The notes beneath the pieces are model-generated. The model had not been told where the DNA came from. It did no database searches and saw nothing but the letters and a program-made list of their open reading frames with translations. From an uncultured Caryophanales bacterium (GTDB lineage: Bacteria > Bacillota_I > Bacilli_A > RFN20 > CAG-826), in assembly GCA_947164155.1 (NCBI GenBank), contig CAMUVS010000001.1, positions 1 through 44,498 of the forward strand: a stretch of DNA of 44,498 nt. The letters run 5' to 3'. Position numbers and translations under genes: made by a program. Below, one piece after another: positions 1-44,498 of this stretch. Each line of letters opens with the position of its first letter. Position 1 is the stretch's first letter.

Positions 1-415
1 TCTTTAATCGTTGGAATTCCTTAATAATGTAAAGTTTCACTTCAGGAGAAATCCAGGATGCAAATTCAAGAGCGATGTCGCGATGCGCAAAAGTGCCTCC
101 TCCATATTTCCCGGATTTAGTTTTGAAACCAATTGCATTAGTACTTTTAGTCCATTTGGTTGGAGTCATTACAAAGTAATTATGCCCCGATTCATTTTTA
201 AACTGGTCGAATTCGACCATATTAAAATTTAGGTTGTTAATTCGCTCCCATATTCCTAAAAATTCTATGGTTGCTCTTAATCTCATCCAGTTCTTAATTA
301 CATCTGCAGGAAAATCTGGATTTTTAATCCTCGCAATATCAGTTAAACTAATAAAATCATCATCACCTATCCCGGTAATATCAATATCAATGTTTTTTAT
401 GGTAATTTTTTTCAT
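1..415 (-). CDS. KilA-N domain protein, truncated by left window edge
   Basis: Hand translation of the minus strand from ATG (415-413) gives MKKITIKNIDIDITGIGDDDFISLTDIARIKNPDFPADVIKNWMRLRATIEFLGIWERIN...GKYGGGTFAHRDIALEFASWISPEVKLYIIKEFQRLK, open to the edge. AGGAGG Shine-Dalgarno upstream. The HRDIALEFASWISPEVKLYIIKEFQRL block is typical of KilA-N. Confidence 0.88.
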   Translation of the reverse strand, partial: MKKITIKNIDIDITGIGDDDFISLTDIARIKNPDFPADVIKNWMRLRATIEFLGIWERINNLNFNMVEFDQFKNESGHNYFVMTPTKWTKSTNAIGFKTKSGKYGGGTFAHRDIALEFASWISPEVKLYIIKEFQRLK

Positions 416-593
416 AAAACCCTCCTATTATATATAGGAAAATACTATGTATTTTCCAGAGGGCATTTTTTTGAAAATTTGTGAAAATTTTTTTATTAAT
501 ATTTTTTAATTCAAAGAATTAGTCCATATTAAAATTTTTTAATGGACAGGAACAAACGATGGCAATCGAATAAAGTAAAAAGTTTTATTTCTA

Positions 594-1496
594 TTATATT
601 AATCCCGCTAAAGTGTTTAATATCATTCCCGAAGAAACAAGAATGATGATTAATAATAACTGCAGTTTATTTTTAGTTTTAAAGAATAACACTGTTGCCA
701 AAGACACAATAACAAAGTCTAATCCTACAATAACATTAACAATCGCCGGAATAGAGTTAGCGTAAGAGAATGCTGTATATTTTGCTACTACCGTTAAAGC
801 GTTAAATACCGCTCCAATGAAAATAAATAAAAGGACCTTCCATTTAATAGTGACCACTTCTTTAATTGATTTAGTAAATAAAGAGGTTATAAACATTACT
901 ACAAATAGAATTGAAGTTTGATGAAAAGAAACTACGTCAGAAGGTAAATCACTTAACTTTGTTTTCACAATTAATAAAACAAAGGCAAAAGCAATAACAG
1001 AGACTAACGCAAACATCACCCAAAGTAATTTCGCCTTAGGATTAATTTTTTTATTAAAAACTGTATAAATTAAAGCGGCTAATAATAAGGCTAGACCAAC
1101 GAAATATAAAGATACATTTAAAGGTTTAGCCCCATTAGTAACTAATGCGTAAGTAAAAAAAATAAATAAAGCATTCGCGAATAATAATGTTCCCGCACTA
1201 CAAAATGGAGCGAAAGCTTCTAAGTGAGATCTTTTAATTGCAAGAAAATAAAATAGCCAGTTTACCGCCATTAAAACGCCAACTAGAGAGAGCCAAAGCC
1301 ACTGTTCTTTAGACAAACTATATAAAGTAGGAACATGCCCAAGAACTAAACAAATAAAGAAGCAAGCGATAACCATAAAAAACGATTTAAGAACCGCATT
1401 AGTAATCGCTGAAGCCTTGTTAGCGCCAAGCCTATTAAAAATGGTATTGCCACTAGAGGCAAGTAAAGCTAGAAAAGCAAATAAAATATATTCCAC
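594..1496 (-). CDS. EamA/DMT-type transporter (10 TM-like)
   Basis: 300-aa ORF, hydrophobic throughout with two-half EamA-like organisation. Apparent GTG start. Confidence 0.75.
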   Translation of the reverse strand: MEYILFAFLALLASSGNTIFNRLGANKASAITNAVLKSFFMVIACFFICLVLGHVPTLYSLSKEQWLWLSLVGVLMAVNWLFYFLAIKRSHLEAFAPFCSAGTLLFANALFIFFTYALVTNGAKPLNVSLYFVGLALLLAALIYTVFNKKINPKAKLLWVMFALVSVIAFAFVLLIVKTKLSDLPSDVVSFHQTSILFVVMFITSLFTKSIKEVVTIKWKVLLFIFIGAVFNALTVVAKYTAFSYANSIPAIVNVIVGLDFVIVSLATVLFFKTKNKLQLLLIIILVSSGMILNTLAGLI

Positions 1497-1596
1497 GATT
1501 ATTAGAATACTCTTTTCTAAAGAAAAATAATAATTATATTCTACGAATTCACCGGTCTCTTTATCATATAGTTAGTCACAAAAATGTCACAAGAAA

Positions 1597-1614
1597 AGAC
1601 CTCTAAGGAGGTCT
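1597..1614 (-). terminator. Rho-independent terminator downstream of Nif11-like genes
   Basis: Minus strand AGACCTC-CTTA-GAGGTCT followed by TTTTC. Confidence 0.7.
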
Positions 1615-1677
1615 AATCTACACTATAAAGTTATTTGTCAAATTTATGATAAGTGACTTTGGATAACACTATAGATG

Positions 1678-1947
1678 TTATAAAGACCACTCATGGCCGC
1701 AGCTATTACATTTATAAGTACTGCATCCACTTATTTGATAATCTGGCTTTTTTCTAAAATCTTTCGAACCACAATTTGGGCATTTCATGCTTGAAAAACA
1801 TCCTCCACCACTAACAGCTTCAATTTGTTCACTAGTTAATTCAACGCCTTCTTCTTTTGCGAGTTTTAATAATTCATCTTGGCTTTTACACGCTTTAGCT
1901 TTAGCGATTTGTTCTTCACTTAATCCTTTTAATAATTCTTGTTTCAT
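1678..1947 (-). CDS. Nif11-like leader peptide with double-Gly motif and CxxC...CxxC zinc-ribbon-like core
   Basis: MKQELLKGLSEEQIAKAKACKSQDELLKLAKEEGVELTSEQIEAVSGGG leader, then CFSSMKCPNCGSKDF...KCNSCGHEWSL. Confidence 0.8.
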   Translation of the reverse strand: MKQELLKGLSEEQIAKAKACKSQDELLKLAKEEGVELTSEQIEAVSGGGCFSSMKCPNCGSKDFRKKPDYQISGCSTYKCNSCGHEWSL

Positions 1948-1976
1948 ATTTAAAGTTCTCCTTTATTAATTATATA

Positions 1977-2276
1977 TTAGTGTGGTTGGTAACTATCATC
2001 TACATACCACACATAGCCACACTTTTTGCAAGTACGTTTTTCACCATCTTTTTTAGGATTGTTAGTCCCACATTTTGGGCAATCAGTTGGATTGATTTTA
2101 TCGCCAACATCTGAAACTACACTACAAACACCACCGCCACTAATGGTAGAGAGCTGTTCTTCGGTTAATTCGATCCCTTCTTCTTTTGCTAACGCTAAGA
2201 GTTCTTCATGACTTTTACATGCTTTGACTTTAGCGATTTGCTCATCGGTTAAACCTTTTAATAATTCTTTTTTCAT
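1977..2276 (-). CDS. Nif11-like leader peptide with double-Gly motif and zinc-ribbon-like core (paralog)
   Basis: MKKELLKGLTDEQIAKVKACKSHEELLALAKEEGIELTEEQLSTISGGG leader, then ...DCPKCGTNNPKKDGEKRTCKKCGYVWYVDDSYQPH. Near-identical leader to 1678-1947. Confidence 0.82.
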   Translation of the reverse strand: MKKELLKGLTDEQIAKVKACKSHEELLALAKEEGIELTEEQLSTISGGGVCSVVSDVGDKINPTDCPKCGTNNPKKDGEKRTCKKCGYVWYVDDSYQPH

Positions 2277-2378
2277 GTTCGAGGTTCTCCTTTGTTATTA
2301 ACATATTAGCACAGCGTTTGTCACAAATGTGCCACAAAGAAATATCCACCGAACAATCACTAAGAGGTTTTTTATACT

Positions 2379-4349
2379 TTATTTTTCTAGATATCGATCA
2401 AACTCGTATTCGAATAGATACATCTGCTGGTTATTTGGACTATATCTACAAAATAAGACAAGTGGAACAAGGATGAACATCCAATAATTATTTCCTAAGC
2501 CAAGATATATAGCCCGTTGATTATACATAAACGCTAGGCTAACACTTGCTACTAAAATAATTAAGCCCGCACATATAAGATTTTGAATTAAATAATATCG
2601 ATGTCCGTGGAAGAAAAATTGTGAATTATGAACACCATATTTTCTTTCATAAAATAGTCTAATGAAAAATATGATATACATATAGAAAACACTAACGACG
2701 GAAAGAAGTAAGAATGAATTTGGAATCCAGAATTTAAGAAGGATATTTTGTTCTACTCCATATACCATCACATAACGGTTTGAGAAATAATAAATAACAA
2801 TTAGTCCCGCAAGTGGAATTAAAGAAAGCGAATGCCAAATAACTCGCCAATATTTTTTCTTCTTGGTAAGGAAAGTAGGCACAAATAGTAAGAATAGCAA
2901 AATTACATAATTAATCGCCACTACTTGGAAAACGTTACCAGGAATATATTTAAACATGATACCTGTTAAATCGTATCCCCACGCTGTAGTAATCGCTAAG
3001 AAGACTGTCTCTATTGTGGCAATAAATAAGAACATGCCAAGATTTGAAATAATCTTATGAAGTAGATCAATTGGCTTTCTAATACGGTTAACAGAGATAA
3101 TGAAATTTAAAAATACGGCACTAATCCATCCAGTTTTAAAAACTTCAAGTAAGGTAGGATTAGATAAAGCAGTAGGTGGAGTTAAGCCAATTCGTTCAGC
3201 CGCGGTAAAGGCTGCTGCAAGGATGAATAAAATTAAAGAAATTATACAAACAAGCCTTCCTAAAATAACGATAAATGTATCTGGAATACCAACCCTGATA
3301 TTCAAGTCTTCAGGTAATTGTTTATTTTCTTCGCTATCAGGTTTGACACTAATAAGACGAGGTTTAATATTAAGAATTAATAATCTTAAGAACATCGCAA
3401 AGAAAACAAAGAAGAATGTAATACCGCTAAACAAAAAGACTAATCCAATAATTTGAAAATTGAAGTTTTTAATACGGCCCTGTTCTCTAGCGGGTAGAAA
3501 TTCGCTGTGGAAATCAACTGGCTTATCTAAAAGATCACTCATTAGTTCAGAAAATGAATGATTTATTTCTGCTATACCAGTATTGATTATTTTTAAAACA
3601 AGTTCCTCATCAATAATCGGATCTTCTCCAGTAATAAATTTAAAATTGCTATATTCTGTAACATTATTTCCGTTATAGATAAATTCACATCGAAAGTGAG
3701 TGCCAAAAATCAAATCACCATATGTAAAAGAGCAAAGATAAGAACTAACTCCTAAATTAGAACCAAGTTGATATAAATATCTATCAAAAGTTAGTGATTG
3801 CTCATCAATAATGGTTTTAGAATATGTAAGGTCATTAAAATATAAAATATTATCGCTTTGATAGAAGATAAGGTTCGCACTATTGTCACTATCAGTAGTG
3901 CGATCTACATAATAATAACTCATACCAGTCAATAAATCGTGACCAGTTTTCCCTTTTTCAATTACTGCATTTCTAACTTCCTTATAAGTTTGTCCATAAT
4001 ATTCATTAGAGTTATTAACAGATTTAACAAATAAAACGGCACCTACTGCGATAAAAATAGCAAAGAAAGCGGATAAAGAGCCAAATATTATTTTTTTCTT
4101 TTTTAAATTCTTCTTTTTGCCAATAACTGCATCATTACTAGCCGCGGGATACCCATCAAGTCCTTTTAAAGAAAGTTCCACTCCATAAAAAGCATTAATC
4201 TTTTTTAGATTCTTTTTACTTGGACGAAAATAACCTTTTTCATAACAATAAAGCGATAAAGGGGAGATTTTCATCTGCTTACTTGCTTCTTTGATAGTAA
4301 GTCCTTTATCTTCTCTTAAAGAAATTAAATGGAGATTATAATTTTTCAT
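2379..4349 (-). CDS. Membrane-anchored XRE-family (HTH) protein with multi-TM C-terminal half
   Basis: N-terminal LREDKGLTIKEASKQMKISPLSLYCYEKGYFRPSKKNLKKI HTH, one TM, an extracytoplasmic-like segment, then many hydrophobic segments. Confidence 0.7.
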   Translation of the reverse strand: MKNYNLHLISLREDKGLTIKEASKQMKISPLSLYCYEKGYFRPSKKNLKKINAFYGVELSLKGLDGYPAASNDAVIGKKKNLKKKKIIFGSLSAFFAIFIAVGAVLFVKSVNNSNEYYGQTYKEVRNAVIEKGKTGHDLLTGMSYYYVDRTTDSDNSANLIFYQSDNILYFNDLTYSKTIIDEQSLTFDRYLYQLGSNLGVSSYLCSFTYGDLIFGTHFRCEFIYNGNNVTEYSNFKFITGEDPIIDEELVLKIINTGIAEINHSFSELMSDLLDKPVDFHSEFLPAREQGRIKNFNFQIIGLVFLFSGITFFFVFFAMFLRLLILNIKPRLISVKPDSEENKQLPEDLNIRVGIPDTFIVILGRLVCIISLILFILAAAFTAAERIGLTPPTALSNPTLLEVFKTGWISAVFLNFIISVNRIRKPIDLLHKIISNLGMFLFIATIETVFLAITTAWGYDLTGIMFKYIPGNVFQVVAINYVILLFLLFVPTFLTKKKKYWRVIWHSLSLIPLAGLIVIYYFSNRYVMVYGVEQNILLKFWIPNSFLLLSVVSVFYMYIIFFIRLFYERKYGVHNSQFFFHGHRYYLIQNLICAGLIILVASVSLAFMYNQRAIYLGLGNNYWMFILVPLVLFCRYSPNNQQMYLFEYEFDRYLEK

Positions 4350-4378
4350 TTGCTATAAATATAGTATGATTTATAAAA

Positions 4379-6151
4379 ATGAGAAATAAATTTTGTTTTT
4401 TACTTCTAATTCCTGTCTTACTTTCTTTAACTGGTTGCCAGAGTGGAGATATGTTAACTTTTTCATCTGGGCAATTTGTTTTTGATACGTATTATAACGA
4501 TAACTATTTCTTACTCGATAATAAAAACGTTCATGAAGAAATTGCTTTAGCTAGTCACGCGATGGCCCTTTCCACTTTTAAAATGGGAGATGACTATCAA
4601 AATAAAAATCAATATCTTAAAGAGCTTTGGGAAAAAGAAGGTTTCCATAATTTATATTTCAATGATTATTTCTATGTTAAACCAGAAACCGATAGCATCG
4701 CTTTTGGTATCGCCAGTAAAGTAGTAAAAGACTTCACCTTAATTGCAATTGCAGTACGAGGTGGATTTTATGAAGCTGAATGGACAAGTAATTTCACTCT
4801 TGGAGAAAGCGGTAATTCAAAAGGCTTTGATGAGGCTAGTGATAAAGTAGTCGCAGGTTTTGATCAATATGTCACATCAAATAATATAAATGGACACGTT
4901 AAAATATGGATATCAGGATTTTCTCGTGCGGCGATTACTTCAAATATGACCGCAGGTAAATTACTTAACCGCACAGTAGATGGAGAATATTCCACTGATA
5001 ATTATAATTATTCAGTTGATGATATATATGCATATTGTTTTGAACCTCCAATGGGAGTAGAGGCTACTTTAGAAGAAGCACGTGCTCCTTTATATCAAGG
5101 AATACATAATTTCATAAATTATAATGACCTAGTCCCACTAGTGGCGCCTTATGAATGGGGTTTTGTTAGATATGGTACAGATCATTATTATCCAGATAGA
5201 TTAAATGATATCTATTTTGATTCAAGCGAAAGAGAAAAAATGCTCTCCCTATATCACTTTACTTATGGTGCTGACAAATTCCATGACTACACAGTGGATG
5301 AATGGAGATTCTTTGATGTCGGTGTATCTGAAATTGAAACTTATATTCCAATAAAAAGCATCCATCCTTCATTAGGACGCTTCACTCGCGCTTTAGTATA
5401 CAATATGGCGCTTAACGCCTTTAGCAATCGAAATATTTATTTTAATGATATTGAAAAAGGCTTAAGAAATTTAATCGCTGCTGTATTTGGTTGTAACCCG
5501 GAAATTGAAAAGATAAATCCAGAGATTATCCTCGATATTATCTTTGAATATAGTTTCATTAGAAATATCTTCCTTGAACTTCAAGACTGTAAAAGCGTTG
5601 AATTTACTGCAGATATGCAACTATTACTTTTCCAAATCTTTGGGGCTAATAAGCAAAATATTGACGCTATTCAAGATTTATTCATGGAAGTCGCCGATTT
5701 CTTTACTTACCTTCCAGAAACTTTTAGATTTAGAAAAGATATATTAGCCCAACTTCTTTACCGCGATAACGCGATGGGTCTATTTATTGGACATCAACCA
5801 GAATTAAGCTACTGCTTCCTTTCTAGTTGTGATTCGCGCTTCCTTGGTAGTGATAAATGCAAATTTAATGATGGAACATATTATATTCTCCGTCTTAGAA
5901 AACCAACATCTTTTACTTTATATGAAGAAAACCTTAAACAAACGGTCTTTGAATATAAAAATGATCAAATGATTAGTGGCATTTTATCTGCTGAAAGATA
6001 TATAGATGGGACTATTGATATATATCTTCCAAAAAACGGAGTATATGCTTATCTTGCTGAAGCGGAAAATTTGTCATTATCAAATGTTGATCCGTTAATG
6101 GGTGAATCAATTCTTGAATCTTCTTTACCTAAAATAGGTGAAATTAAATAA
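4379..6151 (+). CDS. Lipoprotein with lipase/alpha-beta-hydrolase-like domain
   Basis: Lipobox LSLTGCQ; nucleophile-elbow-like motif KIWISGFSRAAITSNMTAGKL; downstream NYNDLVPLVAP resembles lipase class-3-like proteins. Confidence 0.7.
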   Translation: MRNKFCFLLLIPVLLSLTGCQSGDMLTFSSGQFVFDTYYNDNYFLLDNKNVHEEIALASHAMALSTFKMGDDYQNKNQYLKELWEKEGFHNLYFNDYFYVKPETDSIAFGIASKVVKDFTLIAIAVRGGFYEAEWTSNFTLGESGNSKGFDEASDKVVAGFDQYVTSNNINGHVKIWISGFSRAAITSNMTAGKLLNRTVDGEYSTDNYNYSVDDIYAYCFEPPMGVEATLEEARAPLYQGIHNFINYNDLVPLVAPYEWGFVRYGTDHYYPDRLNDIYFDSSEREKMLSLYHFTYGADKFHDYTVDEWRFFDVGVSEIETYIPIKSIHPSLGRFTRALVYNMALNAFSNRNIYFNDIEKGLRNLIAAVFGCNPEIEKINPEIILDIIFEYSFIRNIFLELQDCKSVEFTADMQLLLFQIFGANKQNIDAIQDLFMEVADFFTYLPETFRFRKDILAQLLYRDNAMGLFIGHQPELSYCFLSSCDSRFLGSDKCKFNDGTYYILRLRKPTSFTLYEENLKQTVFEYKNDQMISGILSAERYIDGTIDIYLPKNGVYAYLAEAENLSLSNVDPLMGESILESSLPKIGEIK

Positions 6152-6181
6152 TTTTATAATTATAAAAAGTACTTAGACATA

Positions 6182-6215
6182 ATAAAAACGAGATAATTGT
6201 TGTTATCATCTCGTT
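6182..6215 (-). terminator. Terminator downstream of tRNA-Ala
   Basis: Minus strand AACGAGAT...ATCTCGTT hairpin followed by a T-rich run. Confidence 0.65.
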
Positions 6216-6225
6216 ATATTTCTAA

Positions 6226-6301
6226 TGGTGGATCTGAGGAGGCTCGAACTCCCTACCTCATCGTTGCGAACGATGCGCTCTCCCAGGTGAGCTACAGACC
6301 C
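6226..6301 (-). tRNA. tRNA-Ala (anticodon CGC), CCA encoded
   Basis: Reverse complement GGGTCTGTAGCTCACCTGGGAGAGCGCATCGTTCGCAACGATGAGGTAGGGAGTTCGAGCCTCCTCAGATCCACCA. Full cloverleaf, anticodon loop TTCGCAA, G3:U70 alanine identity pair, 76 nt. Confidence 0.95.
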
Positions 6302-6361
6302 AAATAGGCGTGTCCAGCGAGATATATAATAATCGAATTAATACATATTTTCAACAAAAGA

Positions 6362-6390
6362 AAAGCCCTTAACGGAATTAACGTTAAGAG
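6362..6390 (-). terminator. Rho-independent terminator for the 6417-6947 gene
   Basis: Minus strand GCTCTTAACG...CGTTAAGGGC followed by TTTTCTTTTG. Confidence 0.65.
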
Positions 6391-6416
6391 CGGTTCTTTA
6401 TAATAAAGAATTATAA

Positions 6417-6947
6417 TTATTTTGCTTCTTTGCCAAAGAAACCCATTAAGCAGGTATATAATCCACCAACAGCAATTAAGATGCCGAGGACGATCCAGAA
6501 TACTTCTTGGAATCCAGCAGGACCAAATAAGTAAAGAATAGCAACGGTACCAACACCAGCGCCAACAACCATTTGACCAACACCTGTGAAAACTAGTTTC
6601 TTAGCAATAAGAACATGAAGGCCTTTTAAGAGCAAAGCTGCTCCTAAGCCAACAGCAGCAAACATTGCATAGTGGAAAACTGGATAGACAGTTGCACCAC
6701 CGAGGTTTTTAGCAACAACACAAATTCCGAAGAATAAGGAAGCTAAAGCTGCAAAGGTAGTACCTAAAGGTAAAACTTTGGTTTTGACCATGGTCATACA
6801 TGCTAAGACAGATAATGCAGCACCAGAGATGATGAATAAGATACCAAATACCATATCCATAACTTCTCCGCCACCGAAGACAGCAACTAAAACACCAATA
6901 ACAATTAATAAGGCGCCTTCAATAATAGCAACTAATTTTTTATTCAT
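6417..6947 (-). CDS. Small multi-TM membrane protein (DUF308/HdeD-like)
   Basis: 176 aa, about six hydrophobic segments; GALLIVIGVLVAVFGGGEVMDMVFGILFIISGAAL is HdeD-like. Confidence 0.5.
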   Translation of the reverse strand: MNKKLVAIIEGALLIVIGVLVAVFGGGEVMDMVFGILFIISGAALSVLACMTMVKTKVLPLGTTFAALASLFFGICVVAKNLGGATVYPVFHYAMFAAVGLGAALLLKGLHVLIAKKLVFTGVGQMVVGAGVGTVAILYLFGPAGFQEVFWIVLGILIAVGGLYTCLMGFFGKEAK

Positions 6948-7035
6948 GTATAATTCTCCTTTCGCGACAAATATTATACCATTTATTTAGAAATGTAGAA
7001 TATTTTTATATCTACAAAAAATAGAGGGGTCGCCT

Positions 7036-7608
7036 CTACTTTTCGTTAACGCTTTCTACTTCCTTATGTCCCTTTCTTTTTAATTGGATTTCAAATAATA
7101 AAGGAGACAATGCATTAATAATTAATTCTGGAATCAATAAATAAATATGAGTTAAAGCGTGATGATGTGGCTCTTCTGCAGCAACAATTAATAAGATCGA
7201 AAAAACTATTTCAATAATTGATAAGGCTAAAGATAGAACTGCAGGGAATTTATGTAAGAATTTGTGGCTTGTTTCATAGAGTTCATAAGATTCTCTAACA
7301 ATGGTCCAAGTACCCCACATTACACAGATAAAGTGCATATTTCTCATTAAAGACATCATGACAATGCCTAAGAGTAATTCCATACAACCTAAGAAAAACT
7401 GATAATCTAAGAAGAATTTCTTTGGAGCTTTGCTGATTGAAAATAATAACCCTTCAATTCCATATAAAATCATGGCCGCACCAACTAGATAATGTAAATT
7501 TGGTAGTAATTCATGAGCGAATACTCCAATTAACACTGCTAAAGTTGTGAATACCACTACTCTAAAATAGTAATAATTTCTCATTGTAAACATATAATCA
7601 CCTATCAA
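7036..7608 (-). CDS. Small multi-TM membrane protein (possible DUF308/HdeD-like)
   Basis: 190 aa; repeated hydrophobic segments. Overlaps the end of the upstream ROK gene. Confidence 0.5.
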   Translation of the reverse strand: MIGDYMFTMRNYYYFRVVVFTTLAVLIGVFAHELLPNLHYLVGAAMILYGIEGLLFSISKAPKKFFLDYQFFLGCMELLLGIVMMSLMRNMHFICVMWGTWTIVRESYELYETSHKFLHKFPAVLSLALSIIEIVFSILLIVAAEEPHHHALTHIYLLIPELIINALSPLLFEIQLKRKGHKEVESVNEK

Positions 7609-8548
7609 AAACTAAGCAGGCCGCGCCTATTTTGCCAGAATCATAACCTAAAGAAGCAACTTTAAGTTCAACTTTTGGAGATCCTTTCATCCCATAACTA
7701 TGGTTTTTTAAGAAGTGTCTAACTTGATCTAATAAATAATCGCCTTCATTAGCGACACCTCCAGAAAGAACAACAACTTCTGGTCTAAAGATATTACAGT
7801 AATTTAAAATACCTTCTCCTAAATATCTCACATATCTTTTCATTACTCTAATCGCGGCTTTATCCCCTTTTTTAGAGGCTTCAAAAACCACTTTCGCATT
7901 CACTTTGCCAAACTCATTAGCGACTTCATGCATCAAAGAATCTGGATTTTTATCCATTTCTTTTTTGGTCATTTTAATTAAACCAGTTGCGGAAGCATAA
8001 GCTTCAAAGCAGCCTCTTCTTCCACAGCCACATTTTTCTCCGTTTACTCTAATAACCATATGGCCAAGTTCAGCACCTTGATGTCTATTGCCATCATATA
8101 ACTTATTATCAATAATGATACCACCACCAACACCAGTGCCTAAGGTAAGCATAATTAAGTTACTATATTCTTTGCCGCTACCAAATCTAGCTTCTCCTAA
8201 AGTCGCTACATTAGCGTCGTTATTAATATAAACAGGTAAACCCATTCTTTTAGAAATTAATTTAGAAATATGTAGTCCGTTCCATTTAGGTAGATTAGGA
8301 GAAGTAATAACAACACCTTTATCCATATCTAAGATACCTGGCATACCAATGCCAATACCTTCAAGTTTAATGGAATTATCATAGTCATTAATTGATTTAA
8401 TCATCACATCACAAAATCTATTAACTTCATCTTCCCCACTCGCCTCTTTATTAACATCCATAGCGAATCTAGTTAATACTTTGCCAGTATCATTTACTAC
8501 TGCACCTTTTATTGAGGTACCACCAATATCGATTCCAATCGCGAACAT
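7598..8548 (-). CDS. ROK family sugar kinase (glucokinase-like)
   Basis: MFAIGIDIGGTSIKGAVV, TLGTGVGGGIIID, ELGHMVI...CGCGRRGCFEAYAS zinc motif. Confidence 0.93.
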   Translation of the reverse strand: MFAIGIDIGGTSIKGAVVNDTGKVLTRFAMDVNKEASGEDEVNRFCDVMIKSINDYDNSIKLEGIGIGMPGILDMDKGVVITSPNLPKWNGLHISKLISKRMGLPVYINNDANVATLGEARFGSGKEYSNLIMLTLGTGVGGGIIIDNKLYDGNRHQGAELGHMVIRVNGEKCGCGRRGCFEAYASATGLIKMTKKEMDKNPDSLMHEVANEFGKVNAKVVFEASKKGDKAAIRVMKRYVRYLGEGILNYCNIFRPEVVVLSGGVANEGDYLLDQVRHFLKNHSYGMKGSPKVELKVASLGYDSGKIGAACLVFDR

Positions 8549-8605
8549 ATATGTTTAACTCCAAAAATAATAATAAGTGTATTTAAGATTTTATACTATA
8601 AGTTT

Positions 8606-9733
8606 TTACTTATTTTTCTCATATTCTCCATATTCGCAGCCAATATTCTCCGCCCAAATCTCTTCGATGAATTTCTTGCCTTTATATAAATATATAGTGC
8701 CCTTACCATTTCCTCCATTCCATAAACGGTTATGGAGTTTCTTCCCGTCAGGAGACTCATAATTAATAAGCAACATGTCTTCTTTTTTGCAAGACACTTC
8801 AACCACTACTTTCTTTCTCCAAGTCTTTTGTTCCACTCTCCATAAGATCTCTTCACTAGTTTCATGAGATTCAAATTTAGTTCGAGTAAATGTCCAGAAT
8901 TTAGAGAAATTGAACTCATATTCTTTTCCTTCAATATAGAAAGCAGATAATAATTTTCTATTTAAAGCGATACAACCAATTTTTGGTCTACCTCCACCAA
9001 TATCAAAGGCAGAGTTACATAATTTTCTTCCGCTTATTTTACTTACTAAATTATTAGAAGATAACCACACCCAAGGAGAAGTAAAGTTCTTTCCCCAGTT
9101 TTTATCGCTATAGCCATAGCAATCTTCTTTTCTAACTACATATTCTTCATTGTCTAAAAAAATACTACCTTCAAAATAGGATTTCATACCTTCAACGTGC
9201 CAAAACATTTCAAATAATTGAAGTTTTCTAAATAAAGTAGATGCGCCATAGCCAACATTATAGGCAATGTCTTTTCTAATTTTTAAATCCCATTTGATAT
9301 ATCCATAGTCAGACATATATTCTGGATGCTCTTTAGAGTCAGCTTTAGAAACGTTGACGTCACCGTGCGTTTCTGTTTCCGTTAAATAGCAATTATCCGC
9401 TCTAATTTCAAAAGGAGACTTATAGTTAACTTGGATTTGTTTCCAACCAAAAAATCTGTGTAGTTGTCTATGATCTTTACCCCAACAGCCAACATTCACC
9501 ATCAAGTATGATGGTCTTATGCCTTTTTCTTGATTTTCTTTTAACTGTCCATATACTGGGCGAAATCTACCTAGTTTTGGATTACATAAAAAGAATTCAA
9601 TATAAAATGGCTTAGCTTCTCCAGTTTTCTTGTTATAGGCAGTAAAAGAATGCCACCACCAGTCGTAGCCTTTTTTAGCTTGTCTTCCTTTTAATTGACA
9701 TGTATCTCTTTTAATATCGTGTTTATTAAACAT
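8606..9733 (-). CDS. Tocopherol cyclase-like family protein
   Basis: 375 aa; MKSYFEGSIFLDNEEYVV...YGYSDKNWGKNFTSPWVWLSSNNL and FDIGGGRPKIG blocks resemble bacterial tocopherol-cyclase-like proteins. Confidence 0.65.
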   Translation of the reverse strand: MFNKHDIKRDTCQLKGRQAKKGYDWWWHSFTAYNKKTGEAKPFYIEFFLCNPKLGRFRPVYGQLKENQEKGIRPSYLMVNVGCWGKDHRQLHRFFGWKQIQVNYKSPFEIRADNCYLTETETHGDVNVSKADSKEHPEYMSDYGYIKWDLKIRKDIAYNVGYGASTLFRKLQLFEMFWHVEGMKSYFEGSIFLDNEEYVVRKEDCYGYSDKNWGKNFTSPWVWLSSNNLVSKISGRKLCNSAFDIGGGRPKIGCIALNRKLLSAFYIEGKEYEFNFSKFWTFTRTKFESHETSEEILWRVEQKTWRKKVVVEVSCKKEDMLLINYESPDGKKLHNRLWNGGNGKGTIYLYKGKKFIEEIWAENIGCEYGEYEKNK

Positions 9734-9773
9734 ATTAGTAAATCTCCTTTAAGACTCTAATCGTTTATTTTTG

Positions 9774-9803
9774 TTAAAAAAGCTGATACAAATCAGCCTT
9801 TTA
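9774..9803 (-). terminator. Terminator downstream of lipoprotein 9812-10576
   Basis: GCTGAT-acaa-ATCAGC hairpin with a T run on the minus strand. Confidence 0.7.
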
Positions 9804-9811
9804 TAGTTTTA

Positions 9812-10576
9812 TTATTCTTCAACAGTAGGAAGAGTGACGGAGACTTGTTCATATTTAGAAAATACAAGTTTTGCTTCACTAGACATAGTCATTGTTTGTT
9901 CTTCCTCTTCACTTTCAGCTAGAATACTTTGATGATAATAAACTTCTTTTGGATGATCTTCATTGAATGAGACTTTAAAGATATCAAATGTACAAGTGAC
10001 TTTAAATGGTATAAGTTCTGTAGCAGGTTGAACAATCACTACTGGTTCATTTAAATAATAGATTCCTCCACTATAGTGGAACTGAGAAAAACTTAACCCA
10101 GAGGCAAGAGGGATAGTTTTTCCATCAGTAATATTTGTAACTTTAGAGATATCCATAAATTCATTAGAGACAGTAACACTTTTAGATTTTTTCTCATATG
10201 GAAGAGGCTCTAGTTCAGTAGGTGGAAGTGGGGTATAGACGTCTACTGTAAATGGAGAAGTTTCACTACTCTTAGTGAAATCAAAATAATATAGGTCACC
10301 ACCGCGGCTAAATTCCACTTTGATTTTACCTCTATCACAATCAAAGGATTTTACATAACTAGTAACAGACTCCTCATCAGGCAAGCCATACTGAAGATAG
10401 GTTGCCTCAATGTGATAATTTTCATGTTTAAAAATATCAATAAAGGTAAAAGCCTTATCAAAATCACTTTGAGTGGTTTCATCTCCAGGAGTAATATCGC
10501 TTAAATTAGGACTTGAGCTACCGCCGCAACCAGTTAAAGCTAATAAACTTGCTAAGAATAAAAATCTTGTTTTCAT
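9812..10576 (-). CDS. Putative lipoprotein of unknown function
   Basis: MKTRFLFLASLLALTGCGGSSS lipobox signal peptide; 254 aa. Confidence 0.75.
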   Translation of the reverse strand: MKTRFLFLASLLALTGCGGSSSPNLSDITPGDETTQSDFDKAFTFIDIFKHENYHIEATYLQYGLPDEESVTSYVKSFDCDRGKIKVEFSRGGDLYYFDFTKSSETSPFTVDVYTPLPPTELEPLPYEKKSKSVTVSNEFMDISKVTNITDGKTIPLASGLSFSQFHYSGGIYYLNEPVVIVQPATELIPFKVTCTFDIFKVSFNEDHPKEVYYHQSILAESEEEEQTMTMSSEAKLVFSKYEQVSVTLPTVEE

Positions 10577-10605
10577 AATTAGTCCCTTCTTAATTTAAAA
10601 CTATT

Positions 10606-11118
10606 CTACTTTATAAACACTCTATTTTCTTTAATCACTTTAGGAGCAGGTTTATATCCTTCAGTTGGATAACCAACGATAACGTGGCCAATACCAACAT
10701 AATCATCAAAATTTAAACCAGTGAAAGATAAAATCCTTCTACCTGCTTCTAATTCTAATTCTTCTTTTGCTCTATGAATCCAGCAAGAGGCTAATCCTTG
10801 ATTAGTGGCTTCAAGTAACATATTTTCAATTGTGGCCGCGCCATCATAAATAGAAAGTCCATCTTTATGGGCAGCAACTAACATAATTACTGGTGCTCCA
10901 TAAAAAGTATCCATATCTCTATTTAAAATTTGAGCGTTCAATTTCATTAATTCATCTCTAGTTTTTTTATCTTTGATGACAATAATTACTGGAGTTTGTC
11001 TATTCATCCCACTAGGAGCGAGTAAACCAGCCTCCACGATTTCTTTAATCTTATTATCTTCTACTTCTCTATTAGAGAAAGAGCGGCACGCTCTACGATC
11101 TTTAATTACATCTAACAT
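10606..11118 (-). CDS. Nitroreductase family protein
   Basis: IKDRRACRSFSNREVEDNKIKEIVEAGLLAPSGMNRQ; GLASCWIHRA; VIVGYP. Confidence 0.9.
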   Translation of the reverse strand: MLDVIKDRRACRSFSNREVEDNKIKEIVEAGLLAPSGMNRQTPVIIVIKDKKTRDELMKLNAQILNRDMDTFYGAPVIMLVAAHKDGLSIYDGAATIENMLLEATNQGLASCWIHRAKEELELEAGRRILSFTGLNFDDYVGIGHVIVGYPTEGYKPAPKVIKENRVFIK

Positions 11119-11193
11119 ATTTAATCCTCGATAATCATTTTAGCAAAAATATAACATCTGATAATTCTTATTTTTATAATAAATCTTTCTACA

Positions 11194-11315
11194 GAAAAAA
11201 ATATCTCCAAATCGGAAGATATTTATTCGTCAGCCGGGGCAGTTAACATCCCGAATCGCTGCATCCATTCCCGGAGGAATGCGTCGTGGTCGCACACTGG
11301 TTCTCCACCTCTGAC
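11194..11315 (-). ncRNA. Unassigned structured small RNA (possibly a divergent SRP/4.5S-like RNA) with intrinsic terminator
   Basis: Minus strand TATAAT six nt before GTCAG; closing helix GTCAG/CTGAC (11311-11315/11229-11233) with inner GGTGG/CTGCC; central CATTCC-TCCG-GGAATG hairpin; terminator AAATATCTTCCGATTTGGAGATATTTTTTT at 11194-11224. Locally GC-rich and non-coding. Confidence 0.55.
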
Positions 11316-11350
11316 AAAATTATTATATCAAACTAACAAATCAAATAAAT

Positions 11351-11377
11351 AAAAACTGATGGATTGCTCCACCAGTT
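11351..11377 (-). terminator. Terminator hairpin, identical copy at 20362-20388
   Basis: aaaaactgatggattgctccaccagtt. Minus strand ACTGGTGGA-gcaa-TCCATCAGTTTTT. Confidence 0.8.
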
Positions 11378-11397
11378 CTTTTAGTTTTATGAATATC

Positions 11398-14202
11398 TTA
11401 GTAGTTGATAATCACTTCAGCAGACTTGTTAGAGTCGATGTAGTAATTACCATCACTTCCGAATTTACCACCTAAGTAAGCAACTTGGAAGGAGTAAGAT
11501 AAACTTTCTGGAGTGACTGTATAATAGAAGACACCAGTTTGATTCACTTGAGCGAGTGCACCACCAACATATAAGACATAGGCAGTAGCGAGTTCGTTGC
11601 CATTCATTTGAATCATTACTTCGTCTCCGACTCTTTCAATTGTGAAGGTGCTGTCTTTCACAGGAGCGGTAATATTTCTTACCACTTGGTTAAATGTTAG
11701 TTTTTCACCATCCGCAACAGTCATGTTATCACCCTTAGCAGCTATGCTAATTGCGTAAGTACCAGCTCTAGAATAAGAGACATCAAAACTATTGGTGTTG
11801 ACAGAGACAGGTAATGAATCTTGTGATAATTTCACTTCATAAGCACTTGCTCCTTCAACAGCGTCCCAAGATAAGGTTGTCCCGTTTTTAGTTAAGCCAG
11901 TAATTCCCCCTAATTTTGTGAATGAGAATTCACTTGAATAATCACTATCGATTGTTAAGTTATCCACTCTACCATTGGCCTTAATCTTCACAGTGTGTTT
12001 ACCGGCTGTAAAGTTGGCGAGTGAATAAGTAGTACCAGTAAGATTAATTGGATCACCATTATCAACAACTAACGAGAAGTTATTAGCGACGACGCTACCA
12101 ACACTTGGAGCGTTCCAGATTAAGTTATCGCTGGTTAAACTTAAGTTAGTTGGAGCTTCATATCTTAAAATGGTCTGAGTATTGGAAGGATCACTATCCA
12201 TAATTGTAGATCCATTCCCTTTAGCATAAACACTGACTTGTGTGCCTTGTCCAGCAGTGAAATAATTGAGTTTATCTGAGATGATAAATGAGTTTGATGG
12301 AGCAGTGTCATATTGATTACCTAAGGTGACATTATAAGCAGTCGCTCCTTCAATGGCTTGCCACTGAATATAGAATTTTTCCCCGACTTTTGTCGTAGAA
12401 ATTACAGGTTTTGCTAATTTTGTGACTGTTAATCCATTAGAGTGTGAAGAGGAAATAACATTCTCTCCATTACCTTCCGCTTGAACATAAATACTATGTT
12501 GACCAGCAGCGATATCAGTGATGGTGTAATAGTTAGAAGTAACTTCAGTTCTCACTCCATCGATAGTTACGATATATCTATCAGCGTTAGTGACACTAGA
12601 CCAAGTTAATTGATTACCGTTAATCTCTAAATTTTTAGGAGCCGCTAATTTGGTCACGGTGAATTCACGGATGTCACTATCAAGATAAATGTCATTATCA
12701 TTGACACTACCAACAGCCTTGATACCAAGTTTAACCACTACCTCATCACTAGAATCATTAATGGTTCTGATATCAACGTTAAATACTGGAGTAGAACTCT
12801 CTTTAATCATGACATCATTGGAGTATAAGTAATATTTAGATGCATTAGCCACCATCACAGAGGAGATCATTACTTGATTCTCTTCTAATGGTTGGTTAAT
12901 AACTGTTGGCAAACTTGGAGTTGCTAAGTGAGAGAAATTAAGGGTGTTAGAATATTTAGATTCATAAACACCATTACCCGTAGCGATAATTGTGGCTTTA
13001 ACTCTCACTTCATATGCACCAGTTAATTCAAAGTCGTAATTATAGGTAAGAGTACCACTACCAACAGTGAAATTCTCTTCTCTATCTTTATCTTTAACTA
13101 TGTTAATGGAGTATCCTTCTGCTCCCGGAATAGCGTTCCATTTAATAACGTTATTTTCATAGGTAATAGAAGGGCTTCTTAAAATGTTAATGGTCATTGG
13201 ATTAGACCAAGAAGAATAGAATAATTCGGTGTCTGCAACTGGTAAAACTTGAATAGTAGTAGAAACACCTGGTTGAATTTGGTCATATTTCTCAGTAGTT
13301 AATAATTGCTCTTGAACCACACCATTAACTTTAATCTTATATTTGGTAGCGTTTTCAGGTTTATCCCAAACTAAGGCACCATTTTCCACTCTTAAAGTAG
13401 TAAGAGCAGGAATATATTTATATTCTTTTGGTACGGACCATTTAGAATTATAAAGGTTTCTAGTCGGATCACCATTAGCTCTCACTTGAACGCTTAAGTC
13501 ATTTGTTAAAGCGCCAGTAACATAATTTGGATTGGTGGTTTGGAATTCATTTTCACCAATCTTAATGGTGTAAGATGTCGCATTAGTAACACTCTTCCAT
13601 TTAAATTGATCGCTATCAAATGATAAGTTGGTGACAGGTTCTAATAGTTTGCCAGAAACACTACTAGTCCATAATGAGTAAAAACGATTGTTATTATTGT
13701 ACATGGTCTTGTCTTGCTTATAGGAACGAACCTTCGCATTAAAGTCACCTGGATTCACTTCAAAAGTATTCGCAGTGATGATTTTGCTTTGAAGTTGTCC
13801 ATTAACAAACACTTGATATCCTTCCGCGTCATCAAGATAATCCCAAGTTAATAAACCATCTTCCATTCTGAAATTCAAAACATCGCCAGTATTTTCAAAT
13901 TGAATTTCATAAGTTGGGTTATTGGAATCACCACGTTCACCAACTAAAGCTTCCACACTAAAGCTAAAGTCTTCTCCAGCAGAATCATAACGATATCTAA
14001 TTGTGGAAGAGGATTGATTAACTCTAATATCCATTCCTTGATCAATATTGATAACGTATCCGCTAGCGCCACTAATTGAAGACCAAGAAATGTATTCACC
14101 ATCATACGATAGGTTTTTAATTTCTTGCTTCTCAGGCTCACTTCCACATCCAGCTAAAATTAAGCCAGAGCAGATAACAGCTAAAAATAAAGTTTTTTTC
14201 AT
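11398..14202 (-). CDS. Large lipoprotein with repeated fibronectin-III-like domains
   Basis: Lipobox LILAGCGS; roughly ten repeats of the type LSYDGEYISWSSISGASGYVINID / LTWSSVTNADRYIVTIDG. Confidence 0.8.
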   Translation of the reverse strand: MKKTLFLAVICSGLILAGCGSEPEKQEIKNLSYDGEYISWSSISGASGYVINIDQGMDIRVNQSSSTIRYRYDSAGEDFSFSVEALVGERGDSNNPTYEIQFENTGDVLNFRMEDGLLTWDYLDDAEGYQVFVNGQLQSKIITANTFEVNPGDFNAKVRSYKQDKTMYNNNNRFYSLWTSSVSGKLLEPVTNLSFDSDQFKWKSVTNATSYTIKIGENEFQTTNPNYVTGALTNDLSVQVRANGDPTRNLYNSKWSVPKEYKYIPALTTLRVENGALVWDKPENATKYKIKVNGVVQEQLLTTEKYDQIQPGVSTTIQVLPVADTELFYSSWSNPMTINILRSPSITYENNVIKWNAIPGAEGYSINIVKDKDREENFTVGSGTLTYNYDFELTGAYEVRVKATIIATGNGVYESKYSNTLNFSHLATPSLPTVINQPLEENQVMISSVMVANASKYYLYSNDVMIKESSTPVFNVDIRTINDSSDEVVVKLGIKAVGSVNDNDIYLDSDIREFTVTKLAAPKNLEINGNQLTWSSVTNADRYIVTIDGVRTEVTSNYYTITDIAAGQHSIYVQAEGNGENVISSSHSNGLTVTKLAKPVISTTKVGEKFYIQWQAIEGATAYNVTLGNQYDTAPSNSFIISDKLNYFTAGQGTQVSVYAKGNGSTIMDSDPSNTQTILRYEAPTNLSLTSDNLIWNAPSVGSVVANNFSLVVDNGDPINLTGTTYSLANFTAGKHTVKIKANGRVDNLTIDSDYSSEFSFTKLGGITGLTKNGTTLSWDAVEGASAYEVKLSQDSLPVSVNTNSFDVSYSRAGTYAISIAAKGDNMTVADGEKLTFNQVVRNITAPVKDSTFTIERVGDEVMIQMNGNELATAYVLYVGGALAQVNQTGVFYYTVTPESLSYSFQVAYLGGKFGSDGNYYIDSNKSAEVIINY

Positions 14203-14215
14203 AAAATTACCTCCC

Positions 14216-16279
14216 TTAATTTGCTGTCCAAATATAATCTTGATATATTTCCCAAGAGGCTTTGTATTCCTCTAATAATTCCGAACTATTATTTCTTAAA
14301 AAGAAATTCACACCAATTTCAAATGGCTGTCCATCAATTGATTTAATAAAATCACCATTGATATAGACTCTTTCTAAATTGAAACAATCTTTAAAAGCAT
14401 GATTTTTAATCAGTTTTAATTCTTCATTTAACTCTAAAACTTCTAAATATTCATTAAAGATAAAGGCGTTCTCACCAATAGCCAAAACAGATTTACCATT
14501 AATATATTCAGGAATAACTAAGTTGGTTTCACTACCAAAATAGGCAACAATCTTTACTCCGTCTTCATAATTATCAATGCAATAATCTCCAAAGATCATT
14601 GTCATTCTCACCAAATTAACAACAAAGTTTCTCCATAAGGTATTTGTTAAATAAGATGAATAGACACTATTAGGAACAAAGATACGCATATCTTTATAAC
14701 TATTTTCAAAAACGTTATCTCCAGGAATAGAAACCACCGCTTGAACATTTAATATTAATGTTGATAAGATTGGACATTCCGCAAAAGCGCTCTTGCCAAG
14801 TGATAAACGATTTGGTCCATCAACCTTAGCATAAGTTAAACAACTAGAAGCGTAGAATGCGCCTTCTCCGATTGTGGTCACTAAGTTATCCATATATATA
14901 CGTCTTAAGGAACAATAACTAAAGGCGTAGTCACTAACTTTGTTAATCTTTTCAACAACATCAAATGAATATCCTTCTTTAGCTTCTGGATATTTGATTA
15001 AGGTATCCGAACTCGATCCAGTGCGATATAAGATGCCGTCTTTAGCATAGAAGGCTTTATTCCCTTCTTCCACTACAATCTCTTGTAAAGAGCTCATCTT
15101 TAATAATCCTGTTTTAGATAGAGTTTCTAATTTGGAAGGAATAACAATTTTATTGATGGAAATACATTCATAGAAAGCATTATCCCCAATCATTGTTGCA
15201 TTAGTAGATAAGCCAATTTCTTTTAAGCTTTCACAACCACTGAAAGCGTTTTTAGGAATAATAGTAATGTTTCTTGATAAGACAATGTTTTCAAGAGATG
15301 CTAACCCCATAAATGAACCTTCAGATAAAGTGGTTACAGTTTGAGGAATAGCAACAAAACTTGCATTTGGAGCGGTAAATACACCAATTTTATTTACTCT
15401 AGTACCCATATAGGCATCAGGGACGATAATCGATTCCTCGCTACCACTATAAGTAGCTATATAGCTATTATCAGTGTCGTTTGTATAAGATAATCCTTTT
15501 TCAGTACCTTTAAGGTAAAGCGGATATAACGCGATAGTTACATCGGTATCAGGGACCACTAGTGGGTATTCAATTTTCTTATTAAATTCGCTGTCATAAT
15601 AGTAGCCAGCAAAACAATATCCATCCTTTAATTCATAGTCAAAAGCATAAACTTTATCTTCGATATGATATTGTTCAGTTCTATTTAAACCAGTTAAATA
15701 AACATTAACTAGTTTTTCTTCGTATCGAGCATAAAATTTCACAGTGTCATCACTGTCTCTAATCGTATAATAATTTGCGTTTAATATTTTAGCGTCACTA
15801 ACAAAGTTTGTGTTGCTGTCAGTAATTTGATTTCCGCCAGTGGCTTTTGTATAAAAGCCAACAAATTTATAACTTGTTTTTCTAGGAGCAGGGATATTTA
15901 AATAAGAAATATCTGTATCATATGTCACCTTATATGTGGTTGTGGTATCCATCGTGCCACCATCAAGGATAAAATCAATCGTATATATCTTAGCTTCATA
16001 ATCACCATATAAAATTTTAGGATCGTTTTCTTTCCATGGGTTGATACTTTTTCCTAATTCATCACTATATTGATTGTGCGAATCATCAAAATAGCCATTA
16101 AATTGGTAGCCAATTTTATTTTCCACTTTAAAGTATTGAGTGTTTCCAATATCTGCTTCATGAGTAAAATACTTGTCTTCGTCGTAATAAAGTTTGATGG
16201 TGATAGTTTGTGCACCACCCCCACAACCAGCGATAATTGGAGCTATTAAAGTCAACAAAAATAATTTATTCAGCTTCAT
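14216..16279 (-). CDS. Lipoprotein with InlB-B-like repeats and LRR_5 (BspA-like) leucine-rich repeats
   Basis: Lipobox PIIAGCGG; YTIDFILDGGTMDTTTTYKVTYDTDI; FSGCESLKEIGLSTNATMIGDNAFYECISINKIVIP; AIGENAFIFNEYLEVLELNEELKLIKNHAFKDC. Confidence 0.85.
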   Translation of the reverse strand: MKLNKLFLLTLIAPIIAGCGGGAQTITIKLYYDEDKYFTHEADIGNTQYFKVENKIGYQFNGYFDDSHNQYSDELGKSINPWKENDPKILYGDYEAKIYTIDFILDGGTMDTTTTYKVTYDTDISYLNIPAPRKTSYKFVGFYTKATGGNQITDSNTNFVSDAKILNANYYTIRDSDDTVKFYARYEEKLVNVYLTGLNRTEQYHIEDKVYAFDYELKDGYCFAGYYYDSEFNKKIEYPLVVPDTDVTIALYPLYLKGTEKGLSYTNDTDNSYIATYSGSEESIIVPDAYMGTRVNKIGVFTAPNASFVAIPQTVTTLSEGSFMGLASLENIVLSRNITIIPKNAFSGCESLKEIGLSTNATMIGDNAFYECISINKIVIPSKLETLSKTGLLKMSSLQEIVVEEGNKAFYAKDGILYRTGSSSDTLIKYPEAKEGYSFDVVEKINKVSDYAFSYCSLRRIYMDNLVTTIGEGAFYASSCLTYAKVDGPNRLSLGKSAFAECPILSTLILNVQAVVSIPGDNVFENSYKDMRIFVPNSVYSSYLTNTLWRNFVVNLVRMTMIFGDYCIDNYEDGVKIVAYFGSETNLVIPEYINGKSVLAIGENAFIFNEYLEVLELNEELKLIKNHAFKDCFNLERVYINGDFIKSIDGQPFEIGVNFFLRNNSSELLEEYKASWEIYQDYIWTAN

Positions 16280-16280
16280 A

Positions 16281-19200
16281 TTATTGAGCGTCCTTATCTG
16301 TGATATTCACTAATTGTCCATAATTAGGTAGATCTTCAATATCGTTATAGTTACCAACAATATAAGAACTATTGTTATCTGAATAGCCATAGCCAATATA
16401 AGCACCGACATAAGAATCACCAGTAACTTCGCCATAGTTGTTCATGCGGTCTATGTGAATAACGACGGTTCTAGATGATGAATAAGAATTGTTACAATAA
16501 ATCCTTCCAATAATACCCGCTACATACTCGCTTCCAGTAACATTTCCATAGTTAGTAACAGAAGAAATAGTGATGGTATAATTAGCTGGCTCATTAACAG
16601 AGAAGACGTAATTGCCAACAATACCACCAACATACATCACGCCAGTTACATTTCCAGAGTTATAACAATTTTTAAACGTTGTTGTATAAGCAGAAGCATA
16701 TCCAACAATACCGCCAACATTATTGTTTTGAGATGTAACATTAGCATAGTTATTACAATTTTCAATATTTCCATTTGTCCAGCCAGCGATGCCACCAACA
16801 TTATATCCGGCGGCGCTAACTTCGGTAGAGTTATTACAATTAAGGATGTGGTAACCTCTGCCAACAATGCCACCAACATAGGACATTTTGTTACCACTAC
16901 TATCAATTTCGAAGCCAATAATAACAAGAACACTGTCGGTGTTAGTGCAAGTATCAATAGCCACATTTGCCATATAACCAGCAACACAACCAACGTAACA
17001 TGTTCCAGTAATAATGGAACTTGTATTAGAGATATTTAAATAGCTTGAATTGTTATCAGTTGATGCGTATCCAAAGCAACCGCCAACATATGTTTTACCA
17101 GTAACATTTCCAGTATTGTTAAAGCGATCAGCGTGAAGAACAACAGTTCTGATATCAGAATAAGAATTGCGACAATAGAGATAACCAATAATACCAGAAG
17201 CGTAGTCCACTCCGATTACTTCGCCAACATTTGTTAACGAAGATAAAGTGACTGTATAATTTGTTGCTTCATTTACGCCAAAATCAAATTTTCCAATGAT
17301 ACCACCAGTGAATGATGTACCAGTAATATTACCGCTATTAGCACATGTTTTAACCAATGTACAATATGCGCAAACGTAACCAGCAATACCGCCGACATTG
17401 TTAACAGTAGATGTTATATTACCGAAATTATTACAATTTTCGATATTTCCATTTGTCCAACCGGCAATACCGCCGACATTATAACCAGGAGCATATAAAT
17501 TAGAGAAATTATCACAATTTCTAATCGTGTAACCTCTACCAACATATCCACCGACATAAGACATCTTGCCTCCACCATTATCAATTTCAAAATCGCTAAT
17601 TGAGAATTCTATATCAGTGTTAGAACAGGAATCTATGATTACTCTTTCAGCCCAACCGGCAATACCGCCGACATAACAAGCACCAATGATAATTCCTTTA
17701 GTTGCTGAAAGTTTGATATAACTTGAAGAATTGTCAGAATCAGCGTAACCAAATAAGCCGCCGACATAATTATGACCAACTATATCGCCAATGTTATTTA
17801 GCCTATCTGCATAGAAAACAACAGTTCTGATATCAGAATAAGAATTGCGACAATACATTCTTCCGACAACACCACCGACATAATCGACTCCGCTTACTTT
17901 GCCCGCATTTGTACAATTGCTTAGCGTAAGTGTGTATGATGTAGATTCATTAACAGAGAATATGTATTGACCAATAACACCACCGACATAATTAGTTCCA
18001 GAAATATCTCCAGTGTTAGAACAATTATTGAGATTTCTGGTATATGTGCTAATATTTCCAACAACGCCACCAACGTATTCTTTAGCTGTTATGTTTGCTT
18101 CGTTATGTAATTCATGAAGTGTTGTTTCAGCAAATGTACTTAAAACACCGCCGACATAACTAACATTAGGCGCGTAGATTTCACCTTTACAGGTAACATT
18201 AATTAAAGAACCGCCAGAATTTGAAATAACAACGCCAGCTAAATTGTTAAATGTGTCTAACGTTGAAATTTCAACGGAAACAATAACATTTTCTAAAGTT
18301 CCTTTATTTGTGCCAATAAAGTTAATTTTGTTATTAATATCTGGAGTAAATGATGGAGTATGAATAGTATATCCATTTCCATTAATATGACCACTGAATT
18401 CGCTAACACCTTTGAATGATGAATCAAGATAAATATCATTCATTAGCAAAGCAATGCGAGTGTTATTTACCAAAGCTTCTTCAAGTTCTGCGGAAGTCCT
18501 AATTTCTTTATAACTATATAAAGGTCTGAATACATTAAAAGACTCATCGTCTTCCCACTCACATAAATAAGCATAACTATTAGAGCTAGTTGCATCATTC
18601 CATTTATTAGAAATACTGTCAGTAGAAACATAATGAACAGCATTTTCTTTTCCTTGGGAATTATCTGGGTTATTACCATTCCAGTTTGTAAAATTAAGTG
18701 GTTCATTAGTCACCCATCCAAGGATGGAACTGCTATTTCTAATCATTCCCATCCAAACATTTTGGCTAGCAATATTTTCTTCAAAGCCGATTTTATAAGC
18801 CACTTTGTTTTCTTCTTCGTCTTCAATAGTAACTAAGTGGCCACCTAGTTTTTCGCAATGTTCTTCAGCGGCTTCCCAAGTTTTTTTCTCAGTGAATAAT
18901 GAGTAATAATGGTCATTATATTTATAAATATGAGCTTCCGGTAATTCTTCGACTGATACTTTTTCTAACCCTGTGTAATAGTTTTTACGAGTTCCAAAAG
19001 AAGTATCGTCATCCCATTCACAAAGAAACAAATATGTACCCGTAACATTAGCGTCGTTCCAACCGTAATTAGTGTAGTAACACAAGTAATGTTCTTTCCC
19101 GCTGGCGCCACAATTATTTGGTTCGCCACCAAGCCAATGAGTGTATGAGAAATTTTCGCCAGTAACCCATCTCCAAGAATAATCCAAGGACATGAGATTC

Positions 19201-19532
19201 TCTGCACCTAACCAAACTGGGTTTGTTTGTGTATTTGTAATACCTTCTTTTGTTAAAATCTTTTTACAAGCAGCGTTTTCTTCTGCGGAAGTCACAGTGG
19301 CTAAATGACCACCTAATGACTCACAAGTTCTTTCGGCATTAATCCAATTCATTTTGTTAGTTAAAAGTGAATAGTAATGACCCTCATAATGATAAACTGT
19401 TAATTCAGGTAATTCTGATATTTGTACTAAATCGACTTCAACATCAATTTCCGGCTCTCTAGAGCTACCACAACCGGTGAGAAATAACGCTGATATAGAC
19501 ATGACTTTTATAATTTTTGTAACAAATTTCAT
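16281..19532 (-). CDS. Lipoprotein with two C-type lectin-like domains and GLUG-type repeats
   Basis: Lipobox LFLTGCGS; CTLD motifs WINAERTCESLGGHLATVTSAEEN...WLGGEPNNC...GWNDA...LFLCEWD and WEAAEEHCEKLGGHLVTIEDEEEN...KWNDATSSNSYAYLCEWE; then many YVGGIVG-type GLUG repeats. Confidence 0.9.
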   Translation of the reverse strand: MKFVTKIIKVMSISALFLTGCGSSREPEIDVEVDLVQISELPELTVYHYEGHYYSLLTNKMNWINAERTCESLGGHLATVTSAEENAACKKILTKEGITNTQTNPVWLGAENLMSLDYSWRWVTGENFSYTHWLGGEPNNCGASGKEHYLCYYTNYGWNDANVTGTYLFLCEWDDDTSFGTRKNYYTGLEKVSVEELPEAHIYKYNDHYYSLFTEKKTWEAAEEHCEKLGGHLVTIEDEEENKVAYKIGFEENIASQNVWMGMIRNSSSILGWVTNEPLNFTNWNGNNPDNSQGKENAVHYVSTDSISNKWNDATSSNSYAYLCEWEDDESFNVFRPLYSYKEIRTSAELEEALVNNTRIALLMNDIYLDSSFKGVSEFSGHINGNGYTIHTPSFTPDINNKINFIGTNKGTLENVIVSVEISTLDTFNNLAGVVISNSGGSLINVTCKGEIYAPNVSYVGGVLSTFAETTLHELHNEANITAKEYVGGVVGNISTYTRNLNNCSNTGDISGTNYVGGVIGQYIFSVNESTSYTLTLSNCTNAGKVSGVDYVGGVVGRMYCRNSYSDIRTVVFYADRLNNIGDIVGHNYVGGLFGYADSDNSSSYIKLSATKGIIIGACYVGGIAGWAERVIIDSCSNTDIEFSISDFEIDNGGGKMSYVGGYVGRGYTIRNCDNFSNLYAPGYNVGGIAGWTNGNIENCNNFGNITSTVNNVGGIAGYVCAYCTLVKTCANSGNITGTSFTGGIIGKFDFGVNEATNYTVTLSSLTNVGEVIGVDYASGIIGYLYCRNSYSDIRTVVLHADRFNNTGNVTGKTYVGGCFGYASTDNNSSYLNISNTSSIITGTCYVGCVAGYMANVAIDTCTNTDSVLVIIGFEIDSSGNKMSYVGGIVGRGYHILNCNNSTEVSAAGYNVGGIAGWTNGNIENCNNYANVTSQNNNVGGIVGYASAYTTTFKNCYNSGNVTGVMYVGGIVGNYVFSVNEPANYTITISSVTNYGNVTGSEYVAGIIGRIYCNNSYSSSRTVVIHIDRMNNYGEVTGDSYVGAYIGYGYSDNNSSYIVGNYNDIEDLPNYGQLVNITDKDAQ
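16288..18100 (-). repeat. Tandem 678-bp (226-aa) GLUG super-repeats (about three copies, outer limits approximate)
   Basis: Homologous anchor NSYSxxRTVVxxxDRxNN: its (c/g)(a/g)ac(a/g)gttct DNA recurs at 16463, 17141 and 17819, exactly 678 bp apart each time. NVGGIAGWTNGNIENCNN recurs twice at the protein level. Confidence 0.85.
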
Positions 19533-19754
19533 AGATAATCACCTCACAAGATATTTTTTAATTTATCCTCTTTTCAGAAATGTTGTTTGTTTCAAAACGT
19601 ACAGTTTTTGGGCGGGATAAATTTTTGCTTTTCTCACATACGTATGCCGTGTAATAATATATACGTCCGAAAAGTGTACATTTTTATACAAAAAATTTAT
19701 TGTTTGTTTTTTCGCTGTGATTCACCTACTTTTTTTATTAAAAGGATTTTTATC

Positions 19755-20354
19755 ATGAATTATGGATATGCAAGGGTTAGCACCACTGGTCAAAAACTCG
19801 ATCGACAACTAGAAGACCTAAAGAAAAACGTCATAGACTATAAACATATATACGCTGATAAGGAATCAGGGAAAGATTTCAATAGAACAAATTACATAAA
19901 ACTGGTTAAAAAACTAAAACCTGGTGACGTACTATTTATAAAAACTATCGATAGGCTCGGAAGAAATTACAATATGATTCTCGAGGAGTGGAGAATTCTA
20001 ACCAAACAAAAAGGTGTTGATATCGTTGTTATAGATATGCCTTTATTAGACACTAGAATTAAAGGAAATAATCTCGTAGGTAAATTCATTTCTAATGTGG
20101 TTTTAGAAGTCCTTTCTTTTGTAGCGGAAAACGAAAGAGAAACACTTAGACAAAGACAAAAAGAAGGTATTAGAATTGCTAAAGCAAAAGGCGTCAAGTT
20201 TGGTCGACCTAGCGTTAATCCGCCAGATAACTTTCTTCACATTGTTAAAGATTATAAACAAGGAAAAATTAGTACAAAAGACGCTATCAAATTATCTGGT
20301 TTATCTAAAGGGACATTTTATAGAAAAATGCGGATGATTGATACCGACGAATAG
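19755..20354 (+). CDS. Serine recombinase (resolvase/invertase family) with C-terminal HTH
   Basis: MNYGYARVSTTGQKLDRQLEDLKK, IKTIDRLGRNYNMILEEW, FVAENERETLRQRQKEGIRIAKAKGVKFGRP, C-terminal HTH. ORF track starts at 19587, but ATG 19755 gives the canonical N-terminus. Confidence 0.92.
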   Translation: MNYGYARVSTTGQKLDRQLEDLKKNVIDYKHIYADKESGKDFNRTNYIKLVKKLKPGDVLFIKTIDRLGRNYNMILEEWRILTKQKGVDIVVIDMPLLDTRIKGNNLVGKFISNVVLEVLSFVAENERETLRQRQKEGIRIAKAKGVKFGRPSVNPPDNFLHIVKDYKQGKISTKDAIKLSGLSKGTFYRKMRMIDTDE

Positions 20355-20361
20355 ACAAAAG

Positions 20362-20388
20362 AAAAACTGATGGATTGCTCCACCAGTT
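20362..20388. terminator. Bidirectional terminator hairpin identical to 11351-11377
   Basis: aaaaactgatggattgctccaccagtt between convergent genes. Confidence 0.8.
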
Positions 20389-20413
20389 TTGTTACGTTTG
20401 TTAACTAAATAAA

Positions 20414-21055
20414 TTAGGCTTTATATTCTCTAGTTTGTGGTAAGAAAGAGTAAACAATCGCACCCGCTAAAGCGACAACGCCAGCGATTAAACCAAAGAT
20501 ACCTAAAGTAGACATACCTTCAAATGCTTTATAGAAGATAACTCCAAAGATAGTTGCTCCAGCACCGATAGTGATGAATACTGCTCTTCTTAATGTACCT
20601 TCTAAGCTCTTGATAGAGGAGAGCATAATGAAGATATAACCACCAATGAAAATGGCAAGAGGAACAATAGCCATAAATGGCTTAAATAAGAATGCTTTCC
20701 AGTCTTGCCAAGTTGAACCACTAATAATAAAGCTGACAATCATCACTAAGAGAATGAACAGATATTTAGCACAAATAATTAATGCACAATTAGCAATTGC
20801 CTTATATGGCCCACCACTTCTCTTATCAAATGCGACAAGGAATAAGTTGATAAGCGGGTATAAAATTAGTAAAGCATCAATCACAAGATAAGCGATAACT
20901 AAAACTGAGCCAGCTGCAGCTTCTCTATTCGCAAATGATAAATTGGTTAAAACGCTGTATGTACCAAGTCTAATATCATCAACAAGAACTAAAATGCCAA
21001 ATGCAAGGGTAACTAAACAAATGCAGATTCCCATTATTTTTTTAATATTTTTCAT
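20414..21055 (-). CDS. Multi-TM membrane protein of unknown function at the end of the purine-catabolism operon
   Basis: 213 aa, six or so hydrophobic segments; 22 nt downstream of ygeW-like. Confidence 0.5.
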   Translation of the reverse strand: MKNIKKIMGICICLVTLAFGILVLVDDIRLGTYSVLTNLSFANREAAAGSVLVIAYLVIDALLILYPLINLFLVAFDKRSGGPYKAIANCALIICAKYLFILLVMIVSFIISGSTWQDWKAFLFKPFMAIVPLAIFIGGYIFIMLSSIKSLEGTLRRAVFITIGAGATIFGVIFYKAFEGMSTLGIFGLIAGVVALAGAIVYSFLPQTREYKA

Positions 21056-21077
21056 TTGGAAATTCTCCTAAAAGAGA

Positions 21078-22088
21078 TTATCTTCTATCGGATGGTAATT
21101 TGTCATGAACAAATAAAGCCATAACTGCTTTAGCAGTGTGGATTCTATTTTCTGCTTCTTCATAAACAACTGATTGAGGTCCATCAATTACTTCATCAAC
21201 GACTTCGTTGACTCTATCAGCAGGAAGAGCGTGCATATATCTACAACCAGGTTTAGCTAAAGCCATCTTGTCTGGTGTACATTTCCAAGCTTTTAAGGCT
21301 AATAAAGCATCATCAACAACGGTTGTAGATTGGTTAGTAACCCAGCTACCCCAGTTTTTAGGGAAGACGACATCAGCGTCGCGATAAGCAGCATCCATAT
21401 CATGAGTAATAGTTAAGCTACCACCATGTTCAGCAGCGTTCTTTCTCGCTTTTTCAATAACCCAGTCTGGTAAATCATATCCTTCTGGATAGGCTAAAGT
21501 GACATCAATACCGTATCTTGGGAAGAGTAAGACTTGAGAGACTGGAACAGAAATTGGTTTCTTATGAGTTGTAGCCATTGCCCAAATAACAGAAACTTTT
21601 AAGTGTTCAGTATGACCGAATTCATCTTCAATGGTCATTAAATCTGCAAGAGCTTGCATTGGGTGATATAGATCACATTGTAAGTTGATAATTGGGACTG
21701 TAGAATATTTCGCCATTTCACGAATATATTTGTTACCTAAACCCCAGTTACAGTAACGGCAAGCAATCATGTGGCCAAAGCTAGATAAGATAACTGCAGT
21801 ATCTTTGGCGCTTTCTCCATGGGCGATTTGCATCATGGAGGTATCTAAGAAAGTAGCGTGTCCGCCTAATTGGGCCATACCGCTTTCAAAGGAGTTGCGG
21901 GTTCTTGTTGATTGCTCAAAGAACATTAAGAATCCGGTTTTGTTAGTGAGCCAATCTGTTGGTTCATTAGCGTAGAATGCATTTTTTAAGTCTCTTGAGA
22001 CTTTAAGCATGTAGTCGATTTCTTCTTTAGTGAAATCTTCTAAGGTAATTAAGTGTCTACCAGCGAATCTTGGTGCGACTTTTTCCAT
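21078..22088 (-). CDS. ygeW: Knotted carbamoyltransferase YgeW
   Basis: FFEQSTRTRNSFESGMAQLGGHATFLDTS, CDLYHPMQALADLMT, HALPADR; insertions typical of YgeW. Confidence 0.9.
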   Translation of the reverse strand: MEKVAPRFAGRHLITLEDFTKEEIDYMLKVSRDLKNAFYANEPTDWLTNKTGFLMFFEQSTRTRNSFESGMAQLGGHATFLDTSMMQIAHGESAKDTAVILSSFGHMIACRYCNWGLGNKYIREMAKYSTVPIINLQCDLYHPMQALADLMTIEDEFGHTEHLKVSVIWAMATTHKKPISVPVSQVLLFPRYGIDVTLAYPEGYDLPDWVIEKARKNAAEHGGSLTITHDMDAAYRDADVVFPKNWGSWVTNQSTTVVDDALLALKAWKCTPDKMALAKPGCRYMHALPADRVNEVVDEVIDGPQSVVYEEAENRIHTAKAVMALFVHDKLPSDRR

Positions 22089-22116
22089 AATTTAATTTAT
22101 TTCCTTTCTTAATAAA

Positions 22117-23331
22117 CTATTTCTTTAAATTTTCTAGATATAAGCCTGGTAAGACAGCATACATTGCTGCACAGATAACGAGGTCTTCTTTTCTAGTTTT
22201 TTCATTTGGTGCATGAGCTTCTTTTTCATCACCTGGACCAAATCCGATACAAGGGATACCGTATCTACCCATAATAGAAACACCATTAGTGGAGAATGTC
22301 CATTTATCAATGATAGGTTCTTTTTTAAATAAGCCTTCATATCCTTGTTTCATGGATTGAACAAAGACTGATTCTTCTGGAATAACCCAGGTTGGGAAAT
22401 AACATTCTGTTGGATATAGTAATCCAGTATAGGATGGTCTTTCATAACGATACATCTCAACTTTAGCGTTAGCGGCTTTAACTCCTGGAAGAGCTTCAAT
22501 TTCCGCGATTGAGGTCTTATCGTTTTCTCCCACTGTAAGTCTTCTATCTAAAGAAATCCAGCAGCCATCAGCAACTGCACATCTAGATGGTGATTTATGG
22601 AAGATTTGACTAATTGTGACTGTGCCTTTACCTAAGAATGGGTCATAAGCAAGTCCTTTTTCATTGAGTTCTTTAACTTGCTCAATGATTGGTGCCATCT
22701 TGTAGATGGCGTTGTCTCCTCTTTCAGGAGCACTACCGTGACAAGAGATTCCTCTAACGGAAACTTTAATTTCCATTCTTCCTCTATGTCCACGATAAAT
22801 TCTACAGCTAGTTGGTTCAGTAGAAACGACGAATTCTGGTCTAACTTTATCTTCTTCGATAATGTATTGCCAACAAAGTCCATCACAGTCTTCTTCTTGG
22901 ACGGTACCAGTAATCACTAATGTGTAGTCATCTTCTAAACCTAAATCTTTGATGATTTTAGCAGCGTAGACCATTGAGGCCATACCACCTTCTTGGTCAC
23001 TAGTTCCTCTACCACCAATATGGACATCATCTTCAAATCCTTTATATGGATCAAATGTCCAGTTTTTGATTTCTCCAATACCGACAGTGTCGATATGAGC
23101 GTCCATACCAATAAGGTGTTTGCCGTGTCCAATATAGCCTAAGATATTTCCCATTGGATCGATAACCACTTTATCAAATCCAACTTTCTCCATTTCTTCT
23201 TTAATGCGAAGGACGACTTCTTTTTCTTCACATGATTCAGAAGGAATAGCGACCATATCTCTAAGGAATTTGACCATGTCAGCCTTATAGGCTTGAGCTT
23301 TTTCTAATACTTTTTCAAAAGGTACTTTCAT
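22117..23331 (-). CDS. ygeY: YgeY-family M20 peptidase-like hydrolase
   Basis: [60 protein letters not shown]. Confidence 0.88.
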
Positions 23332-23333
23332 TA

Positions 23334-24701
23334 TTAAATTTCCTTTCCTCTAAGTTCCTTAATCTTTTTATCGTATTCGTGAATCTTGTTATATTCAGCT
23401 TCCCAGAATTCTGGTTTTTTCATGCTATCTAGATAAGCCTTGGTGTAACCAAATGGTAACCAGTCTTTCTCTTTTTGAGCAAATAAAGCATCTTTAGCAG
23501 CCTTACCACGTGTATCTAAAACCATAGAGGTATCCGCGCCCATAAAGACATCTTCGAACCATCTTTCTAAGACGTTAGGTGTGACTTCGAGTTCTCTTTG
23601 TTTTAAGTTTTCAATAACAGAGTCATATCTATCAAAGCTATCAGTAGCGATAGTGACAACGTTATCTTCAGGTCCTAATTTGAGGTATTTTGCCATTTTA
23701 ATAGCACCTAAGATATTACAAATACCAGAGACACCGAATAAGTTAACCATAGATTCCGCCACTTTCTTATCAACACCGTGTTTGACTAAGATACTAGAAC
23801 CTTCATGGATGACTTCTAAGCCTCTAACACAGTTATCATCAACAATTTGAGTAATAAAGTCAGTAGTTAAGACGTTATGAATTAATGTACACATCTTATC
23901 TCCGATACCTTCAATACGGTGTTGTCCGCGGCCACCATTGGTGAGAGTGCTACATTCATGTGGTTCTAAGGCAACAATTTTACATTCTGGGAATGCCACT
24001 TTAATTTGGTCTCCTGCCGCTAAAGTACCTGCACTACCAGGTGCGCTACAGAAAGCAGCAATTCTTCCGTTACCAATACCTTTAACAGCCTCGATACAGC
24101 TATTACCAGTGACGTGTCTATGGAAACGATAGTTAGGTAATAATTCAAATTGAGCCAATGTTCTATTTTTTGGATCTTTCTTTAATTCGTAAGTTCTCTC
24201 AAGAGTTAAGATAACATCAGATTCACTACCTGGAGTTAAGTCTAATTTTGCTCCATATTTTTGAATTCTTTGATATCTTTCTTTGGACATATTGTCTGGC
24301 ATAATGACAATCGCGTCATACTTCATTAAGTTAGTGATGTAGCTAACTCCAATACCAAAGTTACCAGTACTTGGACCTAAAATTGTGTGTTTTCCTGGGA
24401 TAATTTCTCCATCGACACATCCTTCGATTAAGGTGGAATAGGCAGGTCCAACCTTGTGTGATCCACTTGGGAAATATTTACCGAGTAAAACAACGATATT
24501 TGCATCTACTCCAGTTAAAGCTTTTGGAAGAACGATCTTATTAACTTCATCCTTTTCGTTTTTCCAAGTGATGTTAAAGAGATTGATTGGATCAAGTTCA
24601 TTCTCTTGTTTTGCCTTCAAAGCCTTTTTTCTTACTTCAGGGTCTTGATGGCTTGGGTTCAACATTTCATCATATGTTGGACCAAATGGGATTTTTGACA
24701 T
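23334..24701 (-). CDS. Fold-type-II PLP enzyme, cysteine-synthase-like
   Basis: [72 protein letters not shown]. Confidence 0.8.
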
Positions 24702-24703
24702 AT

Positions 24704-25948
24704 TTAAATTACTCCTTTTTCCTTTAAGTAAATGTCTAACTTTTCGATATTTGGCTCCATTAAGTCTGGCTTAACGATGGCCTTTTGAGCGTTGTTAGGA
24801 TCTTTAAGTCCATTACCAGTGACAATTATAGTAACTGATTCATCCTTTTTGATGATTCCTTCTTTAAGAGCCTTCGCTAGGCCTGCTACACCTGTAACAC
24901 CTGCTGGCTCTCCAAAGATTCCTTCAGTTTTTCCTAATAACCCCATAGCCTTAATGATTTCTTCATCAGGAACACTAATCCAAGCGCCTTTAGAGTATTC
25001 AACCGCTCTAAGAGCTTTAATTGGATTTCTTGGAATTCCTACAGCGATAGAATCCGCTATAGTATTCTCATCACATTCCTTTAGAGGCTCATGATTTTTA
25101 GCGGCCACCACGAATGGTTCGCAGCCCGTTGACTGCACGCCTAAGATTCGTGGGACTCTATCAATAAGCCCTAATTTGAATAATTCATTAAAACCTTTAT
25201 AAACTCCACCAATTGTACAGCCATCTCCAACAGAAACGACTACCCAATCAGTTGGTTTAAAATTAAGTTGTTCGGCAATTTCTAATGAAACTGTCTTTTT
25301 GCCTTCAACCATAAATGGGTTGATGGCGGCATTACGGTTATACCAACCATGTTTTGCGATTGCTTCTTTAGAAAGCTTAAACGCTGCTTTATAATCTCCA
25401 TCCACAATGACTAAAGTGGCTCCATATAACGAGATTTGTGTTAATTTTCCAATTGGAGCACGCTTAGGAACAAAGATTACTGCTGGTAAACCCATATGCG
25501 CAGCGTGGCATGCACAGCTACTAGCAGCGTTACCAGTAGAAGAACAAGAAATTACTTTCGCTCCGGCTTCAATAGCTTTAAGTACCGCAACTCCACTAGC
25601 CCTATCTTTGCTACTTCCACTTGGATTAAGTCCATCATCTTTAACATATAGTTCTTTAATTCCTAATATTTTAGATAAATTATGAGACTTAACTAATGGA
25701 GTCCAGCCGATTCGAAGCATTTCATCAATGTGATCTTCTTTAATGCCCATGATTGGAGCGTATCTCCACATCGAATAGTTACGATTTTTCTCAAAATAGT
25801 CTTTTGTTAAGACTTTCTTAAGAGCCTCATAATCATATTCGACATCAAGAATGCCTTTTTCACCGCAATCAGGACAGGTTAAAAGTGCTTCTTGTGTTTC
25901 AAAGAATTTCCCACAGATTGTGCAGCGATATCCTTTAATATAATTCAT
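24704..25948 (-). CDS. Threonine-synthase-like PLP enzyme
   Basis: N-terminal zinc-ribbon CTICGKFF...CPDCG; VKDDGLNPSGSSKDRASGVAV; SCSSTGNAASSCACHAA; SVGDGCTIGGVYKGF. Confidence 0.85.
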   Translation of the reverse strand: MNYIKGYRCTICGKFFETQEALLTCPDCGEKGILDVEYDYEALKKVLTKDYFEKNRNYSMWRYAPIMGIKEDHIDEMLRIGWTPLVKSHNLSKILGIKELYVKDDGLNPSGSSKDRASGVAVLKAIEAGAKVISCSSTGNAASSCACHAAHMGLPAVIFVPKRAPIGKLTQISLYGATLVIVDGDYKAAFKLSKEAIAKHGWYNRNAAINPFMVEGKKTVSLEIAEQLNFKPTDWVVVSVGDGCTIGGVYKGFNELFKLGLIDRVPRILGVQSTGCEPFVVAAKNHEPLKECDENTIADSIAVGIPRNPIKALRAVEYSKGAWISVPDEEIIKAMGLLGKTEGIFGEPAGVTGVAGLAKALKEGIIKKDESVTIIVTGNGLKDPNNAQKAIVKPDLMEPNIEKLDIYLKEKGVI

Positions 25949-25966
25949 TAGTGCCCTCCTTTAAAT

Positions 25967-26809
25967 TTATTTCACTTGTTTGAGGAAATCCCTCAATAAG
26001 TTCTTTGCAACTTTTTTACGATATTCCATCGTTGATCTTTGGTCAGTAATAGGCTTAATTTCATGATCATATTCATTGATTATGTCATCAATTCTCGCTC
26101 TTAATTCATTAACTGACTTTCCTTGATATTTCTCTTCAATAAAGTGATTTCTGACGACTTTTGTGGAAATACTTCCGAAAACTATGCGTAAATCTTTAAT
26201 CTTTCCACCTTCAATTTTATAACCACCCATAAGCGAAACCTTAGTGATGGTTTCTGCTTTTCTAGAACCGATTTTGCGATAGTAGAAATTTAAGTCACAT
26301 TTTGGAACAATCACTTCAGTAATTAGTTCATTTTTTTGGCGATCAATCTTTCTCACGCCTTTGATAAAATCTTCCACTAATACTTCTCTATTTCCATTAA
26401 CGGAAGATAAGACAACACGCGCATTAAATAGGTTAAGAGGCAATAAACTGTCTCCTGCTGGAGAAGCATTGCCAATATTACCAACTAGAGTGGCCATATT
26501 TCTAATATTAGGAGAAGCAATCTCTTTAAAAACAGTCTTAAAGATATCTGGTACAAGAGATGAATTAATTAATTCACAATATCGATTCATCGCACCGATA
26601 CGTAAATTACCTTCTGCGTCGGTTTTAATGTAATCAAGTTCTTTAATATTCATCACATACAAGATGTCTTTATCAAAATTAGGGAGTAAACCACTACCTT
26701 TATGCTTTTGCACCATTAAATCAGTGCCACCCGCAAAGATATAGCAGTCTCTTTCATCAAGAATCTTTAATGCTTCTTTTAATGTAGTAGGAACAAAATG
26801 TTGGATCAT
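25967..26809 (-). CDS. Molybdenum hydroxylase FAD-binding subunit (set A)
   Basis: YIFAGGTDLMVQ; SPNIRNMATLVGNIGNASPAGDSLLPL. Confidence 0.92.
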   Translation of the reverse strand: MIQHFVPTTLKEALKILDERDCYIFAGGTDLMVQKHKGSGLLPNFDKDILYVMNIKELDYIKTDAEGNLRIGAMNRYCELINSSLVPDIFKTVFKEIASPNIRNMATLVGNIGNASPAGDSLLPLNLFNARVVLSSVNGNREVLVEDFIKGVRKIDRQKNELITEVIVPKCDLNFYYRKIGSRKAETITKVSLMGGYKIEGGKIKDLRIVFGSISTKVVRNHFIEEKYQGKSVNELRARIDDIINEYDHEIKPITDQRSTMEYRKKVAKNLLRDFLKQVK

Positions 26810-27273
26810 AATTTAATTCCTTTCACCGCTGCTACTTTAACAGCGTCAACAATCGCTTGATAGCCAGTACATCGACATAAGTTGCCAGATAAAGCAAATC
26901 TTATCTCTTCTTCAGTTGGATGAGGATTCTTCTTTAATAAAGAATAAGTAACTAAAATCATGCCTGGTGTACAGAATCCACATTGAGATCCACCTCTATC
27001 TGCAAAGGCATCAGCGATAACACGATATTCACTAGTTTCTCTAAATCCTTCAATAGTCATAATATTTTTATTAGCAGCGTTAATGGCAGGACATAAACAA
27101 GAATTAATTGGCTCTTCATTCATTAAGACTGTACAAGCTCCACATTCTCCTTCTCCACATCCTTCTTTAGTGCCTGTTAAATGTAATTCATTACGAATAA
27201 CATCTAATAAACGCATTGTTGGATCAACGTCGAGACTAACTTTTTGATTATTTATAACAAAACTAATTTTCAT
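26806..27273 (-). CDS. Molybdenum hydroxylase [2Fe-2S] subunit (set A)
   Basis: GTKEGCGEGECGACTVLMNEEPINSCLCPA; SQCGFCTPGMILVTYSLL; LSGNLCRCTGYQAIVDAV. Confidence 0.95.
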   Translation of the reverse strand: MKISFVINNQKVSLDVDPTMRLLDVIRNELHLTGTKEGCGEGECGACTVLMNEEPINSCLCPAINAANKNIMTIEGFRETSEYRVIADAFADRGGSQCGFCTPGMILVTYSLLKKNPHPTEEEIRFALSGNLCRCTGYQAIVDAVKVAAVKGIKL

Positions 27274-29353
27274 GGTTCAATAGCTCCATAATATATTCTG
27301 GCGTTGCTGGGATATCATGCACCTTGCGACCGATTGCTTGCTCTAAAGCAAGAGCAAAAGCAGGGGCCCCACCAACAAAAGTTAATTCTCCAGCACCTTT
27401 AGCGCCAAAAGCTCCATATTTAAATGGGTTATCAATTAATTCAGTTTCCATATTTGGTAAGTCCATTGTGGTTGGAATTGAATAATCCGCTAAAGTCTTT
27501 TGTTTAAACATGCCGTTTTCTGCAACTTCTTTTTCTAAATAAGCCCAGCCTAAAGCTTGTGCTAAGCCACCATCAGCCTGACCCATAAGAATTCTTTCAT
27601 CAATCGCATGACCAACATCATAAGTTGACCAGCATCCTTCAATTTTTACTTCGTAAGTAATTGGATCAACAGATACTTCAACGACATTAACACCCCAGGC
27701 ATAGCCAGGATAAGCATCACCTTGCATCTTTGCTTCATCCCATTTGATATAACTTGGCCCAACATATGGTTCAATGATTTCTTGCTCTTCTCCATCTTTC
27801 CAAATTTGTTTCAAGTGAGCAGCAGCTTTGGCCGCTAATCCACCAACAATAATAATGGTTCTACTAGCGGCAGTTGGCCCAGTAGATAAAGTTTCATTAG
27901 TGTCAGGAGCGTCATAAATTACATGATCTTCAGGTATTTCTAATGTATCAGAAACGATACGTTTTAAAGTTGTTCTATTGCCTTGACCAAAATCAACTTG
28001 GGAAGTATAGAAAGTAACAATCCCGTTTTTATCTTTTTTAATTCTTAATTGGGCTTTAATTAAATCGGATTCTCCACTCCCAGTAAATCCACATCCATGT
28101 AAGAACATTGATAAGCCAATGCCTCTAAAGGATTTGTCTTTCGCGTAGAGTTTAACTTTATGCTTATAATCGCTCATCTCCATCGCCTTATCCGCTAATT
28201 CTTTTAAAACGATTGGATCTCTAAATAATCCAGAAGTAGAAGTGACATCACCTTGTTTAACAAGGTATCTCATTCTTAATTCCATGCGGTCGACTTTTAA
28301 ATAGTCCGCTAAATGGTTAATAAATAATTCAAAAGCAAATATTGATTGAGGAGAACCAAATCCTCTAAAAGCAGCACTTGGAACCTTATTAGTGCAATAT
28401 GCATCTCCAGAGATATCGACATTTTCAAATGTATAGACATCAGTAGCAGCGATTAATGCACGTGATAAAACAACCATGGAACAGCCAATATACGCTCCTC
28501 CATCAATACCTACATGAATCTTCACACCGATAATATTGTTTTTAGCGTCCATATAAGCAGAAATTTTGGTCTTAGAAGGATGACGTTTAGTGGTGTATGT
28601 AATATCTTCTTTACGGTCGAAGAACATTTTGATTGGTTTTTTAACTTTCACAATCGCGGTAGCAAGTTGAGCGGCCATTAAGGATGGATAATGTTCTTTC
28701 CCTCCAAAGGCTCCACCTACTGCAGGTTGAATAACTCTAACATCACTTTCCTTGCAACCTAATGTTCTAACAATCGCCTTATGGATATAGAAAGGACATT
28801 GCATTGAAGCTTTAACCACAATTTGGTTATTTTCCATATACATAAGCATTGCTTGAGGCTCTAAATAGACTTGTTCTTGGTATCCAGTAGTGAATTCTTC
28901 AGTAAATACTTTTTTCGCATTTTTAAATTTAGAAACATCACCTTTAGTGAATTCTTTATGAACATAAGAGTTCTTCATTTCAAAAACTGGTTCAAGTTCT
29001 TCGTATTCCCCTTTACATAAAGAGGCTAAATATAAACACATCCCTTTATCAGGACCAACAATTAAACCAATGGCTTCACCAATATAATTAACTTTTTTAT
29101 CAGCAAAGACTGGCCAATCAGAAGCGATAATATTCACAATGTTCTCTTTTACGATATCTTTAGCAGAGATAAAGTAATAATCTTTTGGTAATTTTGGAAC
29201 ATAGATTCCTTTTAATTTTGCGTGTGCTTTCTCGCTTCTAACTTGCACCGCAAAATAGGCATCATCCATCTGGATATCGCCAGTAAAGATAGCTAGACCC
29301 GCCATCTTCTCTTCGTTATCTACTTTTTTAACTGATGTATCAAATTTTTTCAT
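27263..29353 (-). CDS. Molybdenum hydroxylase molybdopterin-binding subunit (set A, xanthine-dehydrogenase-like)
   Basis: PAVGGAFGGKEHYPSLMAAQLA; AAFRGFGSPQSIFAFE; QVDFGQGNRTTL; GAKGAGELTFVG. Confidence 0.92.
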   Translation of the reverse strand: MKKFDTSVKKVDNEEKMAGLAIFTGDIQMDDAYFAVQVRSEKAHAKLKGIYVPKLPKDYYFISAKDIVKENIVNIIASDWPVFADKKVNYIGEAIGLIVGPDKGMCLYLASLCKGEYEELEPVFEMKNSYVHKEFTKGDVSKFKNAKKVFTEEFTTGYQEQVYLEPQAMLMYMENNQIVVKASMQCPFYIHKAIVRTLGCKESDVRVIQPAVGGAFGGKEHYPSLMAAQLATAIVKVKKPIKMFFDRKEDITYTTKRHPSKTKISAYMDAKNNIIGVKIHVGIDGGAYIGCSMVVLSRALIAATDVYTFENVDISGDAYCTNKVPSAAFRGFGSPQSIFAFELFINHLADYLKVDRMELRMRYLVKQGDVTSTSGLFRDPIVLKELADKAMEMSDYKHKVKLYAKDKSFRGIGLSMFLHGCGFTGSGESDLIKAQLRIKKDKNGIVTFYTSQVDFGQGNRTTLKRIVSDTLEIPEDHVIYDAPDTNETLSTGPTAASRTIIIVGGLAAKAAAHLKQIWKDGEEQEIIEPYVGPSYIKWDEAKMQGDAYPGYAWGVNVVEVSVDPITYEVKIEGCWSTYDVGHAIDERILMGQADGGLAQALGWAYLEKEVAENGMFKQKTLADYSIPTTMDLPNMETELIDNPFKYGAFGAKGAGELTFVGGAPAFALALEQAIGRKVHDIPATPEYIMELLNHEN

Positions 29354-29365
29354 ATTCTTAATATA

Positions 29366-30451
29366 TTAAAACTTAATAGCCTTCACTGGACATTTAGAAG
29401 CACATAATCCACATCTAAAGCATTTAGAAGCATCAAATGTAGGAACTTTAGCTTCATCCATGTTAATGGCAAAGTATGGACAATTTCTCATACATAAACC
29501 ACAATGGGTGCATTTTGCTTTTTCTACACAAGGCAATTCATGTTCATAAGTCACTTTATTTGTTAAGTGAGTATCAATGACATCTTGAACAGATTTAAAG
29601 CCGTATTTTTCTAACTCTTTTGGCAAGTCTGCAAGAACTTTAGCGTATAGTTCTTTTCCTCTTAGCATTGGAGCAGAAAGCATTCCTACTGCACTTGCTC
29701 CTGCTAATAAGAATTCAATGACATCTTTAGCAGATGCACATCCTCCAACTCCAATTACGGTTAAAGAAGGTTCAGCTTGTTTAATAGTATAGACAGTCGC
29801 TAAAGCTAAAGGCTTAACTACTGGTCCACTCATCCACACAAATCCTTTGTCATTTGAACAAGCCATTTGACGTTTTTCCACATCAATAACCATACTAGGA
29901 CCAAGTGAATTAATAGCAACAACTCCATTAGCACCGTTCTCTTTAATAATATGAGCAAAATGTGCTGGATCTGGAATATGTGGTGAAATCTTCATATAGA
30001 AAGGCTTACTAGTGTGCTTTCTAATAGTTCTTACTACTTCCGCCATTTTTTCATGGTCAGTACCAACATAGTGACAGCTCACTTCAAAAGCATCAGCGAA
30101 TTTATCTAAGACAGGAATAAGTTCTTCCATATCTTCTTTGGTATAACCAACAGAAATAATTAGAGGTGTATCTCCCTTTTTAGCAACTAATTCTGGAAGG
30201 AATTCATTTATCCATTTTTCTTTTGGATATTCAGTCCAGAGTTCACAGTTAAAGATGGCGTTATTTCCTTCTCCAATAATACATGGATGAGGGATATGAG
30301 CGTCTTTAGTGGAAATGGTTTTCGCGACTAATGCACCTAAGCCTTGTTCTTTAAGCCAAAGCATCTTTTCAGCATCACCAACAAGAGGGCCTGCTGCTGG
30401 CATAAGTGGGTTTTTAAGAACTAAACCATCAAATTTTGTAGATAGATCCAT
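29366..30451 (-). CDS. PreA-like dihydropyrimidine/dihydroorotate dehydrogenase-family oxidoreductase with C-terminal 2x[4Fe-4S]
   Basis: MDLSTKFDGLVLKNPLMPAAGPLVGD; CTHCGLCMRNCPYFAI...CFRCGLCASKCPVKAI. Start moved from 30478 to 30451 because AAAGGAG precedes this ATG. Confidence 0.85.
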   Translation of the reverse strand: MDLSTKFDGLVLKNPLMPAAGPLVGDAEKMLWLKEQGLGALVAKTISTKDAHIPHPCIIGEGNNAIFNCELWTEYPKEKWINEFLPELVAKKGDTPLIISVGYTKEDMEELIPVLDKFADAFEVSCHYVGTDHEKMAEVVRTIRKHTSKPFYMKISPHIPDPAHFAHIIKENGANGVVAINSLGPSMVIDVEKRQMACSNDKGFVWMSGPVVKPLALATVYTIKQAEPSLTVIGVGGCASAKDVIEFLLAGASAVGMLSAPMLRGKELYAKVLADLPKELEKYGFKSVQDVIDTHLTNKVTYEHELPCVEKAKCTHCGLCMRNCPYFAINMDEAKVPTFDASKCFRCGLCASKCPVKAIKF

Positions 30452-30453
30452 AA

Positions 30454-31752
30454 TTATTTCTCCTTTACTCTTTTCCAAAGAGTGTCACTATATTTTCGTG
30501 CTTCTTTTAATTCGTTTTTCACTTTCAAAGAAACTAATTCGCCTGATTTCACTAAGCGTTTCCCGTCAACATAAACATCATTAGGTCTAAAGTTAGGGAA
30601 TAAGCCATAGAATATATGACCAAACGCGTTACCACTATTCATTTCAGTAAATGGGGTGTAGTTCACTAACATAAAATCAGAGACATAATCTTTTTTAATT
30701 TTTCCTAATTTGATTCCAAGTCTACGTGAAGTATATTCATATGCATTATTAATCATCTTGGCGATATGTCCGATATTTAAAGCAGTTGGAGATTCATTTT
30801 TTAAATGAGTAAGATACATCGCATTTTGATATTCAATCGCCATTGAGCTAGATAAGCCGTCATTACCAATCATCACTGGAATATCTTTCTCTAAGAATTT
30901 CTTAATATCAGTAATACCAACGGCATTATTCAAATTACTGGTAGTGTTAACCACCATATAGGCGCCTCTAGATTTCACAATATCTAGTTCTTTGTCAGTT
31001 AGATAAACACCATGAACAATTAAAGAGTCTTTATTAATAAGATGATGCTTATCTAATCTTTCAATAATTGAAGTGTGATATTTCTCTTGGGAGTCAGCTT
31101 CATCCATATCACTTTCCGCTACGTGGATATGAATTGGTATATCTTTTAATTTTCGAGAGACTTTCTTTAAAGTATCTTCGCTTAGTGACATCGAAGCGTG
31201 CATACCAAATAAGCCACTAACGTGAGAAGTATGATATCTATTAGCAAAACTGATGTTTTCTTTAATACATTCATTAACATTATATCGATCACTAGTTTCA
31301 AAACATAAAATGCTTCTTAAGTGTAAGGTGTTATCTAATGCTTTCTTTAAAGAAGTCAAGGAACCTAAAATATCTCTTCCTGAAGCGTGATGGTCAATAA
31401 TTGTAGTCACTCCGTTAAGTAAAAATTCACTTCCAGCAGCAATACCAGAATAATAGGTAATTGGGTTATCGATTTCGCTATCTAACTTCCACCACATCTG
31501 GTCCAAAATTTCTTGGAAGTTTTTAGGATTAAATGGTAAAGCAAGCCCTCTAGCAAAGATGGAATAGATATGAGAATGAGCGCAAACAAAGTTAGGCATT
31601 AATAATTGTCCTTTTCCTTCAATTACTTTATAACCTTTATTTTTGAATTCAGACATCTTGCCAACTTCTTGGACATGTTCATCAAAAACAACATATCCAG
31701 ATTCGATATAGTTCTCGTAATCAAAAATTCTGACATTAATTAAAGCGTTCAT
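30454..31752 (-). CDS. ssnA: SsnA-like amidohydrolase
   Basis: MPNFVCAHSHIYSIFARGLALPFNPKNFQEILDQMWWKLD; IIDHHASG; VMIGNDGLSSSM. Start at 31752 gives a 4-nt ATGA overlap with the upstream gene. Confidence 0.85.
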   Translation of the reverse strand: MNALINVRIFDYENYIESGYVVFDEHVQEVGKMSEFKNKGYKVIEGKGQLLMPNFVCAHSHIYSIFARGLALPFNPKNFQEILDQMWWKLDSEIDNPITYYSGIAAGSEFLLNGVTTIIDHHASGRDILGSLTSLKKALDNTLHLRSILCFETSDRYNVNECIKENISFANRYHTSHVSGLFGMHASMSLSEDTLKKVSRKLKDIPIHIHVAESDMDEADSQEKYHTSIIERLDKHHLINKDSLIVHGVYLTDKELDIVKSRGAYMVVNTTSNLNNAVGITDIKKFLEKDIPVMIGNDGLSSSMAIEYQNAMYLTHLKNESPTALNIGHIAKMINNAYEYTSRRLGIKLGKIKKDYVSDFMLVNYTPFTEMNSGNAFGHIFYGLFPNFRPNDVYVDGKRLVKSGELVSLKVKNELKEARKYSDTLWKRVKEK

Positions 31753-33059
31753 AACCTTTTCATCTCGCATTTCACTAGTCTACCTTTATGTGGGTAGAAT
31801 TTATCGTCTTTTAAAATGAATTTGCCTCTAGCGATTGTGCCAACAATCTTATTAGATAAATGCATTCCTTCATATATTGAATAGTCCGCCACACCGTGAG
31901 GTTTACCCACGACCTGAGGGTCACTAGACATAATCACTAAATCCGCGTAATTTTTAACTTTTATGCCGTTTTTGTACTTAAATCTTTGAATTTTCGCGGT
32001 ATTTTGACACATTTTTTCGATGACTTTTTCACCAAACATTTCATACATTACTAAAAAGCTTGTCTCAATTCCGCCAACTCCTAAAGGATGGCCTTCTAAA
32101 AGTGGATGAGACTCTTTATCACTTTTATTAAATGAGCAATGGTCAGTGCCGATAGAGCAAATATAATCAAAATATTTACACATCTTTCTTCTCTCTACTT
32201 CACTTCTTAAAGGAGGAGCGAAAGTATATAAATATCCGTTGTCTTTTTTAAGGACTTCGTTATTAAAGGCAAAGTATTGAGGACATGATTCAATGAAAAT
32301 ATTTTTGCCTATATAGTTTTTGTATTTATTAACGATTTTTTCTAAAGTAAATCCACTAGAGCAATGCACCATATATAAGTGGCCTTTAGTTTTGACCGCC
32401 ATCTCGCATAATTTAAGAGCTTCTGAAGTTTCCGCTTCGCTACATCTAGCAATTGGCAAATCTTTATAAGTTAATTTTTTATCGTGTTTAATCATCTCAT
32501 CATTTTCAATATGAGCGCACACCACAAACTTATATTTTCTAGATAGTTTTAAAAGTTTTTTGATATCTTCATCATAAGTTCTACGATGAGTCTCAGAATA
32601 AGTAGTGAATAGTTTCACTGTATTCATTCCAAGCTCTTTCATCTTTAAAACATATTCTTTTAAATCGCCGTCAGGCTCTTTAATACAGGCGTGGAAATGA
32701 TAATCAACATTACAGCCTTTAGCTTCTTCTAATCGTCTATTATAAGTTTCCACTAATTCTTTAGCGTTCCTACTTGGATCTAAGAAATCCACTATCGTGG
32801 TTACTCCGCCATAGGCTGCAGTTTTACTTCCGGCAATGAAGTCGTCTCGACTAGTAATAGTTCCACAATATAAAGCAAAATGAACATGAGGATCGATAAA
32901 TCCTGGTAAGATTCGATTATGATGAACGTCAACTACTCTAGAAGCGCTTGGAGTGTCTACTCCAATATAAGAAATGCGCTCACCAGAAATACCGATATTC
33001 ACTTTCTGAAATCGTCCGTTTATATAAGCAAAACCATTTACTAATAGTAAGTCGAGCAT
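31749..33059 (-). CDS. hyuA: Dihydropyrimidinase/hydantoinase-family cyclic amidohydrolase
   Basis: RILPGFIDPHVHFALYCGTITSRDDFIAGSKTAAYGGVTTIVDFLDP; IGTDHCSF. Confidence 0.88.
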   Translation of the reverse strand: MLDLLLVNGFAYINGRFQKVNIGISGERISYIGVDTPSASRVVDVHHNRILPGFIDPHVHFALYCGTITSRDDFIAGSKTAAYGGVTTIVDFLDPSRNAKELVETYNRRLEEAKGCNVDYHFHACIKEPDGDLKEYVLKMKELGMNTVKLFTTYSETHRRTYDEDIKKLLKLSRKYKFVVCAHIENDEMIKHDKKLTYKDLPIARCSEAETSEALKLCEMAVKTKGHLYMVHCSSGFTLEKIVNKYKNYIGKNIFIESCPQYFAFNNEVLKKDNGYLYTFAPPLRSEVERRKMCKYFDYICSIGTDHCSFNKSDKESHPLLEGHPLGVGGIETSFLVMYEMFGEKVIEKMCQNTAKIQRFKYKNGIKVKNYADLVIMSSDPQVVGKPHGVADYSIYEGMHLSNKIVGTIARGKFILKDDKFYPHKGRLVKCEMKRL

Positions 33060-33060
33060 A

Positions 33061-35388
33061 TTATTTTTTTAATTCTTTAAGTCCTTTTAAGATCTTTTCT
33101 GGAGTAATTGGAAGAGTGTGGACTCTAACTCCAGTAGCGTTATAAATCGCGTTACAAATGACTGCTGGCGGGGTATCAATACCAATTTCACCAACGGACT
33201 TTGCACCAAATGGACCTGTAGGTTCATAAGAATCTGCAAATTCACTTGTTAATTTATGAATTTCTTTATGGGTTGGGATGTGATAACTAAGGAAGTTATT
33301 AGATAATAAATTACCTTTCTTATCGTATTTTACATCTTCGTAACACGCCATACCTAAACCTTGAACAATACCACCTTCAACTTGACCTCTAGCAAGCATT
33401 GGGTTAATGGTGGTGCCACAATCAGTCACAGTGACATAATTTAAAACTTCATATTCGCCAGTTTCTAAATCCACTTCTACTTCCGCATAGGCTGCCATAA
33501 ATGGAGGCGGAGAAACGTGACCAAAATAAGATTCAGTCACACTAGCTTGATGTAAGTTCTTGTTATATAACCATTGAACCGATAAATCATATAAGGAGAC
33601 GGTCTTATCTTTACTTGTAAAGATCTTACCATCAAATTCAACATTTTCAGGTTTTTCTCCGAGATATTCTGCTGCTTCTTTAATAAGTCTTTCTCTCATC
33701 TTAATTGCCGCTCTCCATGCTGCATTACCACTAATATAGGTGGTAGAGGAAGCATAAGCGCCACAATCAAATGGAGTTAAGTCTGTATCCGAAGAATAGA
33801 CCAAAATATTATCCACTGAGGTTTGTAATTCTTCAGCGACGATTTGGGCAATTAAAGTATCACTACCTTGACCAATATCAGTGGCTCCAACAGTAACGTT
33901 ATAGCTACCGCCATCATTGAGTTTAATAGAACAGCTACCCATATCCATAAATGGAATACCACTACCTTGCATAGCAATAGCCATGCCGTATCCTCTAACT
34001 TTAGTGTCGCTAACTTTCACTCTTGGCCAATTTTTATTCCAGTTAATTAATTCCGCACCACGCTTAATACAATATGGAAGTTTACAAGATTCCATAATCA
34101 TCGCAGTACCTTTAGTACCTTCACCCATAATCTCAAAGATTGGGGAAGTTTCTTTTTCTTTCATGGAGTTCTTTTCACGGATTTCTTTTGGATCCATGCC
34201 AAGTTTTTCCGCTAGGATATCGATTGTGGACTCTAAAGCATAGTTGCCTTGAATCGCACCGTATCCTCGATATGCTCCGGCTGGTACGTGATTAGTGTAA
34301 ACCACTCTTCCACCAAATCTCACCGCATCAACTTTATTATATAAAGGTAAAACTTTACTACCGACAATCATAAAGACGGTTAAAGCATGCTCTCCATAAG
34401 CACCAGTGTCACTTAAAGAACGACAATCAATCGCATTGATTCGACCATCTTTCATCGCTCCAATTCTCATTTGAATACGCATTGGGTGACGAGTGTAAGA
34501 TGCCCCAAAGACTTCTTCTCTGGTATAAACTAATTTAGAAGGTAATCCTGTTTTTAATGTCGTTAAAGCACAGAACATTTCTCCGTGGAACGCTTGTTTT
34601 CCACCAAAGCCACCACCAACACGAGGTTTAATAAATCTAATTTTAGAAACTGGTAAACCTAAAGTGGTTGCCATAATTCTTCTCATATGGAATGGAGTTT
34701 GAGTAGAAGAATAAATGACTAAACGATTATGCATATCAAGTCTAGCGTTACTAGAGTGAGTCTCTAACATCGCATGAGCTTGGGCTTGAGTATAAAATGT
34801 TTCATCTACTACAACATCAGATTTAGCAAGTTCTTTTTCTACATCACCAACATGCATCTCGTAACTAGCTGCGACATTCTTTTTAGGATCAAATCCAATT
34901 GGGAACATCTCTTTAATGCCGTCTTCTGGATGGATAACTGATTTATTTTCATAAGCAGTTTCAAAATCTAAAACAGGTTCTAAAACTTCATATTCGACTT
35001 TGATTAATTTAAGAGCGTCTTCAGCGACTCTTTCATCAATGGCCGCGACCATTGCTACTTCATCGCCTACGTATCTTACATATTCATCTAAAATGAACTT
35101 ATCATGTGGAGATGGTTCTGGATAGCCTTGTCCTGCTCTAGAAAAGGAGACATGAGGGACATCTTTATAAGTAAGAACTAACGCTACTCCATTTAATTTT
35201 TGAGCTTCACTCACATCAATAGATTTAATATGAGCAAAAGCGTGAGGAGATCTTAAAATCTTAATCACTAAAGAATTTTGTTCGGCTAAATCATCAGTAT
35301 ATTTGCCTTTACCTTGCATTAAGGCTTTGCCATCAAGGGAATGAGTTTTGTTATTAACAACTTTCATATTTTTCTTATCGATAGCCAT
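33061..35388 (-). CDS. Molybdenum hydroxylase molybdopterin-binding subunit (set B)
   Basis: PRVGGGFGGKQAFHGEMFCALT; GAYRGYGAIQGNYALE; GATDIGQGSDTLIAQ; GPFGAKSVGEIGIDTPPAV. Confidence 0.93.
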   Translation of the reverse strand: MAIDKKNMKVVNNKTHSLDGKALMQGKGKYTDDLAEQNSLVIKILRSPHAFAHIKSIDVSEAQKLNGVALVLTYKDVPHVSFSRAGQGYPEPSPHDKFILDEYVRYVGDEVAMVAAIDERVAEDALKLIKVEYEVLEPVLDFETAYENKSVIHPEDGIKEMFPIGFDPKKNVAASYEMHVGDVEKELAKSDVVVDETFYTQAQAHAMLETHSSNARLDMHNRLVIYSSTQTPFHMRRIMATTLGLPVSKIRFIKPRVGGGFGGKQAFHGEMFCALTTLKTGLPSKLVYTREEVFGASYTRHPMRIQMRIGAMKDGRINAIDCRSLSDTGAYGEHALTVFMIVGSKVLPLYNKVDAVRFGGRVVYTNHVPAGAYRGYGAIQGNYALESTIDILAEKLGMDPKEIREKNSMKEKETSPIFEIMGEGTKGTAMIMESCKLPYCIKRGAELINWNKNWPRVKVSDTKVRGYGMAIAMQGSGIPFMDMGSCSIKLNDGGSYNVTVGATDIGQGSDTLIAQIVAEELQTSVDNILVYSSDTDLTPFDCGAYASSTTYISGNAAWRAAIKMRERLIKEAAEYLGEKPENVEFDGKIFTSKDKTVSLYDLSVQWLYNKNLHQASVTESYFGHVSPPPFMAAYAEVEVDLETGEYEVLNYVTVTDCGTTINPMLARGQVEGGIVQGLGMACYEDVKYDKKGNLLSNNFLSYHIPTHKEIHKLTSEFADSYEPTGPFGAKSVGEIGIDTPPAVICNAIYNATGVRVHTLPITPEKILKGLKELKK

Positions 35389-35390
35389 AA

Positions 35391-35840
35391 TTATTCCTCC
35401 TTAAGGTAGGCCTTAATAGCTTTTAATTGGCTATGAAGTCCACTGCAGCGGCATAAATTGCCAACGATATAATCATTAATTTGTTCATCAGTTGGATTTT
35501 TAATATTTTTCTTTAAAGCATAAACCACTAAAGCGTATCCAACATTACAGAAACCACATTGATCCGCTCCTTCTTCTGCGAAATGATAAGCGATTTTAGC
35601 AGCTTCTTCTTGTATACCTTCTATGGTAGTGACGTGTTTATTCTCAATAGAGGCAGTAAGAACACTACAAGACATTACTGGTTTTCCTTCTAATAGAAGA
35701 GTACAACTACCGCAAGTAGATTCATTACAACCAACTTTAACAGATTTAATTCCATGACTTCTTAAGGTCTCGGATAAATATTCATCTGGTCTTACATCAT
35801 ATGACACTAAAGTGTCATTTAAATAAAATTTCACTAACAT
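35391..35840 (-). CDS. Molybdenum hydroxylase [2Fe-2S] subunit (set B)
   Basis: VGCNESTCGSCTLLLEGKPVMSCSVL; DQCGFCNVGYALVVYAL; VGNLCRCSGLHSQL. Confidence 0.95.
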   Translation of the reverse strand: MLVKFYLNDTLVSYDVRPDEYLSETLRSHGIKSVKVGCNESTCGSCTLLLEGKPVMSCSVLTASIENKHVTTIEGIQEEAAKIAYHFAEEGADQCGFCNVGYALVVYALKKNIKNPTDEQINDYIVGNLCRCSGLHSQLKAIKAYLKEE

Positions 35841-36622
35841 TATTTATTGACCTCCTCAAGTCCTCTTCTCACGTAGACTTTTGCTAAGTCAACACGATAC
35901 TCTTTAGAGGCATCTTTATTATCCATGAAGGAAAGTTCTTCAACCGCTAATTCAGCAGCGTGAGCAAAATCTTTACCTCCATTATTTAAATATTCCATCG
36001 CTTTATAGCTTCTAGCGGCGACCATTGGTCTAGCGCCAACTACGACGCGATATTCTTTATTAACTTTAGCGACTGCAATATTCACAATTGGGAAATCTAA
36101 GGCGGTAGTTTTTACTTTCTTGAAGTAACCTTTTCCTTCGCCCTTTTTAATATGAATAGCCACTAAGATAGCGTTTAATTTGCCTTTATAGTTTAAGTAT
36201 TCTTCTAAGTTCATTTTTTGAGCAGGATAGAATTCTAATTCAACATCATAAGGAAGTAATCCAGTAATCACATCAGAGAAAGGATATCTTCCCATGATTG
36301 ATCCTCCAATAGTAGCGAGGTTTCTAAAATTCACTCCCATCACTTCTCTCACTGCGAATGCAGGTGCGCCCGCGAATAAAAAAGAAACGATTTTGGAATC
36401 TTCAAAATCACGTTGAGTAACCATTGACCCAACAACTACTTCATCTTTAGTTTCACTAATCTTATCCAAACCAAGTTTCGATAAATCAATTAAAGAGTCG
36501 TAACTTTGACCCATTTTTTTCATCCAAAGTCCACCAGCGAGAATCGCATTTTTTGGTGAGGCTTGAAGTTTTTGATAAGCATCTTCTAAAGAAGAGGCTC
36601 GGTAGTATTCATTAACTTTCAT
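35840..36622 (-). CDS. Molybdenum hydroxylase FAD-binding subunit (set B)
   Basis: AILAGGLWMKKMG; GVNFRNLATIGGSIMGRYPFSDVITGLLP. Confidence 0.88.
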   Translation of the reverse strand: MKVNEYYRASSLEDAYQKLQASPKNAILAGGLWMKKMGQSYDSLIDLSKLGLDKISETKDEVVVGSMVTQRDFEDSKIVSFLFAGAPAFAVREVMGVNFRNLATIGGSIMGRYPFSDVITGLLPYDVELEFYPAQKMNLEEYLNYKGKLNAILVAIHIKKGEGKGYFKKVKTTALDFPIVNIAVAKVNKEYRVVVGARPMVAARSYKAMEYLNNGGKDFAHAAELAVEELSFMDNKDASKEYRVDLAKVYVRRGLEEVNK

Positions 36623-36632
36623 ACTATCTCCT

Positions 36633-37184
36633 TCATAAAATATTCAAACTAGAAAAATCTAAAATATTATTTAGATTCATACTTATGTTTTTGTCTTCAA
36701 CAACTATTATTTCACATTTTTTGCTGTCGCGAAACATTTTTAGATTATTATCTAATCCAAAATGTAGTAATTCATCTTTATATTTTTTAGATATATAAAG
36801 GGGATGACCTTCTAAATCTCCACATTTTGGATATCGAATTTCTCCTTTTCCCTCTAAGATTTTTTTAAAGGTTTCTTTTTTAATAAAAGGACAATCTCCT
36901 GGGATAACCATAAAGTCGTCTTTAGTCTCTTTTACCCCGGTTAATACACTAGAAAACATTCCTAGTTCATAATCTTTGTTATAAACAAAATCAACATTCT
37001 CTTCTTTTAAAGCTTCTCTAATTTCTTGATCGTATTTCCCAGTGACCACGATGATTCTATTAACAAATGGTCTTACACTTTGGATGGTGTACCAAAGTAA
37101 TGGATGCCCTTTATAATCTAAAAGCATCTTATTAGCGCCCATTCTTGTGGACTTGCCACCGGCTAAGATAATGCATTCCGCCAT
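36633..37184 (-). CDS. MocA/MobA-like nucleotidyltransferase (molybdenum cofactor maturation)
   Basis: MAECIILAGGKSTRMGANKMLLDYKGHPLLWYTI; VIPGDCPFI. Confidence 0.85.
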   Translation of the reverse strand: MAECIILAGGKSTRMGANKMLLDYKGHPLLWYTIQSVRPFVNRIIVVTGKYDQEIREALKEENVDFVYNKDYELGMFSSVLTGVKETKDDFMVIPGDCPFIKKETFKKILEGKGEIRYPKCGDLEGHPLYISKKYKDELLHFGLDNNLKMFRDSKKCEIIVVEDKNISMNLNNILDFSSLNIL

Positions 37185-37219
37185 GAGATAATTATATAAT
37201 TATAATTAGCCTTTTATCA

Positions 37220-37260
37220 ATAAAGACAAACAAAAACAGCCATTTTGGCCATTTTTGTTT
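37220..37260 (-). terminator. Probable terminator downstream of toxin gene
   Basis: AAAAATGGCC-AAAAT-GGCTGTTTTTG on the minus strand. Confidence 0.55.
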
Positions 37261-37519
37261 ACTTTTCATAGTGTGTCCACATTCTAGCAATAATTACTAC
37301 GTTTTCTTCTTTCCTAATTTCGTAGATTAATCGATGTTGAACATTAATTCTTCGAGAATACATATTCCTAACACCAATTAATTTTTCATACTTCGGTGGA
37401 TTCTGGAATGGATTATTTTTTAATAGTTCTACAAGCGCCTTAACTTTCTCTACCAGGGCTGGATATTGCTTTAGCTTTTCATAATCAGAATAAGCCTGTT
37501 TAGAAAATACTACTTCCAT
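37259..37519 (-). CDS. Txe/YoeB family toxin
   Basis: YEKLKQYPALVEKVKALVELLKNNPFQNPPKYEKLIGVRNMYSRRINVQHRLIYEI...VVIIARMWTHYE. Confidence 0.92.
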   Translation of the reverse strand: MEVVFSKQAYSDYEKLKQYPALVEKVKALVELLKNNPFQNPPKYEKLIGVRNMYSRRINVQHRLIYEIRKEENVVIIARMWTHYEK

Positions 37520-37755
37520 GGGGGTTCTTTAATAAATTCGCTTGTAGGAGTATTGTTGATTTCCTCCAAGGATTCATAAACACCATCGATTCCAGCAAGA
37601 TAGAGAGACTCGATTAGACTATTATAATCATCTTCGCTGAGCATAATGACATTTCCGTCTTTTGTACTAATGTTTATCACATCATTATAATTTATGCATG
37701 ATGCTGCCAATTTATACAAATCTGCTCTTGCATTGCTGATATTAGTATTTACCAT
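37510..37755 (-). CDS. Phd/YefM family antitoxin
   Basis: MVNTNISNARADLYKLAASCINYNDVINISTKDGNVIMLSEDDYNSLIESLYL; 10-nt overlap with toxin. Confidence 0.92.
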   Translation of the reverse strand: MVNTNISNARADLYKLAASCINYNDVINISTKDGNVIMLSEDDYNSLIESLYLAGIDGVYESLEEINNTPTSEFIKEPPWK

Positions 37756-37776
37756 ATTTGTCTCTCCTTTGATGTC

Positions 37777-37805
37777 ATTATATCGTACGAGTTTTCGTAC
37801 GTCAA
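37777..37805 (-). promoter_or_regulatory. Promoter of the toxin-antitoxin operon with inverted-repeat operator
   Basis: Minus strand TTGACG-17-TATAAT. Spacer/-35 contains CGTACGA-AAAC-TCGTACG (37784-37801). Confidence 0.82.
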
Positions 37806-37821
37806 TAAGAATGAGAACAAA

Positions 37822-38574
37822 TTATTCTTTAAAATAACGATCGTTTCTTCTTAAAACAAACCAATAAATTAAGAAAGTATAAATCGCTAAAACTAAAGCA
37901 ATAACAACCGCGGTTAAATAGAAAGCAAAATTAGAAGTTACACAGCCCATGTATTGATATAAAACTGTGTTAAATAAATTAAAGGCAAAATGAACAAAAA
38001 TACAAATTGGTAAAGAATAAGTATATTCATATATAAATCCTAAAAGGATTCCTAAGCCAAAACTATACGCGACTTGAATTAAAACAGTTACTAGCCCATC
38101 CACTGTGGAGATGTTGACCATGTTTAACAAGTGGAACAAAGCAAAAATTGTTGCCCCATAAAGGATTCTTTTTATTGAACCTACTCTTACTAATGCACTT
38201 TGAATAAATAGTCTAAATAGAAATTCTTCTACTACCGCTCCTAAGAAGTGAAGGATGATAAATAAAGATAAATAACCACTAGTCATAGTTGTCCCAGTTG
38301 TTTGAGCGCCATCTAAACCAAAAGCAATCAAATTAGAGAAACAGGCTAATAAAAATGGGATAAATAATAACGCTCTTTTGAGATTTTGAAATTTAAAAAT
38401 ATTTACTCTATTAACAAAACAAATATAAATGTAATAGAAAAGAATAAGTAATCTCAAAGAGATTTGAATTAATAATTTATATGTTGCTTCAATTCTAAAT
38501 AAGTCGACTGGAAAAGCCGCAACAAAGATAAAAAGTAAGGCAAAGATTAATAAATCAGAAAATCTAAATTTCAT
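37822..38574 (-). CDS. CPBP (CAAX-protease-like) intramembrane protease
   Basis: AVVEEFLFRLFIQSALV; GATIFALFHLLN; FVHFAFNLFNT. Confidence 0.85.
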   Translation of the reverse strand: MKFRFSDLLIFALLFIFVAAFPVDLFRIEATYKLLIQISLRLLILFYYIYICFVNRVNIFKFQNLKRALLFIPFLLACFSNLIAFGLDGAQTTGTTMTSGYLSLFIILHFLGAVVEEFLFRLFIQSALVRVGSIKRILYGATIFALFHLLNMVNISTVDGLVTVLIQVAYSFGLGILLGFIYEYTYSLPICIFVHFAFNLFNTVLYQYMGCVTSNFAFYLTAVVIALVLAIYTFLIYWFVLRRNDRYFKE

Positions 38575-39319
38575 CTTTTACAAACACTTTCTTCTTATAT
38601 AAATATATTAACAAACCCGCCCCTAAAAATAGAACGATACACCAATATTGAGAAGGTGATAATCCGACTAATTGTCCTCTTTCATCTCCTCTAAAAAATT
38701 CAATAACGAAACGGAATATAGAATAAGCGAATAAATATATAACCGCTGTGTAATTTGTATAGTGTTTAAAGGCGAAAACAAGTAGGAACGCCCCTAAAAT
38801 GAATAAAAATGTCATCTCAATGAGCTGAGTTGGTAGGTGCTCTCCAATACCTGGAAAATTAATATCTAGATGAGTGTGAGTGGTAATGCCGTAACAACAT
38901 CCACTTAAAAAACAACCAATTCGACCAAACCCGTGTCCTATAGCGACACACCCTGGGGCAATCACTAAAATCTTTTTAAATATTGGAGGATTATTTCTTA
39001 AGTAATAGAAGCGGTACGTTAATATAAAGGCAGGGATACCAAACACTAACCCTCCATAGAAAGTCATCGCCCAAGTCCAGTGTGGGGACAGTCCATTTAT
39101 AGAAGCTTTTATAGCTTCATAAACATTCTCCACTAAAATAGCGAAGATAATTCCGACAATAACAGTAACAATAATAACAATTGATAAATCTAAAAATGAT
39201 TTCTTTTCTACTCCATTTTTCGCTAAATAGATAAAGAAAATCACGCTCGCGGCGATCACTCCAAGAATGATCATCACGACCATAGAAAATCCATCAATTC
39301 CAAATAAATTTGGGTACAT
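38564..39319 (-). CDS. lgt: Prolipoprotein diacylglyceryl transferase
   Basis: GHGFGRIGCFLSGCCYGITT; HLPTQLIE; RFVIEFFRGDERGQLVGLSPSQYWCI. Confidence 0.92.
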   Translation of the reverse strand: MYPNLFGIDGFSMVVMIILGVIAASVIFFIYLAKNGVEKKSFLDLSIVIIVTVIVGIIFAILVENVYEAIKASINGLSPHWTWAMTFYGGLVFGIPAFILTYRFYYLRNNPPIFKKILVIAPGCVAIGHGFGRIGCFLSGCCYGITTHTHLDINFPGIGEHLPTQLIEMTFLFILGAFLLVFAFKHYTNYTAVIYLFAYSIFRFVIEFFRGDERGQLVGLSPSQYWCIVLFLGAGLLIYLYKKKVFVKDEI

Positions 39320-39397
39320 ACGTTTATATTACTATTTTTTGTTTATTTATTCATTATTATCTATAAAGGGTATATTATTTTCTCGAGGTAAAAAGAA

Positions 39398-40315
39398 ATG
39401 TCTAGATATGTAGTTAGTTTAGGCGGTAATGCTTTAGGTAATAACGCCGAAGAACAAAAAGTTTTAGTGAGCAATGTTGCTAAATACATTGTTAAACTTA
39501 TGAAGGACGGTCACGAAGTGGTTATTGTCCATGGTAATGGACCACAAGTAGGAATGATTAATAATGCTTTTACTGACGCTAAAAGTGTTCCAGATATGCC
39601 GTTCCCAGAATGCGGAGCAATGTCACAAGGCTATATTGGTTTCCACTTACAAAATGCATTACAAAATGAATTAAAAGCTCAAGGTGTAAAAAGAAATGTC
39701 GCTACAGTGGTCACTCAAGTTGTTGTAGACAAAAATGACCCACTATTCCAGAATCCAAGTAAACCAGTCGGTGGATTCATGTCAAAAGAAGAAGCTGAAA
39801 AAGTTGCCAAAGAAAAAGGTTGGACCGTTAAAGAAGACGCTGGTAGAGGCTATAGAAGAGTAGTTCCTTCCCCACTTCCAATTGATATTGAAGAAAAAGA
39901 AGTTATCTCTCAATTAGTGAAAGCCGGTAACGTTGTCATTTGTGCTGGTGGAGGCGGTATCCCTGTTATTAAAGAAGGAAATAAACTTGAAGGTGTTGCT
40001 GCGGTTATTGATAAAGACTACGCTTCCGCTTTAGTTGGTGAGCTTGTTGGAGCAGATTACTTAGTAATCTTAACCGCTATTGATAATGTTTGTATCAACT
40101 ACAAGCAACCAGATGAAATCAAATTAAAAGATGTTTCTTTAGAACAAATTAAAGAATATTTAAAAGGTGACTATTTTGCTAAAGGTAGCATGTATCCAAA
40201 AGTAAATGCTTGTGTTAAATTCCTAACTAAGTGTCCAGGAAAGAAAGCCATTATTGCCGCTTTAGAAAACGCTGAAAAAGCGTTCGAAGAAAAAAGCGGA
40301 ACAATTATCAAATAA
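39398..40315 (+). CDS. arcC: Carbamate kinase
   Basis: VSLGGNALG; VIVHGNGPQVGMI; GGGGIPVI; KGSMYPKVNACVKFL. SD GAGGT upstream. Confidence 0.96.
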   Translation: MSRYVVSLGGNALGNNAEEQKVLVSNVAKYIVKLMKDGHEVVIVHGNGPQVGMINNAFTDAKSVPDMPFPECGAMSQGYIGFHLQNALQNELKAQGVKRNVATVVTQVVVDKNDPLFQNPSKPVGGFMSKEEAEKVAKEKGWTVKEDAGRGYRRVVPSPLPIDIEEKEVISQLVKAGNVVICAGGGGIPVIKEGNKLEGVAAVIDKDYASALVGELVGADYLVILTAIDNVCINYKQPDEIKLKDVSLEQIKEYLKGDYFAKGSMYPKVNACVKFLTKCPGKKAIIAALENAEKAFEEKSGTIIK

Positions 40316-40330
40316 TACAAAACAAACAAA

Positions 40331-40355
40331 AAAAGAACTCTTTAAGAGTTCTTTT
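40331..40355. terminator. Bidirectional terminator
   Basis: AAAAGAACTCTTTAAGAGTTCTTTT between convergent genes. Confidence 0.85.
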
Positions 40356-40370
40356 AATTTTTATGTAATT

Positions 40371-41582
40371 TTACATTAAAGAAATGATTAATGAAGAGAT
40401 ATAACTAGAGACATCTGAATATTCTGAAATAGCTTCTTCATTAATTTTTTTCATCTCTGCTTGCTCATTATAAGTAGCGGTTAAACTAACTGAACCATTA
40501 ATAGCAAAGGAAACTTCTTCAATTGTCCCAGAAACATTAGCGGATAAACTAATTTCTTCTAAAGCATAATCTTCAGAACCTTTATCCATGCCGACACTCA
40601 CTAATAAGCCAGCAACACCATTTACAGGCATATATTCTGGTGGAATTTCTAAAGCAGCAGCAATTTGAGCACTACTAACATTAATAGCAATAGATGTTTT
40701 ATCTAATCCTTCTTCTCCTTCACTAATTTCAGTCATTTTAATTCCAACAATTGGGGAAACATATGGAAGGAATTCACTCACAAATTCATTCATATTTGTT
40801 TCAATTTGACCAACGAATTCTTGAGCGAAAGTTAAGATGGCAGTAATTGGATGTAACATTTCTTGTTCTTCCATTGCTTGAGCGCCTTTTGCCACTCTAG
40901 CTTCATTAATACTTTCAAGTAATTTAGTGACATCAACAAGTGCTAATCCTGGACGATATTCACTGCCTTCTATTTTTTCTCCAAGTATAGAATCAAGCGT
41001 TGTTTCAATTTGTTCTTCTGGCATTTCGGTTAAAGCGAGTTCAGTTTTTATATAATCTTGAAGAACTTGATTTGATAAATCAAAATAGGCAACTGTACCA
41101 TCTTCTAATTCAGTAGCATAGACAGATAAATTAACGTCGTTAAAGGCAATATCTTCTGGAATAGGCATCTTTTCTTTAGCTTCATCAGGTAAATTTAAAT
41201 GAGAATTAAGAGTGAAGTTCTCTAAATTTAAGAATAAAGATGAATAGGATTTTTCATCTGCAGTAACAACAGTTTCAAATCCAAAATATAAATCACCTTT
41301 AAGTCTTACATTACCTCCATAAGTAACGTTTTCGACAGCAACCGAAATTGAAGCAGATAGATCAGCAGCTAAATGATAGACTGAACGCATTTCAGATACA
41401 TTTAGCATTTCTTTAAAAGCATCATCAATATATTCTTCAACAACACCTTCTCCTTCTTTTGCAGGATCAACTACACTAACATCATCTGGAAGTGATTTTC
41501 TTACCGCCTCCATTGGGTCGGTTTCTCCACAGCTTGCTAATAAGGCTAATACTGGAACAACCATTAATAATCTTTTTTTCAT
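40371..41582 (-). CDS. Putative lipoprotein of unknown function
   Basis: MKKRLLMVVPVLALLASCGET lipobox; 403 aa. Confidence 0.75.
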   Translation of the reverse strand: MKKRLLMVVPVLALLASCGETDPMEAVRKSLPDDVSVVDPAKEGEGVVEEYIDDAFKEMLNVSEMRSVYHLAADLSASISVAVENVTYGGNVRLKGDLYFGFETVVTADEKSYSSLFLNLENFTLNSHLNLPDEAKEKMPIPEDIAFNDVNLSVYATELEDGTVAYFDLSNQVLQDYIKTELALTEMPEEQIETTLDSILGEKIEGSEYRPGLALVDVTKLLESINEARVAKGAQAMEEQEMLHPITAILTFAQEFVGQIETNMNEFVSEFLPYVSPIVGIKMTEISEGEEGLDKTSIAINVSSAQIAAALEIPPEYMPVNGVAGLLVSVGMDKGSEDYALEEISLSANVSGTIEEVSFAINGSVSLTATYNEQAEMKKINEEAISEYSDVSSYISSLIISLM

Positions 41583-41649
41583 ATATTTTTAATATCTCCT
41601 TTTTAATTTTCGACTATATTATAGTCCACTTTTATTTTGATTCAATCAA

Positions 41650-41690
41650 CAAAAAAGCAGACGCTAAAAATTCTAACATCTGCTTTTATA
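41650..41690 (-). terminator. Terminator downstream of serA
   Basis: AAAGCAGA..TTAGAATTTTTAG..TCTGCTTTTTT on the minus strand. Confidence 0.75.
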
Positions 41691-41696
41691 AATAAA

Positions 41697-42836
41697 TTAT
41701 CTAGCTAATACTTTGATAGCTTCAGGAATGGAAGGTAACGCTTTAACTTCCTCACTTAATTCAAGTAAGACCGCTCCATAAGCACCCTTAACACCAGAAA
41801 CAAATTTATTAACTTTTCCTCCAGCGGCTTTAACTGCTTCTAATACTTTTTCAGAAGCATCGCCTTTAGTAAGCACTACTAATCTAGGACCGGCTTTTGG
41901 ACCAAGAGTTAAGTTAGGGTAGTTAACTGAATTAACAATATTTCCGTTTTCGATAAATTCGACAACTTGTTTAGCCGCCATCATCGCACAGTTATCTTCA
42001 GCTTCTTCTGTAGAGGCGCCTAAGTGAGATATAGCGATTACACCTTCAGTATTAGCGCTTTTAGCGTTAGGGAAGTCAGTAACGTATCTTCTAACTTTAC
42101 CAGTCGCTAAAGCTTCTTTCATGTCATCATCATTAACTAAAGCATCTCTAGCAGCGTTAATAACAATTACTCCATCTTTAGCTTTAGCTAATGCATCTTT
42201 ATTGATCATCCCGCGAGTTGCATCCATAAGAGGTACATGAACAGTGATATAATCACTGACTTTAAGTAATTCATCTAATTCAACAAATTTGACGCCTGAT
42301 AATAAATCTTTATAGCGTTCTCTAGTATTTGTTGAAGGCTCAACACCCACTACTTTCATGCCGAGTTTACTAGCTGCATCAGCTACTAAAGCACCAATGG
42401 CGCCACAACCGATAACACCTAGGGTTTTACCCAAGATTTCAGTACCAGCAAAGGCTGATTTAGCTTTTTCCATGGTCTTATTAATTTCTGGATCACCTTT
42501 ATTTTCTTTGACCCATTCCATAGAACCTCTAATATCTCTAGCAGCAAGTAACATCATGGCAATTGTTAATTCCTTAACTGCATTAGCGTTAGCTCCTGGA
42601 GTATTAAAGACAACTACACCTTTTTCCGCATATTTATCTAGAGGAATGTTATTAACTCCTGCTCCCGCTCTAGCGACACATTTAACAGATTCTGGTAAAT
42701 CCATTTCATGCATTGCCGCACTTCTTACTAAGACTGCATCACTACCTTCTAACTCTTCTACTACTTTGTAGTTAGATGGTAATACACCTAAACCAACCTT
42801 AGAGATTTTATTTAAACAATAAATTTTTCTTTCCAT
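41697..42836 (-). CDS. serA: D-3-phosphoglycerate dehydrogenase
   Basis: RAGAGVNNIPLDKYAEKGVVVFNTPGANANAVKELT; LGVIGCGAIGALVAD; INAARDALV; SHLGASTEEAEDNCA; ACT-like C-terminus. Confidence 0.92.
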   Translation of the reverse strand: MERKIYCLNKISKVGLGVLPSNYKVVEELEGSDAVLVRSAAMHEMDLPESVKCVARAGAGVNNIPLDKYAEKGVVVFNTPGANANAVKELTIAMMLLAARDIRGSMEWVKENKGDPEINKTMEKAKSAFAGTEILGKTLGVIGCGAIGALVADAASKLGMKVVGVEPSTNTRERYKDLLSGVKFVELDELLKVSDYITVHVPLMDATRGMINKDALAKAKDGVIVINAARDALVNDDDMKEALATGKVRRYVTDFPNAKSANTEGVIAISHLGASTEEAEDNCAMMAAKQVVEFIENGNIVNSVNYPNLTLGPKAGPRLVVLTKGDASEKVLEAVKAAGGKVNKFVSGVKGAYGAVLLELSEEVKALPSIPEAIKVLAR

Positions 42837-42844
42837 TAGTTCAC

Positions 42845-43930
42845 CTATTTATGTTCGTCTTCGAACTCTTTCATATATTTCACTAAAGCTTTAACCCCTT
42901 CAATAGGCATCGCGTTATAAATAGAGGCTCTTAATCCACCGGTTGATCTATGACCTTTTAAGTTAGTGAATTTATATTTTTTCGCTCCTTCTAAGAATGC
43001 AGCGTCTAATTCATCGCTTGGAGTTCTAAAGGTTACGTTCATTAAGGAACGAGAATCTTTTTCAACACTTGGTCTATAGAATGAAGAACTATCTAAATAG
43101 TCATATAAGATTTTGGCTTTAGCTTCGTTAAGTTCTTTTCTCTTTTCAAGTCCACCAGTAGCAAGTAACCACTTAAAGACTTTTCCGCAAATATAAATGC
43201 CATAAGTTGGTGGGGTATTATACATACTGCCATTTTCTACATGTGGAGCGTATCTTAAATAAACTGGAAGAGGTAATTCTTTTGAGCGTTCCACTAAGTC
43301 ATCTCTAATAATAATGATAGTGACTCCAGCTGGGCCAACGTTCTTTTGCGCTCCAGCGTAAATCATACCGAATTTCTTAACATCGATTGGTTCAGATAAG
43401 AAACACGACGACATATCACAAATTAATGGGACTTTACCTGTATCTGGATATTCTTTAAATTTAGTTCCGTAAATTGTGTTGTTATCGCACATATAAACAT
43501 AGTCTGCTTCAGGGTCTAATTTGAGCGATTTCACATCAGGAACCCTTCTAAATTGGACATCTTCACTACTTCCAGCGACGTTTACTTGACCAAAGAATTT
43601 AGCGTCTTGCATCGCTTTTTTAGTCCAAACACCGGAATGAATATAATCTGCCTTTTTATTAACGGTCATTAAGTTCATTGGAATCATACCAAATTGAAGT
43701 GTCGCTCCTCCTTGAAGGAATAAGACACGATAATTATCTGGGATACCCACTAACTTACGTAAATCAGCTTCCGCTTCATCGATAATTTGTTGATAAACCT
43801 TAGATCTATGGGACATCTCCATCACAGACATTCCACATCCACGATAATCAAGCATTTCTTCCGCTGCTTCTTTTAATACTTCTTCAGGAAGCATTGCTGG
43901 ACCTGCAGAAAAGTTATAAATTCTTGCCAT
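42845..43930 (-). CDS. serC: Phosphoserine aminotransferase
   Basis: YNFSAGPAMLPEEVLKEAAEEM; VLFLQGGATLQFGMIPMNL; YAGAQKNVGPAGVTIIIIR. Confidence 0.96.
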   Translation of the reverse strand: MARIYNFSAGPAMLPEEVLKEAAEEMLDYRGCGMSVMEMSHRSKVYQQIIDEAEADLRKLVGIPDNYRVLFLQGGATLQFGMIPMNLMTVNKKADYIHSGVWTKKAMQDAKFFGQVNVAGSSEDVQFRRVPDVKSLKLDPEADYVYMCDNNTIYGTKFKEYPDTGKVPLICDMSSCFLSEPIDVKKFGMIYAGAQKNVGPAGVTIIIIRDDLVERSKELPLPVYLRYAPHVENGSMYNTPPTYGIYICGKVFKWLLATGGLEKRKELNEAKAKILYDYLDSSSFYRPSVEKDSRSLMNVTFRTPSDELDAAFLEGAKKYKFTNLKGHRSTGGLRASIYNAMPIEGVKALVKYMKEFEDEHK

Positions 43931-43941
43931 AAAATTCTCCT

Positions 43942-44498
43942 TTAATCTTTTATTATTTTCTTGGCTTCAAGATAATATCTTTTTTCGTTTGCGTGCCCCA
44001 TTGAAAATGATTTTCTTGGTAACACAGTTCCAGAGGCTAAATAATCAAATAAGTCCTCTTTAGTTAAGGCAGGCATTGCTATTGCAACACTACCCTTATT
44101 TTTATCAGCAACCGCAAGTAATTCTTCTTCATCATGAATGAAATCAATTTTCACTTGAGGATGTAACCTCATATAAACATCTAAGAAGGTTTGGACCATT
44201 AAATATGCTTTAGGGGCATTTTTTGGTAATTTTAATTCTTTCTTACCTTCTTCTTTTGTATAGGTGAAGGAAGAATATTCCCCTTTACAAACATCTCTAA
44301 GTTGATGTTCGAATTCTTTATCAACATTAAATAGCACACGATGAATTGGTTCAAAGATGATTCCATCATCATATAAGTTATTAGCTTCCACTAAAGCAAA
44401 TCTAGCAGGATGATTTTCTCTTTCTTCTTGAGATAAACCCTTTTTAACATTTTCCCAATGCGCCTTTGCAGTCGCTAAAGAGTGGTTACCATCTCCAA
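43942..44498 (-). CDS. DUF1015 family protein, truncated by right window edge
   Basis: ORF track starts at an internal GTG (44391), but the frame stays open to the edge: GDGNHSLATAKAHWENVKKGLSQEERENHPARFALVEANNLYDDG. GDGNHSLATAK is a DUF1015 signature; adjacent to serCA as often seen. Confidence 0.85.
   Translation of the reverse strand, partial: GDGNHSLATAKAHWENVKKGLSQEERENHPARFALVEANNLYDDGIIFEPIHRVLFNVDKEFEHQLRDVCKGEYSSFTYTKEEGKKELKLPKNAPKAYLMVQTFLDVYMRLHPQVKIDFIHDEEELLAVADKNKGSVAIAMPALTKEDLFDYLASGTVLPRKSFSMGHANEKRYYLEAKKIIKD

Follow-up and report, generated by a model that had tools for sequence, protein, structure and literature searches.

A tandem pair of Nif11-like precursor genes with zinc-ribbon cores and their proposed maturation by a radical SAM and C39 exporter operon

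Two adjacent small genes in the window (the whole 44,498-nucleotide stretch of DNA that was analysed) are likely to be precursor genes for small zinc-ribbon peptides that are matured and exported by the machine encoded on another contig of the same genome, C12; modification of the peptides is probable. The proposal combines the leader family, the form of the cores, the co-occurrence of leaders with a radical SAM enzyme and an exporter, a common operator, and the gene order in a relative.

Results

The precursor genes and their neighbours

An earlier note on this DNA had described two small open reading frames, and both were confirmed in position and on the minus strand (Table 1). They are real genes. 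Both had good ribosome-binding sites (AAAGGAGAAC), with 29 bp between precursors A and B, and the ten leader copies in the genome, the 224 distinct relatives and the purifying selection on the cores that are described below exclude chance as the source of the pair. The 656-aa HTH_3 protein that adjoins the precursors is possibly a membrane-bound regulator; it was kept beside the precursors in locus L118.

Table 1. Features of the window around the precursor pair
Feature	Position	Strand	Description
KilA-N protein gene	2..415	minus	Cut by the contig start; C-terminal half at the end of C12
EamA/DMT-family transporter gene	594..1496	minus	Operator upstream; also adjoins leader genes in L118
Second operator copy	1573..1591	minus	TGTGACATTTTTGTGACTA; upstream of the EamA gene
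Precursor A gene	1678..1947	minus	89 aa; leader aa 1-48 (1804-1947), core GCFSSMKCPNCGSKDFRKKPDYQISGCSTYKCNSCGHEWSL (1681-1803)
Precursor B gene	1977..2276	minus	99 aa; leader aa 1-48 (2133-2276), core GVCSVVSDVGDKINPTDCPKCGTNNPKKDGEKRTCKKCGYVWYVDDSYQPH (1980-2132)
Operator	2318..2336	minus	TGTGGCACATTTGTGACAA; heptamer direct repeats, 11-bp period; upstream of precursor B (B-A pair)
HTH_3 membrane protein gene	2379-4349	minus	656 aa; N-terminal HTH_3 domain and about eight transmembrane segments

The leaders

The earlier note had assigned both leaders to the Nif11-like type and had named TIGR03798 as the model with which to check this. Against that model the 99-aa and 89-aa proteins scored 23.9 and 17.9 bits, respectively, both under the curated cut-off of 32.3; with the related PF07862, precursor B (99 aa, 25.4 bits) was above the cut-off of 23.8 and precursor A (89 aa, 20.3 bits) was under it. 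The double-glycine cleavage motif that had been noted after the leader, G47 G48, was invariant in 68 sequences. The invariant site and the PF07862 score of precursor B support the assignment, and the window leaders are best regarded as Nif11-like but atypical.

Further copies of the leader were found genome-wide, giving ten Nif11-type leaders in total: the window and C4 have two each, and C12 has six, one of them in a short peptide. The mean identity was 0.74 among the leaders and 0.34 among the cores. A collection of 224 distinct leader open reading frames included 201 with zinc-ribbon cores and 17 with short cores, a zinc-ribbon share that is inflated because the patterns used for the collection included stretches of the core.

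The cores

The cores follow the pattern CPxCG...CxxCG, and their four ribbon cysteines (C66, C69, C83 and C86), which form two CxxC knuckles with a ribbon-like profile, were invariant over 68 relatives. The core profile built from these relatives matched solved zinc ribbons, namely 1qyp RPB9 (E 1.9e-4), ShdD and CPxCG proteins; by structure identifier, the matches were 1qyp, 3qt1 and 7oqy. The zinc-ribbon-like character first proposed for the cores was thus supported. The AlphaFold model of the precursor was weak (pLDDT 63), and a PDB fold search carried out with it gave no match below E 0.001.

When grouped at 60% identity the cores formed 68 families with conserved non-Cys faces; the family of precursor B had 51 members and that of precursor A had 12. 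Core pN/pS values across species were 0.10-0.26 (0.26 for the precursor A family), which is indicative of purifying selection and argues against fast-diversifying toxins. The cores were near neutral (+0.7) and had no hydrophobic segments.

An extra cysteine was present 0-4 residues after the GG site in 200 of the 201 zinc-ribbon cores, compared to an expectation of 54.8 if the extra cysteine were placed randomly outside the ribbon, and the same was true of 14 of the 17 short cores. This residue is a candidate modification site. In two Coriobacteriaceae genomes that had no orthologue of the radical SAM gene, a tryptophan followed soon after the GG site in all six leader peptides read, and in one of the two a different, TIGR04463-like radical SAM/SPASM protein adjoined the NHLM exporter (L091, L092 and L157). 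The exchange of cysteine for tryptophan where the radical SAM enzyme is different or absent suggests, on these few cases, that the residue after the GG site is the target of the enzyme.

The C12 operon

No maturation enzymes had been visible to the earlier note; this held inside the window and failed genome-wide, since C12 carries an operon for a radical SAM/SPASM protein of 465 residues and a C39-peptidase ABC exporter, together with a short peptide, an HlyD-like protein and a second ABC protein. The search of the genome for C39-peptidase transporters and RiPP maturases returned such a transporter and a putative maturase, and the lack of any C39 protease, which had been named as an argument against the precursor reading, was not observed. 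The only other C39 domain of the genome was in a frame of about 400 residues; most relatives, leader-positive and leader-negative alike, have a frame of this kind.

The radical SAM protein carries the CxxxCxxC motif and the SPASM cysteine set, in agreement with Pfam. None of the NCBIfam maturase models fitted it (best score 115 bits, cut-off 500), and the top structural matches of its structure model were the RiPP maturases SkfB, PqqE and SuiB. The C39-ABC exporter, second ABC protein and HlyD-like protein were encoded together (L008 3468-8223), as in an NHLM set, and scored 825 bits with TIGR03796 (curated cut-off 853), 671 bits with TIGR03797 (cut-off 709) and 22.7 bits (cut-off 156), respectively. 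By these scores the exporter set is related to NHLM but falls under the equivalog line.

The five tandem precursors on C12 were separated by gaps of 10-121 bp; there was no dedicated immunity gene between them, and none fits in gaps of this size. Genes for a SpoIIE phosphatase/HATPase, a STAS protein and a STAS-kinase (L008 124-3450), which read as a partner-switching module, followed the exporter in most Bacilli relatives. The 395-aa protein encoded next to the radical SAM gene is not supported by Pfam as a HipA protein. PADLOC reported no defence system, only generic matches to the radical SAM protein (viperin model) and to ABC proteins.

Position of the window relative to C12

The start of the window and the end of C12 each carry part of one KilA-N gene. 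In the KilA-N protein of the relative G010, aa 1-138 corresponded to the start of C1, the contig of the window (95%), and aa 145-274 to the end of C12 (92%), and the G010 DNA aligned up to the last base of C12 and, after a gap of about 17 bp, again from base 3 of the window. A single G010 contig joined the neighbourhood of the window (the membrane HTH protein, leaders, EamA and KilA-N) to that of C12. The same gene order is likely in the genome of the window; on that assumption, about 2.2 kb probably separate the pair from its five siblings on C12, and the radical SAM gene would be about 8.4 kb away.

With the end of C12 probably abutting the start of the window, the enzymes are missing from the window as an effect of the window and contig edge. 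Of the earlier suggestion of orphan precursors processed in trans, processing by enzymes encoded outside the window was retained. Orphan status was not, because the contig that carries five siblings, a maturase and an exporter is joined to the window in G010 and because the operator is shared. The readings of processing in trans and of secreted metal-binding peptides merge into one.

Distribution in other genomes

Leaders were found in 17 of 59 related genomes. An orthologue of the radical SAM gene was present in 12 of the 17 leader-positive genomes and a large C39-ABC gene in 13, compared to none of the 42 leader-negative genomes in either case (Fisher 6e-9 and 6e-10, respectively, values that are overstated, the genomes being related). 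Neither gene was found in G010, which has 17 leaders; this absence is probably due to contig edges, its C20 contig starting just before the place of the operon. The absence of the radical SAM gene from G017 was taken as the effect of a contig end and not as a biological difference. Counting against the main reading, besides G010, are G072, which has a leader and no radical SAM match, one G002 exporter operon with no radical SAM gene between its parts, and a G002 precursor that adjoins a radical SAM gene and has no cysteine after the GG site. In a second set of 20 genomes several were identical to members of the set of 59 (identical coordinates), so that about twelve were independent new cases.

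The GenBank labels of the leader relatives were mostly those of rumen Bacilli (Erysipelotrichaceae or Bacillales), with some Lachnospiraceae. The Lachnospiraceae had the same radical SAM-HlyD-C39-ABC cassette with such leaders, accompanied by an ECF sigma factor, and their radical SAM proteins showed 66-68% identity. Locus L087, labelled as a Methanomethylophilaceae archaeon, carried the bacterial operon (radical SAM protein 72% identical) and is probably a mis-binned contig.

A shared operator

The operator upstream of precursor B is predicted to drive the B-A pair, and by its own copy the EamA gene is likely to belong to the same regulon. The consensus was TGTGRCA-N4-TGTGACA with a third partial repeat. 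With up to two mismatches, it was found at 126 of 219 leader genes, compared to 29 of 744 other open reading frames of the same loci, at a median of 60 bp before the ATG of the leader genes; many of the remaining leader genes are downstream genes of arrays. The genome had 11 sites, on C1, C4, C12, C14, C27 and C45, as against none for the reversed pattern, and the operator was common to the precursors of the window and of C12.

The site at C14:20607 (L135 3608-6842) preceded a lipoprotein gene, a phosphopantetheinyl transferase gene and an NRPS gene with condensation and AMP-binding domains; those at C45:101 (L137) and C27:5111 (L136) preceded genes for a Big_3/S41-peptidase lipoprotein and for a secreted 493-aa protein with no Pfam match, respectively. 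The genome in which this NRPS operon sits is 1.3 Mb.

A histidine kinase/response regulator pair, here on C47, was encoded in most operator-rich genomes. It was also present in the leader-negative genomes G011, G024 and G050 (L140, L138 and L142), which keep one to four operators. The presence of the pair and of operators in genomes in which no leader gene was found indicates that the regulon extends beyond these peptides. The output domain of the regulator aligned with OmpR-type winged helices. Heptamer repeats separated by 4-nt spacers are the binding sites of SARP regulators (PMC5930380), and the operator here has the same geometry. By this analogy the C47 regulator probably binds the heptamer operator, and this OmpR/SARP-like protein, with its histidine kinase, is likely to control the regulon. 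LytTR/ComE-type control was rejected, since PF04397 is absent from the genome.

Discussion

We propose that the Nif11-type leader routes each precursor to the NHLM-type machine encoded on C12. There the radical SAM/SPASM enzyme would modify the peptide at or near the cysteine after the GG site before export; the chances that modification occurs near this residue are about even, and a thioether would be its most likely chemistry. The C39 domain of the ABC exporter would then cut after the GG site and export a core of 41-51 residues, which would fold around one zinc through its CPxCG and CxxCG knuckles. Acting through the heptamer-repeat operator, the C47 response regulator and its multi-transmembrane histidine kinase probably switch on the dispersed precursor operons, the secreted proteins and the NRPS together. 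The short peptide with the same leader and a Cys-containing core of 13-17 residues may be the signal for the kinase, or the principal substrate of the radical SAM enzyme. As to function, the conserved cores, the co-regulated NRPS and the lack of immunity genes between the precursors would fit a conserved signal between cells or a mild cocktail for competition, and these are preferred here to fast-evolving toxins.

Circumstantial support for RiPP status comes from the co-encoded radical SAM/SPASM enzyme and the near-invariant spare cysteine. It is conceivable, if rather doubtful, that the zinc-ribbon peptides are exported unmodified and that the short Nif11 peptide is the sole substrate of the enzyme; the short peptide would then be the true RiPP and possibly a pheromone. 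In several genomes the short peptide, with its core C[SD]...[KR][KR]Ix[DS], is encoded immediately before the radical SAM gene, a kinase/regulator pair that adjoins the operon in relatives probably regulates it, and G002 has an exporter operon with the short peptide but without a radical SAM gene. However, zinc cores and short cores have the cysteine after the GG site in common, and a zinc ribbon adjoins the radical SAM and exporter genes in the divergent G002 C8 operon and in G012. Zinc-stabilised antimicrobial miniproteins, a bacteriocin cocktail under quorum control, would account for the multi-copy arrays, GG leaders, C39 exporter, co-regulation with the NRPS and secreted proteins, and an architecture like that of com/blp-type regulation. 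We regard this as unlikely: the cores are near neutral, have no hydrophobic segments and are conserved rather than diversifying, and the C12 precursors are packed too closely for dedicated immunity genes between them.

The four-Cys knuckles of every core would also suit secreted zinc scavengers or metal sensors (zincophore-like), yet none of the genes seen under the operators read was for zinc uptake, and the 68 core families with their conserved non-Cys faces suggest binding partners over bulk metal binding; such a role is very improbable. Hardly any weight is given to an intracellular, non-RiPP use in which the leader serves for docking, the ribbon has a regulatory function and the protein is never exported. 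Zinc ribbons are usually intracellular, and the best matches of the cores were transcription-related ribbons, but the GG site is invariant and the C39-ABC gene is restricted to leader-positive genomes.

It is possible, at somewhat less than an even chance, that the peptides of these rumen Bacilli form a new RiPP class: dispersed zinc-ribbon miniproteins with a radical SAM crosslink at a spare N-terminal cysteine, served in trans by one exporter/maturase set whose cassette also occurs in Lachnospiraceae, and controlled as a two-component SARP-like regulon. RiPP cores are usually thought of as short, unstructured peptides that are rebuilt by enzymes. If the proposal is correct, the payload here is instead a ready-made, metal-stabilised fold with an invariant spare cysteine by the cut site, and the range of leader-guided export and radical SAM maturation is wider. 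A set of one enzyme and many substrates (about 68 core families) would pose the question of how a radical SAM enzyme picks one cysteine beside four zinc-bound ones, and the system would suggest that rumen bacteria exchange peptides in a way that has escaped study.

Among open-licence papers, none was found that joined Nif11 leaders with a zinc ribbon or zinc finger, and those on Nif11 and the rumen held, by title and abstract, nothing on zinc-ribbon precursors. Nif11/NHLM export is known; the zinc-ribbon core class and the maturase family appear to be undescribed.

Several known systems resemble parts of this one. Small CPxCG-related zinc ribbon proteins (8q5b) and the TFIIS/RPB9 ribbons have the same knuckle pattern and core length, whereas here the ribbon is fused to an export leader. 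Class II (GG-leader) bacteriocins differ in the dedicated immunity gene, which was not found between the tandem precursors here. The streptococcal com/blp regulons combine a short GG-leader peptide, a kinase/regulator pair, a C39 exporter and scattered GG precursors that share a promoter repeat, all of which have counterparts in the present system; in contrast, this genome has no LytTR protein, and the output domain is OmpR/SARP-like with SARP-like 11-bp repeats. Radical SAM RiPP maturases (SkfB, SuiB, PqqE and CteB), with those of sactipeptides and ranthipeptides among them, share the fold, the SPASM cluster motif and an invariant substrate cysteine, but the proposed substrate core here is a zinc ribbon with one spare cysteine. 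Nif11-derived peptides (N11P, TIGR03798/PF07862) and the NHLM export set TIGR03794/03796/03797 have been described (Haft 2010, PMC2887384), and the system shares with them the leader family, the GG site, large paralogous families dispersed in the genome, and a C39-ABC exporter with a second ABC and an HlyD-like protein. It differs from them in that the leader and exporter score under the curated NCBIfam cut-offs, the maturase belongs to a radical SAM/SPASM family outside the NCBIfam maturase models, and the cores are zinc ribbons, in contrast to the short heterocyclisable or lanthipeptide cores of N11P.
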